Positions 1-64,000 of a stretch of 64,000 nucleotides of DNA are shown in pieces (position 1 is the stretch's first letter; each line of letters opens with the position of its first letter). Source of the stretch: an uncultured Flavobacteriaceae bacterium (GTDB taxonomy: Bacteria > Bacteroidota > Bacteroidia > Flavobacteriales > Flavobacteriaceae). A program made the translations under genes and the position numbers. The notes below the pieces were generated by a model. The model made no database searches and was not told where the DNA came from. It saw only the letters and a list, made by a program, of their open reading frames with translations. Location: the NCBI GenBank assembly GCA_947502495.1, contig CANNAC010000002.1:434001-498000 (forward strand), in the 5' to 3' direction.

Positions 1-1
1 C

Positions 2-907
2 GCACAACAAGACCCAGAAATATTTGAGAAATTTGAATCCAAATTCTATACCATGGATGGCTATCAAATTAATGTAGAAGTTTTAGGTTCTGGAGATCCT
101 ATTTTCTTTCTTCCTGGCGGACCAGGAAACTCGCACGATTATATGCAAGGAAACTTTGGGCAATACTACAAAACCAATACGGTAGTATTTTTCGATTGGT
201 TAGGTCGCGGTAAAAGTGATGATGCAAAAAATGCTTCTGAGTATTCTGTAGAAGCAGATGTAGCACTTATAGAGAAACTTCGAATCCTTTTAAAATATGA
301 TAAAATATCACTAGTTGGCCATTCGTACGGAACCGTTCCTGCGCAAGCATACGCCATAAAATATAAAGATAATGTAGATAAAATGGTATTGATAAACGGT
401 TTTCATTCTGGTGCGATGTGGCAAGCCAATTGCGATAGTTACAACCATTATGCAAAAACCCATTTTCCTGAAAAATGGAAACAAGTAGATTCGCTTCGTG
501 CTTTGGGATATATATCTAGTCAAGAACCACTAAAAACCGTGTATGGCAACTTTCCAACCAAATACATTTACTATCACAATACCAGCTTAAAGCAAAATGC
601 ACCAAAATATAAACATAGAGGTTGGGCAAATGATGTGTATACTACTATTATTGGGAGCGATGGCGATTTTGATGTTTCTGGAAGTATGATTAACCAAGAT
701 TACAGACAACAATTAAAAGATGTAAAAGCGAAAACACTTATTGTTGCAGGACGTTATGATGGTGTTTCTACTCCAGAATTTGCGGTACAATACAAAACCT
801 TTATGCCACAAGCGCAATTTGAAATGTTTGAGCAAAGCGGACATAATCCGTATTTAGAAGAACCAGAGAAATTTTTCAAGCTGTTTACCAATTTTATGAA
901 GGAATAA
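2..907 (+). CDS. alpha/beta hydrolase, proline iminopeptidase-like (5' end outside window)
   Basis: The protein has an alpha/beta-hydrolase (peptidase family S33-like) pattern. Numbered from the ATG at 53, there is an oxyanion-loop-like PGGPG at 21-25, the nucleophile elbow GHSYG with Ser91, Asp236 in GRYDG and His264 in SGHNP near the C-terminus. The frame stays open upstream of that ATG to the window edge and reads AQQDPEIFEKF, which looks like sequence just after a signal-peptide cleavage site. The true start therefore probably lies outside the window and the enzyme is probably exported. It is convergent with the MocR-type gene, with 22 bp between them. The substrate cannot be told; a prolyl aminopeptidase or a generic esterase are both possible. 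Confidence 0.8.
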   Translation, partial: AQQDPEIFEKFESKFYTMDGYQINVEVLGSGDPIFFLPGGPGNSHDYMQGNFGQYYKTNTVVFFDWLGRGKSDDAKNASEYSVEADVALIEKLRILLKYDKISLVGHSYGTVPAQAYAIKYKDNVDKMVLINGFHSGAMWQANCDSYNHYAKTHFPEKWKQVDSLRALGYISSQEPLKTVYGNFPTKYIYYHNTSLKQNAPKYKHRGWANDVYTTIIGSDGDFDVSGSMINQDYRQQLKDVKAKTLIVAGRYDGVSTPEFAVQYKTFMPQAQFEMFEQSGHNPYLEEPEKFFKLFTNFMKE

Positions 908-929
908 AACAGCGTATCAAAAAAAGAAC

Positions 930-2432
930 TTAGTGAATATGCTGCACTACTTGATCCAAAGATTGCTTTAGAATTTGAATAACAATTTCGATTTCTTCCT
1001 CGTTTAAATGTCCGAAACCTAAACGTATCGCACAAATATTTTTGTTTTGATACAGTATCGTTTTGGGTAAAACCAAATCGTTTGCTTTTGCTTTTTCGGC
1101 AAGTTGAACAAGGGATATTCCAGGTGTAAAACACAACCAAACGGCTAAACCTCCTGCAGGAACTTGCCAAGTGGCATGCGCTTTAAAATGTGTTTCTAAG
1201 CAGCCACATAAATAATCTCGTCGTTGCTTGTATACCGTAATGTTCTTTTTAATTAATCGATGTATTTCGCCTTCATCAATAAGCTCGGTAAGTATTTGTT
1301 TCTGAATTAAATCGCCTTGCTTATCGAGTATTTGCAAATAGTTTTTGGCTTCCTTAATAATATTTTCAGGAGCTACTACAAATCCGATTTGAAAACTAGG
1401 AAAAAAAGATTGGCCTAATCGTCCTAAATAAATAACAACACCTTCACTATCTGCACTTGCCATTGGTAACATCGCAGAACCGTCAAACTGAAAATCATAA
1501 TCAAAATCATCTTCTATAATCGCAAATTTATAGGCTTTTGCTAATTGTAATAACTTTAAACGTCGTTCGGCAGTAAGCGTTACTGCTGTTGGATATTGCC
1601 GATGTGCACAAACATAAACACAACGAATACTTCCTTTCGTGAAGTTTTGTTCTATAAAATCCACATTCATGCCATGCGCATCTACAGGAATGGTTTTTAT
1701 ATTCGCTCCTGCCTGTTGAAAAATCATATTCGATTTATAGTGGCTCAAATCACCAACAAGAACCACATCATTTTTTTGAATGAGAAGCTGCGATACAATA
1801 TATAAACTCATTTCGGTACTTCGCGTACTCACAATATTATTCGGTTTGATATAAAAACCGCGTGTAGCATTTAAATAATTACACAACTGTTTGCTAAAAG
1901 TAGTATAGGATTGCTCTTGCCTTTGATTCCATTTTGAAATTAAAGAGGCGCGTTTCATAGAAGCACTATACCAACGTGAAAACTGGTGTGTAGGATGTAA
2001 CCTTAAATCTGGCTGCCCGTCATTAATCACGTATGTACGTATGGAAAAATCTTCGGTAGAAGCCAAATGAAAAGACGATTGAAATGGAAATCCAGCAGTT
2101 TCCGGATAGGTTTTTAATTTTTCTAATCCTTGTAACACGCCTTTTATAGCCGCAGTTTTCTTTTCTTGCTTTAATACAAACGTCCCTTTATTTGCCAAAA
2201 TAGCTACCCAACCTTGCGATGCCAACTCCTCATACACAGCAACTGCAGTGTTTCTATTTATAGAAAGCAATGCGCTAAACTTTCTGGTTCCTGGCAAAGC
2301 AGTACCTTCGAGTAAATAGCCACGTTGTATGGCATTGATAATTTGTTGCGCTATCTGAATATAAATCGAAGTGTTTGACGATTTTTCAAAATGTATTAAG
2401 GATTTTAATATGTCGTCAACCGGACTACTCAT
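930..2432 (-). CDS. MocR/PdxR-type GntR-family regulator with a degenerate aminotransferase domain
   Basis: At 500 residues this has MocR architecture: an N-terminal GntR-type winged helix (about 20-90), then a fold-type I aminotransferase-like domain (about 130-490). Family landmarks are visible, for example EDDFDYDFQFDG for the usual EDDYDxEFRYDG. The segment that normally reads GTFSKxLFPxLRxG is GRLGQSFFPSFQIG here, so the PLP Schiff-base lysine is Gln341 and the following arginine is also Gln. The domain may bind another ligand or PLP non-covalently. It is divergent from the TonB receptor at 2511, with 78 bp between the starts. MocR proteins commonly control a divergent neighbour, so that receptor is the best guess for its target. 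Confidence 0.85.
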   Translation of the reverse strand: MSSPVDDILKSLIHFEKSSNTSIYIQIAQQIINAIQRGYLLEGTALPGTRKFSALLSINRNTAVAVYEELASQGWVAILANKGTFVLKQEKKTAAIKGVLQGLEKLKTYPETAGFPFQSSFHLASTEDFSIRTYVINDGQPDLRLHPTHQFSRWYSASMKRASLISKWNQRQEQSYTTFSKQLCNYLNATRGFYIKPNNIVSTRSTEMSLYIVSQLLIQKNDVVLVGDLSHYKSNMIFQQAGANIKTIPVDAHGMNVDFIEQNFTKGSIRCVYVCAHRQYPTAVTLTAERRLKLLQLAKAYKFAIIEDDFDYDFQFDGSAMLPMASADSEGVVIYLGRLGQSFFPSFQIGFVVAPENIIKEAKNYLQILDKQGDLIQKQILTELIDEGEIHRLIKKNITVYKQRRDYLCGCLETHFKAHATWQVPAGGLAVWLCFTPGISLVQLAEKAKANDLVLPKTILYQNKNICAIRLGFGHLNEEEIEIVIQILKQSLDQVVQHIH

Positions 2433-2452
2433 TGTTTTAAAACTGGACTACT
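2422..2452. promoter_or_regulatory. Direct repeat GGACTACT x2, possible MocR operator
   Basis: GGACTACT occurs at 2422-2429 and again at 2445-2452, 23 bp apart centre to centre (about two helical turns). The first copy overlaps the start of the regulator and the second lies between the divergent genes. MocR regulators typically bind direct repeats. The assignment is inferred from position only. Confidence 0.4.
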
Positions 2453-2510
2453 TTAATGATCCGGAAAGTTACGATTTTTGCAGTCTTAAAAAACACGAAT
2501 ATATTTTATT

Positions 2511-4328
2511 ATGAAATTAACTCCTTTATTCCTTTTTCTTGCTGTATTTTCAATAACAACGCAAGCACAAGAATTAGAAAAAGAACAACAATTAGATTCT
2601 GTAGTGATTACCTCTACACGCATCGATTTACCATTTTCTAAAAACTCTAGAACCATAACTGTAATTACGCAAGAAGACATTAAAAAAAGTGCCACTACAA
2701 ACGTAGCCGATTTATTACAGCAAGTTGCCGGAGTAGATGTTAGAAGAAGAGGAACTGCTGGTATGCAAGCAGATTTATACATTCGTGGTGGTGGTTTTGA
2801 CCAAACTTTACTATTAATAGATGGTATCAAAGTGGAAGACGCACAAACGGGACATCACACCATGAACATGGCATTACCAATAGAAGTTATAGAACGTGTA
2901 GAAATTATAAAAGGTCCTGCTGCTAGAATATTTGGACAAAATGCATTTACAGGAGCAGTCAATATTGTTACCAAAAAGAATATTGGAAACAGCGTATCCT
3001 TAAACGCGCAGGCTGGATCTTACGGACAACTTCACGGTTCTGTTATGGTTGGTAGTCAATTAGAAAATTCTTCTCATATTGTTCAGGTTTCCCGAAATAC
3101 TTCCGATGGATACCGACATAATACCGATTATGATAATCAGAATTATTTTATAAAAAGTAGTTTCAACACCAACAAAACACCTATTAATTTAATAGCTTCC
3201 TTTCAAGAAAGAAAATTTGGTGCCAATGGTTTTTATGCTAGTCCGTCTGCCATCAATCAATATGAAGAAACACAAGCTAGTTTAATTGGTATTTCTTCCG
3301 AAATTAAAAAAGACAAACTAACCCTGAAGCCAAAATTATACTGGAAACGCAACCAAGACATGTATGTTTTTGTGAGACAAGATCCTTCTATTTACAGAAA
3401 TTTACACCAAACCAATAAAGTTGGCGCTTCCATAGATGCTTCTTACAGATCAAATATTGGTATCACCGGTTTTGGTATCGATGTTGCAAAAGTATATTTA
3501 TCAAGTAACAACTTAGGTTCTAGAAATCGATTTATGACAACTATGTTTTTAGAGCATCGTTTTACGTTTATCGATGATAAATTAGATATAACTCCTGGCG
3601 TTGCTGTTAATTATTTTTCCGATTTTAAATTTCACGCCTTTCCAGGTTTAGATGTTGGTTATACATTAAATGACGAATTAAAAATCTACGGAAACATTGG
3701 TTATACCTACAGAATTCCAACATACACCGATTTATTTTATAGCGATCCTACTACCTTAGGAAATGAGAATTTAGATCCGGAAGAAGCAATAGCCGAAGAG
3801 TTGGGAATTAAATTCCACACCGGAAACTTCAGCCTATCTTTTGCTGCTTTTAATAGAGATTCTAAAAAACTAATCGATTTTGTAAAAGAGAACGAAACCG
3901 ACTTATGGCAAGCAACTAGTATTAGAGATTTAAACACAAAAGGAATCGAGTTTAACGCAGCTTATGGTTTTAAACTTGGCGCTTTCAAACAAAACATTAG
4001 AACCGGTTATACTTTTTTAGAGGACGATTTAAAAGCCGTTTCTAGTAATTTTTCTAGATATTCTATCAACTCGTTAAAACACCATGCAACCGCAAGTTTA
4101 CAAACGCAGTTTATAAAAAACTTATCGCAAAATATTATTTATAAATATGCCGAAAGAACTTCGGGAGAAAGCTATGCCGTTGTAGATGCAAGTGTGAATT
4201 ATAATCTAAAAGCATTTGAAATTTCTATACTTGCAAATAACATTTTTAATACCACATACACAGAAACGAACTTGGTACCAATGCCAAAAGGGAATTTATT
4301 ATTCGGAGTAAAATACACTTTTAAATAG
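2511..4328 (+). CDS. TonB-dependent outer-membrane receptor, BtuB/siderophore-like
   Basis: This 605-residue protein has a signal peptide (about 1-20), a TonB-box-like DSVVITSTR (about 29-37), a plug domain (about 45-155, with IERVEIIKGPAARIFG) and a C-terminal beta-barrel ending in the aromatic-rich FGVKYTFK. It lacks the N-terminal carboxypeptidase-like domain common in SusC-type receptors, so it resembles BtuB or siderophore receptors. The barrel has YRIP and NENLDPE, but no His between them, so it lacks the heme-receptor signature. The gene starts 78 bp from the divergent MocR-type gene. The substrate is unknown; a vitamin or metal chelate is plausible. Confidence 0.88.
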   Translation: MKLTPLFLFLAVFSITTQAQELEKEQQLDSVVITSTRIDLPFSKNSRTITVITQEDIKKSATTNVADLLQQVAGVDVRRRGTAGMQADLYIRGGGFDQTLLLIDGIKVEDAQTGHHTMNMALPIEVIERVEIIKGPAARIFGQNAFTGAVNIVTKKNIGNSVSLNAQAGSYGQLHGSVMVGSQLENSSHIVQVSRNTSDGYRHNTDYDNQNYFIKSSFNTNKTPINLIASFQERKFGANGFYASPSAINQYEETQASLIGISSEIKKDKLTLKPKLYWKRNQDMYVFVRQDPSIYRNLHQTNKVGASIDASYRSNIGITGFGIDVAKVYLSSNNLGSRNRFMTTMFLEHRFTFIDDKLDITPGVAVNYFSDFKFHAFPGLDVGYTLNDELKIYGNIGYTYRIPTYTDLFYSDPTTLGNENLDPEEAIAEELGIKFHTGNFSLSFAAFNRDSKKLIDFVKENETDLWQATSIRDLNTKGIEFNAAYGFKLGAFKQNIRTGYTFLEDDLKAVSSNFSRYSINSLKHHATASLQTQFIKNLSQNIIYKYAERTSGESYAVVDASVNYNLKAFEISILANNIFNTTYTETNLVPMPKGNLLFGVKYTFK

Positions 4329-4367
4329 ACCACCGCATCATCGATTTCTATAGAGAAACCAAAGTTA

Positions 4368-4390
4368 CTCCTCCTTAAAAAAAGGAGGAG
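4368..4390. terminator. Hairpin downstream of the TonB receptor
   Basis: A 9-bp perfect stem, CTCCTCCTT (4368-4376) and AAGGAGGAG (4382-4390), encloses an A5 loop and is followed by a short T run. The remaining 4391-4574 before the next gene holds no feature I can support. Confidence 0.5.
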
Positions 4391-4574
4391 AATTTTAGCT
4401 ACTCAAAAACACAATATATTAAAGGGATTTCGTTTATTCTTTTAGAGCTTCCGTGTACATTTCATTATTTGCAAGGTGCTTCTTTGAATAAAGAGGAATT
4501 TAGGAGCTTCATTTCACGAAAAATGATTTCAGATTACTTTCATTTTAGTACTTTAGCCTTTTAAATCCGTTAAA

Positions 4575-5438
4575 TTGAAACTCAACCTTCAAGACATTCC
4601 TAGAGTAAAAAACATTACAAAACAGGAATTTTTAGACCACTACTTTAAACCACAAAAACCTGTGGTCATAGAACGCTGTATAGAAGATTGGCCTGCTTTT
4701 ACAAAATGGAATTTAGACTATATGAAGCAAGTGGCTGGCGATAAAACGGTGCCGCTTTATGATGACAGACCAGTACACTACAAAGACGGTTTTAACCAAG
4801 CACACGCTACCATGAAAATGCGTGACTATGTAGATTTGCTGCAAAGTGAACCTACAAAATATAGAATTTTTCTTTGGAATATTTTAAAGGAAGTACCTCA
4901 ACTTCAAAAGGATTTTAGTTTTCCAGATTTTGGTTTAAAATTCATGAAGGGCTTACCAATGCTTTTCTTTGGCGGAAGAGATTCGCATACATTCATGCAT
5001 TATGATATCGATTTTGCAAATATTTTTCACTTTCATTTTGAAGGTACCAAACAATGCATCTTATTTAACCAAGACCAGAATAAGTACTTATATAAAATTC
5101 CGCATTCCTTAATTGTTAGAGAAGATATTGATTTTTCTAATCCGGACTTTAATAAATGGCCGGCTTTACAACATGCAAAAGGCTATACTACCGAATTAAA
5201 TCATGGGGAAGTATTGTATATGCCAGAAGGCTATTGGCATTATATGAAATATAAAACACCAGGCTTTTCTATGAGTTTAAGATCTATTTCTAAAAACCCA
5301 AAAAACTTAGCCAAAGCAGTCTATAACATTGCTATTATGAGGCATTTTGATAATTTAATGCGAAAAATAAAAGGCCAAAATTGGATAGATTATAAAAACA
5401 ACCAAGCAATACATAGAACTAATAAAAAAAACAGCTAA
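4575..5438 (+). CDS. Cupin-like (JmjC-type) Fe(II)/2-oxoglutarate oxygenase
   Basis: This is a 287-residue protein of the cupin_8/JmjC type. The iron-binding facial triad is visible as His142-Tyr-Asp144 (MHYDID) and His222 (GYWHYMKY), and Lys159 is a candidate for contacting 2-oxoglutarate. Bacterial members hydroxylate protein or small-molecule substrates. The N-terminal segment (QEFLDHYFKPQKPVVIE) is typical of the family. The start is a TTG, chosen because the conserved N-terminus begins there and no ATG precedes it in frame. The barrel-protein gene follows after 33 bp on the same strand. The substrate is unknown. Confidence 0.8.
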   Translation: MKLNLQDIPRVKNITKQEFLDHYFKPQKPVVIERCIEDWPAFTKWNLDYMKQVAGDKTVPLYDDRPVHYKDGFNQAHATMKMRDYVDLLQSEPTKYRIFLWNILKEVPQLQKDFSFPDFGLKFMKGLPMLFFGGRDSHTFMHYDIDFANIFHFHFEGTKQCILFNQDQNKYLYKIPHSLIVREDIDFSNPDFNKWPALQHAKGYTTELNHGEVLYMPEGYWHYMKYKTPGFSMSLRSISKNPKNLAKAVYNIAIMRHFDNLMRKIKGQNWIDYKNNQAIHRTNKKNS

Positions 5439-5471
5439 TTTTGCAAACGTTTTAATTTAAAAAATTTAGAA

Positions 5472-6002
5472 ATGAAAAATATAATAATAGGTATCACTTT
5501 ATTAAGTGTTAGCTTTTTACAAGCACAATCCTTTTCAGGAAGCGGAGACAAAAAAGTACAAGTTGGTGCTAATCTTCAAGACAATGCAACAGGTGTTTTT
5601 GCTAGTTTTGATTATGGTTTAGGGGAAAACTTCTCCGTAGGTGTTGCTTCTAGCTATGCATTAGGGATTCCAAGCAGTTTGAAAAATGATATAAGAGCAA
5701 ACGGAGTTACGGTATCAGAAAAAGCTGATTTTATTGATAGATTTGATATTTCAGCACGTTTTAACGCTAATATTGGGAACGTATTAAATATTGACGATGC
5801 TTTCGATTTATATCCTGGTTTACACCTTGGTATAAAGAATTTTGGAACACATCTTGGCGCTCGTTATTTCTTTACAGACGGTTTTGGTGTTTTCACCGAA
5901 TTAAATGTACCGCTTGCTAAATACAATACTGGAAAATTAGAGCCTTCAGAAAAACTACACAATCAGTTTTCTGTAAATGCAGGAGTTGTATTTAATCTAT
6001 AA
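5472..6002 (+). CDS. Small outer-membrane beta-barrel-like protein (DUF6646-like)
   Basis: This 176-residue protein has a signal peptide (cleaved near SFLQAQ, about residue 19) followed by alternating hydrophobic and glycine-rich strands (VGANLQDNATGVFASFDYGL, LHLGIKNFGTHLGARYFF), ending with FSVNAGVVFNL. That is the pattern of a small 8-stranded barrel. It resembles the Bacteroidota DUF6646 family from memory, which I could not verify. It may be cotranscribed with the oxygenase gene and is followed by a strong terminator. Confidence 0.65.
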   Translation: MKNIIIGITLLSVSFLQAQSFSGSGDKKVQVGANLQDNATGVFASFDYGLGENFSVGVASSYALGIPSSLKNDIRANGVTVSEKADFIDRFDISARFNANIGNVLNIDDAFDLYPGLHLGIKNFGTHLGARYFFTDGFGVFTELNVPLAKYNTGKLEPSEKLHNQFSVNAGVVFNL

Positions 6003-6017
6003 AACTTAGTTATTACA

Positions 6018-6049
6018 AAAAAAAGAGCATAGGTATATGCTCTTTTTTT
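6018..6049. terminator. Rho-independent terminator
   Basis: The stem GAGCATA (6025-6031) and TATGCTC (6036-6042) has a GGTA loop and is flanked by A and T runs that extend it. It ends the gene at 5472. Confidence 0.85.
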
Positions 6050-6203
6050 GTGCCTTATTTTAAAATATTTCACCAAAAATTCATTCAAAAAAAATGGACC
6101 TCAAAAAAAATAATGTATTTCATCGAAAAAAACGGTTAGATTAACCGATTATTTGGATATTTATTGGAAATTAGAGCAATATTAATCCCAAACCGTTATT
6201 AAC

Positions 6204-8393
6204 ATGAAAACCAACCTACATTGTTTTTTTGTTGCCACATTTATCTTATTTACTTTTTCTGCTAACGCAAATCGCCATAAGAATAGCAATCATTCAAGTA
6301 TACTTCCCATACCACAAAACGTAGATTTACCTGATTTATCTTACGAATTCAATAATGGACCATCCAGCAATGAAACTTTTAACTTAGATGATGGTTTTCT
6401 ATTAACAAGACCTTATACCGTTACTGCCCCAATAGGATTTGAAGTGTATGCTGGTGGATCTCCAGGTTTTGCAGATCAAATTGTCATTTCAGCAGCATTA
6501 ATCTCTATGGGTACTGTACCTGTTTACGTTCGTTTAAAATCTGGTTTAGCTATTGGTGATTATAATGGAAGTATTCATATTACCGCTCCCTCTGTTACCG
6601 AACTTTCTATTTTATACCCAGACGTAAACTATACCATATCGGTTACCGGAGAAGTCAACCGAAAAGAAACCACCTGGAACAGTGGCACATGGAGCAATGG
6701 TACACCAGAAATAGAAACCATAGCAATATTAAATGATGATTATACTACAGCAACAAATGGAAACATTAATGCCTATAGTTTAGAAGTTACAACAGGAAAA
6801 ACAGCAACGGTATCTAACGATACTTATATAAAAATAATACAAGACACTAATATTAGTGGAACACTAGAAGTAGCATCTTCTGGATCTTTTGTTCAAGTAA
6901 GTGACTCTGGATCTTTTACGGTAAACCCTGGAGGAACATCTAGAGTAAACAAACTTACAACCTCATTAAACCATTGGTATGATTATACCTATTGGAGTTC
7001 ACCGGTAAGCAATACCACGGTAAACAGTGCTTTTGCTTCTTCCAATCCAAATATGCGCTACTGGTATAATGCTGCAAACTTTTTAGACGTACTTGCCGAA
7101 GATGGCAATTCTGGAAACTATACTTCAGGACATGATGATATTGATGATGATGGCAATGACTGGACACTACTTAATGGTAACACTATATTACAACCAGGCG
7201 TTGGCTATGCAGCAACGCATGCTGGATCAGGATTTACCTCTGGAACCAAATACCCATACCATTTTATTGGAACCTTTAACACAGGAACTATAACCACACC
7301 TATTCTTTACAATGGCCCTAATGGGGATTTAGATTGGAATTTTATTGGAAACCCATATCCTTCAGCGATTAATGTAGATAGCTTTTTTGCAGCAAACACA
7401 AGCGTTGTTGGCGGAGCAATTTACTTATGGTCTCATGCAACGCCGCCTAGTCAAGGTACTAGTGGAAATGAAGTCTTTAATTTTAACACCAACGATTATG
7501 CTATTATGAACGGAGCCGGAGAAATTGCTGGTGGCTCTGGCGTAATTCCTAATCGTAATATTCCTTCTGGACAAGGCTTTTTTGTTCAAGGAATCGCCAA
7601 TGGAAATGCGACTTTTACAAACGCCATGCGTGCAGCAGAAAACGATTCAAATGCACAATTTTTCAAAACGAGTAATGTCACGGAAACTAATAAAATCTGG
7701 CTAGATCTTAGTTCTACCAATGGTGTTTTTAATCAAGCATTAATAGCGTACATAGATGATGCTACCAGTGCAGATGACGGAAGTTTTTACGATGCATTGA
7801 GAAATATGTCGGGAGAATGTGCTTCAGTGATATACACTACCATTGCAAATGAGAACAATAAAAAATACGCCATTCAAGCAAAAAACAGCGAGGCTTTAAA
7901 CAGCAACGAAACCATTCCTTTAGGGTTTTATACTAGCGATATGATGGCTTCACAATTCACCATTGCTATTGGTAAAAAACAAGGAGAATTTTTTAACAAC
8001 AATCCCATATATTTAAAAGACAATTACTTAAACATGCTGCATGACTTATCTGTTTCTAGCTATACATTCACAGCTAGCACAGGAACATTTAGTGATCGTT
8101 TTGAAATCACATTTACAGACCAAACCCTTTCTGTAACTGCCAATGATTTACAAAAACAGCTTTCTATTATTGAACTTAATAATGCCGAAATACTGTTTAA
8201 AACAAACCAAGAAAATGCGATAAGCACCATTGATGTATACAATATTAGAGGACAATTGGTACATCATGTAGATACGAACAAAGCTACTTCTGTAAAAATA
8301 AACAGTAGCGCAATTGCTGCAGGAACTTATATTGCTAAAATACAATTAGATAATAACATTTCACTAACAAAAAAACTAGTAAAACAACTATAA
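6204..8393 (+). CDS. Secreted/surface protein with T9SS type A sorting domain
   Basis: The 729-residue protein has a signal peptide (about 1-22), a beta-sandwich domain (about 38-150, ending TISVTGEV), a long secreted module (about 155-640) and a C-terminal T9SS type A sorting domain (about 645-729, with IDVYNIRGQLVHHV and AAGTYIAKIQLDNNISLTKKLVKQL). The module contains TWNSGTWSNGTP, YTYWSSPV, IDDDGNDW, WNFIGNPYPSAINVD and IPSGQGFFVQG. The same order of motifs recurs at the C-terminal end of the 1,933-residue protein at 9044, so the two are paralogues. It should be exported through the Sec and type IX systems to the surface. There is no catalytic motif; adhesion or another surface role is a guess. 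Confidence 0.85.
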   Translation: MKTNLHCFFVATFILFTFSANANRHKNSNHSSILPIPQNVDLPDLSYEFNNGPSSNETFNLDDGFLLTRPYTVTAPIGFEVYAGGSPGFADQIVISAALISMGTVPVYVRLKSGLAIGDYNGSIHITAPSVTELSILYPDVNYTISVTGEVNRKETTWNSGTWSNGTPEIETIAILNDDYTTATNGNINAYSLEVTTGKTATVSNDTYIKIIQDTNISGTLEVASSGSFVQVSDSGSFTVNPGGTSRVNKLTTSLNHWYDYTYWSSPVSNTTVNSAFASSNPNMRYWYNAANFLDVLAEDGNSGNYTSGHDDIDDDGNDWTLLNGNTILQPGVGYAATHAGSGFTSGTKYPYHFIGTFNTGTITTPILYNGPNGDLDWNFIGNPYPSAINVDSFFAANTSVVGGAIYLWSHATPPSQGTSGNEVFNFNTNDYAIMNGAGEIAGGSGVIPNRNIPSGQGFFVQGIANGNATFTNAMRAAENDSNAQFFKTSNVTETNKIWLDLSSTNGVFNQALIAYIDDATSADDGSFYDALRNMSGECASVIYTTIANENNKKYAIQAKNSEALNSNETIPLGFYTSDMMASQFTIAIGKKQGEFFNNNPIYLKDNYLNMLHDLSVSSYTFTASTGTFSDRFEITFTDQTLSVTANDLQKQLSIIELNNAEILFKTNQENAISTIDVYNIRGQLVHHVDTNKATSVKINSSAIAAGTYIAKIQLDNNISLTKKLVKQL

Positions 8394-8415
8394 TCGTATT
8401 GTTTATTGTGTGATA

Positions 8416-8451
8416 AATAAGTCTTAAGGCACTCGTGTTTTAAGGCTTATT
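8416..8451. terminator. Bidirectional terminator between convergent genes
   Basis: The 12-bp stem 8416-8427 with 8440-8451 (AATAAG-T-CTTAA against TTAAG-G-CTTATT, one T-G wobble) has a 12-nt loop. It lies between the T9SS cargo gene and the convergent recX gene and overlaps the recX stop. Confidence 0.7.
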
Positions 8452-8920
8452 TTATTAAGTTATTTACTACATCATACACTAGCGGACTTTCCCAACCCCG
8501 ATAAAGCAGGTAATCTGCTAGTTTCTTTTTTTTCTTATAGCTATTTGCTTCTTTAATAGTTTCCACTTTTTTTTCTGCCAATGCATAAAAGGTTTCTAAA
8601 TATTCGTCTGCATCAATTTCTTTAAGGGCAATATCTATAATCGTTTTACTAATATCCTTTCTTTTAAGCTCTTGCTTTAATCTGTTTTTTCCCCATTTTT
8701 TAATTCTGAATTTCCCACGTACAAAAGCTTTAGCAAAACGTTCTTCGTTTAAAAAATTGTTTTGTATTAAATGCACCACAATCACATCTATGGCATCGGG
8801 AATCATGCGCATATCTTTTAACTTGGTAACCACTTCTTTATGGCTACGTTCTTGATATGCACAGTAAAACTCTAGTTTTTTTTGCGCTTCGTCGAGGGAA
8901 TAGGCTTTTTGTAGATTCAT
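8447..8920 (-). CDS. recX: Regulatory protein RecX
   Basis: At 157 residues, this helical protein has the three-helix RecX repeats: an N-terminal DEAQKKLEFYCAYQERSHKEVVTKLKDM segment (read in pieces, residues 9-36), then LIQNNFLNEERFAKAFVRGK and KWGKNRLKQELKRKDIS. RecX binds RecA filaments and modulates recombination and the SOS response. The length fits the family. It is a single-gene unit, divergent from the large T9SS gene and convergent with the shorter one. No recA is in the window. Confidence 0.9.
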   Translation of the reverse strand: MNLQKAYSLDEAQKKLEFYCAYQERSHKEVVTKLKDMRMIPDAIDVIVVHLIQNNFLNEERFAKAFVRGKFRIKKWGKNRLKQELKRKDISKTIIDIALKEIDADEYLETFYALAEKKVETIKEANSYKKKKKLADYLLYRGWESPLVYDVVNNLIK

Positions 8921-8968
8921 AGAAAATAAAGCTAATAATTTAGTAACAAAACCATAACTTTAACAGCT

Positions 8969-8997
8969 TTGTTTACACATAGTTTGCAGTATATTTA
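8969..8997 (+). promoter_or_regulatory. Candidate Bacteroidota promoter of the large T9SS gene
   Basis: TTG at 8969-8971 lies 18 bp before TATATTTA at 8990-8997. This is close to the Bacteroidota TTG / TAnnTTTG pattern, with the last base off consensus, and is 46 bp before the ATG at 9044. Confidence 0.4.
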
Positions 8998-9043
8998 CGT
9001 GCTTACTAAATTGAATAAAGGTTAAAATTAACTAATTATCCCT

Positions 9044-12000
9044 ATGAAAAAGAATTATTTACTTTTATTAACAGCATTTTTATGTGCTTTTGTGTCTGGA
9101 TTTGGGCAGAATTATAATCAAATTACAAGTTTAGCAGAACTTACAGATGGATACTATGTTATTGCTGTAAGTAATGAAGATTATGCGATGAATAATTCCC
9201 ATAACGGTACTTATTTAAATACAACGGCAATAACCCCAGTAACAAACACAATTTCTAACCCTGACGCTACAATCATATGGAAAATAGAAACTAATGGAAC
9301 GGGAAAAACCATATACAACGAAAACTCATCCAAATATGTTTCATATACTGGAAGTAGTAACAATGTTCAAATTGTAGATAACATTACATCTAACAATCAA
9401 CGTTGGAGTATTACATATTCTGGTGGTTATTTTATTTTTTCGAATGTTGCTGTAACCTCTAGAGATTTACAATATAATTTCGGAGCTCCTCGTTTTGCCT
9501 GCTACACGGGTTCTCAAAAAGATTTACGACTATATAAATTGGCTGCTCCAACTGTCCCGACAATAACAGCTTCACCAACTACAATAACAGGCTTAGATTA
9601 TGTAATAGCCAATGGTCCTTCTACAGCACAAAGTTTTGATGTCACAGGTACGCTACTTACATTAGGAACAACCGTTACTTCAAATTCTAGCAATTTTGAA
9701 GTTTCTTTAACTGCTGGTAGTGGCTATGGAAATTCGGTAAATATCCCAGCAGGAAGTTTAAATGGCACAACCACCATATACACACGCTTAGTAGCTGGTT
9801 TAGCGATTAACACCTATGGTACTACCATTGATATTACTAATGCAACACCTGGCATTGGCACTACACCAACTATTACGGTTAATGGTGAGGTTACTAATAT
9901 TATATATTGTGAACCCACTTGGACAAACTCTGGTGATTCTGAAATAGAAAGTGTTTCTTTAGTAGGTGAATCTAGTTCTATATCTAATACGTCTAACTCT
10001 TGTACAAATGCTGTTCAATTTAATTTAAGTGAATCTGCAGATTTAATGCAAGGACTAAGTTATACCTTAACAGTAGGTTTTGGTGACTGTAATGGTGGTG
10101 GATATTATAATGGCGCTGCTGGTGTTTGGATAGATTGGAACAATGATGGAGACTTTGATGACTCTGGAGAAGAAATTGGATTGGCAACAATCTCTACTTC
10201 CGCTTCTGATGTTGTTCAAATAGAGAACTTTACAATTAATGTTAATGCTGCACAAACTATTGGTGATTTTCGAATGAGAATTTTGCAAGAAGAAGGCGAA
10301 TCTGTAGGGTCTGTTGATGCTTGCGATTCTAACAACGATATGTCATATGGAGGTGTAGAAGATTATACAGTTTCCATTATTGCAGGAACAACAGATACGC
10401 AAATTAACTTTACTTCTGCTACCTATACCGCCACCGAAACAGATGGGAATCTAAGTGTTTGTGTAGACATCATCAATCCTAGTGCTACAGCAACAACAGC
10501 AAATATTGTGATGACTTCTGTAACCACTACACATATTAGCTCCTACACACAAGCCATTAGTTTTCCTGCAAATAGCGCAGCGCAGCAATGTGTAACAATT
10601 CCTATTACAGATAATGCAAATTGTAGCGACGATGCTACCTATACTTTTGAAATTCAAACTGTTTCTGGTGGTTCTAGCGCTACTGTTGGTAGTATAAATG
10701 AAACTATTTTAAGTGTTAACGACAATGATGGATCCACCGGTATTTTTAAAACACTTTCTTTTGAAGGCAGTGATGATTTTGGATACAGTGGAGGAGGCTC
10801 TATTCAAAATGATTTTAATAAATATTTTGGAACTAATTCTTATAGACTTGGAGGAAGTGACAATCTAACCACAGACAACGTTTCTTTAGTTGGTATTTCT
10901 AACGTTACCCTTTCTGTTGCTTTTGCATCTTCAGGAGCAGATAGTAACGAAGATTTATTTTTAGATATTTCTTATGATAATGGTGCTACTTGGACTGGAG
11001 ATGGTTCTATTAAACTTGTAGATGGATATAGTAACGCCAACATAAACATGGGGAACACGAATGCTTCCGATCCAACTACTGTTGCTACAAATCCTTGGGT
11101 AGTTAACATTAACCCAATTGAAACACAAATAAAAGTTAGATTAAGAGCTGTCGCTTTAGATGGTAGTGAATATTATTATGTAGATGATATTATACTCTCG
11201 GGAGATTCTTGTACTACACCAATAGCAGAACTACAATTAGTAGATAATACAGCAACAGCACAAAATTGTGGCTACACCATCGATTTTGGTACCCAAGGAA
11301 ATGGTACCAACACCGATCTAACTTTCGATATTCAAAATATCGGTTCCGCAGATTTAGATATAACTTCTTTTGGTATTACTGGAGATTATACTATTGTTTC
11401 TCCTGCTACTCCATTAACCATTACTGCTGGAAATAGCGAAACCGTAACCGTACGTTTTACACCTACTGCAATAAATACTAGAACAGGTATTCTAACGATT
11501 AACAATAACGATTCTAACGAAAGCTCTTGCGCAGTAAACCTTACCGGTGAAGGCTTTATCCCCGTTCCAGAAATTGATATAGAGCGTAACTCTGGTAACT
11601 CCATTCCGGATGGAGCAGCTGCAAACACCGCATATAATACTATTTTTGCAGCTACAACTATGGGAGATACTTCTGCTCCAAAAACTTTTCATATTAGTAA
11701 TGAAGGTACAGCAGACTTAAATGTATCTAGTCTTGTTTCTTCTAATAATGCAGAATTCGCTATTACCTTAAATCCTGGAGCATCTATTATCGCACCTGGA
11801 ACAGAGATCGATTTTGAAATCACTTTTTCACCAACCGGTGTTGGCTTAAGAACCGCAGTTATAACAATAGATAGTGATGATGCAGACGAAGCTTCTTACG
11901 AGTTTGCTGTACAAGGAAACGGAAATTGCGCAGGTGCAACATTAACCTTATCCCCAGACAATGGCCCAGTGAATACCATAGTAAATGTTACTTCTAGTGG

Positions 12001-14845
12001 TTCTAATTTTGGAGCATCTACAACAGCATCTATAAATGGTATTGCTGCTACAGTTACTATTATTGCAGCCAATGAAATAGAAGTTACCATTCCTGCTGGA
12101 GCAAATACAGGAAGTCTAGAAATCAATGATAATATTGGATGTTTAAGCTCTAGCCTTTTTACGGTTATAGATCAACTTATTTCAGACTGTGAAGGAAGTA
12201 CAGCTAGCACTCCTTCTGATATTTTTATTAGCGAAATCACAGACCATGGTTCTGGATCCCATTCTTATGTAGAATTGTTTAATGGTACAGGAGTCACTGT
12301 AGACTTAAGTGATTACGAATTACGTATTCATGGTAATGGAAATATAAATGCAACAGGAACCATCGCTTTAACAGGAAATTTACCGAACAACGAAGTTTTT
12401 GTCGTTGCTTTTGGAAGTACAGAATCCACAAATAATTATGCAACTCATGGCTATGATTTAGCGAATAACACTAGTGGTGTTAATAGCAATGACCCAATTC
12501 GATTATACAAAAACACAACAACATGGGTAGATCTTTGGGGACTTTCAGATTATACTGGTGATGATTTTACTATAGCTACAAAAAATTATACGTACAGAAG
12601 AAAAAATTCGGGAATTACAGCGCCAAGCACCACTTGGAATACTAATGACTGGGATAGTTTTGCTCCTGTAGATTATAGTGATATTGGAAACTATGATTTC
12701 TCTGTTGGTGTTCCTCCAATAGTGACTACGCAGCCTACAGATCCTAATTCCGATTGTGATCTAACCGCAACATTAAATGTAACCGCTGATGAAGGGTTTG
12801 CAGGTGGAAACCCATTAGCATACCAATGGTATTACAGCGCTCCTGGAGACACTTCTTGGACTGCAGCTACCAATGGCGCAATATATGCTGGAGCAACGAG
12901 CAACACGCTTAACATTTTAAATACACTGACTTTAAATGACTATCAATATTACTGTCAAGTAAGAGAAAATACAGCAACTTGCTATACCGCTTCTAATAGT
13001 GTTAGAATTAAATCTGCTGTAACCACTTGGGATGGTACCGATTGGACAAATAGTACACCTCCAGACATAAACACCATCGCAATCATCGATGGCGACTACA
13101 ACACTATTACAGAAGGTAGCTTTAGCGCTTGCCAATTAACTGTAAATGCAGGTAACCAATTAGTAATTGCTATTGGAGATTATGTAGAAGTTGCAAATAA
13201 TGTAGATGTATACGGTAATGGTACTGGTTTAGACGGTATTCTTGTAGAAGACAAAGGAAGTTTTGTACAACATGGTGACGGTGTAAATGCCGGAACTTAT
13301 ACGTTGCACACGAATGCGGTAACACAAGTAAATAAGCGTACTGCTCCTTTAAATAATTATTACGAATATACCTATTGGAGTTCTCCTGTTTTGGGTGAAA
13401 CTATTGGAAACGGTTTACTAGAAGCACATCCTACAAGACGTTTTTGGTATGATGGTCAAAACTATTTAGACCGAACGAAAGAAACTGGCAATAATAATGC
13501 AACCGTAACTGGTCAAGATGATATAGATGATAATGGTGACGATTGGCAATTCACTAGTAACACAGATATCATGCAACCAGGTATTGGTTACGCAGCAATG
13601 CATAGCCAAACAGGTTTTGGTATGCCAGGAGCAAACTACGAATATACTTTTGAAGGTGCTTTACATACTGGAGACTACAACGTGCCTATCTATAGAAACG
13701 ATCTAGAATCTCTAGATAATAACTGGAACTTTATTGGAAATCCATATGCTTCTGCAATAGATGCAGATGCTTTTCTTGCTGTAAATACCAATATAGATAC
13801 CAACGTTTCGGAAACCACAACTGGTGTCACCGATGGTGCTATCTTTTTATGGTCGCAAAATTCACCGTATACAGATACTAATAATGGAAATCAGGTTTTA
13901 AATTTTGCACAAAGTGATTATGCGGTTATCAACGGAACAGGACAAACTTCTGGTGGAGATGGCGTTATGCCAACTAGACATATTCCTTCTGGACAAGGAT
14001 TCTTTATTTCCTTATCGGATGCAGCAACCACAACCACGGTTTCTGGTACTGTAAAAACTGCGGATGTTACTTTTAATAATAGCATGCGTGTTACCGGAAA
14101 TAACAATCAGTTTTTTAGAACCGAAAATAGCAATCCAAAGGAAAGATTATGGATTAACCTAACTTCGGATAATGGTATTTTTAACCAAGTTTTAATTGGT
14201 TATATCCCTGGAGCAACCCATGCCTATGACGGTATGTATTATGACGCACCAAAGAACTTATCTGCTGGTTCGCACTCTATTCTGTATTCGATTATTGACG
14301 ATGCAAATGGGAAAGATAAATTAGCCATTCAAGGAAAATCTCCAGAAAGTTTACATCTAGACGAAGTTATTCCGTTAGGATTTAAAACGAGTATTGATGA
14401 AGCAACCATATACAACTTTAGTATCGCGCAAATAGAAGGTGATTTTTTAACAGAAAACACCATTTATGTTCATGATAAATTAATGCAAATATTTCATGAT
14501 TTAAGTGAAGCTCCTTATACTTTCACTTCAGAAACTGGGGAACATAACGACAGATTTGACATTGTATTTAAAGATACTGCGCTTTCTATACCTGAAAACG
14601 AATTAAACAACGTCTTTACCATCATAGAACAACAAGATGGTACCGTGAAGTTTAGTACATCGAATGGTTTACAAATTAAAAATGTAAAAGTCTATGATGT
14701 ATTAGGTAGATTACTTTATAACCTAAACGGAAATAGTAGTACAGAAACCTACAATTTAGATAGGTTAAGCCAAGCTGCTTATCTTGCTAAAGTCACTTTA
14801 TCTAATGATGTGGTATTAACTAAAAAGGCTATTAAAAGAAATTAA
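9044..14845 (+). CDS. Very large multidomain secreted protein with T9SS type A sorting domain
   Basis: The protein has 1,933 residues. Order of parts: signal peptide (1-22); an N-terminal beta-rich domain (about 23-165); a beta-sandwich (about 175-285); a GEVED-type domain with Asp-rich WIDWNNDGDFDDSGEE (about 286-446); a Calx-beta-like segment (about 450-560); a jelly-roll-like segment (about 565-725); two choice-of-anchor-D/ASPM-like domains (about 726-842 and 843-963); an IPT/TIG-like domain (about 964-1042); a lamin-tail domain (about 1046-1230); an Ig-like domain (about 1235-1324); the module shared with the 729-residue cargo (about 1325-1840); and a T9SS sorting domain (about 1847-1933). 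It is probably a calcium-binding surface adhesin or matrix protein. No enzyme motif is seen. Confidence 0.88.
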   Translation: MKKNYLLLLTAFLCAFVSGFGQNYNQITSLAELTDGYYVIAVSNEDYAMNNSHNGTYLNTTAITPVTNTISNPDATIIWKIETNGTGKTIYNENSSKYVSYTGSSNNVQIVDNITSNNQRWSITYSGGYFIFSNVAVTSRDLQYNFGAPRFACYTGSQKDLRLYKLAAPTVPTITASPTTITGLDYVIANGPSTAQSFDVTGTLLTLGTTVTSNSSNFEVSLTAGSGYGNSVNIPAGSLNGTTTIYTRLVAGLAINTYGTTIDITNATPGIGTTPTITVNGEVTNIIYCEPTWTNSGDSEIESVSLVGESSSISNTSNSCTNAVQFNLSESADLMQGLSYTLTVGFGDCNGGGYYNGAAGVWIDWNNDGDFDDSGEEIGLATISTSASDVVQIENFTINVNAAQTIGDFRMRILQEEGESVGSVDACDSNNDMSYGGVEDYTVSIIAGTTDTQINFTSATYTATETDGNLSVCVDIINPSATATTANIVMTSVTTTHISSYTQAISFPANSAAQQCVTIPITDNANCSDDATYTFEIQTVSGGSSATVGSINETILSVNDNDGSTGIFKTLSFEGSDDFGYSGGGSIQNDFNKYFGTNSYRLGGSDNLTTDNVSLVGISNVTLSVAFASSGADSNEDLFLDISYDNGATWTGDGSIKLVDGYSNANINMGNTNASDPTTVATNPWVVNINPIETQIKVRLRAVALDGSEYYYVDDIILSGDSCTTPIAELQLVDNTATAQNCGYTIDFGTQGNGTNTDLTFDIQNIGSADLDITSFGITGDYTIVSPATPLTITAGNSETVTVRFTPTAINTRTGILTINNNDSNESSCAVNLTGEGFIPVPEIDIERNSGNSIPDGAAANTAYNTIFAATTMGDTSAPKTFHISNEGTADLNVSSLVSSNNAEFAITLNPGASIIAPGTEIDFEITFSPTGVGLRTAVITIDSDDADEASYEFAVQGNGNCAGATLTLSPDNGPVNTIVNVTSSGSNFGASTTASINGIAATVTIIAANEIEVTIPAGANTGSLEINDNIGCLSSSLFTVIDQLISDCEGSTASTPSDIFISEITDHGSGSHSYVELFNGTGVTVDLSDYELRIHGNGNINATGTIALTGNLPNNEVFVVAFGSTESTNNYATHGYDLANNTSGVNSNDPIRLYKNTTTWVDLWGLSDYTGDDFTIATKNYTYRRKNSGITAPSTTWNTNDWDSFAPVDYSDIGNYDFSVGVPPIVTTQPTDPNSDCDLTATLNVTADEGFAGGNPLAYQWYYSAPGDTSWTAATNGAIYAGATSNTLNILNTLTLNDYQYYCQVRENTATCYTASNSVRIKSAVTTWDGTDWTNSTPPDINTIAIIDGDYNTITEGSFSACQLTVNAGNQLVIAIGDYVEVANNVDVYGNGTGLDGILVEDKGSFVQHGDGVNAGTYTLHTNAVTQVNKRTAPLNNYYEYTYWSSPVLGETIGNGLLEAHPTRRFWYDGQNYLDRTKETGNNNATVTGQDDIDDNGDDWQFTSNTDIMQPGIGYAAMHSQTGFGMPGANYEYTFEGALHTGDYNVPIYRNDLESLDNNWNFIGNPYASAIDADAFLAVNTNIDTNVSETTTGVTDGAIFLWSQNSPYTDTNNGNQVLNFAQSDYAVINGTGQTSGGDGVMPTRHIPSGQGFFISLSDAATTTTVSGTVKTADVTFNNSMRVTGNNNQFFRTENSNPKERLWINLTSDNGIFNQVLIGYIPGATHAYDGMYYDAPKNLSAGSHSILYSIIDDANGKDKLAIQGKSPESLHLDEVIPLGFKTSIDEATIYNFSIAQIEGDFLTENTIYVHDKLMQIFHDLSEAPYTFTSETGEHNDRFDIVFKDTALSIPENELNNVFTIIEQQDGTVKFSTSNGLQIKNVKVYDVLGRLLYNLNGNSSTETYNLDRLSQAAYLAKVTLSNDVVLTKKAIKRN

Positions 14846-14889
14846 AAAATATAGATTTCTCCACTTTGGTGGTATGTAGTTAGAATAAC

Positions 14890-14920
14890 AAAAAGCCTTT
14901 CTTTTATAGAAAGGCTTTTT
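14890..14920. terminator. Rho-independent terminator
   Basis: A 13-bp stem (14890-14902 with 14908-14920, AAGCCTTTCT against AGAAAGGCTT inside A and T runs) ends the large T9SS gene. The rest of 14921-15107 is AT-rich intergenic DNA with imperfect inverted repeats around 15055-15080 and no gene I can support. Confidence 0.85.
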
Positions 14921-15107
14921 TGCGTTAAGGATGGAAATGGCATCCTTTTTATGTTTGATATATGTCTTTTAATAGGTACCGTAGTTTCTATTTTGTTTTC
15001 TGTTTGTTATACTACCAAACATTACAACATAAAAAGATATAATGTACAGCCTGGTACTACGTAGCTTAAGCGAAGTAGTAAACGCCCAAATTAAAACAAC
15101 GCTAAAA

Positions 15108-17516
15108 TTATAAAGTATAACTCAATGCGATAATTAAATTTCTTCCTGGAGCAGCAATACCCGAAGAATAGGTTTTATAACGTTGGTCTGTAATATTCTC
15201 TAAACTTGCCGTTACTGTGGTGTTTTTATAGACCTCCATTTGTGCTCTAAAATTTAGCGTGTACCAAGAAGGCGAATATGGATTTCCGTTGCTATCTAGC
15301 GCGTAGATATAATCTTTTTCGGCTTCTGAAGGTGCTAAACTAAGAAACGATAACTCGTTATTATATGCTGCAAAAGCATCTAATTTCAATTTATCTGATT
15401 TCCAAGTTAGGTGTGTATTTCCAAAATTTGGTGCAATATGTCTCACTGGAACTTCGATGTCATTATCTTCTTCTGTACCACCAATCACATTGTATTGGGA
15501 AGTAAACTGTAGTTTTTTAGACAGATTCATTTTCATACCCACTTCAAATCCGTAAATCCACGCTTTAGATGCATTTTGCATGGCTTGCACATTACTTAGT
15601 TCGCCATTGTACATAATTTCGCTTTCGCCGTTTAAGGTGTAATCGCGACGTACTAAGGCATCATCTAAATAAGTATAATAGGTTGCTAAATCTAAAATGA
15701 ACACATTATCGAAATCTAATTTTAAACCTAACTCTCCGCTATATGCATATTCTGGTTTTAGGTTTTCGTTTGGCACTACTACAGATCCTGGTTCGCTGTC
15801 GAAAACTTTACCAACATCATCAATATTTGGCGCTCTAAATGCGGTAGATGCATTCAATTTCCATTGTATGGTTTTATTTGGTAACCAACTTATTCCTGCG
15901 GTTCCTGTAAATGCACCAAAGTCACTTTGTGTAGTATCGAATGGCAGATTTAAAAACACATTGTTTTCTGTAAAATCTGCTTTATAAGAAACGTGGTTAT
16001 AACGGATCCCCGATTGTAAAACGAACTTGGTATTTGGTTTATATTTTAAACTCGCGTATGCTGCTGCAGATTGCCAACTAGAATTATCTGGATACCTCGT
16101 TACAATCGCTTCGGTTTCGTTGGTTTCTATATTTCTGGCGAATGCTTTAGAAAACACTTGATTATAGACGTATTCTATACCGTAGAATAATTCGGATTTT
16201 GGGCTTAATAGTTTTTCAAAATCTAAATTTGCAGAATAAGCATCTACATGCTCTTCGGTATTATCTTGTGTTGTCGATTGAAAATCTCTATCGATTCTAC
16301 TTTCCTGAAAGTTTTGATATGCGGTTACAAATTTTATTTTATCGTATAAATCGGAACCACTACTTAGTTTTGTTAATCCGAAATTAGACATAAACCATTT
16401 TTGTGGGCCGTAATCCCATTGTGCAGAACGTAAATTATCGCCTCTATAACGAATTAATCTATCGTATCTTGGGTAATCGGAAGTTGCCGAATAGTACAAA
16501 CCTAAATCGAAACTTAAATCATCGGATGCTTCATAGCGTACTTTTTGCATAAGATTCATTTGGTCATAGCCCGTAAATTTTTGAATCTTCGGATTGCTAT
16601 TTGCTACCATAACATCTTCGCCATTAATGGTCTCTACATATTCTGGTCTTAAATAATCATCTGGACCATGAGATCCCATTCTTAAATCGTCAAAATACGT
16701 ATAACTCGCATTGGTAAAAAAGGCCCATTTTTTGAGTCCGATATTAAAATCTAAATGTCCTGTTTTTTCATTCGAAGCCGACGCATATCTAACCGCTGCA
16801 TTCCCGTTAAACTTAAGCGAATCGGTATAAGATAGTTTTGGTGTTTTGGTATAAAAACTCATCACACCACCAATAGCATCACTACCATAAATAATAGAAC
16901 CAGCACCTAGCGTAACTTCGGTATTTTGAATACTAAATGGATCTATAGATATTACATTTTGCAGATTACCGCCACGAAAAATAGCATTATTCATACGTAC
17001 GCCGTCTACCGTAAGTAGTAATCTATTGGTAGAAAAACCTCTAATCATTGGGCTACCACCACCCAATTGACTTTTTTGAATATATACTTGTCCAGACTGT
17101 TCTAATAAATCTGCACTTGTTTGCGGATTGGAAAATTGAATATTTTTAGCACTAATATTGGTTATTTTTTGCGGAATATCTCGTTTACTTTGTTTGAATT
17201 TGGAAGCAGAGATTACCACTTCTTCCAGATCTTGAGCGCTAGGTTGCAGTGCTACTTTGGAAGCTGTTATTTTAGACTTTAAAACAGAAAACACATTATA
17301 AGAAAGGTGTTGGAAGTATAAAATATCTGAAGCCTTAAAAGCGTCTAAATTTGCTTCACCATCTAGGTTGGTAATAGTACTTTTCGTTTTACTTTCATTA
17401 TAAATAGCGACACTTGGTAAGGTTTCGCCAGTAGCTTTACTAATCACTTGAATTTGTTGGGCTTGTGTAAAAAGGCTTGTAAAAAGGCAAAAAACGAGAA
17501 TACTAAAATACTTCAT
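15108..17516 (-). CDS. TonB-dependent receptor with carboxypeptidase-like N-terminal domain
   Basis: The 802-residue protein has a signal peptide (about 1-20), a CarboxypepD_reg-like domain (about 21-92), a TonB box region (DLEEVVISASKF), a plug (about 105-220, with GGGSPMIRGFSTNRLLLTVD and LGAGSIIYGSDAIGG) and a barrel ending NLIIALSYTL. The plug closely resembles hemoglobin/transferrin-type receptors. FRAP is present, followed by NENLKPE, but no His lies between them, so the classical heme-receptor signature is incomplete. The gene ends 2 bp from the recO start codon region on the same strand. The substrate is undetermined. Confidence 0.88.
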   Translation of the reverse strand: MKYFSILVFCLFTSLFTQAQQIQVISKATGETLPSVAIYNESKTKSTITNLDGEANLDAFKASDILYFQHLSYNVFSVLKSKITASKVALQPSAQDLEEVVISASKFKQSKRDIPQKITNISAKNIQFSNPQTSADLLEQSGQVYIQKSQLGGGSPMIRGFSTNRLLLTVDGVRMNNAIFRGGNLQNVISIDPFSIQNTEVTLGAGSIIYGSDAIGGVMSFYTKTPKLSYTDSLKFNGNAAVRYASASNEKTGHLDFNIGLKKWAFFTNASYTYFDDLRMGSHGPDDYLRPEYVETINGEDVMVANSNPKIQKFTGYDQMNLMQKVRYEASDDLSFDLGLYYSATSDYPRYDRLIRYRGDNLRSAQWDYGPQKWFMSNFGLTKLSSGSDLYDKIKFVTAYQNFQESRIDRDFQSTTQDNTEEHVDAYSANLDFEKLLSPKSELFYGIEYVYNQVFSKAFARNIETNETEAIVTRYPDNSSWQSAAAYASLKYKPNTKFVLQSGIRYNHVSYKADFTENNVFLNLPFDTTQSDFGAFTGTAGISWLPNKTIQWKLNASTAFRAPNIDDVGKVFDSEPGSVVVPNENLKPEYAYSGELGLKLDFDNVFILDLATYYTYLDDALVRRDYTLNGESEIMYNGELSNVQAMQNASKAWIYGFEVGMKMNLSKKLQFTSQYNVIGGTEEDNDIEVPVRHIAPNFGNTHLTWKSDKLKLDAFAAYNNELSFLSLAPSEAEKDYIYALDSNGNPYSPSWYTLNFRAQMEVYKNTTVTASLENITDQRYKTYSSGIAAPGRNLIIALSYTL

Positions 17517-17517
17517 G

Positions 17518-18240
17518 TTAGGAACTAAATAATTGATTAAAAATTTCTAGCGACTTGGGCTTTTTGAAACTGCCCAAATGTAAATCAAAATACAGCAATA
17601 ACATAGCCAAAAACGCTTGTCTTTGCTTTGCATTAATTTTGATTGCAGATAGGTCATCAAAAATTGTGCCTAGCAGCTGTTTTAGAAGTGTTAAATTTTC
17701 ACCTGAAATGCTATAAAAATCGGTCGGTTTTTCTTGAAATCGGCCATCTTTCAAATTAAAAAATGGACTATTCGGAATGCTTTGTTCTGGATAAAAACCA
17801 AGATGCTTGGTTAGTTTTAATAAAAAAAGCAAATGAAAATTAGCACAACTACCTTGCATATCCAACCATTGCAAAGCTGTTTCTAAGTATTCATAAAGGG
17901 ATTTGTTTTCTTCTTCTTCTTGTAACGAAGTCGATAATACTTCCGCTAAAAACATAACAATGGTACTTTTTAAAATGTCATTATGTAGCGTCACATAAAT
18001 TACATGTGGTTTTACTTCTTTAATATATTGAAGCGATCTATTGTCTTGGTATGTAATTTCTAGTTGTAATTGTGTAAGTAATTGAAAATATGCTTTTTTT
18101 ACTTTTCCTTTTTTAGATTTTAGAATTCCTTTTTGCAAAAAACTTACAACACCAAATTCTTTCGTGTAGCATTTAATAATTAAGTCATTCTCACCATACT
18201 TTATTTTGGATAAAACAATAGCGTTGGTTTTTGCGATCAT
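17518..18240 (-). CDS. recO: DNA repair protein RecO
   Basis: The 240-residue protein starts MIAKTNAIVLSKIKYGENDLI and continues IKCYTKEFG, the OB-fold N-terminus typical of RecO. It is followed by a helical C-terminal domain with LLKLTKHLGFYPE. RecO loads RecA onto SSB-coated DNA with RecR in the RecFOR pathway. The expected zinc cysteines are not evident. Its ATG overlaps the TAA of the upstream porZ-like gene by one base (TAATG), which suggests translational coupling. Confidence 0.9.
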   Translation of the reverse strand: MIAKTNAIVLSKIKYGENDLIIKCYTKEFGVVSFLQKGILKSKKGKVKKAYFQLLTQLQLEITYQDNRSLQYIKEVKPHVIYVTLHNDILKSTIVMFLAEVLSTSLQEEEENKSLYEYLETALQWLDMQGSCANFHLLFLLKLTKHLGFYPEQSIPNSPFFNLKDGRFQEKPTDFYSISGENLTLLKQLLGTIFDDLSAIKINAKQRQAFLAMLLLYFDLHLGSFKKPKSLEIFNQLFSS

Positions 18241-20591
18241 TATCTCACTACCATTATTTTTAAAACTTTAGTTTCAAAAGTATCTAAGTCGGAAAGCATA
18301 ATTAAATAAACACCTGAAGCTACGGTATTATTAGCAAGGTTTTTCCCATTCCAAAAAGCAGTACCTCCATCTATTTCTAAGTTATAGCCTTTATATCTGG
18401 TATTGGTTCTTGTTTCTGCTTCTGCCACTAAATTACCTTCTATATCTGTAATTTTAATATTTACATTTTCTGAAATATCTTTAATTTTCACTTTGTCCTG
18501 CTCCAAATTAAAGGTAGGTCTTACCGGATTTGGATACACGTAAGCATCTTCTAATCCTTCTAAAGCAGCAGATCCTCCAGCTTTAAAAGACACTAAGCCA
18601 TTTTCTGTTGCTATGTATACGGTTCCGTTAGAATCGTCTATCGATAAATCGATAATACTGTTTGTTGGTAATGGCGAGTTACTTTGCGTAAAGTGGTAGA
18701 TCGTTTCTTGTCCGTCGGAAGAGAAATAAAACAATCCTGAAGATAGCGTAGATATCCATTTATTATTAGATCCATCGACTTCAATATCTGTAATAAATTG
18801 CTGAAACAAAAGCTCTTCCGCCACACCATCTTCTAAAATAATAATTTCACTTGCTACAGGTTCTGGTTCTGTAAAAAAGGAAGAAGTATTATACAATACT
18901 CTTAATCCTTTATTTGTACCAAACCAGATTTGATTTCTATTATCTACAGCTAGTGCAGTAACAGATGTAGAAGGCATATTTTGTTCTTCGGTATAAATAG
19001 CGTTTAACTTTTCTCCGGTGTTATTATTTTCGTTGTATCCCATAAGTCCGAAAGTATAACCTCCAAACCATTTGGTACCATTACTATCGATTACCAAATC
19101 TCCATAACCCCATTCGTCATTTAATGGATCTTGAATTAAAGACGAAAAATCAAAGCTTTGCCATTGATTTGTAGAAGGATCATACGATTTTAAAGGCTTC
19201 GCTACTCTTGCGGTTGTAGTCCACAAAAGTCCGTTTCTATCAAAATCGGCAGCACCTTGTCTAATACTAATTACACTTGGAGCACCTGGCACTACTAAAG
19301 ATTCTAAACCACTATTTGTTTGATCCAGTAAAGTGATTGGAATATCATTGGTCACTTCTAAAATTCCATCTTGAAAAGAACTTATAAACACATTATTTTC
19401 TACAAATGGATTTACTGCAATAGCATTTAAATTCCTAGCAGTTAACACACTGTCAAAAGGAATATTTCTCCATTCCTCTCCTTTTAAATGACTAATTCCT
19501 TCCTGCTTATATGGTGTAGGCACATAATAAAAGTTATAATCTCCAAAGGTTGCCCAAAGGTTATTATTAGATGCTTTTATAGAAAATGCACTATTTAAAA
19601 GTGGTCCATTTGGTACAATTGGTTCAAATTCTACAGGATTTAATATTGGTGTTTTCATTAGACCGTCTTTGGTCCCGATATAAATAAATTCGGCATCGAT
19701 GGTTGCAGATGTAAATTCTGTATCTAAGTCTTCACCAGTAGTCACTTGTGCTACCAAGTTAAAGTCACCATCGTAAATAAAAACATCATTTTTTGTAGTA
19801 ACAATTAAATAATCATTAATGCTTCTAAGATCTAGAGGCAAGTCGTCATACCTAATTAATTGCGTCAACGCACTGCCTTGTAATTCATAAAAAGCACGCC
19901 AAGTTCGACAAACATAAAGCTTATCGTTATTCGATTCAATCACCGCAAAATCGCCTGAAACGACACTTTGCCATTCGTTATAATCTATTAAATTAGCACT
20001 ACTTAATGGTGCTTTTCTAATCCCTCTTCCATTTAAACATGCAGCATAAATAAAATCATCATAAACAACCGTTTGTTTTACAGCAATTTGCCCTCCTAAA
20101 TCGCCAATATAATACGTGTCTCCAAATTCTAAACGCTCTAAATCATATACAGATATTCCATAATCGGAAGAAATATAAACCAAGCCATCGTGTTCATTAA
20201 AATGATTGATATTCTTATCATTAGGCGGTATTGTAGGCTTATCTATTATATCTAAAATGGTTAAAACATTTTCTTCAGGATCATCAAAAGCGATTTCCAT
20301 CAAGCCGTTTTCATAACCAATAATTAATAGTTCATAAACCTCACTATAATGAATTGCAGAAATAATTTCTCCAGACAAACCATTTATAGTGGTAACCGTT
20401 TTTATTTCATTCGTTTCCAAGTCATAACTAAAAATAGCATTTTCTGCTGCAGCATATATCTTATTGTTTCCTTGGGAAACATCTTTAATATCATAAAAAG
20501 AAAAATGCCCTTGCCATTGTGCAGAATAATCTTGTGCAAATGAAAACACTGGGAATACTAAAATTAGAAATAGTGCAATTTTTTTAATCAT
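18240..20591 (-). CDS. porZ: Type IX secretion system component PorZ-like protein
   Basis: The 783-residue protein has a signal peptide (about 1-19) followed by two-component-regulator-propeller-type repeats. Examples are GLSGEIISAIHYSE, QIWFGTNKGLRVLYN and NKWISTLSSGLFYF. It ends with a C-terminal sorting-like domain (about 690-783, AYVYPNPVRPTF to VASGVYLIMLS). Length and layout match Porphyromonas PorZ (about 776 residues), a surface protein of the T9SS attachment complex that helps with A-LPS modification of cargo. It directly precedes recO. Its presence fits the two T9SS cargo genes nearby. Confidence 0.8.
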   Translation of the reverse strand: MIKKIALFLILVFPVFSFAQDYSAQWQGHFSFYDIKDVSQGNNKIYAAAENAIFSYDLETNEIKTVTTINGLSGEIISAIHYSEVYELLIIGYENGLMEIAFDDPEENVLTILDIIDKPTIPPNDKNINHFNEHDGLVYISSDYGISVYDLERLEFGDTYYIGDLGGQIAVKQTVVYDDFIYAACLNGRGIRKAPLSSANLIDYNEWQSVVSGDFAVIESNNDKLYVCRTWRAFYELQGSALTQLIRYDDLPLDLRSINDYLIVTTKNDVFIYDGDFNLVAQVTTGEDLDTEFTSATIDAEFIYIGTKDGLMKTPILNPVEFEPIVPNGPLLNSAFSIKASNNNLWATFGDYNFYYVPTPYKQEGISHLKGEEWRNIPFDSVLTARNLNAIAVNPFVENNVFISSFQDGILEVTNDIPITLLDQTNSGLESLVVPGAPSVISIRQGAADFDRNGLLWTTTARVAKPLKSYDPSTNQWQSFDFSSLIQDPLNDEWGYGDLVIDSNGTKWFGGYTFGLMGYNENNNTGEKLNAIYTEEQNMPSTSVTALAVDNRNQIWFGTNKGLRVLYNTSSFFTEPEPVASEIIILEDGVAEELLFQQFITDIEVDGSNNKWISTLSSGLFYFSSDGQETIYHFTQSNSPLPTNSIIDLSIDDSNGTVYIATENGLVSFKAGGSAALEGLEDAYVYPNPVRPTFNLEQDKVKIKDISENVNIKITDIEGNLVAEAETRTNTRYKGYNLEIDGGTAFWNGKNLANNTVASGVYLIMLSDLDTFETKVLKIMVVR

Positions 20592-20660
20592 AACTTAATT
20601 CTTCAACTTCAAATATATTTATATCTAACGAGTTTTGTGTTAAAATAATATATTAAAAAC

Positions 20661-20692
20661 AAAAAAAGCTCCCTATGTTAGGAAGCTTTTTT
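20661..20692 (-). terminator. Terminator of gdhA
   Basis: The stem AAGCT-C-CCTA / TAGG-A-AGCTT, with one mismatch and a TGT loop, lies in A and T runs downstream of gdhA on the minus strand. Confidence 0.8.
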
Positions 20693-20708
20693 CAATACTT
20701 ATAATATA

Positions 20709-22052
20709 TTATACCACACCTTGTGCTAACATAGCGTCTGCTACTTTTACAAATCCTGCAATGTTTGCTCCTTTTACATAATCGATATACCCATCTTCTT
20801 GCGTACCATAAGTAACACATGACTCGTGAATATCGTTCATAATTTGGTTTAATTTAGCGTCTACTTCTTCACGTGTCCAATTGAAACGTAAAGAGTTTTG
20901 ACTCATTTCTAAACCAGAAGTTGCAACACCTCCAGCATTCGATGCTTTTCCTGGTGAGAATAAAACTTTCGCTTTTTGTAAAGCCTCAATCGCCTCTGGC
21001 GTTGTTGGCATATTTGCACCTTCGGCAACTGCGATAACATTATTATTTATTAATGCTTTTGCTTCGTCTGCGTTTAATTCATTTTGTGTTGCACATGGTA
21101 ATGCGATATCACAATTTACACTCCAAGGTCTTTCTCCTTTATGAAAAGTTGCGGTAGTATATTTTTCCGTGTATTCACTTATTCTTCCACGTTTCACATT
21201 TTTAACTTCCATAATAAAAGCTAATTTCTCTGCATCGATACCATCTGCATCATAAATGTAACCTGAAGAATCAGACATAGTAACTACTTTACCACCAAAT
21301 TCTGTAGCTTTTTCACAAGCATATTGTGCAACGTTACCAGATCCAGAAATAACTACTGTTTTTCCTTCAAAAGAATCTCCTTTAGTAGCCAGCATATTTT
21401 TAGCAAAGTATACTGTTCCATAACCTGTAGCTTCTGGACGGATTAAAGAACCTCCATAAGAAATCCCTTTTCCAGTTAAAACGCCTGTAAATTCATTACG
21501 TAATCTTTTGTATTGACCAAACATATAGCCAATTTCACGACCACCAACACCAATATCTCCTGCTGGTACATCTGTATTTGCTCCGATATGACGAAATAGT
21601 TCACTCATAAAAGATTGGCAAAAACGCATTACTTCGTTATCACTTTTTCCTTTTGGGTCAAAATCACTTCCTCCTTTTCCTCCTCCCATTGGTAAGGTGG
21701 TTAACGAGTTCTTGAATACTTGTTCAAATCCTAAAAACTTTAAGATACTTAAATTCACAGATGGATGAAAACGTAACCCTCCTTTATAAGGTCCTATTGC
21801 AGAATTAAATTCCACTCTAAACGCTCTATTTACCTGTGTGTTCCCTTTATCGTCAATCCAAGGAACTCTAAAGATTATAGTACGTTCTGGTTCTACCATA
21901 CGTTCTAATAACATCTTATTTTGGTACTGAGGATTCTTCTCTATAAACGGAATAACCGTTTCTGCTACTTCATGAACAGCCTGCATAAATTCAGGTTCAT
22001 GACTATTTTTTTCTTTTACTATATTTAAAAAAGCTTCAATCTTATTTTCCAT
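20709..22052 (-). CDS. gdhA: NADP-specific glutamate dehydrogenase
   Basis: The 447-residue protein has the hexameric GDH length. The substrate-binding PMGGGKGGSDFDPKGK motif (about 120-135) and GPYKGGLRFHPSVN are present, and a Rossmann domain follows with VVISGSGNVAQYA (about 235-247). It interconverts 2-oxoglutarate plus ammonia and glutamate in the cytoplasm. The 447-residue form and the FKNSLTTLPMGGGKGG context suggest the NADP-dependent anabolic enzyme. It has its own terminator, and the 241-bp upstream gap to the divergent barrel gene is AT-rich. Confidence 0.95.
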   Translation of the reverse strand: MENKIEAFLNIVKEKNSHEPEFMQAVHEVAETVIPFIEKNPQYQNKMLLERMVEPERTIIFRVPWIDDKGNTQVNRAFRVEFNSAIGPYKGGLRFHPSVNLSILKFLGFEQVFKNSLTTLPMGGGKGGSDFDPKGKSDNEVMRFCQSFMSELFRHIGANTDVPAGDIGVGGREIGYMFGQYKRLRNEFTGVLTGKGISYGGSLIRPEATGYGTVYFAKNMLATKGDSFEGKTVVISGSGNVAQYACEKATEFGGKVVTMSDSSGYIYDADGIDAEKLAFIMEVKNVKRGRISEYTEKYTTATFHKGERPWSVNCDIALPCATQNELNADEAKALINNNVIAVAEGANMPTTPEAIEALQKAKVLFSPGKASNAGGVATSGLEMSQNSLRFNWTREEVDAKLNQIMNDIHESCVTYGTQEDGYIDYVKGANIAGFVKVADAMLAQGVV

Positions 22053-22223
22053 TTTATGAAATTTTGAGAAATATTATATATCTAATATTGTATATGCAAA
22101 TATACATTATCTTTAAAAATTACATACTTTTTTTTTGTTTTTAGCAATGCCTATTGCATAATAATTTATTAGATTTGGTTGTTATCATAAAGAACAACAA
22201 CAATAATTCATCCTTTTAGCTGT

Positions 22224-22231
22224 TATATTTG
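22224..22231 (+). promoter_or_regulatory. Candidate -7 box TATATTTG
   Basis: TATATTTG followed by C matches the TAnnTTTG consensus 63 bp before the ATG at 22294. A second TATATTTG lies at 22251-22258. No well-spaced TTG was found for either. Confidence 0.35.
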
Positions 22232-22293
22232 CAAGTTTGGAGGGAATTTATATATTTGTTGGATGTATTTTGCTCTAATCTTGAAATCATACC

Positions 22294-23091
22294 ATGTTTA
22301 ATTTGAAACAATTAACCTTCATTTTGTTCTTTATTATAGGAACGCACGCTGCAGTTTCCCAATTAGGATTTTCGCATGAAATAGGTGTCATTGCTGGCCC
22401 AGTGGCTATGCAATCGGATTTCGGAGTTAGAAATAGCTTTGAAACAGATGCAGGAAATACTGGTATAGGAATTGGTATTGTTCACTACATAAACTTTGCT
22501 TATCGAGCAGATTGTAATTGCTATTCTACAGATACTTATTTTAATGATCACTTTAAATTGCGAAGTGAGATCTCTTGGAATAAAACTAAATTAGATCATT
22601 TTGGGGAATGGGTTGAAAATCCAGGTTCCGGATATGACCAACTTAGAACACATCATGGTGAGGCAAACAATTTTGATATTGGTATGCAAATAGAGTACTT
22701 TCCTTTAAGTATTCGTTCTTTTCAAGGTTTTGCTTACAAATTTGCTCCTTTTATTAGCCTTGGAGCACATTACACTTCTTATAATCCCAAAGTATCCACC
22801 GATGAACCCGGCGGAAATATTCTAGATCCAAATAACTTTTTCGGGCCTTGGGTAAATGGGCAATCTTCGGTTTCTAATGTCATTAGTGATGCTTCTGGTA
22901 GCACTTGGTCAACAGTAGCCAGTGTAGGTGTACGTTATAAACTTACTGTGGTTTCCGATTTAATGCTAGATTTAAGAACGCAATATTTCTATAGCAATTG
23001 GGTAGACGGATTAAACCACACCTTAGCGTCTAATAAAGCCAATGATTGGTTATTATGGCTAAACTTTGGTTACATTTATTATTTAGACTAA
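22294..23091 (+). CDS. Putative outer-membrane protein of the THC0290_0291 type
   Basis: The 265-residue protein has a signal peptide (about 1-22, cleaved near AAVSQ) and a beta-barrel pattern (GFSHEIGVIAGPVAMQSDFG, MQIEYFPLSI, ending WLLWLNFGYIYYLD). A Cys pair occurs in RADCNCYSTDTYF. It resembles a Flavobacteriia family I know as THC0290_0291; the match is from memory. The function is unknown. The gene stands alone between the divergent gdhA and a strong terminator. Confidence 0.6.
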   Translation: MFNLKQLTFILFFIIGTHAAVSQLGFSHEIGVIAGPVAMQSDFGVRNSFETDAGNTGIGIGIVHYINFAYRADCNCYSTDTYFNDHFKLRSEISWNKTKLDHFGEWVENPGSGYDQLRTHHGEANNFDIGMQIEYFPLSIRSFQGFAYKFAPFISLGAHYTSYNPKVSTDEPGGNILDPNNFFGPWVNGQSSVSNVISDASGSTWSTVASVGVRYKLTVVSDLMLDLRTQYFYSNWVDGLNHTLASNKANDWLLWLNFGYIYYLD

Positions 23092-23113
23092 AAACTGAAA
23101 AAACACATAAAAC

Positions 23114-23145
23114 AAAAAAACTCTAGCCAATGCTAGAGTTTTTTT
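23114..23145. terminator. Bidirectional terminator
   Basis: A perfect 14-bp stem (ACTCTAGC / GCTAGAGT extended by A and T runs) with a CAAT loop lies between the convergent barrel gene and the trans-sulfuration gene. Confidence 0.9.
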
Positions 23146-23166
23146 TGTTCATACTACAATATATTT

Positions 23167-24306
23167 TCACCCTAAAGCTTGCTCTAAATCTGCTATTAAA
23201 TCAGAAGCATCTTCAATACCAACACTCAAACGAATAAGTGAATCTACAACGCCTATTTTTTCGCGTTCTTCTTTTGGTATACTTGCATGGGTCATACTTG
23301 CTGGATGACCAGCTAAAGACTCTACGCCGCCAAGAGATTCTGCAAGCGTAAATACTTTTAATTTTTCAACTAACTTAATTGCCTCATTATAGTTATTTCC
23401 TTTTGTTGTAAAGGAAACCATACCGCCAAAATCACGCATTTGTGCTTTTGCAATATCATGATTTGGGTGATTTTCAAATCCTGGCCAATACACATTTTCT
23501 ACCTTTGGGTGCTTTGCTAAATAGGTCGCAATTGCTTTTCCATTTTCACAATGCCGTTGCATTCTTAAGTGTAGCGTTTTTATTCCTCTTAAAACTAAAA
23601 AACTGTCTTGCGGACCACAAATTGCACCACTTGCATTTTGAATAAAGTATAATTTATCTGCTAAATCTTTATCCTTAACAACTAAACCGCCCATTACCAC
23701 ATCACTATGTCCGCCAAGATATTTAGTTGCAGAATGCATTACAATATCTGCTCCCAAATCTAAAGGCTGTTGCAAATACGGTGTAGCAAAGGTATTATCT
23801 ACAGCCAATAAAACATTGTGCTTTTTAGCGATGGCCGCTGTTGCCTTAATATCTATAATATTCAACATTGGGTTGGTTGGTGTTTCTACCCAAATAAGTT
23901 TTGTGTTTGCATTTACATAATTTTCAATAGTACTAACGTTTTCCATGCCTACAAAATGAAACTTAATTCCAAAATTTTCAAAAATCTTGGTAAATAACCG
24001 ATAGGTTCCGCCATATAAATCATTCGTCGAAATGACCTCATCACCAGATTTTAAAAGTTTTAGAATCGCGTCTATTGCTGCAAGGCCAGAACCAAATGCC
24101 AATCCGAAGTTCCCATTTTCAATACTAGCAAAGGCATTTTCTAAAGCATTTCTGGTAGGATTATGACTTCTAGAATATGCATAGCCTTTGTGTTCTCCAG
24201 GACTCGTTTGCACATAGGTTGTGGTTTGATATATTGGAGGCATAACCGCACCATAAGCTGGATCTGGTTTTTGTCCGCCATGTATTGCTTTTGTATTAAA
24301 TTTCAT
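23167..24306 (-). CDS. PLP-dependent trans-sulfuration enzyme, cystathionine gamma-synthase/lyase type
   Basis: The 379-residue protein matches the Cys/Met metabolism PLP family. SRSHNPTRNALE (about 46-57), the cofactor-stacking DLYGGTYRLF (about 96-105), and Lys195 in HSATKYLGGHSD as the Schiff-base residue are all present. GGVESLAGHPASMTHASIP near the C-terminus is characteristic. It acts on cystathionine or O-acyl-homoserine in methionine/cysteine metabolism. Sequence alone does not separate gamma-synthase (MetB) from gamma-lyase. It is a monocistronic gene divergent from the lipoprotein gene at 24404. Confidence 0.9.
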   Translation of the reverse strand: MKFNTKAIHGGQKPDPAYGAVMPPIYQTTTYVQTSPGEHKGYAYSRSHNPTRNALENAFASIENGNFGLAFGSGLAAIDAILKLLKSGDEVISTNDLYGGTYRLFTKIFENFGIKFHFVGMENVSTIENYVNANTKLIWVETPTNPMLNIIDIKATAAIAKKHNVLLAVDNTFATPYLQQPLDLGADIVMHSATKYLGGHSDVVMGGLVVKDKDLADKLYFIQNASGAICGPQDSFLVLRGIKTLHLRMQRHCENGKAIATYLAKHPKVENVYWPGFENHPNHDIAKAQMRDFGGMVSFTTKGNNYNEAIKLVEKLKVFTLAESLGGVESLAGHPASMTHASIPKEEREKIGVVDSLIRLSVGIEDASDLIADLEQALG

Positions 24307-24403
24307 TTGTACATTAATTTACAATAAAAATAACTTTTAATTCGTTGTATTCAAACCGAAAGAATACCTTTAATCTATCTTTAACTTTTAATACATTATT
24401 ACA

Positions 24404-25129
24404 TTGAAATTTTTTCGTCTACTTATACTTCTTCTTGTTTTTTCTTCTTGTAAAAAAGAAAGCGCAACACTTACTTTTTCTGAAACTAATATTTTAAAGG
24501 AAACCACCACTATCATTGAAATCAACATGCCTAAAGCACAAGGCAAAGGTCCTGCAATAGAAAAGATAAACCATACACTTCAGACCTTTGTTTGTCAAGC
24601 ACTACATATTGATGCTGCTTCCGAAAAAAAAGAATCTCTTGAAGAAAGTATGCAAGCTTTCAATACTGCTTACGACAATTTCAACACTTTAATTTCTTCC
24701 GAATTAAAAGAAGAATTACCGCAATGGGAAGCTCTAATTGATGGTGAGGTTATTTACAATACTGCCGATTTTGCATGTATAGCAATGAATTCGAGTATAA
24801 ATACTGGAGCAGCTAATAGCAATTTACTATTGCGTTTTTTCAATTTTGATGCCAATACAGGAAATCTTTTAACCACAAAGGATGTAATAAACAACATAGA
24901 AGAATTCACCGCTTTGGTTGAAAATTATTACAACAAAGAAGTAAATTCTACATTTACCGACGCGGATAATCTTTTAAATAATAACCAATTTAAATTACCG
25001 GAAACACTAGGCTTTAGTGAGGAAGGCATTATTATTTTATATGATAATTTTAATGTTGGTGCTTTTGAAAAAGAAATTGTAGAATTCACTATTCCGTATG
25101 AAGTAGCAAATACCTATTTAAAAATATAA
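24404..25129 (+). CDS. Lipoprotein with DUF4163/DUF3298-like fold
   Basis: The 241-residue protein begins MKFFRLLILLLVFSSCKKE, a lipoprotein signal with the lipobox FSSC (Cys16). The rest resembles the RsiV-type DUF4163/DUF3298 arrangement: an N-terminal EINMPKAQGKGPAIEKIN segment and a C-terminal EGIIILYDNFNVGAFEKEIVEFTIPYE. It is probably anchored in the outer membrane; the function is unknown. The start is TTG, chosen because the signal peptide begins there. It ends immediately beside the convergent DinB-like gene. Confidence 0.7.
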   Translation: MKFFRLLILLLVFSSCKKESATLTFSETNILKETTTIIEINMPKAQGKGPAIEKINHTLQTFVCQALHIDAASEKKESLEESMQAFNTAYDNFNTLISSELKEELPQWEALIDGEVIYNTADFACIAMNSSINTGAANSNLLLRFFNFDANTGNLLTTKDVINNIEEFTALVENYYNKEVNSTFTDADNLLNNNQFKLPETLGFSEEGIIILYDNFNVGAFEKEIVEFTIPYEVANTYLKI

Positions 25130-25585
25130 TTACAAAGATCTTTTAAGCGCTAGAATATATCCTAAATGAATGCCTTCATGAAAGGTATTAAAATCAATAG
25201 CCTCTTCTACATTTGTTAAAGTGCTTTTTATAGAAACGGTATATTCGTTATAGTTTTTAAAAAGCTTGTTATTATAATCTTCCTTGTTTTTTTCAATTGT
25301 AGAAAATAACAAACCTTTAATCTCATCTACCTCAGCTTGCGTAACATCACGCTCTGTTTTTGTTCCTTTTCTATAGGTTTCTATCATTTCATCACTTAAA
25401 ACAGAAGGCAATCCAGATAATTTATACACCAATAATTGTTGGGTAACAATGGTGTGTGCAACATTCCAAATTATATTATTATTAAATCCTTCAGGAACTT
25501 TATTTAGCTGTTCTAACGTATAGTTATCCATAATAGATTCTAATAATTTTCTGTTTTTTAAGGTAATATCAAAAGCCCAATTCAT
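25130..25585 (-). CDS. DinB-family protein
   Basis: The 151-residue helical protein has a DinB/YfiT-like layout: an early NVAHTIVTQQLLVY segment (about 44-57) and a late FHEGIHLGYILALKR (about 134-148), which place candidate metal-binding histidines at the two ends of a four-helix bundle. Bacterial DinB-like proteins are often metal-dependent thiol transferases. The substrate is unknown. It is convergent with the lipoprotein gene with no gap, and divergent from the ArsC-like gene. Confidence 0.75.
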   Translation of the reverse strand: MNWAFDITLKNRKLLESIMDNYTLEQLNKVPEGFNNNIIWNVAHTIVTQQLLVYKLSGLPSVLSDEMIETYRKGTKTERDVTQAEVDEIKGLLFSTIEKNKEDYNNKLFKNYNEYTVSIKSTLTNVEEAIDFNTFHEGIHLGYILALKRSL

Positions 25586-25659
25586 GTTTCTATTTTTTGT
25601 TTAAAAGTAATTATTTTTTTAGTTTAAATGACGTTCTTTGTTACTTAAACCTGTACAGC

Positions 25660-26016
25660 ATGAAAAAAGTATACTACCTAAAAACCTGTAGTACTTGTGT
25701 TCGAATTTTAAAGGAATTAAACCTTCCTTCCGAATTTATCTTACAAGACATTAAAAAGGAAGAAATTACAGCAAATCAGCTAGAAGAAATGAAAGCATTG
25801 GCTGGAAGCTACGAAGCGCTTTTTAGTAAACGTGCTACCTTGTACAAGAAAATGGATTTAAAAAACCAAAGCTTAACAGAGAAAGACTACAAGCATTATA
25901 TTTTAGATCACTATACCTTTTTAAGTCGTCCGGTTTTTATTGTGGATGATGCCATCTTTATAGGAAACTCTAAAGCAAATGTAGAAGCTGTAAAACAAGT
26001 TTTGAATGCACAGTAG
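25660..26016 (+). CDS. ArsC/Spx-family (arsenate reductase-like) protein
   Basis: Starting at the ATG at 25660, this is a 118-residue thioredoxin-fold protein with CSTC (Cys10, Cys13) after the first strand, KKVYYLKT. It also has TLYKKMDL and LSRPVFIVDD, which match the ArsC/Spx layout. The longer open frame from 25597 adds an unconvincing N-terminus, so I prefer 25660. The role may be redox or arsenate reduction, or an Spx-like regulator; family membership does not decide. It overlaps the transporter gene by 11 bp, indicating cotranscription. Confidence 0.8.
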   Translation: MKKVYYLKTCSTCVRILKELNLPSEFILQDIKKEEITANQLEEMKALAGSYEALFSKRATLYKKMDLKNQSLTEKDYKHYILDHYTFLSRPVFIVDDAIFIGNSKANVEAVKQVLNAQ

Positions 26017-26899
26017 AACCTTTGCCTTAGTTGCTGTTTTTTTAGTACAAGTACTTTATGGTTTAAACTTTACGTACGCAAAATTTGTAATGAATGAAGG
26101 TTACGTAAAACCTTTCGGACTTGTTTTACTACGTATTATTGGTGCCGTAATTTTATTTTGGATTTTAGATTGTTTTATGCCAAAAGAAAAAATTGACAGA
26201 AAAGATTATAAAACCTTTTTTCTAGCTGCGGTATTTGGTATTGCAACAAACATGCTATTATTTTTAGGAGGATTAGAACTTACTACGCCTATTCACGCTT
26301 CGGTAATCATGATTACTACGCCAATAATCATATTAATATTTTCATCCTTATTCTTACAAGAACGCATTACTGGCTTAAAAATAGTAGGGATATTATTAGG
26401 CTTTGCTGGAGCGATTGTACTTTCCGTTTACGGTAAATCGACACGTACAGGAGATAATATTCTCTTAGGGAATATCATGGTTTTTGCAAATGCCGTTTCG
26501 TACAGTATTTATATTATCATTATAAAAAAACTAACAGAAAAATACCATCCTTTTACCTTTATAAAATGGCTGTTTTTAATAGGTTTCTTTATGGTATTAC
26601 CTTTTGGGTACCAAGATGTACAAGAAATTAAATGGGAAACGTTTACACCTTCCGTTTACTTTTCTGTAGGTTTTGTGATTATAGGAGCCACTTTTTTCAC
26701 CTACATGTTAAACCCTTTAGCACTAAGAAAACTAAAAGCATCTACTGTTGGTACTTTTGTTTATTTGCAACCAGTAATAGCAGGAACCTTTGCTATTGCT
26801 ATGGGAGTAGATACCATAAACATTGTAAAAATAGTTGCGATGCTTCTTATTTTTTCTGGAGTATATCTAGTAAGTAAAACGCCTAAACTAAAAGACTAA
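26006..26899 (+). CDS. DMT-superfamily (EamA) transporter
   Basis: The 297-residue protein has about ten hydrophobic segments in two EamA repeats. The first runs from about 8 to 135 and ends GFAGAIVLSVYG; the second from about 150 to 290 and ends LLIFSGVYLVSKT. It is an inner-membrane permease for an unknown metabolite. It overlaps the ArsC-like gene by 11 bp and is convergent, 3 bp apart, with the thioesterase gene. Confidence 0.9.
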   Translation: MHSRTFALVAVFLVQVLYGLNFTYAKFVMNEGYVKPFGLVLLRIIGAVILFWILDCFMPKEKIDRKDYKTFFLAAVFGIATNMLLFLGGLELTTPIHASVIMITTPIIILIFSSLFLQERITGLKIVGILLGFAGAIVLSVYGKSTRTGDNILLGNIMVFANAVSYSIYIIIIKKLTEKYHPFTFIKWLFLIGFFMVLPFGYQDVQEIKWETFTPSVYFSVGFVIIGATFFTYMLNPLALRKLKASTVGTFVYLQPVIAGTFAIAMGVDTINIVKIVAMLLIFSGVYLVSKTPKLKD

Positions 26900-26902
26900 A
26901 AA

Positions 26903-27382
26903 TTATAACACTAGATTTTTTGGAGCTCTTCCTTTTGCTCTAGTATCTTCTTTGGTAAGCACTTTGTAGTCTTCCGATTTTGGGAAAGCATTCGCCAGAT
27001 TTAATAATACTTCTGGTAAATCTGTCATTTTACGCGCTTTTAGGTCAATCCAAGCACCCATCATTTCGCAAAACGCAATATTTTCACCTTTATGGTTATA
27101 AAAATTATGATCAAATTTAAAAAACTTCCCATCTTCACTTAATCCAGAAACTTCCAAGCTAACCGTTATTGGTTGTCCCATAAACGCTTCTTTAAAATAA
27201 TGCATGTGCTCATAAAAAACGACTGGTCCAATATTATGAATTGCTAGCTCTTTCATAGTAAAGCCGTGCTCCATTAAAAAAGCCATTCTAGTGTGACTCA
27301 TAAAATTAGTATATGCAGAATTTGCTAAGTGTCTATTCGCATCTACATCACTCCAACGTATTTCAAATTGTTTTTTATACAT
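26903..27382 (-). CDS. Acyl-CoA thioesterase of the 4-hydroxybenzoyl-CoA type (hotdog fold)
   Basis: The 159-residue protein opens with FEIRWSDVDANRHLANSAYTNFMSHTR, read as the 4HBT active-site region (pieces at about 6-32) where Asp15 or nearby acidic residues serve as the base. A long central helix and the strand block ITVSLEVSGLSEDGKFFKFD follow. Such enzymes hydrolyse acyl-CoA thioesters; the chain preference is not predictable. The gene is single and convergent with the EamA gene. Confidence 0.85.
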   Translation of the reverse strand: MYKKQFEIRWSDVDANRHLANSAYTNFMSHTRMAFLMEHGFTMKELAIHNIGPVVFYEHMHYFKEAFMGQPITVSLEVSGLSEDGKFFKFDHNFYNHKGENIAFCEMMGAWIDLKARKMTDLPEVLLNLANAFPKSEDYKVLTKEDTRAKGRAPKNLVL

Positions 27383-27466
27383 AGTTTAAATTTTGAAGAA
27401 CAAATCTACATAAATATATTATGCACGCATACTATAAATTGTGTTTTCTAAACCTATTGTTTTAGT

Positions 27467-27474
27467 TACCTTTG
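27467..27474 (+). promoter_or_regulatory. Candidate -7 box TACCTTTG of yicC
   Basis: TACCTTTG is an exact TAnnTTTG match 20 bp before the yicC ATG at 27495. The nearest upstream TTG (27439-27441) is 25 bp away, longer than usual. Confidence 0.45.
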
Positions 27475-27494
27475 TAAAACTTAAATAAAATCTT

Positions 27495-28352
27495 ATGATT
27501 CATTCTATGACAGGTTATGGTAAATCTGTTTTGCAATTACCAACAAAGAAAATCACTTTAGAAGTTAAATCTCTGAACAGTAAAAACCTAGACTTAAACG
27601 CTAGAATGCCTTCCATTTATAGAGAAAAGGAATTGAGCCTACGTAAACTTATTGGTAAACAATTAGAACGAGGTAAAATAGATTTTTCTATTTATGTAGA
27701 AATGACAGGAGAAGAAACTACAACACAACTTAATAAACCTGTTGTAAAACAATACATGAATCAGTTACGAGAAGTTGTGGATGGAGATGAAACCGAGTTA
27801 TTAAAAATGGCGGTTCGTTTTCCAGATGCTTTAAATACTGAAAAAGCCGAGATAGACGAAAACGAATGGAGTACTATTTTAGCCGAAATAAAAGTAGCTT
27901 TAAGTAGAATTGACACCTACAGATTAGACGAAGGAAAAGTTCTAGAAGCAGATTTTAATAATAGAATTGCAACCATTGCAAACTTATTAGAACAAGTTAT
28001 AGAAATGGATCCAGAACGTATTGAAGGGGTTCGCGAACGCTTACGTAAAGGTGTAGACGATTTAAAAGAAAAAGTAGACGAAAATCGTTTTGAACAAGAA
28101 CTGGTATACTACATCGAAAAGTTTGATATCACAGAAGAGAAAGTGCGTTTACAAAACCACTTAGAATATTTTGTTTCTGCTTTAAATTCTGACGATTCTA
28201 ACGGAAAAAAATTAGGATTTATCGGACAAGAAATCGGTAGAGAAATCAACACTATTGGTTCTAAAAGTAATTATGCACCAATGCAAAAACTGGTAGTGCA
28301 GATGAAAGATGAGCTAGAAAAAATAAAAGAACAACTTCTTAATGTCCTTTAA
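27495..28352 (+). CDS. yicC: YicC/YloC-family endoribonuclease
   Basis: The 285-residue protein starts MIHSMTGYGKSVLQ, the family's signature N-terminus. The C-terminal DUF1732 region includes FDITEEKVRLQNHLEYF, GKKLGFIGQEIGREINTIGSKSNY. YicC proteins are divalent-metal-dependent endoribonucleases linked to small-RNA decay. It lies upstream of gmk, an arrangement also seen in many other bacteria. A short interspersed repeat separates it from gmk. Confidence 0.92.
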   Translation: MIHSMTGYGKSVLQLPTKKITLEVKSLNSKNLDLNARMPSIYREKELSLRKLIGKQLERGKIDFSIYVEMTGEETTTQLNKPVVKQYMNQLREVVDGDETELLKMAVRFPDALNTEKAEIDENEWSTILAEIKVALSRIDTYRLDEGKVLEADFNNRIATIANLLEQVIEMDPERIEGVRERLRKGVDDLKEKVDENRFEQELVYYIEKFDITEEKVRLQNHLEYFVSALNSDDSNGKKLGFIGQEIGREINTIGSKSNYAPMQKLVVQMKDELEKIKEQLLNVL

Positions 28353-28393
28353 CCATTAGAGGCAAAAAAGAAGAACGACAACGAATACATAAA

Positions 28394-28417
28394 TGTCACG
28401 CTGCGCTTGTCGAAGCA
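28394..28417. repeat. Interspersed repeat, TGTCA..CTG..CTTGT family, copy 1
   Basis: This 24-bp intergenic element between yicC and gmk begins TGTCACGCTGCGCTTGTCGA. It matches the reverse complement of the element at 50459-50485 at 16 of 24 aligned positions. Related sequences are common between genes in Flavobacteriaceae, as I recall. Confidence 0.55.
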
Positions 28418-28433
28418 CTTAAAAAAATAGGAT

Positions 28434-29033
28434 TTGACTAAAAACAATACAGAAAAAGGTAAACTAATAGTATTCTCTGCTCCATCAGGATCTGGAAAAA
28501 CAACCATTGTTAGGCACTTACTAAAACAAGAAGCATTAAATCTAGCATTTTCTATTTCTGCAACTTCAAGAGAAAAAAGAGGTACCGAAGCACATGCTGA
28601 AGACTACTACTTTCTATCGGCAAGCGAATTTAAACAACATATTAAAGACGACGATTTTCTAGAATGGGAAGAAGTATATAGAGATAATTTCTATGGTACT
28701 TTAAAAACCGAAGTAGAACGTCTTTGGGCTTTAGGTAAAAATGTGATTTTCGATATTGATGTTTCTGGCGGTTTACGTATTAAAAGAAAATTCCCGGAAG
28801 AGACCTTAGCTATTTTTGTAAAACCACCAAGTATTGACGAGTTAAAAATTAGGCTTAAAAAACGCAAAACAGAAACCGACGACAAAATTAATATGCGCGT
28901 AGCAAAAGCGAGTGCAGAGCTTGCTACCGCGCCTCTTTTTGATGTTATTATTGAAAATGATAATCTAGAAAAAGCTTTACTAGAAGCAGAAACTTTAGTT
29001 GGTAATTTTGTACACTCTAAAAAAGAACAATAA
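28434..29033 (+). CDS. gmk: Guanylate kinase
   Basis: The 199-residue protein has a P-loop APSGSGKT (about 16-23) and the GMP-binding SATSREKRGTEAHAEDYYF (about 42-61). FLEWEEVYRDNFYGT follows, and then VIFDIDVSGGLRIKRKFP. It phosphorylates GMP to GDP. The start is TTG; no in-frame ATG lies close upstream. It is followed by nadD after a single base, indicating an operon. Confidence 0.95.
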   Translation: MTKNNTEKGKLIVFSAPSGSGKTTIVRHLLKQEALNLAFSISATSREKRGTEAHAEDYYFLSASEFKQHIKDDDFLEWEEVYRDNFYGTLKTEVERLWALGKNVIFDIDVSGGLRIKRKFPEETLAIFVKPPSIDELKIRLKKRKTETDDKINMRVAKASAELATAPLFDVIIENDNLEKALLEAETLVGNFVHSKKEQ

Positions 29034-29034
29034 A

Positions 29035-29613
29035 ATGAAAGTTGGTTTATACTTTGGTTCTTTTAATCCTATTCATATTGGTCATTTAATCCTTGCGAAC
29101 CATTTAGCAGAACATAGCGATTTAGACCAAATATGGTTTGTAGTAACACCACATAATCCTTTTAAAAAGAAAAGTACCTTGCTAGATAACCACCAACGGT
29201 TAGAAATGGTTTACCAAGCAACTAAAGACTATATAAAACTTAAACCTAGCGATATTGAGTTTGGTTTACCGCAACCAAATTACACGATCAACACATTAAC
29301 GCATCTTCAAGAGAAACATCCAGATTACGCCTTTAGTTTGATTATGGGAGAAGACAACTTGAAGAATTTTCATAAATGGAAAAACTACGAGCAAATTCTA
29401 GAGAACAATGCCATTTATGTCTATCCTAGAATTTCGGAAGGAAAAGTAGCAACACAGTTTGATAACCACGAAGGTATTCATCGGGTAGAAGCACCAATAA
29501 TACAGCTTTCTTCTACCTTTATACGCAAGTCTATTAAAGCAGGGAAAAACATAAAACCAATGTTACCAGAACATGTTTGGGAATATTTGGATGAAATGAA
29601 TTTTTATAGGTAA
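29035..29613 (+). CDS. nadD: Nicotinate-nucleotide adenylyltransferase
   Basis: Starting at the ATG at 29035, it has 192 residues, beginning MKVGLYFGSFNPIHIGHL with the nucleotidyltransferase HxGH motif. It ends with QLSSTFIRKSIKAGKNIKPMLP, carrying the SSTxIR motif. It makes deamido-NAD from nicotinate mononucleotide and ATP. The longer frame from 28999 overlaps gmk and is not needed. The last 60 bp, plus one base, are duplicated exactly at 29821-29881. Confidence 0.95.
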   Translation: MKVGLYFGSFNPIHIGHLILANHLAEHSDLDQIWFVVTPHNPFKKKSTLLDNHQRLEMVYQATKDYIKLKPSDIEFGLPQPNYTINTLTHLQEKHPDYAFSLIMGEDNLKNFHKWKNYEQILENNAIYVYPRISEGKVATQFDNHEGIHRVEAPIIQLSSTFIRKSIKAGKNIKPMLPEHVWEYLDEMNFYR

Positions 29614-29614
29614 T
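29554..29614 (+). repeat. 61-bp direct repeat, copy 1 (3' end of nadD)
   Basis: The sequence from AAACCAATG through the nadD stop plus one T is identical to 29821-29881, 267 bp downstream in the same orientation. This copy is part of the intact gene. Confidence 0.95.
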
Positions 29615-29619
29615 AGAAT

Positions 29620-29782
29620 ATGAATTCCCTTAAATTCTTATTTTTCATAATTACACCTACTTCTATTTCAAGTTGCTTTCCTACAAAAAACGAAACAATC
29701 TCCAAGAGGTGGAGAAAGTATTAGTACATATATTAAAAAGAGTATTCCTAAAGTACATCTTCTATATAAACCAGATTGGTAA
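29620..29782 (+). pseudogene. Frameshifted small lipoprotein remnant
   Basis: From the ATG at 29620 the frame reads MNSLKFLFFIITPTSISSCF, a plausible lipoprotein signal with lipobox ISSC (Cys19). It stops early at 29722-29724. The +1 frame continues after a run of six A (about 29682-29687) and reads SPRGGESISTYIKKS and VHLLYKPDW before a stop at 29780-29782. Removing one A would restore a frame of about 53 residues. Even so it would be short, so it is a remnant or a fragment. I recognise no family. Confidence 0.4.
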
Positions 29783-29796
29783 TTAAATATAGATAG

Positions 29797-29816
29797 ATTC
29801 CTGCCTTCGCAGGAAT
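29797..29816. repeat. Hairpin repeat, ATTCCTGC-loop-GCAGGAAT family, copy 1
   Basis: A perfect 8-bp stem ATTCCTGC / GCAGGAAT has a CTTC loop. It is related to 46671-46688 and, degenerate, to 35240-35259. It abuts the second nadD-end copy by 4 bp. Confidence 0.75.
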
Positions 29817-29820
29817 GATC

Positions 29821-29881
29821 AAACCAATGTTACCAGAACATGTTTGGGAATATTTGGATGAAATGAATTTTTATAGGTAAT
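29821..29881 (+). repeat. 61-bp direct repeat, copy 2 (orphan copy of nadD 3' end)
   Basis: This is identical to 29554-29614, including the nadD stop codon. It is not attached to any gene, so it encodes only the terminal nadD peptide without a start. It could be a duplication scar or an integration footprint. Confidence 0.95.
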
Positions 29882-29919
29882 CTACCTAATTGACTTTCTA
29901 AAAAATTTCGACTACCTTC

Positions 29920-29974
29920 GTTTAACTTCGAATATAATACATTAAAACGGAAGCATATTCGCTGTATGTTGGGC
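29920..29974 (+). other. attC-like hairpin upstream of the Crp/Fnr gene
   Basis: The elements in order are GTTTAAC (29920-29926, fits RYYYAAC), CGAATAT (29929-29935), a 19-nt loop, ATATTCG (29955-29961, perfect complement of CGAATAT), a 6-nt spacer and GTTGGGC (29968-29974, fits GTTRRRY). At 55 bp this follows the order of a short integron attC site. No integrase is in the window, so this is a structural resemblance only. Confidence 0.4.
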
Positions 29975-29996
29975 GTAATGTAAAAACCCCCCGAAT

Positions 29997-30575
29997 ATGA
30001 CAAAGTTATTAACACAAAATATTTTAAACCATATTACGCTTTCCCAAAAAGAGATAGATAGCTTTTGCAACTTATTCGACCAAAAGGAAGTTCAAAAAAA
30101 ACACTTTCTACTGCGAGAAGGTCAAATTTGCAAGTTTGAGGGCTTTGTTACTAAAGGGCTCTTTAGAGTATATCATATAGATAGTAATGGCTTTGAACAA
30201 GTACTCTATTTTGCACAGGAAAATTGGTGGATAACCGATATCGACAGTTTTACCAATGAAACGCCATCACAACTTTACATACAAGCATTAGAGGATAGTG
30301 AAGTATTATTAATTTCAAAAAAAGACAAAGAGTTTGCTTATGGCAACATTCCAAAAATAGAAAAACTGTTCAGAATCATGACTCAGAAGACACATATCTC
30401 GTTACAACGAAGAATGATAGATAATTTGAGTAAAACAGCAGACCAACGTTATATAGACTTTATTGAAAAATACCCCAACCTCTTTCAACGGTTAACCAAC
30501 CTACAGATTGCCGCTTACTTAGGTATAAGCCACGAGTTTTTGAGTAAAATTAGACGAAAAATAGCTAGTAAATAA
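29997..30575 (+). CDS. Crp/Fnr-family transcriptional regulator
   Basis: The 192-residue protein has a cyclic-nucleotide-binding-like beta-roll (about 20-115, LLREGQICKFEGFVTKGLFRVYH). It ends with a short helix-turn-helix, TNLQIAAYLGISHEFLSKIRRK (about 167-188 in pieces). There is no cysteine cluster at the N-terminus for an FNR-type Fe-S centre. It is the first gene of the accessory group and sits just downstream of the attC-like hairpin. A perfect palindrome follows it at 30593-30608. The ligand is unknown. Confidence 0.88.
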   Translation: MTKLLTQNILNHITLSQKEIDSFCNLFDQKEVQKKHFLLREGQICKFEGFVTKGLFRVYHIDSNGFEQVLYFAQENWWITDIDSFTNETPSQLYIQALEDSEVLLISKKDKEFAYGNIPKIEKLFRIMTQKTHISLQRRMIDNLSKTADQRYIDFIEKYPNLFQRLTNLQIAAYLGISHEFLSKIRRKIASK

Positions 30576-30592
30576 TCGTTGAGAATTCATTT

Positions 30593-30608
30593 ATTGAACT
30601 TGTTCAAT
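30593..30608. promoter_or_regulatory. 16-bp perfect palindrome, candidate Crp/Fnr operator
   Basis: ATTGAACTTGTTCAAT lies between the Crp/Fnr gene and the MBL-fold gene. It has the two-half-site TTGA-like form that Crp/Fnr proteins usually bind, and sits 55 bp before the ATG at 30664. It is a strong candidate site for the adjacent regulator. Confidence 0.6.
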
Positions 30609-30663
30609 GTTTTTAAGTAGGTAACCGTTGCATCTTTGTAGCATCATTAAAAACAAGACAAAA

Positions 30664-31554
30664 ATGAAATCAATTATTTCAAATGTATTTTTAACAATTT
30701 TAATTTTATTCAAAATGAACGCACAAGAACAAAGTTTTAAAACAATAGAAACAAGTAAATTTACGCTTCAAGTTTACAACGCATCAGAAAATAGTTTTGG
30801 TGTGGCATCTGTAATTATCTCAGGTAAAAACGATGCCGTATTAATAGATGCACAATTTACACTGGCAGAGGCAGAAAAAGTTGCTCATGAAATTAAAAAC
30901 TCAGGAAAAACCTTAACTACAATTTATGTTTCTCATGGCGACCCTGATTTTTATTTCGGATTAGTTGTATTCAAAAAATATTTCCCAGAGGTAACGGCTT
31001 ATGCATCGCCTGCAACAGTAGAACATATTAAAGCAACAGCTCAAAAGAAATTGGAAGTTTGGGGCGAAAGATTAGGCGATAAAATTACGTCCAACGTTAT
31101 TTTACCTCAAGTTCTAAAAGGAAATTCTATTGAATTAGAAGGCGAAAAATTAGAAATCATTGGACTAGAAGATTTCCCAAAAAGAACCTTTGTATGGATT
31201 CCATCAATTAAAACTGCTTTAGGTGGCATCAATGTTTTTGGCACAACATTTAATTTATGGATGGCAGATGCACAAACAACAGAGATACGTAATAACTGGA
31301 TTTCAATCTTAAATGCTATCAGTGATTTAAAACCTGAAATAGTAATTCCTGCACACGCAAATACAAATTCAGATTTTACTATTGATGCTGTAAACCACAC
31401 CAAGAATTACATTCAATTTTATGAAGAAGCTTTGAAAAGCAATACCTCTTCTGAAGCGTTAATGGCAATGATAAAATCAAAATATCCAAATTTAACTTTT
31501 GAAACAGCATTAGTGCTAGGAGCAAAAGTGAACACAGGAGAAATGAAATGGTAA
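30664..31554 (+). CDS. Metallo-beta-lactamase-fold protein with altered metal motif
   Basis: From the ATG at 30664 this is 296 residues with a signal peptide (about 1-20, ending KMNAQ). An MBL-like N-terminal half (VASVIISGKNDAVLIDAQ) leads to YVSHGDPDFYFG (His91, Asp93, Asp95), where zinc enzymes have HxHxDH. PEIVIPAHAN carries a later His. With the second His and the DH pair missing, catalysis by the usual two-zinc route is doubtful. The longer frame from 30628 is unlikely. It overlaps the next gene by 7 bp. It is probably periplasmic; the substrate is unknown. Confidence 0.8.
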   Translation: MKSIISNVFLTILILFKMNAQEQSFKTIETSKFTLQVYNASENSFGVASVIISGKNDAVLIDAQFTLAEAEKVAHEIKNSGKTLTTIYVSHGDPDFYFGLVVFKKYFPEVTAYASPATVEHIKATAQKKLEVWGERLGDKITSNVILPQVLKGNSIELEGEKLEIIGLEDFPKRTFVWIPSIKTALGGINVFGTTFNLWMADAQTTEIRNNWISILNAISDLKPEIVIPAHANTNSDFTIDAVNHTKNYIQFYEEALKSNTSSEALMAMIKSKYPNLTFETALVLGAKVNTGEMKW

Positions 31555-32012
31555 GATTTATAATAATCATCAACTTGGCATTGCTTTTAGTAGTGTCAAG
31601 TTGTTCATTTAAACAAGAAGTAATGACAAACTTAGAAATCATAAAAAGTACTTATGAAGGTAAAACTTCAGAAGAAAACGGTAAAAACTTAGCCAAATAT
31701 GTTGCTGAAGATATCAGTTGGACAGAAGCTAAAGGTTTTCCTTATGCAGGAACTTATATTGGCTTAGAAAGTGTGACCGAAAATGTTTTTCAGCGCTTAG
31801 GTAGCGAGTGGATTGATTATAAATTTTCACCCGAAGATTATATAGCAAATGAAGACAAAGTAGTTGCTTATGGCACATATTCGGGCACATTTAAAAAAAC
31901 GAAAAAGTATTTTGAAGCAAGAGTTGCCCATATATGGAAACTGAATAATGGCAAGATTATCAGTTTTGAGCAGTTTGTAGACAGTAAATCCGTTGACGAG
32001 TCAATACGTTAA
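31548..32012 (+). CDS. SnoaL/NTF2-like lipoprotein
   Basis: The 154-residue protein has a lipoprotein signal with lipobox VSSC (about Cys19). A cone-shaped NTF2-like domain follows, with an early helix EIIKSTYEGKTSEENGKNLAKYV (residues in pieces, about 28-50), DISWTEAKGFPYAGTYIGLE and KVVAYGTYSGTFKKTKKYFEARVAHIWKL. Such proteins are small-molecule binding or isomerase folds. It is the third gene of the accessory group. Immediately after it comes GCCCAAC at 32021. The function is unknown. Confidence 0.75.
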   Translation: MVRFIIIINLALLLVVSSCSFKQEVMTNLEIIKSTYEGKTSEENGKNLAKYVAEDISWTEAKGFPYAGTYIGLESVTENVFQRLGSEWIDYKFSPEDYIANEDKVVAYGTYSGTFKKTKKYFEARVAHIWKLNNGKIISFEQFVDSKSVDESIR

Positions 32013-32020
32013 AACACTAC

Positions 32021-32139
32021 GCCCAACAACGGATATAATTTATTACTAGTCCTCGCCAACTTACGAAAATCCTAGCGGATTTTATATTCAATTTATATTT
32101 GCTTAACCACGCTACAAACTATATGCAAAATAGTTAAAC
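32021..32139 (+). other. Right boundary of the accessory group, partly attC-like
   Basis: GCCCAAC (32021-32027) sits 8 bp after the SnoaL stop and is the exact complement of GTTGGGC at 29968-29974; the match extends to TACGCCCAAC / GTTGGGCGTA. A 7-bp hairpin AAAATCC-TAGC-GGATTTT (32066-32083) follows, and GTTAAAC (32133-32139) fits GTTRRRY. Inner arms are poorly complementary, so the attC reading is weak. Confidence 0.3.
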
Positions 32140-32154
32140 GAACATATAATCCTA

Positions 32155-32185
32155 AAAAAAAGCCAACGCAATGCGTTGGCTTTTT
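32155..32185. terminator. Bidirectional terminator
   Basis: A perfect 8-bp stem GCCAACGC / GCGTTGGC has an AAT loop and is extended by A and T runs. It lies between the SnoaL gene and the convergent LysM gene. Confidence 0.9.
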
Positions 32186-32206
32186 AATTCTATAATTACT
32201 TTAAAC

Positions 32207-32704
32207 TTAATCTAAAGCTGGGATACGTAATACTTGACCTGGGTATATTTTATCAGGATGCTCTAACATTGGTTTGTTAGCTTCAAAAATCACAGGATAT
32301 TTCATAGCATTCTCGTAATACTTCTTTGCAATTTTACCTAAAGTATCACCACTTACTACGGTATGAAACTGCGCTTCTGGCTCTACGTGCTCCACAGTCA
32401 TTTGGTCATCTACAGTTGCAATACCATTAGAGTTTCCTACTACTAATATTACTTTTTCTCTTGTTGCTTGATCATAAGCCATTCCAGAAATGGTTGCAGC
32501 ATCATCATCAATAAATATAGTTAAGCCTTCTACTTGAAGTTCCAAGTCGCTAACTGTTGCTTCTAATCTTCTTGCAACTAACGCTTCTTCTTTTAACTCT
32601 TCTGCATTTGCTGTTGCTAATTTTTCTGCCGCTTCTTCTTCCGTAGTTTTTCCAATTCCGAAAACTTTTGCTCCTGCATTTTTAATAAATGAAAATAATC
32701 CCAT
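32207..32704 (-). CDS. LysM- and BON-domain protein, Kbp/YgaU-like
   Basis: The 165-residue protein has no signal peptide. A BON-like segment (about 50-108, IFIDDDAATISGMAYDQATREKVILVVGNS) precedes a LysM domain (about 112-163, HTVVSGDTLGKIAKKYYENAMKYPVIFEANK, in pieces, ending IYPGQVLRIP). The arrangement matches E. coli Kbp (YgaU), a cytoplasmic potassium-binding protein. The role here could be potassium sensing or cell-wall binding. It is a single gene. Confidence 0.85.
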   Translation of the reverse strand: MGLFSFIKNAGAKVFGIGKTTEEEAAEKLATANAEELKEEALVARRLEATVSDLELQVEGLTIFIDDDAATISGMAYDQATREKVILVVGNSNGIATVDDQMTVEHVEPEAQFHTVVSGDTLGKIAKKYYENAMKYPVIFEANKPMLEHPDKIYPGQVLRIPALD

Positions 32705-32813
32705 AATGTTTTTTGTGTTTAATTTTTTGTTAATAATTGTAAAGTTAAAAAAATAGTTCCTAACTACTATTAATGTTTACAACTAATGTGCCAAAATTTT
32801 ATAAAAAGTGAAA

Positions 32814-32840
32814 CCGCTTAAAAATTTCTTTTTAAACGGC
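32814..32840 (-). terminator. Possible terminator downstream of the lipoprotein gene
   Basis: Read on the minus strand, an 11-bp stem CCGTTTAAAAA / TTTTTAAGCGG with one wobble pair and a short loop lies about 75 bp past the stop at 32913. The T run after it is short. Confidence 0.4.
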
Positions 32841-32912
32841 TTCTCGATTAACTAACCAACCAAAATCTTAGTGAAACTATCGCATTCGATAGTAAAATTC
32901 ACTTTTATGTTT

Positions 32913-33869
32913 TTATTTTTTATCTCGTGTATTCTCACGCGTATTATCCTTTTTTGCTGCACGTTGCACACGTTTCTTTTCGGTACTAGCTATTGTTTTA
33001 TCTGTTGTAGTTCCCGTTTTTAAATACTGTATATAACCTCTTCCTTTAAACTCGTATAAGGTTCCAGATGCATGGTGAAACAATTCTATTGTACTGTCAT
33101 TAATAACGCTCAATTCAAAAAATTCATTGTCGAAGTAATCATAATCTAATGTTAATGTTTTTTGATATATATTTCCACTTACATCTCCAATGCCATAAAT
33201 CCCCGAATAATCCCAATATAAATTATTGACGTTCGTTCCAGCTGCATCTTGCGAGCTTCTAAACGTTGCTCCATTTCCTCCAGATAAAAACTGCATGTAG
33301 TTTTCGTTATCAAATTCGTTTAAAGCACCATAATTACTTGTGTATGTTTTTTCCCAAGCTTCATATTCTTGCATGAAATAATGAATGTTATCGTAAAAAA
33401 CAAAGTCATAATCAAAGGATGCACGTTGGTAACCATGTAAAAAATACGAGGTATCATTATATGGGTTATACAGCTCTATGGTATTATAATCTATTTGGTA
33501 CACATCAAAGGTTTCAAAACCATCTACATCATGATCCACATCTAAAATCATATTGTAAGCATCATAATAACCAACAGAGATTCCGTAACCATTTCCTTGG
33601 CTACCAATTCCTACTAAGTTATTGTTCGCATAAAGCAATCCGTTTCTAAAAGATATGGTAAAAGCCGTTTGTAAAAAACGTGTTTCTCCATATCCTATCG
33701 TTTGATTAATATCTACATACCATAACTCATAAGAATTTAATAATTGGTTTATAGAAATTGTTGGTGTTGGATTATTATTGTAATCATCAACATAAACATC
33801 TTCATGATAACAAGAGGTAAATAATAATGCTATACTAGCAAATACCGAAAGTAGTTTTGTCGTTTTCAT
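32913..33869 (-). CDS. Hypothetical lipoprotein
   Basis: The 318-residue protein begins MKTTKLLSVFASIALLFTSC, a lipoprotein signal with the Cys at 20. The mature protein is rich in Tyr, Asp and Asn (YYDAYNMILDVDHDVDGFET, LYWDYSGIYGIGDVSGNIYQ) in a beta-strand pattern, and ends with a basic Lys/Arg-rich tail (KKRVQRAAKKDNTRENTRDKK in part). I recognise no enzyme motif. Similar lipoproteins are common in Flavobacteriaceae and some database names for them look unsupported. It is monocistronic. Confidence 0.65.
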   Translation of the reverse strand: MKTTKLLSVFASIALLFTSCYHEDVYVDDYNNNPTPTISINQLLNSYELWYVDINQTIGYGETRFLQTAFTISFRNGLLYANNNLVGIGSQGNGYGISVGYYDAYNMILDVDHDVDGFETFDVYQIDYNTIELYNPYNDTSYFLHGYQRASFDYDFVFYDNIHYFMQEYEAWEKTYTSNYGALNEFDNENYMQFLSGGNGATFRSSQDAAGTNVNNLYWDYSGIYGIGDVSGNIYQKTLTLDYDYFDNEFFELSVINDSTIELFHHASGTLYEFKGRGYIQYLKTGTTTDKTIASTEKKRVQRAAKKDNTRENTRDKK

Positions 33870-34032
33870 AATCGTTCGTTTTAAAGTTAATACTTTTAGC
33901 TATTCAAAACACATGCCAAAAAATTTAAAGTATTGATTATCAATAGAATAATATGATTGATATTTTCCTTATTTTTGAAATCCTAATAATTACGTTTTCG
34001 TTGTCACGGAAATTAAAAAGAAAACATCTTTA

Positions 34033-35034
34033 ATGAGTAAACCTTTAAAATATGCTGTTTTTGGTAGCGGAAGTTGGGCTACTGCAATTGTAAAAATGCT
34101 ATGCGAAAATCAACAAGAAATTGGTTGGTATATGCGAAGCGTTTATATTAAAGAACATCTATTAAAAGAGCAGCACAACCCAAGTTATTTAAGTTCTGTA
34201 GAATTTCATACCGAGCAACTAAAACTCTCAAATGACATCAATGAAATGGCTGCCTATGCAGACGTACTTATTTTTGTTATACCTTCTGCTTTTATGCATT
34301 CCGAATTAGAAAAGCTAACCCACATTATTCAAGATAAAATTGTAGTCTCTGCAGTAAAAGGGATCATTCCAGAAACCGGAAAATTAGTTGGTGAGCATCT
34401 ACATGATGTGTATAAAATACCACTAGATAATATTGCTGTGATTTCTGGGCCTTGTCACGCAGAAGAGGTTGCCTTAGAGCGTTTGTCCTATTTAACCATT
34501 TCTTGTATAGACGCGGTAAAAGCACAATGCATAGCAGATGCATTGTCTAGTGATTATATTAAAGCCAAAATTAGTGATGATGTCATTGGTACAGAATACG
34601 CGGCAATGCTTAAAAACATTTATGCAATCGCTGCCGGAATTGCCCATGGTTTAGGTTATGGAGACAATTTTCAGAGTGTACTTATGAGTAATGCCATTCG
34701 TGAAATGAAACGCTTTATCAAGAAAATGCACAAAATGAAACGCAACATTAATAACTCGGCATATTTAGGCGATTTATTAGTTACTGGTTATTCTGTTTTT
34801 TCAAGAAATAGAATGTTTGGAAACATGATTGGTAAAGGCTATACTGTAAAATCGGCACAAATGGAAATGAGCATGATTGCAGAAGGCTATTACGCTACAA
34901 AATCGGCGCACTTACTTAATGACAAAAACAAGAATAAAACGCAACTCCCAATTATAAATGCGGTTTACGAGATTTTATATGAAGGGAAAGACGCTAAAAA
35001 AGTGTTTCAAAAACTAACGGACAAATTGGATTAA
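34033..35034 (+). CDS. gpsA: NAD(P)H-dependent glycerol-3-phosphate dehydrogenase
   Basis: The 333-residue protein begins with a Rossmann motif VFGSGSWATAIVKML (about 9-23). It continues with VISGPCHAEEVAL (about 136-148) and EYAAMLKNIYAIAAGIAHGLGYGDN (in pieces, about 192-216), including the catalytic Lys. It makes sn-glycerol 3-phosphate for phospholipid synthesis. It has its own promoter region (163 bp), and an interspersed repeat follows 36 bp after the stop. Confidence 0.95.
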   Translation: MSKPLKYAVFGSGSWATAIVKMLCENQQEIGWYMRSVYIKEHLLKEQHNPSYLSSVEFHTEQLKLSNDINEMAAYADVLIFVIPSAFMHSELEKLTHIIQDKIVVSAVKGIIPETGKLVGEHLHDVYKIPLDNIAVISGPCHAEEVALERLSYLTISCIDAVKAQCIADALSSDYIKAKISDDVIGTEYAAMLKNIYAIAAGIAHGLGYGDNFQSVLMSNAIREMKRFIKKMHKMKRNINNSAYLGDLLVTGYSVFSRNRMFGNMIGKGYTVKSAQMEMSMIAEGYYATKSAHLLNDKNKNKTQLPIINAVYEILYEGKDAKKVFQKLTDKLD

Positions 35035-35069
35035 AACTAAGGATTTATTCCGTTTTATCTAGATTATTT

Positions 35070-35187
35070 GGGCGTTACCATCTTTCGCTGAAAAGCTTCA
35101 AATGGTCGCGCCTGCCTGCCGGCAGGCAGGCTTTCCGTTATATCTTTTGCGAAAAAGCAAAAGGATGCCACTGCAATCGCTAACGCA
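35070..35187 (+). repeat. Long interspersed repeat, copy 1 (GGGCGTTACC ... CAATCGCTAACGC)
   Basis: Blocks shared with the minus-strand copy at 46229-46304 are, in order, GGGCGTTACC (35070-35079), GGTCGCG (35104-35110), CTTTCCG (35131-35137) and CAATCGCTAACGC (35174-35186). This copy has extra sequence, including a nested palindrome and a TTTTGCGAAAAAGCAAAA hairpin (35154-35161 region). The rest of the 228-bp gap holds only a degenerate hairpin repeat at 35240. Confidence 0.75.
35111..35130. repeat. 20-bp perfect palindrome nested in the long repeat
   Basis: CCTGCCTGCC is followed by its exact reverse complement GGCAGGCAGG. In the other copy the flanks join directly as GGTCGCGCTTTCCG, so the palindrome is an extra block here. 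Confidence 0.9.
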
Positions 35188-35239
35188 CATATTTGCATGT
35201 GTAATATTAAACACAAAGTATAGGCTTATTTAACATGAA

Positions 35240-35259
35240 ATTCCTGCCTTCGTAGGTAT
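35240..35259. repeat. Hairpin repeat, degenerate copy 3
   Basis: ATTCCTGC-CTTC-GTAGGTAT is a two-mismatch version of the hairpin at 29797-29816. It lies just after the stop of the gene at 35263-35658. Confidence 0.5.
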
Positions 35260-35262
35260 TTG

Positions 35263-35658
35263 TTATTTTACCAAAACACCTTTAGCTTCCATTAAAGGAA
35301 CCGCTTGTAAAGCTTTTAAATTAATGGTGTTTTTTCTAAACGTATATGTTTTATCAAACATCTTGTTTCCTTCAAAAAAAGTAACTTTAAATTGATTATT
35401 TATAGCAAATAAATCTTCTTGTAGTAATTCTATTTTAGCGTAGCTTTTCTTAGGTAACTTATCTAGTTTTTTTCTAAAAATGGAAGTCATTTTATCTTCC
35501 GAATAGCCGCTAGTAACAATAAGAACCATTTCTAGATCTACTTCTTTATCGTTAATAATATATGCGTTCCAGTCTTGGGTTTTATAAATATCGTTGTACT
35601 CGTTTACAACGGCAAGGTAAACACCTTCGACTTTTGGGATGTCAATATCTTTTTTCAT
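35263..35658 (-). CDS. Conserved hypothetical protein
   Basis: The 131-residue protein has no signal or membrane segment. It begins MKKDIDIPKVEGVYLAVVNE and contains AKIELLQEDLFAINNQFKVTFFEGNK (in pieces) and TFRKNTIN. I recall related Flavobacteriaceae proteins carrying a phenylalanyl-tRNA synthetase alpha name, but nothing here resembles PheS, and the true pheS is at 45069. It is 17 bp downstream of the TetR gene, possibly in the same transcript. Confidence 0.6.
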   Translation of the reverse strand: MKKDIDIPKVEGVYLAVVNEYNDIYKTQDWNAYIINDKEVDLEMVLIVTSGYSEDKMTSIFRKKLDKLPKKSYAKIELLQEDLFAINNQFKVTFFEGNKMFDKTYTFRKNTINLKALQAVPLMEAKGVLVK

Positions 35659-35675
35659 GCTGCAAAAATAGTAAA

Positions 35676-36269
35676 CTATGTCAAATAAGAATTAGAATAG
35701 TTAGGAGTAATTATTCCTTTTAAATTATAGAGTACCAAATGTCTAAATAATTCTTCTTTAGGAAACACCTCAAATAGATTATTCTCTTTAAACACAAGGT
35801 TATCCATTCTGAAAAAATAAATCTTCACTATTAATTCTAGATTAACTTCTGGTTTAATTTCACCCGATTCTTGGGCTTGCTTCAATAAGTTGTAGACAAT
35901 GTTGTTGGATAGGTTTTTAATAAAATCATTAAAAAGCGTACTGGCTTTTGGGTAATATTTCTCTAATCCAAAAAGAAAAGAGGGCTTAAAGTATTTTAAA
36001 TACGCAAACCCTCTTTTGTAAATTAACACTACACACAAAATAGGATCGTTACCATTGCTGCTAACAATCCCATTTATATCTTCTTTATACTCGTTTAATA
36101 AGCTTTCCAAACTAGAAGTAACTAGGTCTTCTTTGTTACTAAAAAACGTATAAATTGTTTTTTTAGAAATCCCAAGCGTATTTGCTATCTCGTCTAACGT
36201 TACATGTTTGCTTCCGCATTGTGTAAACTTTGTAATAGAACATTTTAACAGTTGCGCTTTAGTAATCAT
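35676..36269 (-). CDS. TetR/AcrR-family regulator
   Basis: The 197-residue protein has a DNA-binding N-terminus with LDEIANTLGISKKTIYTFF (about 25-43) and a helical ligand-binding C-terminal domain. TetR proteins near RND pumps usually repress them. It lies 11 bp downstream of the outer-membrane channel gene at the end of the efflux operon, so it may be autoregulated with it. The inducer is unknown. Confidence 0.9.
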   Translation of the reverse strand: MITKAQLLKCSITKFTQCGSKHVTLDEIANTLGISKKTIYTFFSNKEDLVTSSLESLLNEYKEDINGIVSSNGNDPILCVVLIYKRGFAYLKYFKPSFLFGLEKYYPKASTLFNDFIKNLSNNIVYNLLKQAQESGEIKPEVNLELIVKIYFFRMDNLVFKENNLFEVFPKEELFRHLVLYNLKGIITPNYSNSYLT

Positions 36270-36280
36270 CTTTATTTATT

Positions 36281-37714
36281 TTATCTCCATCCACCACCAA
36301 GTGCTTCGTATAAATCTACAATAGACACTAATTGATTCAGCTTACTGTTTATCACATTAAGTTCTGCACTTAATGCACTTTGTCTAGCAGTTAATAGATC
36401 TAAATAGTTTGCATATCCGTTTTTAAGTAACTCTTCAGAGTTCGCTTCAGCGGTTCTTAATGCTTCTACTTCATTTTTTCTAAATGCATATTTTTTGATT
36501 TCCGATTCATAAGAAAACAATGCATTAGACACTTCGTTACCTGCAATTAATAATGTCTTTTTAAACTGCAGTAACGCTTGTTCTTGTTGCGCTATGGCAA
36601 CTTCCTTTTGTGTTTTAAGTTTTCTTTGATTTAAAAGCGGTTGCGTTAAGCCTCCAACTACTGTTGCAAATAAAGAATTCAAGTTTAACAACTTATCTAA
36701 TTCTAAACTTTGCAATCCTCCAGAAGCCGTTAATGTTAACGACGGATATAAGTTACTATTCGCTACATTAGTTAATTCAAAAGATTGTATTAAACCATAC
36801 TCTGCAGCCATAACATCGGGTCTGTTACTAAGTAATGTTGCTGGTACACCAAGTGTGATATCTTCTTCTATTTTCTGAAGATCTAAACTACTTCTTTCAA
36901 AATTTCGTGGTCCTTTACCTAATAAAATGCTTAAGGTGTTTTCTGTTTTAAAAATAGCGGTTTCAATATCTACTTGTAATGCTTTTGCACTATTGTATTG
37001 TGCTATATTTTGGTCTACGGCAACTTGCGTTACTTGTCCGGCATCTTTAAGTGCTTTAATGGTTTCTACACCACTTTCTCTGGTTGTAATCGTTTGCTTG
37101 GTTACTTCTAACTGTGCATCTAAAGCTAATAAGTTGTAATAGGTATTTGCGATGCTAGAAATCAACTGTGTTTTCACCAACTGATGTCCTGCAACACTTT
37201 GCAAATATGCCGCTTGTGTCGCTCTTTTACCACTTCTTATTTTCCCCCAAAGATCTGCTTCCCAAGATAGGTTTGCTGTGATGTCATAGGTATCTGTTCC
37301 ACCACTAAATATGGATCCGAACTGGCTGTTTTCAGAAAATTCCTGACGGGTATAATTAGCACCTACATTTAAGGTTGGTAAATACCCTGCTTTCCCTTGT
37401 TTTGCATAGGCTTCGGCAGCTACTATTTGCTGTAGCGCAATACGCACATCCATATTATTTTGCAGCCCTTCTTCTACATATTGTTGTAAGTAAGTATCTG
37501 TAAATAACGTTTTCCAAGACACGTCTGCAATAGAAACGCTATCTGTTGGTAAATTATCGGTTCTGTAAAGCGCTTCCGTTTCTGCATTTAATTCTGGTCG
37601 TGCATATTCTTGCGCTACAAAACAACCTTGTAATGTTAATGCAACTACCAGTAAAAGAATCGGTTTACTAAAATTTCTATGTGTTATAATGGTTTTCATC
37701 TTTTTATTCTTCAA
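36281..37714 (-). CDS. TolC/OprM-type outer-membrane efflux lipoprotein
   Basis: The 477-residue NodT-type outer-membrane factor has a lipobox LQGC (about Cys31), following a signal sequence that may begin at the Met at residue 6. Two outer-membrane efflux repeats follow (about 70-250 and 280-470), with NMDVRIALQQIVAAEAYAKQG and AEYGLIQSFELTNVANSNLYPSL (in pieces). It forms the outer-membrane channel of the tripartite pump. It overlaps the RND gene by 11 bp. Confidence 0.92.
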   Translation of the reverse strand: MKNKKMKTIITHRNFSKPILLLVVALTLQGCFVAQEYARPELNAETEALYRTDNLPTDSVSIADVSWKTLFTDTYLQQYVEEGLQNNMDVRIALQQIVAAEAYAKQGKAGYLPTLNVGANYTRQEFSENSQFGSIFSGGTDTYDITANLSWEADLWGKIRSGKRATQAAYLQSVAGHQLVKTQLISSIANTYYNLLALDAQLEVTKQTITTRESGVETIKALKDAGQVTQVAVDQNIAQYNSAKALQVDIETAIFKTENTLSILLGKGPRNFERSSLDLQKIEEDITLGVPATLLSNRPDVMAAEYGLIQSFELTNVANSNLYPSLTLTASGGLQSLELDKLLNLNSLFATVVGGLTQPLLNQRKLKTQKEVAIAQQEQALLQFKKTLLIAGNEVSNALFSYESEIKKYAFRKNEVEALRTAEANSEELLKNGYANYLDLLTARQSALSAELNVINSKLNQLVSIVDLYEALGGGWR

Positions 37715-40700
37715 TAGTTTGTACTGTTGGTTTACCGGAAACTTTTTCCTGTAACCACTGGAATAATATAAATAAGATAGGAATTACAAAGACTCCTAAA
37801 ATGGTACCAATAAGCATTCCTCCTGCGGCACCAGAACCAATCGAGTTGTTTCCTTCAGATCCAACACCTTTTGCTAATGCTAAAGGCATTAATCCTAAAA
37901 TGAAAGCAAATGAGGTCATTAAAATTGGACGTAAACGGGATTTTGCTCCGTGAATTGCTGCATCTACAATGGACTCGCCATTTTTCCGTCTAGCTAACGC
38001 AAACTCCACAATAAGTATGGCGTTTTTAGCCAACAACCCAATAAGCATTATCAAGGCAATTTGGAAATAAATATTATTTTCTAGGCCTAAGAACTTCGTA
38101 CTTATATACGCTCCGAATACACCAAATGGTAATGAAAATACGACTGCAAATGGCAATAAGTAACTTTCGTACTGTGCGCTTAATAAGAAATATACAAATA
38201 GGATACTTAATATAAAGATGAACGTTGTTTGGTTTCCTGCATTTACCTCTTCACGTGTTAAACCAGAATATGCAACGGTATAATTACTTGGTAATTTTGC
38301 TACTTCTTCTTCAATCACTCGAATGGCATCTCCTGTACTAAATCCGTCATTTGTTGCACCAGTTATGGTTGTGGAATTAAATAAGTTGAAACGTGTTACC
38401 GACTGTGGCCCATAAACTCGCTTTAAGGTTACAAATTGTGTAATTGGTGTCATTTCTCCTGTATCCGTTCGTACATACATACTATTTAATGCACTTTCAT
38501 CTGCTCTATCTTCTGGTAATGCTTGTATATATACTCTAAATTGCTTGCCATATTTAGAAAAATCTGAAGCGTATACACCTCCAATATATCCTTGCAATGT
38601 GGAAAAAATACTGTTAATTGGAACTCCTTTTTCTTTTGCTAAAGGCACGTTAATCTCCATCTCATATTGCGGATAATTGGTGTTAAAAGCCGATGTTGCA
38701 TATTGAATTTCAGGATGTTTCATTAAAGCCATAGAAAATTCCTTATTGGCTTTATCTAAGTCTGTAAACTCTCCTCCAAATTTATCTAATAAATTAACTT
38801 CAAAACCAGATGAGTTACCAAAACCACGAATACTTGGTGGCGCAAAGAAAATAATATTTGCTTCTGGTATGGTAGACGCAATACCAAACAATTTCCCAAT
38901 AATGGCTTGAGATGCTAAAGAAGGGTCTTTCCGTTCGTCCCAATCTTCTAATTCAAAAAATCCAATTCCAAAATTACTACCAGCACCACTTAATAAGCTA
39001 CTACCTTTAATAAATGAAACTCCAGTAACTCCAGATAAATCTTTTGTTTTTTGATACAACTCATTTGCTACTGCATTTGTTCTATCTAAAGAGGCTCCTG
39101 CTGGTAATTCTATATTTGCAAAAATAATTCCTCTATCTTCATTTGGCACAAAACCTGTAGGTGTTGTTGTTGCAGCCCAATAAATACCGACTACAGCAAT
39201 GATTAATAGTAATACTGAAACCAATTTTCTTTTGTATAAAAACTGAAGCGATCTACCGTAACGTTCTACTGTCGCGTTAAATCCGCGATTGAATAAGGTG
39301 TAAAAACGTTTTAATGGCCCTTTTCCTTTTAAATCTTCGTCTTCTTTATGTCCTTTTAATAACAAAGCACATAATGCTGGACTCAAGGTTAAGGCGTTTA
39401 CTGCCGAAATTAAAATCGCAATAATTAAGGTCACACCAAACTGCTCATAAAATACTCCTGTTGGACCCGTTACAAAGGTTACCGGAATAAATACTGCTGC
39501 CATTACCAAAGTAATAGAGATAATAGCACCAGAAATTTCATTCATGGCTGTTAGTGTTGCTTTTTTAGGATCCTTTTCGCCTTCATCTAGTTTGGCGTGC
39601 ACCGCCTCTACAACTACAATGGCATCATCTACCACAATACCAATAGCAAGAACTAGCGCGAATAGCGTTAAAAGGTTTATAGAGTACCCAAAAACATTCA
39701 AGAAAAAGAACGTACCGATAATAGATACAGGTACTGCTATTGCAGGAATTAATGTAGATCTAAAATCTTGAAGAAATAAAAATACCACTAAAAAGACCAG
39801 TAGAAAAGCTTCAATTAAGGTGCTTATTACTTTTTCGATAGACGCATTTAAAAATAAACTTGTATCATACGGTATTGAAATATGTAATCCTTCAGGAAGG
39901 TCTTTCTCTATAGATTGAAAAGTTGTTTTAATATTTTCTATAATTTCTTGAGCATTGGACCCTTTGGTCTGAAAAATCCCCATAAAAACTGCAGGATTCC
40001 CCATACTCATCGCGTTCGATGCATACGATTGTGCATCTAATTCAATAGTAGAAACATCTTTTAAACGTAAAAATTCTCCATTTCCTAAGGCTTTAATTAC
40101 AATGTCACTGTATTGACTTTCGTTTTTAAAACGACCGCTATAGGTTAAAGTATAAGAGAAAGATTCTCCGTTATTCTGACCTAAAGATCCAGCTGCAGCT
40201 TCTAAATTTTGTTCTGCTAAAGCCGCAGAAATATCGGAAGGAATTAAGTTATAGGATGCTAATTTTTCTGGATTTAACCAAATACGCATCGCATAATCTT
40301 GTTGTGAGAATACACTAACATCACCAACACCATTAATACGCTGTACAGCAGGAATTACATTAATTTTTAAGTAATTCTGAATAAAAGTAGCGTCGTAATC
40401 TTCGTTTTCCGAATACATAGAAATAAACATCAATGCACTCGTTTCTTGTTTTTGTGTGGTGATACCTGTTTGAATTACCTCTTGTGGTAATAAAGGTGTT
40501 GCTCTAGACACACGGTTTTGCACGTTTACAGCAGCAATATCTGCATCAATTTCTTGATCAAAGTATACTGTAATTTCTGCAGTTCCGGTATTAGAAGCTG
40601 TAGAAGTAATGTACGTCATCCCTTCTACACCATTAATTTGTTCTTCAATAGGAACAATTACACTCTCTAAAACCGTTTCGGCATTGGCTCCTGTATAATT

Positions 40701-40841
40701 TGCAGTTACTTTAATTGTTGGTGGTGCAATATCTGGATATTCCTCTATTGGTAAGCTAGTTATACTAATAACACCTAGCATAACTATGATAATAGAGATT
40801 ACTGTTGAAAGTACTGGTCTTTCAATAAATGTTTTTAACAT
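37704..40841 (-). CDS. RND-family (HAE1) efflux permease, AcrB-like
   Basis: The 1,045-residue inner-membrane proton-drug antiporter has 12 membrane segments and two large periplasmic loops. It begins MLKTFIERPVLSTVISI. The proton relay is present: VVDDAIVVVE (paired Asp, around 405) and GLLAKNAILIVEFA (Lys, around 940). LLIKNA-like and porter-loop motifs follow AcrB. It exports hydrophobic drugs with the adaptor and channel encoded beside it. The start is 22 bp from the adaptor stop. Confidence 0.95.
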   Translation of the reverse strand: MLKTFIERPVLSTVISIIIVMLGVISITSLPIEEYPDIAPPTIKVTANYTGANAETVLESVIVPIEEQINGVEGMTYITSTASNTGTAEITVYFDQEIDADIAAVNVQNRVSRATPLLPQEVIQTGITTQKQETSALMFISMYSENEDYDATFIQNYLKINVIPAVQRINGVGDVSVFSQQDYAMRIWLNPEKLASYNLIPSDISAALAEQNLEAAAGSLGQNNGESFSYTLTYSGRFKNESQYSDIVIKALGNGEFLRLKDVSTIELDAQSYASNAMSMGNPAVFMGIFQTKGSNAQEIIENIKTTFQSIEKDLPEGLHISIPYDTSLFLNASIEKVISTLIEAFLLVFLVVFLFLQDFRSTLIPAIAVPVSIIGTFFFLNVFGYSINLLTLFALVLAIGIVVDDAIVVVEAVHAKLDEGEKDPKKATLTAMNEISGAIISITLVMAAVFIPVTFVTGPTGVFYEQFGVTLIIAILISAVNALTLSPALCALLLKGHKEDEDLKGKGPLKRFYTLFNRGFNATVERYGRSLQFLYKRKLVSVLLLIIAVVGIYWAATTTPTGFVPNEDRGIIFANIELPAGASLDRTNAVANELYQKTKDLSGVTGVSFIKGSSLLSGAGSNFGIGFFELEDWDERKDPSLASQAIIGKLFGIASTIPEANIIFFAPPSIRGFGNSSGFEVNLLDKFGGEFTDLDKANKEFSMALMKHPEIQYATSAFNTNYPQYEMEINVPLAKEKGVPINSIFSTLQGYIGGVYASDFSKYGKQFRVYIQALPEDRADESALNSMYVRTDTGEMTPITQFVTLKRVYGPQSVTRFNLFNSTTITGATNDGFSTGDAIRVIEEEVAKLPSNYTVAYSGLTREEVNAGNQTTFIFILSILFVYFLLSAQYESYLLPFAVVFSLPFGVFGAYISTKFLGLENNIYFQIALIMLIGLLAKNAILIVEFALARRKNGESIVDAAIHGAKSRLRPILMTSFAFILGLMPLALAKGVGSEGNNSIGSGAAGGMLIGTILGVFVIPILFILFQWLQEKVSGKPTVQTIEE

Positions 40842-40863
40842 GATAAATATGTTTGGTGGTTAT

Positions 40864-42003
40864 CTAATTTCTAAATAATGTTGCAACTGGTTTAATAGCT
40901 TCTTCAAAAGAGGTGTCTTGAGGCGCAATTGCCATACCGCTTTTTAATTTTCCAATACCAGAAATTACAATCTTGTCGGTAGGTTCTAAACCGGACTCAA
41001 CAACATATAAATTATCTACTGTACCTTTAACTTTTAAAATTGAAGTTTCCACTTTATTGTCTGCTCCCAACTTAAAAATCATAATATTTCCTTGCTGCTC
41101 AAAAGTTGCAGTTTGTGGTACTACAATAGCGTCTTTATATTCTATTGGAAATTTAATTTTACCACTGTTTCCGTTGGTTAAAATTTCGTTTGGATTATCA
41201 AAAGCAGCTCTAATTTGAATGGTACCTGTACTTTGATTTATTTGTCCGGTACTGGTTTGAATACGTCCTTTTTCAGAATATTCTTTACCATTAGCTAAGA
41301 TTAAAGTTAAGTCTGGTGCATTTTTAATACGCTCTGCTTTGTTTTGTCCTTTAGATCTTTGTAAGTGGTCTATGTATTGTGCTTCGTTAAAACTAAAAAA
41401 TGCATATACTTGGTCAATCTGACTTACTGTAGTTAAAGGTCTAGCATCACTTGGGCTAATTAAAGCACCTTCTCTAAAATGAATAGAACCAACATAACCA
41501 TCTATCGGGCTTTTAATAGTTGCATACCCAATATTTGCAGAAACACCACTTAAGTTTGCTTTTGCTTGTGCTAAGTTCGCTTTAGCCGTTTCTAATTGTA
41601 CCGCACTAATAATATTTTTCTCTACTAGAGGTACTAATTTATCTACCTCCACTTGTGCTACATTAACACGTGCTCTTGCTGCTCCGGCATCTTGACTTAA
41701 AGACTGTGTTTCTAATTTAAACAACATTTGTCCTTTACCTACTTTTTGTCCTTCATCTACATAAACCTTTTCAATATATCCAGAGGTTTTTGCTCTTACA
41801 TCACTATTTACTTTACCTTCAATTGTTGTAGGATACTCAGTATAACCAGTAACGGTCTTACTTTGTAGTTGTGTTACAGGAAAAGGCAAAACTTGTTGCT
41901 GTTGTGCTGAAGCTGCTTGCGCTTTCTCATTATTATTACAGCTAATCACAACTAGAAAAACACTAGCTATTGATAATATTGAAATTATTTTATTTATTTT
42001 CAT
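40864..42003 (-). CDS. RND periplasmic adaptor (membrane-fusion protein), AcrA-like
   Basis: The 379-residue protein has a lipobox VISC (Cys22). A lipoyl/barrel-sandwich half (VRAKTSGYIEKVYVDEGQKVGKG, in pieces, about 70-92) follows, then a coiled hairpin (about 95-165). The partner half is ATIKSPIDGYVGSIHFREGALI. It links the permease to the outer-membrane channel. It is 3 bp downstream of the GbsR-type regulator and cotranscribed. Confidence 0.93.
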   Translation of the reverse strand: MKINKIISILSIASVFLVVISCNNNEKAQAASAQQQQVLPFPVTQLQSKTVTGYTEYPTTIEGKVNSDVRAKTSGYIEKVYVDEGQKVGKGQMLFKLETQSLSQDAGAARARVNVAQVEVDKLVPLVEKNIISAVQLETAKANLAQAKANLSGVSANIGYATIKSPIDGYVGSIHFREGALISPSDARPLTTVSQIDQVYAFFSFNEAQYIDHLQRSKGQNKAERIKNAPDLTLILANGKEYSEKGRIQTSTGQINQSTGTIQIRAAFDNPNEILTNGNSGKIKFPIEYKDAIVVPQTATFEQQGNIMIFKLGADNKVETSILKVKGTVDNLYVVESGLEPTDKIVISGIGKLKSGMAIAPQDTSFEEAIKPVATLFRN

Positions 42004-42006
42004 TAT

Positions 42007-42507
42007 TTAAAGGTTGAATTTATTTTTAATTAGGTTTTCTTTTAGTTCTTTCATTGATGCAGAAGCACTTGAAATAAATTTGAGATAATTGTTATGAAAT
42101 GTTACATCGAATTTCTCATCTTCGTCTGTAATATGTTCGTTTATAGCTTCTTTATAAGCTTTCATTTCAAGATGCAGTACCTCAACAGTTTCCCATTCTT
42201 CAATCATATTATCAATATGATTTAATACCGAATCTTTATTAATGACAAAATACTTTTTGCGGTCTCCCGTTTTGGTGAAGTATTCTATTTTTTTTAAGTC
42301 TTGTAAGTGGTTTAAATGGGTAGAAATGGTACTTTTACTTGCGCATAATACCTCTACCATTTCATCAAAAGTTGCACCTCGTTTTCCTGTTAAAATCACG
42401 TAAGCCATTATTCGTGCTGCAACAGGTGCTAAACTATCTTTACTTTCTAAATGAACTCCTAGTCTTTCTACAAGCTCCATTTTTTTGTTACAGATTTCTT
42501 TAGTCAT
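42007..42507 (-). CDS. GbsR/MarR-type regulator at the head of the efflux operon
   Basis: The 166-residue protein has a winged helix with ATFDEMVEVLCASKSTISTHLNHLQDLKKIEYFTKTGDRKKYF (in pieces, about 45-87). A long C-terminal helix used for dimerisation follows. It is the first gene of the operon. A perfect 9+9 inverted repeat lies 36 bp upstream of its start, so it probably autorepresses the pump. Confidence 0.88.
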   Translation of the reverse strand: MTKEICNKKMELVERLGVHLESKDSLAPVAARIMAYVILTGKRGATFDEMVEVLCASKSTISTHLNHLQDLKKIEYFTKTGDRKKYFVINKDSVLNHIDNMIEEWETVEVLHLEMKAYKEAINEHITDEDEKFDVTFHNNYLKFISSASASMKELKENLIKNKFNL

Positions 42508-42542
42508 ACTTAAACTTTAAAAATTATAGCACAAATATATAA

Positions 42543-42566
42543 TTAGTTCGGAACGAACCGAACTAA
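42543..42566. promoter_or_regulatory. Perfect inverted repeat upstream of the efflux operon (operator)
   Basis: TTAGTTCGG (42543-42551) and CCGAACTAA (42558-42566) are exact complements separated by AACGAA. The site lies 36 bp before the GbsR-type ATG, where an autorepressor would bind. Confidence 0.75.
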
Positions 42567-42637
42567 ACGAAGTTAAAGAATTGTTAAATTAAAAAAAGCC
42601 CTTTTTCATCGGGTTTTATTCTTAGATTCAAAACACT

Positions 42638-42645
42638 TAGATTTG
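42638..42645 (+). promoter_or_regulatory. Candidate -7 box TAGATTTG of the S9 peptidase gene
   Basis: It is an exact TAnnTTTG match 27 bp before the ATG at 42673. No clear -33 TTG was seen. Confidence 0.35.
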
Positions 42646-42672
42646 TAATGAACTAATTGTTAAAAACCCCAC

Positions 42673-45024
42673 ATGAAACAGCTTATTTTCTTTATTTCTC
42701 TTCTAATAACAGTTCCAAGTGTTGGGCAAAATCAATCTGTGCTTAGCATAGATCAAATTATGCAAGGGGAAGACTTTGTAGGTTACTTACCAAACAACAT
42801 GAGTTGGTCTGATAATAGTAAAGACATCTATTTTAGTTGGAATCCAGATACCGATACCATTCGTTCTACCTATCAAGTAAATATTGCTTCAAAAAAGACA
42901 CACAAACTATCTTTTGAGGACCTTAAACAAAAAACAACTTTTGGTACCTATTCTAAAGATGGATTATGGAAACTGTATCAAAAAAGTGGTGATTTATTTT
43001 TAATGAATACCACAAACTTCACAAAAAAACAAATCACGAATACCAATACCAGAGAATCGAATCCTATATTTTCAGGAGATCAAAAATCTATTATATATAA
43101 ACTAAACAACAACTTATTCCAGTGGGATATTAGCGAAGGAACCACCACACAGCTTACCAATTTTACAAACGGAAAGAAGAAAAAAGAGCGCAAGTCTAAT
43201 GCACAAGATCAATGGCTAGAAGACGATCAATTACAACATTTTAATATTCTTGAAAAACGTAAAAACGAAAGGGATGCTCAAAATTACAGAAACGAACAAA
43301 CGACGGCTAATCGTCAAAAAGTCATTTATTTAGGGGACAAAAAAATATTTGACATGGATATTTCTCCGGATTTAAACTATGTTATTTACCGTTTGTATAC
43401 AGCTCCAAAAAACAAAAACACCAATGTGCCTGACTATGTTACTGAAAGTGGGTATACTAAAAATTTAAACGCAAGAACCAAAGTTGGCCGTGATTCCTAC
43501 AGCTATGAATCTTGGATTTTAAACCTAGAAACCGAGGAAACATATCCAATAAAAACGGATGCTATGGAAGGCATTAAAGACAAGCCTAAATACTTAAAAG
43601 AATATGCTGAAAATCCTTCCGATTATGAAGCAACTTATGAAAACCCAAGAAATGTGGAAATAGGCAGTCCGATATTTTCAAGCGACAGTAAAGCTGTGGT
43701 AAACATTACTTCTCAAGATTATAAAGACCGTTGGATTATGTTAGTAAACCTAGAAGACGGCAGCTTAAAAGGCATAGACAGACAGCATGATGATGCGTGG
43801 ATTGGAGGTCCTGGAGTTGGTTGGTTTTCACCTGGTGTAATGGGCTGGATAGACAAAAACAACATTTGGTTTAAATCTGAAAAAACGGGTTATGCACACT
43901 TATATAGTGCTAATGTGAACTCCGGAAAAATAAAAGCGCTAACGGAAGGTGATTTTGAAATTTTGAATGTAAGCTTATCTAAAGATAAATCCACTTTCTT
44001 TTTAAACAGTAATAAGGTAAGTCCGCACGAAAATCATTTTTATCATTTGCCAGCAAAAGGTGGTAAAATGACACAAATTACATCGCGTCAAGGAGGTCAT
44101 GAAGTTGTGGTATCACCAGATGAAACCCAATTAGCCATTCGATATTCTTATACCAACAAGCCTTGGGAGTTGTACGTGATGCCAAATAAAGCTGGAGCAA
44201 AAATGACGCAATTAACCGAATCTACAACCGATATTTTTAAGTCTTATGAATGGATAGACTCTGAAATTATAAACTTTACAGCAAGAGATGGCGCACAAGT
44301 TCCTGCAACGTTATACAAGCCTACAGAAGCTAAAAAGAATGGTGCAGCCGTAGTTTTTGTTCATGGTGCTGGATATTTACAAAATGTACATCATTGGTGG
44401 TCGTCCTATTACCGAGAATATATGTTTCATAATTTTTTAGTCGATAATGGGTATACGGTTTTGGCAATAGATTTTAGAGCGAGTGCTGGTTACGGTCGGG
44501 ATTGGCGTACAGCGATTTACAGACATATGGGCGGCAAAGATTTAGACGACCAAGTGGATGGCGCAAAATACCTGATCGAAAATCAAGGTATTGATAAAGA
44601 CAGACTTGGTATTTATGGAGGTTCTTACGGAGGGTTTATTACTTTAATGGCTATGTTTAATGCCCCAGACACTTTTAAAAGTGGTGCTGCTTTGCGCTCT
44701 GTAACCGATTGGGCACATTACAATCATGGCTATACTGCTAATATTTTAAACACACCTGTTGAAGACCCAATAGCCTACAAACAAAGTTCTCCAATTTATT
44801 TTGCAGAAGGCTTAAAAGGAAATCTATTAATGCTTCATGGTATGATTGATACCAATGTACAGTTTCAGGATGTAGTTCGCTTATCACAGCGTTTAATTGA
44901 ACTCAAAAAAGAAAATTGGGAACTTGCTGTTTTTCCTTTAGAATCGCATGGATTTAAAGAATCATCCAGCTGGTCGGATGAATACCGTAGAATTTATAAG
45001 TTGTTTCAGGAGACACTTAACTAA
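42673..45024 (+). CDS. S9-family peptidase (prolyl oligopeptidase/DPP-type)
   Basis: The 783-residue protein has a signal peptide (about 1-19), an N-terminal beta-propeller (about 30-520) and a C-terminal alpha/beta-hydrolase domain. The catalytic residues are Ser651 in GIYGGSYGGF, Asp726 in GMIDTN and His759 in ESHGFK. The layout fits DPP IV-like family S9 enzymes that remove N-terminal dipeptides. It is probably periplasmic. The gene is monocistronic with its own terminator. Confidence 0.92.
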   Translation: MKQLIFFISLLITVPSVGQNQSVLSIDQIMQGEDFVGYLPNNMSWSDNSKDIYFSWNPDTDTIRSTYQVNIASKKTHKLSFEDLKQKTTFGTYSKDGLWKLYQKSGDLFLMNTTNFTKKQITNTNTRESNPIFSGDQKSIIYKLNNNLFQWDISEGTTTQLTNFTNGKKKKERKSNAQDQWLEDDQLQHFNILEKRKNERDAQNYRNEQTTANRQKVIYLGDKKIFDMDISPDLNYVIYRLYTAPKNKNTNVPDYVTESGYTKNLNARTKVGRDSYSYESWILNLETEETYPIKTDAMEGIKDKPKYLKEYAENPSDYEATYENPRNVEIGSPIFSSDSKAVVNITSQDYKDRWIMLVNLEDGSLKGIDRQHDDAWIGGPGVGWFSPGVMGWIDKNNIWFKSEKTGYAHLYSANVNSGKIKALTEGDFEILNVSLSKDKSTFFLNSNKVSPHENHFYHLPAKGGKMTQITSRQGGHEVVVSPDETQLAIRYSYTNKPWELYVMPNKAGAKMTQLTESTTDIFKSYEWIDSEIINFTARDGAQVPATLYKPTEAKKNGAAVVFVHGAGYLQNVHHWWSSYYREYMFHNFLVDNGYTVLAIDFRASAGYGRDWRTAIYRHMGGKDLDDQVDGAKYLIENQGIDKDRLGIYGGSYGGFITLMAMFNAPDTFKSGAALRSVTDWAHYNHGYTANILNTPVEDPIAYKQSSPIYFAEGLKGNLLMLHGMIDTNVQFQDVVRLSQRLIELKKENWELAVFPLESHGFKESSSWSDEYRRIYKLFQETLN

Positions 45025-45030
45025 TAAACA

Positions 45031-45064
45031 AAAAAAAGCGTTATTTTAAATAACGCTTTTTTTT
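45031..45064. terminator. Bidirectional terminator
   Basis: A perfect 8-bp stem GCGTTATT / AATAACGC with a TTA loop and flanking A and T runs lies between the S9 peptidase gene and convergent pheS. Confidence 0.9.
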
Positions 45065-45068
45065 GTTT

Positions 45069-46088
45069 TTATAATGCAGATTTAAACTGCTCTAAGAATC
45101 TTACATCGTTTTCACTTAGTAATCGAATATCACTAATTTGATTTAATAGCATGGCAATTCTGTCTATTCCCATTCCGAATGCGAAACCAGAATATTCTTT
45201 AGAATCGATTCCACAGTTTTCTAAAACGTTTGGATCTACCATACCACAACCCATAATTTCTAACCAACCTGTTCCTTTGGTGATTTTATAATCGGTTTCT
45301 GTTTCTAATCCCCAATACACATCTACCTCTGCACTTGGTTCTGTAAATGGAAAGTAAGAAGGTCGTAAACGTATCTTAGATTTCCCAAACATCTCTGTGG
45401 TGAAATACTGAAGTGTTTGTTTTAAATCGGCAAAACTCACATCTTTATCAATATACAAACCTTCTACTTGGTGGAAAAAACAGTGGGAACGTGCAGAAAT
45501 CGCTTCGTTTCTAAATACTCTTCCTGGAGAGATGGTTCTAATTGGTGGTTTATTGTTTTCCATATAACGTACTTGCACAGAACTGGTGTGTGTACGTAAT
45601 AAAATATCTGGATCGGTTTGAATGAAGAACGTATCTTGCATATCACGTGCTGGATGGTATTCTGGCAAGTTCAATGCGGTAAAGTTATGCCAGTCGTCTT
45701 CTATTTCTGGACCTTCACTTACGTTAAAACCGATACGCGAAAAGATATCGATAATCTCATTTTTAACAATAGATATTGGATGTCTTGCTCCTATTTCTAT
45801 TGGTTCTCCCGGACGAGATAAATCGGCATAAACACCAGCCTCTTCCTCTTTTCCTTCTAACTCTTCTTTTAAAGCGTTAACTTTCTCTTCGGCCGTTTTT
45901 TTAAGCTTGTTTATGGTTTGACCAAATTCTTTTTTCTGGTCGTTTGCTACATTTTTAAACTCTGCAAAAAAGTCGTTTAACAATCCTTTTTTACCTAAGT
46001 ACTTTATTCTAAAAGTTTCAACCTCTTCGATCGATTGTGCTTTAAATACTTCGGCTTCTGCTATGAGTTCTTTTATCTTGTCTATCAT
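45069..46088 (-). CDS. pheS: Phenylalanyl-tRNA synthetase alpha subunit
   Basis: The 339-residue protein has an N-terminal coiled coil (about 1-90) and a class II catalytic core. HPARDMQDTFFI (about 138-149), LLRTHTSSVQVRYM, and GMGIDRIAMLLNQISDIR (motif 3) are seen. It charges tRNA-Phe with the beta subunit, whose gene is not in the window. A CAAATTTA, the minus-strand -7 box TAAATTTG, lies 20 bp upstream at 46108-46115. Confidence 0.95.
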   Translation of the reverse strand: MIDKIKELIAEAEVFKAQSIEEVETFRIKYLGKKGLLNDFFAEFKNVANDQKKEFGQTINKLKKTAEEKVNALKEELEGKEEEAGVYADLSRPGEPIEIGARHPISIVKNEIIDIFSRIGFNVSEGPEIEDDWHNFTALNLPEYHPARDMQDTFFIQTDPDILLRTHTSSVQVRYMENNKPPIRTISPGRVFRNEAISARSHCFFHQVEGLYIDKDVSFADLKQTLQYFTTEMFGKSKIRLRPSYFPFTEPSAEVDVYWGLETETDYKITKGTGWLEIMGCGMVDPNVLENCGIDSKEYSGFAFGMGIDRIAMLLNQISDIRLLSENDVRFLEQFKSAL

Positions 46089-46228
46089 GGTGTATATAAA
46101 TAGGTGGCAAATTTAAATAAAATATCGTCATTACGTGGTGGAAACGACGAAGTAATCTTTAAAAAAGAATGCGATTGCCCTAGCAAATAAAAAATTCACT
46201 GGATAATTACAGACGTTCCTTGTGATTT

Positions 46229-46304
46229 GCGTTAGCGATTGGAGCATTGTTGGAGCTCATCTTGGATAGCGACTGCGGAAAGCGCGACCCTTGTGGTAAC
46301 GCCC
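46229..46304 (-). repeat. Long interspersed repeat, copy 2 (minus orientation)
   Basis: On the minus strand it reads GGGCGTTACC (46304-46295), then GGTCGCGCTTTCCG (46289-46276), then CAATCGCTAACGC (46241-46229), the same blocks in the same order as 35070-35187. It starts 3 bp after the stop of the gene at 46308. The remaining 46089-46228 holds no gene. Confidence 0.75.
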
Positions 46305-46307
46305 TTA

Positions 46308-46670
46308 TTATTTAATATATCCAGTTTCTACAAAGTAGTTTACAATGGCTTCTTTCATTAAAACGCTTTGTTCTCCTGCTTTTAAGTGTGGTAATTCTGC
46401 TATTGTGGTATAATGCGGCCAACCTTCTTCGTCTACAAAATCTAACACATAATAGCCATAAGGTGTAAGAACTTTACAGATTGCAATGTGCATAAGGTCT
46501 AGTTTTTGGTCTTTTTTAAAGGTTCTATCTAGTTGCCCAAGTTCTTGTAAACCTATTAAATAAATAATGGCATCTAAGTCTAATTTGTCGCCATCTGCAA
46601 ATTGATTAGATAGTTTTTCTACTACCAACTCCCAACGTTCTTTTAATTCTGTATCTCTTGACATGTTCAC
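46308..46670 (-). CDS. Conserved hypothetical protein
   Basis: The 120-residue soluble protein may start at the Met at residue 3 (MSRDTELKERWELVVEKL). It contains LDLDAIIYLIGLQELGQ, MHIAICKVLTPYGYYVLDFVDEEGWPHY and a C-terminal KEAIVNYFVETGYIK. It looks like a compact helical protein found in Flavobacteriaceae. The function is unknown. A hairpin repeat abuts its start and supplies an AGGA-like sequence just upstream of the ATG. Confidence 0.65.
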   Translation of the reverse strand: MNMSRDTELKERWELVVEKLSNQFADGDKLDLDAIIYLIGLQELGQLDRTFKKDQKLDLMHIAICKVLTPYGYYVLDFVDEEGWPHYTTIAELPHLKAGEQSVLMKEAIVNYFVETGYIK

Positions 46671-46688
46671 TTCCTGCGAAAGCAGGAA
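46671..46688. repeat. Hairpin repeat, TTCCTGC-loop-GCAGGAA family, copy 2
   Basis: A perfect 7-bp stem TTCCTGC / GCAGGAA with a GAAA loop directly adjoins the start codon region of the gene at 46308-46670. It is the same family as 29797-29816. Confidence 0.7.
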
Positions 46689-46816
46689 TCTTTTTAAATT
46701 AAACTAAAATTATTAAGTTACAAAGTTACTAAACCTTGCCGTCACTTCGAGACATCTCTAATTAAAAAAAGGAGAGAAGATTTGTTTTCTCTATATTTGA
46801 CAAAATTCTAATTTTT

Positions 46817-47338
46817 ATGAGCGTTTTAGATATTATTTTAGGAGCATTACTTCTTTTTGGATTGGTTAGAGGATTTATGAAAGGGCTTTTTGTAGAAGTT
46901 GCTTCCCTTGTAGCCTTGGTTGCCGGTGTTTATGGCGCTATACATTTTAGTAGTTTTGCTGCAGAGTTTTTAGCAAGCAAAGTAAGCTGGGAAGAAAAAT
47001 ACATTAACATTGTTGCTTTTGCTATCACTTTTGTAGTCATTATTTTGGTTATTTCTTTAGCTGGAAAAGCATTAACTAAACTGGCTGATTTTGCTGCTTT
47101 AGGGATTATAAATAAGTTATTAGGTGGTGTTTTTGGTGCTTTAAAAATTGGTTTAATTCTGAGTATTATTCTTGTTGTATTCAACCGAATGAATAACACC
47201 ATACCTTTTGTAGAAGAAGAAGATTTAAAGGATTCTATTTTATATGAACCTGTAAAATCGCTTGCTCCAATGATTTTCCCAAGTATTATTAAAGCGGAAG
47301 AAAAAGAAGACGAAACTCCAGAAACGGAAGCTATTTAA
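46817..47338 (+). CDS. cvpA: CvpA-family membrane protein
   Basis: The 173-residue protein has four hydrophobic segments: about 4-20 (LDIILGALLLFGLVRG), 22-45, 60-85 and 100-120, and a charged tail (KAEEKEDETPETEAI). GLVRGFMKGLFVEVASLVALVAG (in pieces) is typical of the colicin V production protein family. It acts in the inner membrane, linked to envelope maintenance and purine metabolism. It is nearly convergent, 3 bp apart, with the gene at 47342. Confidence 0.85.
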   Translation: MSVLDIILGALLLFGLVRGFMKGLFVEVASLVALVAGVYGAIHFSSFAAEFLASKVSWEEKYINIVAFAITFVVIILVISLAGKALTKLADFAALGIINKLLGGVFGALKIGLILSIILVVFNRMNNTIPFVEEEDLKDSILYEPVKSLAPMIFPSIIKAEEKEDETPETEAI

Positions 47339-47341
47339 ATA

Positions 47342-47695
47342 CTAATTTAAAATTAGTGTGTAGTCGATATCGTCTACATTTATATACTTAGAATACACAT
47401 CTTCTTTATTGCAAAAAAGAGATTTTAATTCTTTTATTTCTTGTCTATTAAACATTAAAACAAGATTAGATTGAAAAGATGGAATTGGGATTTTTCGCTT
47501 TACTTTGGCGTCTTCATATTTGTTCTCCCAATACGCTTCTTCTATTGCTAATAGATACTTTTTAAACTGTTTATATTGCGCTTCTGAAAATTCGAAATAG
47601 ATATTATTAAATTCTAAATGGTATACATTACAGTTCGTGCAAATAGATAATTCGCCACTTGTAACTTTAGATATAGTTTTAATATTAGTACACAT
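47342..47695 (-). CDS. Conserved hypothetical protein (DUF6686-like)
   Basis: The 117-residue protein begins MCTNIKTISKVTSGELSICT and continues NCNVYHLEFNNIYFEFS; Cys2, Cys19 and Cys22 could bind a metal or be fortuitous. The C-terminal part has SFQSNLVLMFNRQEIKELKSL. I recall this as a DUF6686-type protein, without certainty. It sits 18 bp downstream of the PepSY-reductase gene and may be the last gene of the heme operon. Confidence 0.6.
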   Translation of the reverse strand: MCTNIKTISKVTSGELSICTNCNVYHLEFNNIYFEFSEAQYKQFKKYLLAIEEAYWENKYEDAKVKRKIPIPSFQSNLVLMFNRQEIKELKSLFCNKEDVYSKYINVDDIDYTLILN

Positions 47696-47713
47696 AGACT
47701 TCTCTTTTAGGGA

Positions 47714-49903
47714 TTAGTAACAATCTGTTTTTATCTGATTTTTTTCTATAAAGATGCTTAACGGTAGGTTTAATTTTTCGGTGGTAATAGTATTTAATAC
47801 GGCTAATACATCGTTTTGCATCGCCAAGGATCCGCAAATCATAATTACGCCTTTATTCTTTAATGTTTCGGCAACCAACAAAGCATCTCTTTGTAAAAGA
47901 TCTTGCACATAGGTTTTAGGCGCTTCTTTGGAAAATGCCAACTTTAATTTAGTGAATTTCCCAAGGTTATGATTTTCTTTAATGGCATCACGATACAGGT
48001 TAAACGAAGCGTTTTGCCTTAAACCATAATACAAATGGGTTTCTATATTTTTGGTGTTTTGGTCTAGCATTCCTAGAAAAGGAGCAATTCCTGTTCCGTT
48101 GGCAATTAAAAGGGCTCTGGAAGCTTTTTTAGGGAAATGAAAGGCTGTGTTTTTTAATATTCTCGCTTTAAAAACATCCCCTTTATTTAAGTTATTTAAG
48201 AATCCGGAGCCTAATCCGTTTTCATGAAGCTTTACACTTAATTGGATGTTTCCGTTGACTTTTCCAATAGAATATAAACGTTCTCTGTAATCGTTTTTAG
48301 GATAAATAGCCAACAAATCTCCGGAGTTGAATTTTGTAGTATTCGCCTTTAATGTGATTAGAAAAGTATTATCGGTATGGTCTTCTGGATTTGTTTGATC
48401 TACAACCGTAAGTGTGTTGTTTAACCTTGGTTTTTTTGCTAGTTTTTCTTTGGAAATATGAATAGGAAGCCTTCTGTTTTGGTTCCAAAGGGTTATCCAT
48501 TCTTCAAAAGATGCTACCGATTTATCATTAATGGTAAAAACGGGTAATTCTTGTTGCAACGGAAGCTGCATCGCTGCATCTATATCGTAAGCAAATTGGC
48601 AAAAATCAGGATATGCCAAAGACCCAAAACCAACTACGGAATAGTTTATTTCTTGTACTTGTTTGATCGTTTTTAATCGCTCTAAAAACACATTAGCATT
48701 GGTTGGCGCTTCGCCTTCGCCATACGTAGAAGTCAGAACTACAATATGCGCTGCTTTACTATAGGTATCATAATTATTAAGCTCTGCAATGTAAACCGTT
48801 TCGCCAGCCTTTATTAATTGTTGTTGCAATTGGTTGGCAAAAGGCAAGGTGTTTCCGTTTTCTGAACCTACTAAAATTACATACTTGCTATTGTCTTTTT
48901 TGTACTTGTTTTTTAGTTTAGACTTTCTGCGTTTTAGCGTCATTGCAAAACCAGAATAGATAAAAAACAAAATATTTGCGGTTGCAATTGCTAAAATGAC
49001 GGACCATAAAATACTGCCTTTTCCGGTGTGTAAATTCAGACTTAAATTAGAAAATACGGTAACTAAAGGTGTTTTTATTTCGCTTAAAGTTTCGCCTGTA
49101 AATTGGTTTACAACAACTTCTTTATCTTTAAGGGAAAGTGTGAAATAGTCTTCTACATCTTCCGAAAAAGGAAATTCTATGGTTTTTACTTCGGAAAGTT
49201 TTATGTTTTTAAAAATAGGAAAATCTTGAATATCTTGTTTTGGTGTTTCCGAAAGGGATTCAAAATCTATGGTATGGCTAACGCTACTCTTAGGAAGTAA
49301 ATCAAACTTTTCAGCCGACAAATAAACACCTGTAATGGTGATGATAATTATTGGAATTAACGATAGTCTTCCTAAAACGACATGCCAATACTGACTAAAG
49401 TTTTCGTTTACTACTTTCGTGAAAAACTTCTTTAAACCGCCTTGTCTTTTTAGTATTAAAACCGTTCCGGAAACGGCAATTAAGAATAACAGAAAGGAAC
49501 ATAATCCGACAAAAAAGCGTCCGATTCCTTTTAAAAACAAGGATCTATGAAAATTAGTAACCCATTTAAAAAATTTGGACACTTCTATTTTATCTCCAAT
49601 GAATTCGGCTGTTTTCGGATTGATATAGCCATTTAAACTTTCACCATCGGTAGTAATCACCGAGGCTAAAACAAATTGGTTTGCATCTACTTGTACGTCT
49701 ATAACTTCAGGATATTTCGATTTTAAATTGCTAATGGTTTCGGCAACTGTTATGTTTTCAAAATCGGAAATCTTATATGGTTCTAGCTGTTCTGAAATTG
49801 GTTGGAATGCCAAAATAATTCCAGTTATGGATGCTAAAAGAATAAAAACAAAAGAAGATACAGCTAGTGTTAAGTGGCTGTATCTCCAGATGGAAATGGT
49901 CAT
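47714..49903 (-). CDS. PepSY membrane protein fused to a flavodoxin/NADPH reductase
   Basis: The 729-residue protein is a fusion. The N-terminal part (about 1-330) is a PepSY-type membrane domain with membrane segments at about 12-34, 130-152, 172-196 and 305-330, and histidines at its ends (RYSH, NFHRSLFLKG, QYWHVVLG, LNLHTGKG) that could ligate heme. The flavodoxin domain follows (about 341-480, VILVGSENGNTLPFANQLQQ, TSTYGEGEAPTNA). A FAD/NADPH-binding reductase half ends the protein (about 510-729, RLYSIGKVN, LLIANGTGIAPFLGML, GVIMICGSLAMQNDV). It probably moves electrons from NADPH across the inner membrane, for example to reduce ferric iron or heme. Confidence 0.85.
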   Translation of the reverse strand: MTISIWRYSHLTLAVSSFVFILLASITGIILAFQPISEQLEPYKISDFENITVAETISNLKSKYPEVIDVQVDANQFVLASVITTDGESLNGYINPKTAEFIGDKIEVSKFFKWVTNFHRSLFLKGIGRFFVGLCSFLLFLIAVSGTVLILKRQGGLKKFFTKVVNENFSQYWHVVLGRLSLIPIIIITITGVYLSAEKFDLLPKSSVSHTIDFESLSETPKQDIQDFPIFKNIKLSEVKTIEFPFSEDVEDYFTLSLKDKEVVVNQFTGETLSEIKTPLVTVFSNLSLNLHTGKGSILWSVILAIATANILFFIYSGFAMTLKRRKSKLKNKYKKDNSKYVILVGSENGNTLPFANQLQQQLIKAGETVYIAELNNYDTYSKAAHIVVLTSTYGEGEAPTNANVFLERLKTIKQVQEINYSVVGFGSLAYPDFCQFAYDIDAAMQLPLQQELPVFTINDKSVASFEEWITLWNQNRRLPIHISKEKLAKKPRLNNTLTVVDQTNPEDHTDNTFLITLKANTTKFNSGDLLAIYPKNDYRERLYSIGKVNGNIQLSVKLHENGLGSGFLNNLNKGDVFKARILKNTAFHFPKKASRALLIANGTGIAPFLGMLDQNTKNIETHLYYGLRQNASFNLYRDAIKENHNLGKFTKLKLAFSKEAPKTYVQDLLQRDALLVAETLKNKGVIMICGSLAMQNDVLAVLNTITTEKLNLPLSIFIEKNQIKTDCY

Positions 49904-49957
49904 GCTTTTTTAAATTTAGGAGACTTTTGTGTTGCTCTAGAAGTGACAATTCGATTT

Positions 49958-50440
49958 TTAGTTAGGCATTAAACGCACATAACGAATAAATCCTGTACCT
50001 TCTTTTTTGCTTTTCACACTTTCTGATGTTAATTCAAACTCGACATCTTTGGTGTAATATTCTTGATCTTCTACGGCAGTTTCAAAACGAATACTGTAAC
50101 CCGCATCAATTTTAGAATCTTCAATTTCTAAAACGTTAATTGTTCTTGCACCTCCAGCAATAGTTGCTCCAGTAATAGCGTCGATACTAGAGCGTTTCTT
50201 TCCGTAGAATTTCCACCATTCTGAAATATCGTGATACCACTCATCATCATCTCCTTGCACGTATAAGGTTTTTTCGTATTCGCCTTCCGGGTTAATTAGT
50301 GAAATAACTACGTAGGCATTTTCACCTGTATAGTTAATCATTTGAATCATGCATTTATACGATGTAGATTCTTTTATAGTGGTAAAGGATAGCATTGTTA
50401 TTGCTAAAAAACAAATCGTTAATATGGATTTAAGTTTCAT
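49958..50440 (-). CDS. DUF2271-family exported protein
   Basis: The 160-residue protein has a signal peptide (about 1-22). The mature part has YKCMIQMINYTGENAYVVISL and SSIDAITGATIAGG, followed by a beta-rich RFETAVEDQEYYTKDVEFEL. The DAITGAT motif resembles FMN-attachment-type sequences but is here in a DUF2271-like protein, which are periplasmic. It lies in the heme operon between the ankyrin and PepSY-reductase genes. The function is unknown; a partner of the reductase is plausible. Confidence 0.7.
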   Translation of the reverse strand: MKLKSILTICFLAITMLSFTTIKESTSYKCMIQMINYTGENAYVVISLINPEGEYEKTLYVQGDDDEWYHDISEWWKFYGKKRSSIDAITGATIAGGARTINVLEIEDSKIDAGYSIRFETAVEDQEYYTKDVEFELTSESVKSKKEGTGFIRYVRLMPN

Positions 50441-50458
50441 TTGTAATTATATTTTATG

Positions 50459-50485
50459 AGATCCTTAAACAAGTTCAGGATGACA
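50459..50485 (-). repeat. Interspersed repeat, TGTCA..CTG..CTTGT family, copy 2
   Basis: On the minus strand this 27-bp element begins TGTCATCCTGAACTTGTTTA and matches the 28394 element at 16 of 24 positions. It lies inside the operon, between the ankyrin and DUF2271 genes. Confidence 0.6.
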
Positions 50486-50491
50486 ATTTGA

Positions 50492-51967
50492 TTATTTTAA
50501 AAAATCTAAATCGATTTTCTGTGCTTTTAAAATTTCGTTTTCGGATGCTAAATCAAAAGGAGTTTCATCAAAATCTGTCGTTGCATCTTTTTTAGCTCCA
50601 ATAGATAATAAATACTTTAAGATTTCTGTGTCTTTCGCTTGTAAAGCTGCAAGGTGTAAAACCGTATTCCCTTCGTTATTCTTCGCATTTACATCTATTT
50701 TAAATGGCTCTAAAAGCTTTAAAAAATTGATGTTATTTTTTGCTATAGCAAAATGATATATCGTATTTCCGTTTTCTTGCGTTTTGGTGATATCTAATCC
50801 GTTTTTAGTTAAAACATCCATTTTTTCCTCAAAAACATCTTCTTTTTTAGTCGAAAACGATTCTATTAAATAAGGCGTTAAGTTGTTTTTATTCGCATCT
50901 AAAACGGCAACATCGGCTTTATTTTCAATTAAAAAATAAACTACTTCTGGTGAATTATTTGCGACAGCCAAAGCTAATGCCGATTCCCCTTTTTTATTTA
51001 CCTGGTTTACATCTTTAACCTGCTTAAATAATAAAGTAACCATTTCTAAATTATTTCTACTTGCTGCGTTTAAAAATGGGGTATTTCCGTTTTCGTCTAT
51101 TGCATTTACATTTCCTTTTTCAAGAAAATAATTAACCAATTCCACCTCTTTACTTCTTGCTGCTAAAATATGTAAAGGTGTTTCGTTTTTAATGGAAGCT
51201 TTTTCCGGGTTTAAACCAACACTTTCCAAGTATTTGTAAAAATCGAAAGTATTTGTATTTCCTCTAGTTCCAGAAGCTGCAAATACAAAAGCGTTATCGT
51301 TTCCTTTTACCCCTTTTTCAAGTAATTGATTTAATAACTCTACATTTCCTGTTTTTGCTACATAATTAAATATGCCATTTCCATTTTCATCTACGCTATG
51401 AATATCTACACCTTTTGATGTGAAATAATTTATTAACGTAAAATCTGTATCGTAAGGCGCTGCTAATAATAAAGCATTAGCTCCTTTTGGTGTTACATCT
51501 ATTTTTACATTTGCACCATTTGCAATACAAAGATCGTATACCTTCGTGTCTTTTTGCCCAGAACCTGCAGCAAAATTTAAGATGGTATTTCCTTTATCAT
51601 CTGTAATATCTGTTTTAGCTCCTTTGCTAAGTAGATATTCCATGACTTCGATATTGCCTTTAAATGCTGCCCAAAAAATGTATGTTCTACCATCATGCGT
51701 AAGCTTATTGGCATCGTTTCCTTCTTTAGACTGAATGTGTTTAATAGTTGCTATTGGTGCATCTTGTAAAATAGCATATACTACAGCATCAAAATTATTG
51801 CCATTAGCTTCTGCTATATTATTTCCTTCTTGAATTTTAGCTTCAACCGTTGCAATGTTTGGATTCGATTTCCAAAAATCACGGTTTAAAAATATATTTT
51901 CTTGCGCAAAACCTAATGTGCTTAAAAATAGAGTGACAACGGTTATTGTGTTTTTTAAATACTTCAT
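50492..51967 (-). CDS. Exported ankyrin-repeat protein
   Basis: The 491-residue protein has a signal peptide (about 1-22, TLGFAQE). About ten ankyrin repeats follow, from about 60 onward (DGRTYIFWAAFKGNIEVMEYLLSKGA, NEGNTVLHLAALQAKDTEILKYLLSIGA, in pieces). Ankyrin stacks bind protein partners, and here they face the periplasm. It lies 1 bp downstream of the DUF6607-like gene, so the two are probably translated from one mRNA. It may scaffold the reductase or receptor. Confidence 0.9.
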   Translation of the reverse strand: MKYLKNTITVVTLFLSTLGFAQENIFLNRDFWKSNPNIATVEAKIQEGNNIAEANGNNFDAVVYAILQDAPIATIKHIQSKEGNDANKLTHDGRTYIFWAAFKGNIEVMEYLLSKGAKTDITDDKGNTILNFAAGSGQKDTKVYDLCIANGANVKIDVTPKGANALLLAAPYDTDFTLINYFTSKGVDIHSVDENGNGIFNYVAKTGNVELLNQLLEKGVKGNDNAFVFAASGTRGNTNTFDFYKYLESVGLNPEKASIKNETPLHILAARSKEVELVNYFLEKGNVNAIDENGNTPFLNAASRNNLEMVTLLFKQVKDVNQVNKKGESALALAVANNSPEVVYFLIENKADVAVLDANKNNLTPYLIESFSTKKEDVFEEKMDVLTKNGLDITKTQENGNTIYHFAIAKNNINFLKLLEPFKIDVNAKNNEGNTVLHLAALQAKDTEILKYLLSIGAKKDATTDFDETPFDLASENEILKAQKIDLDFLK

Positions 51968-51968
51968 A

Positions 51969-52874
51969 TTACTTTTTTACAAATGATTCAATTAATGGAT
52001 TAATTTCTTCTGCTGTTTGGTATTTTTCTTTATCAAATAAATACTTAAACAAGACTTTACTATCTACTTTTTCTTCTAATACTAAATCTTTATTTCTAGC
52101 AAATACTTCGTCCCATTTAGTGCGCACTAAAGCCCATTTAGCTTGTTCTTTAGCCCAAAACTCTTGTGCTGCAACACATTTACTATCTTCTACTCTTTTG
52201 TACACATTATGCCCTTTTTCTTCCGCGATAAGCGCATAAACACCATCTTCACTTAGAATTTTTTCATTGTCTTGATCGTGAATCCAACCTGTAGTTGTAA
52301 TTTCATGTCTATTTGTTCTTCCTGTAACATTATAGTCGCTTCGTTGTGTGTATTCACGTCTTGGTAAAGGCGCGCTTGTTGTGTTTTCCCAATAGTGTTT
52401 TCCATCTACATGAATCCAGGTTGCAGAACCTTCGTAACGCGGACTATCATCTACCTGAAATACTTTTTGAGACCATTGCCCTTTTACTTGTCTTTTATCT
52501 AATTTGGTATATTTCCATTCATTATTTCTAAAATACTCGTACAAATCGGTGTTTTCAAATTCCCAATCCTGCCTCCAATGCTTCACAATATATGGTTGTT
52601 CTTTAGAACCAACAATTAATAAATGTTGCATTGCTATTTTGTCTTTATCGTCTTCTACCAATTGCACCCACTCTAATCCTTTATCGTGTTTTGTTTTAGA
52701 AGGAACGTATGTAGAATCTTCCGAATATTGAAAAGTTTCGGCAAAATTAAAGCTTACTTCATAACAACCACACATCGCTTTAATGGCTTTTTGATCTTGT
52801 TCCTTCTTTTTTTGCGCGCTTACATTAAAGGTAAATGCGAATGATAAAATGAATAATAAGGGTAAATGTTTCAT
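51969..52874 (-). CDS. DUF6607-like exported protein
   Basis: The 301-residue protein has a signal peptide (about 1-20, TFNVSAQ) and a C-terminal helical tail. The mature part has KAMCGCYEVSFNFAETFQYSED, HWRQDWEFENTDLYEYFRNNEWKY and a WxxxWxxV-like run (KEQAKWALVRTKWDEVF). It fits my recollection of DUF6607 proteins of Bacteroidota. It is the first gene of the operon divergent from the TonB receptor. The function is unknown; the location suggests heme or iron handling. Confidence 0.7.
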   Translation of the reverse strand: MKHLPLLFILSFAFTFNVSAQKKKEQDQKAIKAMCGCYEVSFNFAETFQYSEDSTYVPSKTKHDKGLEWVQLVEDDKDKIAMQHLLIVGSKEQPYIVKHWRQDWEFENTDLYEYFRNNEWKYTKLDKRQVKGQWSQKVFQVDDSPRYEGSATWIHVDGKHYWENTTSAPLPRREYTQRSDYNVTGRTNRHEITTTGWIHDQDNEKILSEDGVYALIAEEKGHNVYKRVEDSKCVAAQEFWAKEQAKWALVRTKWDEVFARNKDLVLEEKVDSKVLFKYLFDKEKYQTAEEINPLIESFVKK

Positions 52875-52923
52875 TACTAAAGTTTTATTTAATGGGTTTA
52901 AAAAAAATTCAAATTTATTTATT

Positions 52924-52948
52924 CTTATTTAGATTGAATTAAAATAAG
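52924..52948. promoter_or_regulatory. Inverted repeat in the divergent heme-locus promoter
   Basis: CTTATTT (52924-52930) and AAATAAG (52942-52948) are exact complements with an 11-bp spacer. The site overlaps the -33 and spacer region of the TonB promoter and could be the operator of an iron-responsive regulator. Confidence 0.55.
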
Positions 52949-52960
52949 GTTCTATATTTG
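52934..52960 (+). promoter_or_regulatory. Candidate promoter of the TonB-HmuY genes
   Basis: TTG at 52934-52936 lies 16 bp before TATATTTG (52953-52960), an exact TAnnTTTG box, and 18 bp later comes the ATG at 52979. Confidence 0.6.
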
Positions 52961-52978
52961 CAGCAAATATAAAATAGA

Positions 52979-55123
52979 ATGAGTCTAAATAAAAATAATA
53001 TTACACTTTATTTTTTACTTTTTTTGAGTTACGCGATTAGTGCTCAAGAAAAAGAAAGGGACACTACTAAAATTGAAGAACTAGACGAAGTAGTTATAGT
53101 AGGAGAAAGCAATGTGATGTCTGTTAGTAAAAAGTTATTTACGGTTGGTACTATTAAAAGAAAAGACATAGAAAATGTTGCTGGAAATAACTTGGCAGAT
53201 GTTTTACAAAACAGTTTAAACATTACCGTCAACCCAGACGCTTCTAATGGCCGTTCTACCATAAGCTTATTTGGTTTAGATGGACAGTATGTAAAAATAT
53301 TAATAGACGGCATACCTATTATTAGTGATAACGGTCTAGGTAACAACATAGATATTTCCCAATTAAATATAGATGATGTAGAACGTATAGAGATTGTGGA
53401 AGGATCTATGGGTGTTTTATATGGGGATAACGCCGTTGCAGGTGTAATTAATATTATCACAAAAAGAGGCTTAAAAGATAATGGTTGGGAACTTCAGTTA
53501 TCCATTCAAGAAGAAAGTGTGGGTAATGAATTTGAATTCTTTGATGAGGGAAGACATATTCAAAATGTAAGAGCTACCAATCAGGTAAATAAAAAATTAG
53601 CATATTCTATTGGTGCTTCTAGAAATGATTTTGCTGGTTTTTACAATGGATACAAAGGAAAAGATTATGTCAATATTGAAAATGGCATAGTTGTAAACGA
53701 TAGCTTGCGAGGCACCGAGTGGAACCCCAAAGAACAAATAACCGTATCTGGAGATGTGGATTTAAACTTAGGGAAACACAACTTATTTTACAAGCTACAA
53801 TACTTTAATGAAAACCTAGACATTTACAATAGAACCGTAAATGGGAGATATGAAAATGGCGTTCTTACCCCTACAGCTGTTGATGAAAACTACAAAACAA
53901 ATCGATGGGTAAATAATTTAAATGTTTCTGGTCCACTATATGGAGCTACAAACTATAATTTTTCCTTTTCATATCAAACTCAAAAACGAAACTACAAAGA
54001 ATATGTTTACAATATTCTAGAGGAGAAAACGCAATCTGTAGAGACAGATACTGTAAGCCAATCTAGTGAAGTATGGTACTCTAAAGCATTTGTAAATAAC
54101 ATAGTACCCAAGTCTGATTTTTTTAATCTTCAGTTAGGTTATGAATTCACTAACCAAAAGGGATTTGATGCTATTGCTACGGGAGATTATTCTAGTGACG
54201 TAGTAGAAAACACCATAACTAATTACGAATTATTTGGAATTACGGAATTTCAACCGTTAAAAAAATTATCTATAAATCCGGGGATACGATTTACAAATAG
54301 CTCTCAATTTAATAATCACCTAATTTGGTCCTTGTCTTCCACTTATGATTTTACAGAGAAAATAAAACTAAAAGCTGTTGTAGGTTCTGCATATAGAGCA
54401 CCAAACTTTGAAGAGCTCTTTTACTACTTTGTAGATTCCAACCACAATGTAAGAGGGAATCCAGATTTACAACCTGAAGATGGAATCTCTGTTTTTGTAA
54501 ACCTTAAAAACAATTATAAGATTGCCAAAGAAGGCTTTTTAAATCAAAAATTAACATTCTTTTATATGGACTTAAAAGACGCTATAGCTAGTATTACTTC
54601 GGAAGATGAAGATGGCAGCATTCTATTTACACAAGACAATATAGATTACAGTAAACGATTAGGTTTCAATTTAGAAAACAGTTTTATCTATAAAAACTGG
54701 AATATAGGTTTGGGAGCCACTTATTTAGGTATTACAAGCGCTATTAATGAATCTTTAGATAATCCAACAAATTATATGTGGAGTTTAAACGTACAAGCCA
54801 CATTAGCTTATAATATAGATAAATGGGATACCACTATTAGCAGCCAATTAAAGCATACTGGTAAAACTCAAGGTGTATTTACCGATACGGATGGCGAATT
54901 ATTTATTGGAGAAACCGATGCTTTTACTTGGTTAAACGCATCCATAAGAACAGATATTACCCCTAGAATAAATGCAACATTAGGAGCAAGAAACCTACTA
55001 GATGTTGTAAATATAAACACTAAATCTTCTGCTGGAGCGCATACTGCTTCGACATCAAGTTCCAGATTAATCGGTAATGGCCGATCCTATTTTTTAAAAC
55101 TATCCTATAATTTAAATTTTTAA
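52979..55123 (+). CDS. TonB-dependent heme receptor, HmuR-like
   Basis: The 714-residue protein has a signal peptide (about 1-22) and a plug (about 45-165, TISLFGLDGQYVKILIDGIPI, IEIVEGSMGVLYGDNAVAGV). The barrel ends SYFLKLSYNLNF. The heme-receptor signature is present: YRAP at 472-475, His489, and NPDL at 494-497. It has no N-terminal carboxypeptidase-like domain. It is followed 11 bp later by the HmuY-like lipoprotein gene. Heme or hemoprotein uptake is the likely role. Confidence 0.9.
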   Translation: MSLNKNNITLYFLLFLSYAISAQEKERDTTKIEELDEVVIVGESNVMSVSKKLFTVGTIKRKDIENVAGNNLADVLQNSLNITVNPDASNGRSTISLFGLDGQYVKILIDGIPIISDNGLGNNIDISQLNIDDVERIEIVEGSMGVLYGDNAVAGVINIITKRGLKDNGWELQLSIQEESVGNEFEFFDEGRHIQNVRATNQVNKKLAYSIGASRNDFAGFYNGYKGKDYVNIENGIVVNDSLRGTEWNPKEQITVSGDVDLNLGKHNLFYKLQYFNENLDIYNRTVNGRYENGVLTPTAVDENYKTNRWVNNLNVSGPLYGATNYNFSFSYQTQKRNYKEYVYNILEEKTQSVETDTVSQSSEVWYSKAFVNNIVPKSDFFNLQLGYEFTNQKGFDAIATGDYSSDVVENTITNYELFGITEFQPLKKLSINPGIRFTNSSQFNNHLIWSLSSTYDFTEKIKLKAVVGSAYRAPNFEELFYYFVDSNHNVRGNPDLQPEDGISVFVNLKNNYKIAKEGFLNQKLTFFYMDLKDAIASITSEDEDGSILFTQDNIDYSKRLGFNLENSFIYKNWNIGLGATYLGITSAINESLDNPTNYMWSLNVQATLAYNIDKWDTTISSQLKHTGKTQGVFTDTDGELFIGETDAFTWLNASIRTDITPRINATLGARNLLDVVNINTKSSAGAHTASTSSSRLIGNGRSYFLKLSYNLNF

Positions 55124-55134
55124 CACTAATTATT

Positions 55135-56319
55135 ATGACAAACAAATTTTTAACACTGATATTAATCCTTACCGCTGTAGTTGTTACAAGCTGTAGTAGT
55201 GACGATAATGGTGGAAACACAGTAACAACGACACCTCCATCTTCTGGTGGAATTATTGACCCAGAAGTAGGCGGATTTAATCAACCAAATCGTGTTTTTG
55301 TAGATTTAAGTACCGGAAACCAAGTCGCTGTAAATCGCGATTCTTGGGAAATTGCTGTTTATAACGGTTCGGAAAACAGAGTCTATCTTAACAGTGCATT
55401 ATTAGTATCTGCTGCAGAATTAGAAGGTATTACGGATATTACAACAGTAACGGAAACTACAACTTTAACATCTCCGTTAACCTTAAATGCATTAGATCCA
55501 ACTTTTACACCTACCACTGTAACAGTAAATACTGTTGCTGAATTAATGCAAGGTTTACCAGTAAACTATTACCAATATGGTGATTTAAATGCTGGCATTT
55601 CTTTTACGGATACTAAAGAAGGGGAATTAACAGGTACTGCATTTGAAGAAATATCAACAACAGATAGCGAGAACAATGTGTACATTGTCAACTTAGGAAA
55701 CGAAATACCTACAACCAATAATGGAACAATAAACACGACTGGAGATGCTAGAGGTTTTATGAAGGTTAGAGTATTAACAGACGGAAATAGCTACACGATT
55801 CAATATGCTGCCTTAAGCAATACAACTGATTTTTCGGAATTAACGGTAAGTAAAGATAGCAACTACAACCTTACTACTGTAAGCTTAACCGATGAGCAAA
55901 TTGCAACTTTAGAGCCAATATCTTCTAATTGGGATATTGATTTTGGTGGTGTATTTTCTTATTATGGTCAGCAAGGTACTTTAGCTGCAGGTTTAACGTA
56001 TTCAGATTATACATTACACAATACACTAGGCGGTGTTGGCTTGTATTCTATTACTGTTGAAGATGACACAACCCCTAATTATACAGACTTTACATACGAT
56101 GCTATTGCGGAAGCAAGTTTTGTTTACAATGATCGTACTATTATAGGAAGTGGTTGGAGAAGCGTAGATTTTATGACTGGAGAAACATCTGTAAGAGAAG
56201 ACAGGTACTACATTATCAAGGATACGGATGATAACTACTATAAGCTAAGATTTACAGCAGTGGAAAGCCAAACAGGAGAAAGAGGTTATCCACAATTTCA
56301 ATATGAATTATTACAGTAA
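55135..56319 (+). CDS. HmuY-like heme-binding lipoprotein
   Basis: The 394-residue protein has a lipoprotein signal with lipobox VTSC (about Cys20). The mature part has the HmuY-like FVDLSTGNQVAVNRDSWEIAVYNG and a late SNWDIDFGGVFSYYG (in pieces). Porphyromonas HmuY is shorter (about 216 residues) and takes heme from host proteins for HmuR. The extra length here is unexplained. It is cotranscribed with the receptor and followed by a terminator. Confidence 0.85.
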   Translation: MTNKFLTLILILTAVVVTSCSSDDNGGNTVTTTPPSSGGIIDPEVGGFNQPNRVFVDLSTGNQVAVNRDSWEIAVYNGSENRVYLNSALLVSAAELEGITDITTVTETTTLTSPLTLNALDPTFTPTTVTVNTVAELMQGLPVNYYQYGDLNAGISFTDTKEGELTGTAFEEISTTDSENNVYIVNLGNEIPTTNNGTINTTGDARGFMKVRVLTDGNSYTIQYAALSNTTDFSELTVSKDSNYNLTTVSLTDEQIATLEPISSNWDIDFGGVFSYYGQQGTLAAGLTYSDYTLHNTLGGVGLYSITVEDDTTPNYTDFTYDAIAEASFVYNDRTIIGSGWRSVDFMTGETSVREDRYYIIKDTDDNYYKLRFTAVESQTGERGYPQFQYELLQ

Positions 56320-56360
56320 ACATTCTTAATATTTTATAACATTAGTCTATTATAAAAATG

Positions 56361-56388
56361 AAAAGCCACTCTTAAGGGAGTGGCTTTT
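56361..56388. terminator. Terminator after the HmuY-like gene
   Basis: The stem GCCACTC / GAGTGGC, extended by A and T runs, has a 6-nt loop. It lies between the HmuY-like gene and the convergent carbonic anhydrase gene. Confidence 0.85.
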
Positions 56389-56414
56389 GTCTTTACGTAT
56401 TGTTTTGTGTCCAA

Positions 56415-57041
56415 TTAATCTAAATGATAGATTTCTCTAATATCATTCAGGATTCTTTCAAAATCTATTTTTAGATCAATCAGTTTTCCGGTATGAATAT
56501 CAAATACCCAACCATGTACTATTAAACCTCTACCACGAACTGCTTTTTGAATAGCAGCCGTTTTAATAAGGTTAACACATTGTTCTTGTACATTTAATTC
56601 GATTAAACGTTCGTATTTTTTTTCTTCCTCTTCAATCGCATTCAGCTCTTCGTTATGAATACGGTACACATCGCGAATGTTTCGTAACCACGGATTTAAC
56701 AAACCTAGATCTGCAGACTGCATAGCAGCTTTTACACCACCACAACCATAATGACCACAAACAACAACATGATTTACTTTTAAATGCTCTACAGCATACT
56801 CTACAACCGACATCGCGTTTAAATCGGTACCAATAACCATATTCGCAATGTTACGGTGTACAAAAACATCTCCAGGACCTAATCCCATTAATTCTTCTGC
56901 AGTAACTCTACTATCGGAACAACCAATAAATAACAACTCCGGATTTTGCCCTTCGCCTAACTTATCAAAATACGCATCGTCTTCATTTAATTTAGACTTT
57001 ATCCACGTTTTATTATTTTCAAATACGATATCTAGATTCAT
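56415..57041 (-). CDS. can: Beta-carbonic anhydrase (1)
   Basis: The 208-residue cytoplasmic enzyme has zinc ligands Cys41 and Asp43 in CSDSRV, His97 and Cys100 in HYGCGG. The flanking FVHRNIANMV and GWVFDIHTGKL agree with the E. coli Can type. It interconverts CO2 and bicarbonate. It is 9 bp downstream of the first SulP gene, so the pair probably supplies and interconverts bicarbonate. Confidence 0.95.
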   Translation of the reverse strand: MNLDIVFENNKTWIKSKLNEDDAYFDKLGEGQNPELLFIGCSDSRVTAEELMGLGPGDVFVHRNIANMVIGTDLNAMSVVEYAVEHLKVNHVVVCGHYGCGGVKAAMQSADLGLLNPWLRNIRDVYRIHNEELNAIEEEEKKYERLIELNVQEQCVNLIKTAAIQKAVRGRGLIVHGWVFDIHTGKLIDLKIDFERILNDIREIYHLD

Positions 57042-57050
57042 TTTTTAAAT

Positions 57051-58916
57051 TTAGTTTTCGTCTTTTACATTATCCTTTATCCATTTCACACAACTATCAA
57101 ACGTCTTAAAAATATGTTCATTAGGAATAAAATCAGGAATAATATCAATACGTTCCATCATATAACGAGGTTGCTGTAATAACCCAACAAACAGCACTTC
57201 TACGCCATTTTTTGTAAGTTCTTGTAACATATCTTCCATGGCATATAAACCAGACTGATCCATATATTGCATTCTTCCTAAACGTAAAACAACCGTTTTT
57301 GCTGTATTAGGAATTTGTTCTGTTAGCGCTTGAAAATCACTAGTGGATCCAAAGAACAAAGGCCCTTTAATATGCTTAATAAATACTTCTTCTTTAAGGT
57401 TTTCTGGAAAAGTACCTTCATCTGCCCAAGCTTTCTCTTTCTTTAAAGACTTCACATCGGAGCGTTCTGCTGTTAAATCTCCTATTTTTTTCATAAACAT
57501 TAGAGAAGCGATTACTAAACCAATACCAACAGCGTAGATTAAATCCCAAAAAGTAGAAAGTAATAATACAATAATCATTATTAAAACTTCTGAACTTAAT
57601 TTTAAAGGTCCAAATTTTATATCTCTTGGTAAACTAGGTATTGCCTTAAGTCCTTTATAATCCATAACACCAATACCAACTGTTATTAAAATACCTGCTA
57701 AAACAGCAGCAGGAATTTTAGATGCTACAGGAGCTAATACTAACATAATAAGCAATAACATGATACCTGCAATCATACCAGATAATTTTGTTTTACCACC
57801 AGCATTGATATTTACAACAGTTCTAATAGTAGCACCTGCACCTGGAATACCTCCAAAAAGTGCTGCAATACTATTACCAATACCTTGTCCGATAAGTTCT
57901 TTATTCGGCTTATGTTTGGTTTTAGTCATATTATCTGCAACAACACTAGTTAACAAAGAATCAATTGCTCCTAAAAGAGATAAAGTAAGTGCTGTAAAAA
58001 TATAAGGCGTTATATTCCCCAAACTGAAATTAGTAAACATTTCTAGTCTTGGAATTGGAATACCTCCAGGTATTTCAGAAATAGGCCTATAACCTAAATT
58101 AAAACCATAAGCGATTCCAGACATTACAACTAGCGCAACTAATGTGCTTGGTACTGCTGTGGTTATTCGTTTAAAACCATAAATAATAAATATGGTTCCT
58201 AAAGCCAGAATAAGCTCTAGCCAATTTATATTTTGTAATGCTCTTGGTAATACTTTTATTGCTCCCACCGTACCAGAAGCTTCTTTTGCTGCTAATGTTT
58301 GGGACTCTTTTAAAATTTGTTCTGGAGTAATTTGATGCGCACGATCTATAGTTTCTTTAAAATTTTCAAGTACTAAAATACCTTCTCCTGCTTCCTCTTT
58401 TAAAATATTTTCAAGAATAACTTCTTCTGCTTGTGGTTTAAATTGTTCTACAAATGCGGTATCTTCTTTTGGGTAATACCCAATAGAAGGCAAAATTTGT
58501 GTTAGTAAGATAATTACCCCAATAGCGGTCATAAACCCAGAAACTACTGGATAAGGGATATATCTTATGTATTTACCTAATCCTAAAAAACCAAGGCCTA
58601 CTTGAATTAATCCTGCTAATAAGAATACGGTTAAAATTGCTGGTAGTGCTTTTTCTACACTGCCATCATTTGCAGCTACAATTCCTGCAATAATCACCAT
58701 ACTTACTGCGGTCATTGGTGCTGTTGGTCCAGAAATCTGTGTTGCTGTTCCTCCAAAAAGTGCCGCAAAAAAACTAATAAAAATGGCTCCATAAAGTCCA
58801 GCTTCTGGTCCTAAACCTGAAGACACCCCAAAAGCTAAAGCTAAAGGCAAGGCTACAATACCTGCGGTAATACCACCAAAAGCATCTCCTTTTATATTTG
58901 AAAATAAATTTTTCAT
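57051..58916 (-). CDS. SulP-family anion transporter with STAS domain (1)
   Basis: The 621-residue transporter has 10-14 membrane segments. It begins GGITAGIVALPLALAFGVSSGLGPEAGLYG, read in pieces, and contains the SulP signature ISGPTAPMTAV. A STAS domain sits at about 495-610 (MQYMDQSGLYAMEDMLQEL). A hydrophilic insertion of about 70 residues (about 150-222, VEQFKPQAEEVILENILKEE) lies between early helices. The cognate substrate may be bicarbonate, sulfate or another anion; the adjacent carbonic anhydrase favours bicarbonate. Confidence 0.9.
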   Translation of the reverse strand: MKNLFSNIKGDAFGGITAGIVALPLALAFGVSSGLGPEAGLYGAIFISFFAALFGGTATQISGPTAPMTAVSMVIIAGIVAANDGSVEKALPAILTVFLLAGLIQVGLGFLGLGKYIRYIPYPVVSGFMTAIGVIILLTQILPSIGYYPKEDTAFVEQFKPQAEEVILENILKEEAGEGILVLENFKETIDRAHQITPEQILKESQTLAAKEASGTVGAIKVLPRALQNINWLELILALGTIFIIYGFKRITTAVPSTLVALVVMSGIAYGFNLGYRPISEIPGGIPIPRLEMFTNFSLGNITPYIFTALTLSLLGAIDSLLTSVVADNMTKTKHKPNKELIGQGIGNSIAALFGGIPGAGATIRTVVNINAGGKTKLSGMIAGIMLLLIMLVLAPVASKIPAAVLAGILITVGIGVMDYKGLKAIPSLPRDIKFGPLKLSSEVLIMIIVLLLSTFWDLIYAVGIGLVIASLMFMKKIGDLTAERSDVKSLKKEKAWADEGTFPENLKEEVFIKHIKGPLFFGSTSDFQALTEQIPNTAKTVVLRLGRMQYMDQSGLYAMEDMLQELTKNGVEVLFVGLLQQPRYMMERIDIIPDFIPNEHIFKTFDSCVKWIKDNVKDEN

Positions 58917-58986
58917 ATTTTAATAGTTTTAATTTAGTTTGTTTTACAAAATACCTTTTTTCTACTTACTTTAAAAGGAAATAGGA

Positions 58987-59655
58987 TTAGAAATTTACAA
59001 ATGCAATTATATTAATTTGATCTCTTCCTGAATTTTCAAAAAACTGATTCATATACCCTAATTCTAATTTTAAGTTTTCTGAAAACCGATACCCTAATCC
59101 TCCATATACTCTGTTTCTATCGAATACATCCGATTCCGTATTTAAAAATACTTCATTGTATGCCGAAAGATATAAAGGGCTTTTGCCGTCTTCTTTATTT
59201 TGAAGCGGATAATTAAAGCCTAAAAAGTATCGTAATCGCATTTTAAAATCATCTTCTACAAAACGTTGCTCAAAACGATAACGATGATTCATTTTAAGTT
59301 TACCAATATTTTGTTTGGACGTAAATTGCTGAAAAACGCGATGCTCATTTACCGTTGCCTTTTCATTGGTATCTCCAATATAATTTTCAGATAAAATATA
59401 ACCATATCCTAAAAGGATATTATTCTTACTTTCATTAAAAGTATAGCCTAAACCGGTTCTTAGTAATAGTTGTTCTAAATCGCCAACAGCATCATAATTT
59501 CTGTATTGCACTTCGTGATGAATATTCCAGGTATTGTTTAATTTTTTGTTTCCAATATATATTAACCAATTGCCTAAATTACTCTCTTGACTTGTAGCAA
59601 TAAAAGGCAACACCAATATACATATTAGTGTTGCCATAAAAGTTTTCTTTTTCAT
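58987..59655 (-). CDS. DUF2490-family outer-membrane protein
   Basis: The 222-residue protein has a signal peptide (about 1-22). A barrel pattern follows: LGNWLIYIGNKKLNNTWNIHHEVQYRNYD, read in pieces, RYRFEQRFVEDDFKMRLRY and a final LELGYMNQFF plus INIIAFVNF. Family function is unknown. In this locus it could be a pore or sensor connected with anion transport. It lies between the first SulP gene and the second carbonic anhydrase gene. Confidence 0.8.
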   Translation of the reverse strand: MKKKTFMATLICILVLPFIATSQESNLGNWLIYIGNKKLNNTWNIHHEVQYRNYDAVGDLEQLLLRTGLGYTFNESKNNILLGYGYILSENYIGDTNEKATVNEHRVFQQFTSKQNIGKLKMNHRYRFEQRFVEDDFKMRLRYFLGFNYPLQNKEDGKSPLYLSAYNEVFLNTESDVFDRNRVYGGLGYRFSENLKLELGYMNQFFENSGRDQINIIAFVNF

Positions 59656-59678
59656 AAAAAGCCTTTATTTTGGTTTTA

Positions 59679-60305
59679 TTAATAAAAGTTTACCGCACCT
59701 GTATTTATATCATACATTGCGCCAACAATTTTAATTTCACCATTTTTTTCCATTTCAGAAAGTATTGGACTTTCTGCATGAATTCTATCAATAGTTAGCT
59801 CTACATTTTTCTTAGACACTTCATCTACAAAATCTAAGTTCTTTGAGTTTCTTAAACTTTCGTCTTTAGGCTCTGTAACCGCTTTAACTGCTGGGTCAAT
59901 TTTTTCAATTAATTTAGTAAGATTCCCCATTTTTGCATGGTCACAAGCCCCTTTTATTGCGCCACAACTCGTGTGACCTAAAACTACAATTAGTTTTGTT
60001 CCTGCTAGTTTACATGCAAATTCCATGCTTCCTAAAATATCTTCGTTTACAAAGTTACCTGCAATACGCACGCTAAAAATATCTCCTAAACCTTGATCAA
60101 AAACCAATTCTGATGATACACGTGAATCGATACAACTTAAAATAGTTGCAAATGGAAATTGCCCTTCACTAGTATCATTTACTTGTTCTAAAAGGTTACG
60201 ATTCGCTTTTAAATTATCTTGAAACCTTTGATTTCCTTCTATTAAATATTGTAATGACTTATCTGGTGTCATTGTTGCTTGTGTCTCTTTTGTATGTGCT
60301 TTCAT
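59679..60305 (-). CDS. Beta-carbonic anhydrase (2)
   Basis: The 208-residue enzyme has zinc ligands Cys58 and Asp60 in CIDSRV, and His111 and Cys114 in GHTSCGA. It is from a different branch of the beta class than the enzyme at 56415: an extra N-terminal YLIEGNQRFQDN (about 20-31) and IAGNFVNEDILGSMEFA. Members of this branch often neighbour SulP genes. It is 13 bp from the UspA-like gene. Confidence 0.93.
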   Translation of the reverse strand: MKAHTKETQATMTPDKSLQYLIEGNQRFQDNLKANRNLLEQVNDTSEGQFPFATILSCIDSRVSSELVFDQGLGDIFSVRIAGNFVNEDILGSMEFACKLAGTKLIVVLGHTSCGAIKGACDHAKMGNLTKLIEKIDPAVKAVTEPKDESLRNSKNLDFVDEVSKKNVELTIDRIHAESPILSEMEKNGEIKIVGAMYDINTGAVNFY

Positions 60306-60318
60306 AAGTTTTTATTTA

Positions 60319-61125
60319 TTAGAATACTAGTTTTGTAGTATCTGGATTTTTCTCTCCGGTTAGTAATAAGGAAACATTAAGTGTATTCATAATGTCTCTT
60401 TTTGTTTTATTATTTTTATCTAAACACATCAAGTTTATTTTATTTTTTGATACGTATTTAGATACACTTTCTAATGCTTTATCACTTTGTTCAAAAACAT
60501 ATTCAAAGGTGTTTTTCACAGCAGTGGTATCTACTGTTGAACTACTATTCGCTGCTTTAACGATATAGAATGTCTTAATTGGCAATTTTGTTTTACTAAT
60601 TAATTCTTCAATACCATTAATGTCTAAGGTTTTATCTATAGTATTTAAAACCCCTAATGCAACTTCTTTATTTGGTTGCAACGCATCTTGACCTGTTGTA
60701 ATCATAACAGGACCTTTGTGCGTTTTTAAAACAAATTCTGTAATATTGTCTCCTATAAAGTTAAGTTTTTTTGCTTTCCTTTTACCAAGAACTATAATAT
60801 CTGGTTTATATTCTTGGATATAGCTTTCAATTTCATGCTTTAAATTACCAAAAGCTAATTTATAATCAATAGGCATGTCAAACTCCTCACTTATAGGTTT
60901 TACTATACTTTCTATAAGTTTATCTGTAATAAGATGTTTTTCATTAATAGAACGCATAGTAGACAACTGGTTATCTCTATCTACAATTTCTGTTGGTCTT
61001 TTTATATGAAATAACGTTATTTCACCGCCAACCATTTTTGCTAAACTTACTGTACTTTTTAAATCTAACTCTGTAGCTTTCTTTAAGTCGGAAAGCAGTA
61101 ATATTTTGTATTTATTATTTTTCAT
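60319..61125 (-). CDS. Universal stress protein (UspA)-like protein
   Basis: The 268-residue protein has a UspA domain (about 5-145, ILLLSDLKKATELDLKSTVSLAKMV, DIIVLGKRKAKKLNFIGDNITEFVLKTHKGPVMIT in pieces). A shorter second half (about 150-268) looks like a degenerate Usp repeat. The GxGxxG-S/T ATP motif is not canonical here (GKRKAKKLNFIGDN). It sits 5 bp downstream of the second SulP gene and probably modulates or senses transport. Confidence 0.8.
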   Translation of the reverse strand: MKNNKYKILLLSDLKKATELDLKSTVSLAKMVGGEITLFHIKRPTEIVDRDNQLSTMRSINEKHLITDKLIESIVKPISEEFDMPIDYKLAFGNLKHEIESYIQEYKPDIIVLGKRKAKKLNFIGDNITEFVLKTHKGPVMITTGQDALQPNKEVALGVLNTIDKTLDINGIEELISKTKLPIKTFYIVKAANSSSTVDTTAVKNTFEYVFEQSDKALESVSKYVSKNKINLMCLDKNNKTKRDIMNTLNVSLLLTGEKNPDTTKLVF

Positions 61126-61130
61126 AAAGT

Positions 61131-62723
61131 TTAACTTAAACTAATATTAGATTTTGGTCTTAACTGAAAGAACTCGATAAAGCTTGGTGGATTTTCAACC
61201 ACTCCGCGTTTTGAAATTAATTGGATATCAATATTTCTTTCCTTTGCTTTAAAAGCAAAATCTTCAAGAATTTCAATAATATCGTAGTCCAGAAATCTTG
61301 TTTTTCTAACATCAAACTCTAAATACGTATCTCTTGGTAAGCTATCTAATTCTTTTAAAATAGCTCCTTTGTTAAAGAAGGTTACTTCTTCTGCTAATTC
61401 CATTTTAATTCTATGCTTTCCATTACTATTATCTTCAATATGAAGAAAGTGCGAATTTTGGTAACTTTTCAATAATATAACAACAATACCAACAGCTAAA
61501 CCTAAACCAATACCGACTAATAAATCTGTAAGTACAATTCCTATTACGGTAACAAAAAATGGAACAGACTGTTTCCAACCTAGTTTGTACATCTTCTTAA
61601 ATAAAGATGGTTTTGCTAGTTTATAACCTACAACTAATAAAATAGATGCTAGAACTGCTAAAGGAATTTTATTAAGTAATGAAGGAATTAATACTACGGA
61701 TAATAATAACAGAAGTCCGTGAATGATAGTAGATAGTTTACTTTTTCCACCAGATTGAATATTAGCCGAACTTCTTACAATTACTTGTGTTACCGGAAGA
61801 CCACCAACTAATCCAGATAATATATTACCAGCACCTTGTGCTAACAACTCTCTATTGGTAGGTGTTACGTTTTTGTCTGGATCAATTTTATCGGATGCTT
61901 CTACACACAATAAAGTCTCTAAACTAGCTACTAAAGCGATAGTAAAAGCAACAACCCATACTTGCGGATTTGTAATTGCTGCAAAATTTGGAAAACTAAA
62001 CTGCCCAATAAAAGAATCTAAATCTTCTGGAATTGGAACACTAACCATGTGGTTTGCTCCAATAGATAAAACCTCGTGATTTTGGGTAAGCATAAAAAAT
62101 AAGATTCCTAATACTACCACTACAAAAGGGCCTTGAATCACTTCGAAGAACTTTCCTTTTTTACTCAATATTTTATCCCAAAATATTAAAAGTAATAAAC
62201 TAATAAGACCGATTAAAGCAGCTCCAGGGTGAATATTATTTAGCATTGTAAACAATTCTGAAAAGGTATTTCCTCCGTCTATTTCAAAAAATTCTAAATC
62301 CCAAGCTGATGCTTCATCATAACCAAAAAAGTTAGGAATTTGTTTTAAGATAATGATAATACCAATACCTGTAAGCATTCCTTTAATCACCGATGACGGA
62401 AAATAATAGCCAATAATACCAGCTTTTAGAATACCAAAAATTAATTGAATAACACCTCCTAAAACAACAGCAACTAAAAAGTTTTCATAACCTCCTAAAG
62501 TTCCAATTGCTGTTAATACAATTGCTGCAAGTCCGGCAGCAGGGCCACTTACACCAATTTTAGAACCACTTAAGGCTCCTACTACTATTCCTCCTATAAT
62601 TCCGGCTATAACTCCTGAAAAAAGCGGGGCTCCACTGGCTAATGCAATACCTAAACATAAAGGTAATGCAACAAAAAACACGACGACACTTGCAGGCAAG
62701 TCGCTTTTTAATGTTTTAAACAT
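61131..62723 (-). CDS. SulP-family anion transporter (2)
   Basis: The 530-residue transporter has the SulP core (VVFFVALPLCLGIALASGAPLFSGVIAG, VSGPAAGLAAIV). It has a C-terminal extension (about 445-520, FNKGAILKELDSLPRDTYLEFDVRKTRFLDYD, read in pieces) that looks like a minimal STAS domain. It heads a run of four same-strand genes: SulP, UspA, carbonic anhydrase and DUF2490. Bicarbonate import is the likely role, based on the neighbours. Confidence 0.9.
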   Translation of the reverse strand: MFKTLKSDLPASVVVFFVALPLCLGIALASGAPLFSGVIAGIIGGIVVGALSGSKIGVSGPAAGLAAIVLTAIGTLGGYENFLVAVVLGGVIQLIFGILKAGIIGYYFPSSVIKGMLTGIGIIIILKQIPNFFGYDEASAWDLEFFEIDGGNTFSELFTMLNNIHPGAALIGLISLLLLIFWDKILSKKGKFFEVIQGPFVVVVLGILFFMLTQNHEVLSIGANHMVSVPIPEDLDSFIGQFSFPNFAAITNPQVWVVAFTIALVASLETLLCVEASDKIDPDKNVTPTNRELLAQGAGNILSGLVGGLPVTQVIVRSSANIQSGGKSKLSTIIHGLLLLLSVVLIPSLLNKIPLAVLASILLVVGYKLAKPSLFKKMYKLGWKQSVPFFVTVIGIVLTDLLVGIGLGLAVGIVVILLKSYQNSHFLHIEDNSNGKHRIKMELAEEVTFFNKGAILKELDSLPRDTYLEFDVRKTRFLDYDIIEILEDFAFKAKERNIDIQLISKRGVVENPPSFIEFFQLRPKSNISLS

Positions 62724-62820
62724 ATATACATACTGATTTTGCGCTATTGATTCTTTTTTTTATAATCAATAGCTATTTTTAATATTTTTTTGGGACAATA
62801 AATGTCTAACGAATAAAATA

Positions 62821-63102
62821 TTAAATAAAATCTGGTGGTGGAGAAATGATGTTAAAATGCGGATTCAGGTAATTTTTAAAGAAATACCCTAATTCATTAT
62901 TCTTAAATAAATCGCTTAAAGGAATAAATTCGTTGTTTGTTTCAGAAAAAACAACTTCGAAATTATTATTTTCTTCCTCTTCAGAAAGGCTATAAAAAAC
63001 AGAAATATCTATGGTATCATCTAATGCCACAATTATAGATGGCATAGTAATGATTGCCATAAATAATACAGTAAAAAATATAGAAATGTTTCTTTTTGGC
63101 AT
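62821..63102 (-). CDS. Small hypothetical membrane-anchored or exported protein
   Basis: The 93-residue protein has an N-terminal hydrophobic segment (about 8-26, IFFTVLFMAIITMPSIIVAL). An acidic region (SEEEENNNFE) follows and the C-terminus is PHFNIISPPPDF. It may be secreted or anchored by the single helix. I recognise no family. A minus-strand TATATTTG box lies at 63131-63124, 21 bp upstream of the ATG. Confidence 0.6.
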   Translation of the reverse strand: MPKRNISIFFTVLFMAIITMPSIIVALDDTIDISVFYSLSEEEENNNFEVVFSETNNEFIPLSDLFKNNELGYFFKNYLNPHFNIISPPPDFI

Positions 63103-63123
63103 CCTTTAAATTAAATCAAGCTG

Positions 63124-63131
63124 CAAATATA
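63124..63131 (-). promoter_or_regulatory. Candidate -7 box of the small protein gene
   Basis: CAAATATA on the plus strand is TATATTTG on the minus strand, an exact TAnnTTTG match, 21 bp before the ATG at 63102. Confidence 0.4.
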
Positions 63132-63164
63132 TGATTATAGAAGTGTTTTATTGTTAAGGAAAAA

Positions 63165-63923
63165 TTAAATTTCATTTAATGCTTTAATATCATCATTAGA
63201 AATCCAACCCACTTTACCGTCTGTAAGCTTAATCTTTTTCCAATTATTTACCGTATCTAAAATTAAAACTTTAGTTCCTTCATGTAACCTAAAAGACTCT
63301 TCACTTCTTAAATTAGGCTCACTTTTAACTAATGCTTCTTGTGAAAAGACGATGGCAGGTTTATTATTTTTATCGATGTCGAATTTATGAAATGCAAAAA
63401 ACAACAAGATAAAAGATAGGAACAAGAAGCTAGAACTACCAATAAACGCGAGTCTTTTTCTGTTTGTAGAATAACTAAAGTAATACAATAAAGATAACAA
63501 CACAAACAATAAAGTAGCAGCAACGCAAGCATAGGCCCAAGCATTAAAACTCATCGTATTTGTTAGTTTCTTCACTAGCTTAGACACCCCAACTTCTGGC
63601 ACCACATCTATAGCATCTACTGTCATGTTTCTTGCAAAAGCGATATTGTTTTGTATTTCTTTATCGTTTGGCGAAAGCGCTAAAGCTTTTTCAAAATAAA
63701 AAATACTTGGTGCAATATTATTTAATTTATAATGCGCATTACCTAGATTAAAATACAACGAAGCAGAATGTTTTTTAGCATCTAAAATACTTTCGTATTT
63801 AGTAATTGCTTCTGTAAACTTCCCTTCATTATACAACATATTTCCTTCTTCAAAAAGCGTGTTGTTTTGCGCTACAGAAAGCGTAGTTAGTAAAAAAGTT
63901 ACTATGTAAATTAATTGTTTCAT
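63165..63923 (-). CDS. batE: BatE-like TPR/SH3 membrane protein
   Basis: The 252-residue protein has a signal peptide (about 1-18), TPR repeats (about 22-108, NTLFEEGNMLYNEGKFTEAI, SASLYFNLGNAHYKLNNIAP), two membrane segments (about 130-152 and 165-185) and a C-terminal SH3 domain (about 195-250, VKSEPNLRSEESFRLHEGTKVLIL, in pieces, KVGWISNDDI). This is the BatE layout of the Bacteroides aerotolerance operon; the other bat genes would lie beyond the right edge. The 77 bp at the window end hold no complete gene. Confidence 0.85.
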   Translation of the reverse strand: MKQLIYIVTFLLTTLSVAQNNTLFEEGNMLYNEGKFTEAITKYESILDAKKHSASLYFNLGNAHYKLNNIAPSIFYFEKALALSPNDKEIQNNIAFARNMTVDAIDVVPEVGVSKLVKKLTNTMSFNAWAYACVAATLLFVLLSLLYYFSYSTNRKRLAFIGSSSFLFLSFILLFFAFHKFDIDKNNKPAIVFSQEALVKSEPNLRSEESFRLHEGTKVLILDTVNNWKKIKLTDGKVGWISNDDIKALNEI

Positions 63924-64000
63924 TTGTGTTTTCTATAAAACCCTTCCGATTTTAGTTCGATGCATCGCAATACATCCAACATCCTTTAGTATGCTAAGAA

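Follow-up and report, generated by a model that had tools for sequence, protein, structure and literature searches.

How aerobic Bacteroidota lacking any recognised haem oxygenase release iron from haem is the question raised by a locus of an uncultured marine Flavobacteriaceae bacterium, where haem-capture genes flank one predicted iron-sensing switch on both sides. It lies in a window of 64,000 nucleotides, the whole stretch of DNA that was analysed (Table 1). The right arm would provide a TonB receptor and the lipoprotein HmuY, and the left arm a RhuH haemophore, followed by a triad of ankyrin, DUF2271 and PepSY-flavodoxin-reductase proteins and by DUF6686. The locus is probably a Fur-controlled haem-iron acquisition system in which two separable modules share a divergent promoter, with the triad working as a general reductase of Fe(III) complexes. 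All six genes named in a preliminary description are present with the domains and positions that it gave, as confirmed by the ORF list and Pfam, and DUF6686, a seventh gene on the same strand that starts 18 bp past the reductase stop, had been overlooked; it is found downstream of RhuH on the same strand in 7 of 80 related loci, and immediately after RhuH in F. psychrophilum. The DUF6607, DUF2271, DUF6686 and HmuY proteins had no match in NCBIfam. Terminator-like sites around the locus show no excess (5 vs a shuffle mean of 5.2), and the sites of a Sigma-70 scan are no more numerous than in shuffles.

Table 1. Features of the locus, with positions in the window.
Feature	Position	Strand	Support
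DUF6686 protein, 117 aa, probable operon end	47342..47695	-	PF20391 E 4.4e-46
PepSY_TM-flavodoxin-NAD(P)H reductase fusion, 729 aa	47714..49903	-	PF03929, PF00258 (Flavodoxin_1), PF00175 (NAD_binding_1)
DUF2271 protein, signal peptide (by eye), predicted ApbE-flavinylated carrier	49958..50440	-	PF10029 E 4.1e-41
TGAT motif, DUF2271 residues 90-93, predicted covalent FMN site	50162..50173	-	
Ankyrin-repeat protein, 491 aa, signal peptide (by eye)	50492..51967	-	Pfam Ank_2 E 2.5e-53
RhuH-family haemophore (DUF6607), 301 aa	51969..52874	-	PF20311 E 7e-95
Fur-box-like operator, shared promoter	52925..52947	.	2 mismatches to TTATTTAGATTNAATCTAAATAA
Palindrome TATATTTGCAGCAAATATA over candidate -7 element	52953..52971	.	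inverted-repeat scan
TonB-dependent receptor, haem receptor by context	52979..55123	+	PF00593, PF07715
Long-form HmuY lipoprotein, 394 aa	55135..56319	+	PF14064 E 4.6e-19
Terminator-like hairpin after HmuY gene	56361..56388	-	11-pair stem with T run

The DUF6607 protein is a homologue of the haemophore RhuH from Riemerella anatipestifer (PDB 8xjc), as seen by phmmer (E 2.4e-90) and by the Foldseek comparison of its model (TM 0.80/0.86, E 5.6e-29, 49% identity), and its reading as a bilin-lyase-like or unknown enzyme was dropped after this match. Haem binding is predicted from the sequence: the RhuH haem ligand His96 corresponds to His99, and the propionate contacts R143, Y144, R170, R183 and Q198 map to R146, Y147, R173, R186 and Q201, each of these residues being invariant (56/56 aligned). 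In R. anatipestifer, RhuH occurs in outer-membrane vesicles as well as in the medium, with a haem binding of 3.44e-11 M (PMC11967795); by analogy, the DUF6607 protein is unlikely to be merely part of a periplasmic reductase complex. The ankyrin, DUF2271 and DUF6607 proteins had been grouped as the periplasmic part, and the signal peptides of the first two can be seen by eye, consistent with their predicted secretion, while the role given to DUF6607 is unlikely. The name DUF6607 is absent from the main texts of the open-access literature searched.

The proposal of haem acquisition is supported by the receptor, by HmuY and by the RhuH family membership of DUF6607. The receptor carries YRAP-His489-NPDL with the histidine placed as described, invariant in 43 receptors more than 38% identical to this one (itself included), with tyrosine at position 489 in 17 of the 64 receptors aligned altogether. 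All its NCBIfam matches are below the cut-off, TonB-B12 (TIGR01779, E 5.8e-31) being the best and TonB-hemin (TIGR01785) having an E of 9.7e-27; it is by context that it is assigned as a haem receptor, HmuR/RhuR/HfpR-like in position. HmuY passes PF14064 (69.5 bits, cut-off 27), its lipobox Cys20 is kept in all 46 aligned proteins, and, regarding the axial haem ligands of the family (His/His or Met/Met), no His or Met other than the start Met reaches 90% conservation in this set; the top Foldseek matches of its model are HmuY-family structures, with TM of at most 0.42. The deletion of hmuY in F. columnare left growth like that of the wild type (PMC9618737).

Regarding the shared promoter, the 104-bp gap between the arms holds two inverted repeats, at 52953-52971 and 52925-52947, in place of the one that had been described. 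The first is the palindrome TATATTTGC-A-GCAAATATA, having inside it TAnnTTTG, which we take to be the flavobacterial -7 element; the second is TTATTTAGATTGAATTAAAATAA. Palindromes alone are weak evidence here (mononucleotide-shuffle P of 0.008 for the best 19-mer, 0.052 for the 21-mer and 0.025 for the 23-mer), and the repeat at 52925-52947 is not the top-scoring one, its support coming from conservation as a Fur-box-like operator. It is the sole site in the window with at most 4 mismatches to TTATTTAGATTNAATCTAAATAA, and a genome scan allowing 3 mismatches to the operator pattern gave 9 sites, compared to 0 for the reversed control; other sites of the genome lie near feoB, at hemA/AraC-hemH, between a ferritin and a porin gene, and ahead of nqrA and of a gene for a TonB receptor, the ORFs around them being named by our own reading. 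With at most 4 mismatches, the operator is found in 74 of 78 related loci, a count that is partly circular because the pattern was derived from those loci, against 3/78 for the reversed pattern and 0 for shuffles. In addition, its core matches the published Fur core of R. anatipestifer, ATTTAGAATTATTCTAAAT, at 14 of 19 positions. This likeness supports the iron control proposed for the locus, with predicted binding of Fur, which would leave the operator under iron starvation.

Judging from the homologous systems published, RhuH and HmuY would, once expressed, capture haem and hand it to the receptor; the triad probably forms an inner-membrane chain passing electrons outward to reduce captured iron. 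The transmembrane route from NADPH to the periplasm, as earlier described, is sustained by the PepSY histidines, the flavodoxin and reductase domains and the DUF2271 TGAT motif. Residues H10, H119, H174, H210 and H292 of the reductase are conserved in 25/25 and 20/20 aligned sequences, and its N-terminal profile matches FoxB (7abw) with an E of 2.3e-4 in an alignment limited to the H119 region. FoxB-type diheme reductases have conserved histidines in two pairs on the two membrane faces; here, we infer the pairs H10/H174 and H119/H292 for two haems. The reductase part matches NADPH-cytochrome P450 reductases. The DUF2271 proteins of the module bear TGAT in 22 of 25 aligned sequences and TGET in the other 3, the flavinylation motif having been defined as [S/T]GA[S/T] (PMC8238504), and the genome has one copy of ApbE, on another contig and outside the operon; DUF2271 is thus predicted, by its motif, to carry covalent FMN attached by ApbE. 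Electrons would then move from NADPH to FAD, to the FMN of the flavodoxin domain, to the two membrane haems, to the covalent FMN on periplasmic DUF2271 and finally to ferric iron, yielding Fe(II) for FeoB. Iron limitation raises the expression of DUF2271 and PepSY genes located near iron-responsive receptors of Alteromonas (PMC7190382).

As regards the co-occurrence of the genes, suggested earlier as a check, RhuH and the reductase fusion are found together more often than expected by chance (37/17/12/83 genomes; Fisher p 4.6e-12, uncorrected for phylogeny). The TonB receptor and RhuH are divergently oriented in 74 of 77 loci, the fusion adjoins DUF2271 in 47 of 49, and the ankyrin gene is present in all 23 RhuH loci (of 72) with DUF2271 and reductase, as well as in 14 of the 16 loci elsewhere. 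Among the 72 loci with enough flank, the triad behind RhuH is complete in 23 and partial in none, and 29 of 31 RhuH-linked fusions keep a spacing of 2.0-2.3 kb, a tight order that would favour a dedicated haem reductase, acting only on receptor-delivered haem and needed for growth on haem. However, many RhuH loci have no triad (in 23 of 54 RhuH genomes, no fusion lies on the same strand up to 10 kb away) and, of 16 triad copies away from RhuH, 8 occur with a different receptor and lipoprotein and 5 alone, so the triad is not haem-specific; the dedication to haem that had been claimed for the reductase half is therefore unlikely. Pfam matched none of the three ~460-aa lipoproteins tested (of 8) beside the other receptor, and one compared with PDB sequences gave nothing convincing, so their likeness to XusB is positional only. 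An operator-like site (at most 5 mismatches) lies upstream of 13 of the 16 loci where the triad or the reductase is found apart from RhuH; at one locus (L101) the triad keeps its chromosomal position, the haem genes are missing, and no operator was found. Nor is the triad strictly all-or-none, because one genome (G001) has DUF2271 beside RhuH and the fusion on another contig, and two more (G063 and G017) have extra sequence between triad parts. In Flavobacteriaceae, the ankyrin-DUF2271-PepSY set is a module that accompanies receptors of several types.

As each half exists without the other, the locus could also be a neighbourhood of two iron-starvation operons sharing one Fur box with no joint action, but the associated presence of RhuH and fusion and the same order in 23 of 72 loci make this very unlikely. 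Periplasmic ankyrin proteins, such as Pseudomonas AnkB, are linked to peroxide defence, which would suit a module for antioxidant defence or redox repair of the envelope that is co-induced on haem and iron entry, rather than an iron reductase. In the same direction, a Bizionia PepSY gene (possibly another gene), whose level is lower when an iron regulator is mutated, has been described as encoding a putative antioxidant enzyme (PMC9478572). However, several characterised PepSY_TM proteins are described as ferrisiderophore reductases (PMC13142918, PMC13001220, PMC13038864), and the operator-like sites and receptor neighbours indicate iron, leaving the antioxidant role quite improbable. The reading preferred remains a general Fe(III)-complex reductase, that is, an iron-starvation chain for periplasmic Fe(III) that would be inserted into receptor cassettes, for haem or others. 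Ferric haem reduction alone does not free iron from the porphyrin; haem itself is a possible target, and iron freed from haem or co-entering ferric ligands are the more likely substrates.

The window's genome has no PF01126 haem oxygenase match and no CobN/HmuS chelatase, and a P. gingivalis-type Hmu operon was rejected, the CobN-like gene being absent from the genome and from the window genes beside the locus. The single strong FecCD permease of the genome adjoins a cobalamin riboswitch, and the binding protein of this supposed B12 importer has one weak NCBIfam match below the cut-off, to haem-binding IsdE. PF01126 is unmatched in 45 of 54 surveyed RhuH genomes, with haem oxygenase in 4/31 triad-linked vs 5/23 unlinked ones (p 0.47); as it is rare with or without a linked triad, its absence was discarded as a triad-specific explanation, and therefore the triad is no simple substitute. 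These searches cover PF01126 for haem degradation, CobN/HmuS chelatases and FecCD permeases, the importers being examined for the genome of the window alone. It is tentatively proposed, as an unlikely extension, that haem-iron extraction is fully extracytoplasmic, with haem brought into the periplasm by RhuH, HmuY and the receptor and the NADPH-flavin-haem-flavin chain driving reductive release or a reductive oxygen-dependent opening, with Fe(II) alone entering via FeoB. If true, this would replace both a haem ABC importer and a cytoplasmic haem oxygenase, neither found in this genome among the families searched, and the same ankyrin-DUF2271-PepSY chain would be swapped between haem and siderophore-type receptors.

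The earlier statement that no mechanism was known to be described for this set has to be corrected as far as its parts are concerned, since there are publications on RhuH/RhuR/RhuA, on HfpR/HfpY, on PepSY reductases and on DUF2271 in flavinylated form. RhuH/RhuR-RhuA, among the nearest systems, has RhuH transcribed divergently from the genes for a TonB haem receptor and an outer-membrane protein that binds haem, with a Fur box common to rhuH and rhuR-rhuA, as well as haem binding and growth phenotypes; unlike here, the available text of that work mentions neither PepSY nor DUF2271 and names no ankyrin gene (PMC11967795). No description of the joint locus or of the role of the ankyrin partner was found in the main texts of the open-access literature, nor any paper there joining PepSY, ankyrin, iron and flavobacteria; among the matches listed, none from 2024 onward has RhuH and PepSY in one paper, and DUF2271 is unmentioned among those of a further open-access search. 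In the papers found, the triad half (ankyrin, DUF2271 and PepSY-flavodoxin-NADPH reductase) behind RhuH is undescribed.

HfpR/HfpY of F. psychrophilum, likewise a TonB receptor with an HmuY-family haem binder, support growth on haem and are iron-repressed (PMC9331221). The locus of this species (L031) likewise includes DUF6686 and a RhuH homologue in divergent orientation, but differs in the DoxX gene between receptor and HfpY, in the short HmuY and in the absence of the triad from the 20 kb of the haem locus that were searched; iron-responsive electron-transfer genes are reported in a 19-kb region of this species (PMC9331221). For PepSY clusters, 231 with a TonB receptor have already been counted and iron reduction proposed, with PepSY_TM, in some cases joined to a NAD-binding domain, next to DUF2271 bearing [S/T]GA[S/T], as here; ApbE and DUF4198 are frequent in those clusters but missing from the seven genes here, where the usual third member is an ankyrin protein, a term unmentioned in the text available (PMC8238504). 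XusABC of Bacteroides and FoxB/HiuB/FsrB similarly join a receptor to a PepSY reductase of the inner membrane that is proposed to supply ferrous iron uptake, XusABC also having a surface lipoprotein, but they act on siderophores, not haem, and no flavodoxin-reductase fusion or DUF2271 is named in the available texts (PMC13142918, PMC13001220, PMC13038864). The present locus couples a newly solved haemophore with a predicted flavin-based electron chain.

The DUF6607 protein of the window is, judged by homology, PDB match and haem-contact residues, RhuH, a haemophore of Riemerella anatipestifer (PDB 8xjc). A profile of 56 homologues, from 81 available (window plus 80 loci), has 8xjc as its sole convincing PDB match (E 2.9e-121; runner-up E 0.29); the window protein alone matches it at E 2.4e-90, and its predicted structure (pLDDT 86) does so with TM 0.80/0.86. 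The RhuH ligand His96 and five propionate contacts correspond to H99, R146, Y147, R173, R186 and Q201, all of them invariant. Following 8xjc, the next structural matches of the model include nitrobindins, haem-binding beta-barrels (E 2.3e-3; TM about 0.55 by target length); the RhuH fold is termed unique in its paper (PMC11967795).

This gene belongs to a locus of seven, whose two arms diverge from a 104-bp promoter. The left arm comprises DUF6607, ankyrin, DUF2271, a PepSY-flavodoxin-NAD(P)H reductase fusion and DUF6686, the last overlooked by the preliminary description, whose account of the genes and their arrangement otherwise stands; a TonB receptor and an HmuY-family lipoprotein make up the right arm. 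Homologues of the neighbouring carbonic-anhydrase-like and SulP-type genes adjoin the RhuH locus in many relatives.

Positions of the features in the window
Feature	Position	Strand	Remark
Flavo-1 RNA (RF01705)	14917-15060		45.4 bits; gathering score 42
Seven-gene locus	47342-56319		
DUF6607 (RhuH homologue)	51969-52874	-	
Operator-like site	52925-52947		TTATTTAGATTGAATTAAAATAA; 31 bp to receptor start, 50 bp to RhuH start
Palindrome	52953-52971		TATATTTGCAGCAAATATA; over -7 element
Receptor-HmuY cassette	52979-56319		
TonB receptor	52979-55123	+	
HmuY lipoprotein	55135-56319	+	
SulP-type transporter gene between two carbonic-anhydrase-like genes	56415-60305		putative, named by reading

The shared promoter carries a Fur-box-like operator, whose core is identical to the R. 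anatipestifer Fur core at 14 of 19 bases, as given in PMC5609570. Among the RhuH loci (best 80 of 96 relatives, biased towards Flavobacteriaceae close to the window), leaving out L057 (too short) and L065 (mostly N), the site is found with at most 4 mismatches in 74/78, the reversed pattern in 3/78 and shuffles in none; at up to 6 mismatches the reversed pattern already occurs in 38/78, so only the strict threshold discriminates. As the pattern was derived from these same loci, independent support comes from the scan of the window's own genome, with nine sites at up to 3 mismatches and none in the control: three between ferritin and porin genes, one each upstream of nqrA, feoB and a TonB receptor, one between hemA and the AraC gene preceding hemH, one at the 3' end of a DUF1501-like gene (genes named by reading) and that of the RhuH-receptor promoter, the only one with up to 4 mismatches within the 64-kb window. 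The palindrome, of a kind found again in several related promoters, possibly makes the promoter usable in both directions.

The receptor is divergent from RhuH in 74 of the 77 loci with at least 4.5 kb upstream (exceptions L045, L046 and L052). HmuY was detected by profile in 52 of these 77, and in 20 further ones a Cys-bearing protein of 180-240 aa adjoins the receptor; the two tested, from L012 and L015, are both HmuY. Where at least 5.5 kb of downstream sequence is available (72 loci), ankyrin, DUF2271 and reductase, here called the triad, are all present in 23, and no locus has just one or two members; the other eight loci are cut by contig ends, and among them L002, L024 and L029 have the triad wholly or in part. 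The L015 reductase appears as two adjacent frames from 13027 onward, the first of 515 aa. Within L041-L081, many Flagellimonas/Allomuricauda relatives have, behind RhuH and in the triad's place, a same-strand protein of about 180-220 aa. Compared to the window, the triad of L005, L006, L007 and L009 is 75-87% identical, but their receptors are at 43-47% and their HmuY proteins at 41-43%; in L025 the cassette is the closer part, at 75-79%, and the triad is at 49-66%. From these sequences (L003-L009, L025, L026), the cassette looks to swap independently of the rest, resembling an exchange of cassettes at a constant promoter.

Across 149 genomes of the family (148 genera), DUF6607 is present in 54, DUF2271 over the cut-off in 50, HmuY in 62 and the fusion class, picked by hand among the matches listed, which exclude the weakest, in 49, two members (G014, G084) having short frames. 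For the fusions among the matches listed, DUF2271 lies within 300 nt in 47/49 and DUF6607 within 10 kb on the same strand in 31/49; G001, where DUF2271 adjoins RhuH and the fusion is elsewhere, and G063 and G017, with parts spread across 4.5-6.1 kb, are exceptions. HmuY is within 10 kb of DUF6607 in at least 50 of 54 genomes, in at least 45 on the opposite strand, both being lower bounds (64 HmuY entries taken, mostly one per genome). Of the co-occurrence that the preliminary description wanted surveyed, RhuH and fusion (among the matches listed) show an association: both in 37 genomes, RhuH only in 17, fusion only in 12 and neither in 83 (p 4.6e-12, uncorrected for kinship).

Sixteen of the 18 fusion genes not near RhuH were examined (G014 and G103, near contig ends, omitted). 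Eight follow a CarbopepD-type TonB receptor, the domain being tested in one, and a lipoprotein of about 430-460 aa (L093, L094, L095, L098, L099, L102, L103, L108); L107 adjoins a receptor and HmuY but no RhuH; another five (L096, L097, L101, L104, L106) are solitary triads, and of the two incomplete cases L100 has the fusion alone and L105 lacks ankyrin. In 13/16, all except L100, L101 and L105, an operator-like site with at most 5 mismatches precedes the operon's first gene by up to 250 bp or falls on its predicted start, compared to 7 reversed-control sites anywhere in the 16 loci. Judged by these sites and the homes away from RhuH, the triad tracks iron control rather than haem genes. The preliminary interpretation, haem capture served by electrons from a membrane reductase, is right in outline, but its named substrate is too narrow.

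Regarding the electron path, H10, H119, H174, H210 and H292 of the fusion are invariant; residues 13-157 of its membrane part match FoxB (7abw, E 2.3e-4), with the H119 motif aligned with FHHNL. FoxB is described as holding two haems with two histidines each (PMC13038864, PMC11334425), and the pairing in the fusion would be H10/H174 and H119/H292. The cytoplasmic part is likened to NADPH-cytochrome P450 reductase, from which an FAD site is assumed. DUF2271 has a TGAT motif, reported in PMC8238504 to be flavinylated by ApbE in a relative, and the genome has a single ApbE, on a contig also carrying nqrA. Since an operator-like site with 2 mismatches lies at the putative nqrA (C13 of this genome; loci L086, L082) and this sole ApbE follows at a distance of about 11 kb, iron may also control flavinylation itself.

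As for the iron's fate beyond the periplasm, profile search found no PF01126 haem oxygenase in the window's genome, nor was a CobN-type chelatase found there. Three FecCD matches are present: two weak ones similar to zinc/metal permeases, and a strong one that is nearest BtuC (below the NCBIfam cut-off) and shares its locus with a cobalamin riboswitch. Its binding protein has a sole, weak NCBIfam match, IsdE, which argues against a B12-only reading of that locus. Together with a putative FeoB, named by reading, beside an operator-like site, this gene content favours iron entry as Fe(II). However, most family genomes lack haem oxygenase (present in 14/149), and genomes with the triad linked have it no less often (4/31 vs 5/23, p 0.47), which argues against the triad specifically replacing it.

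The preliminary description knew of no mechanism for this set, yet its parts are better known: RhuH, PepSY reductases and the ApbE-flavinylated TGAT motif are published. Among the matches listed in the open-access literature, no paper on RhuH with a PepSY-flavodoxin reductase or on the ankyrin-DUF2271-PepSY triad was found. For xenosiderophores, PepSY reductases adjoining receptors have been described from Bacteroides and Caulobacter (PMC13142918, PMC13001220), and iron induction of PepSY and receptor loci is reported in B. thetaiotaomicron (PMC10434189). R. anatipestifer RhuH is reported to bind haem at 3.44e-11 M, to be contained in outer-membrane vesicles and to be required, when iron is limiting, for normal growth on haemoglobin and haemin, virulence being described as unaltered upon its loss (PMC11967795). 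According to the same paper, rhuH and rhuR-rhuA have a Fur-box promoter in common, the arrangement seen in the window; likewise, hfpR of F. psychrophilum, whose promoter is reported as iron-repressed (PMC9331221), is divergent from RhuH (locus L031), as in the window.
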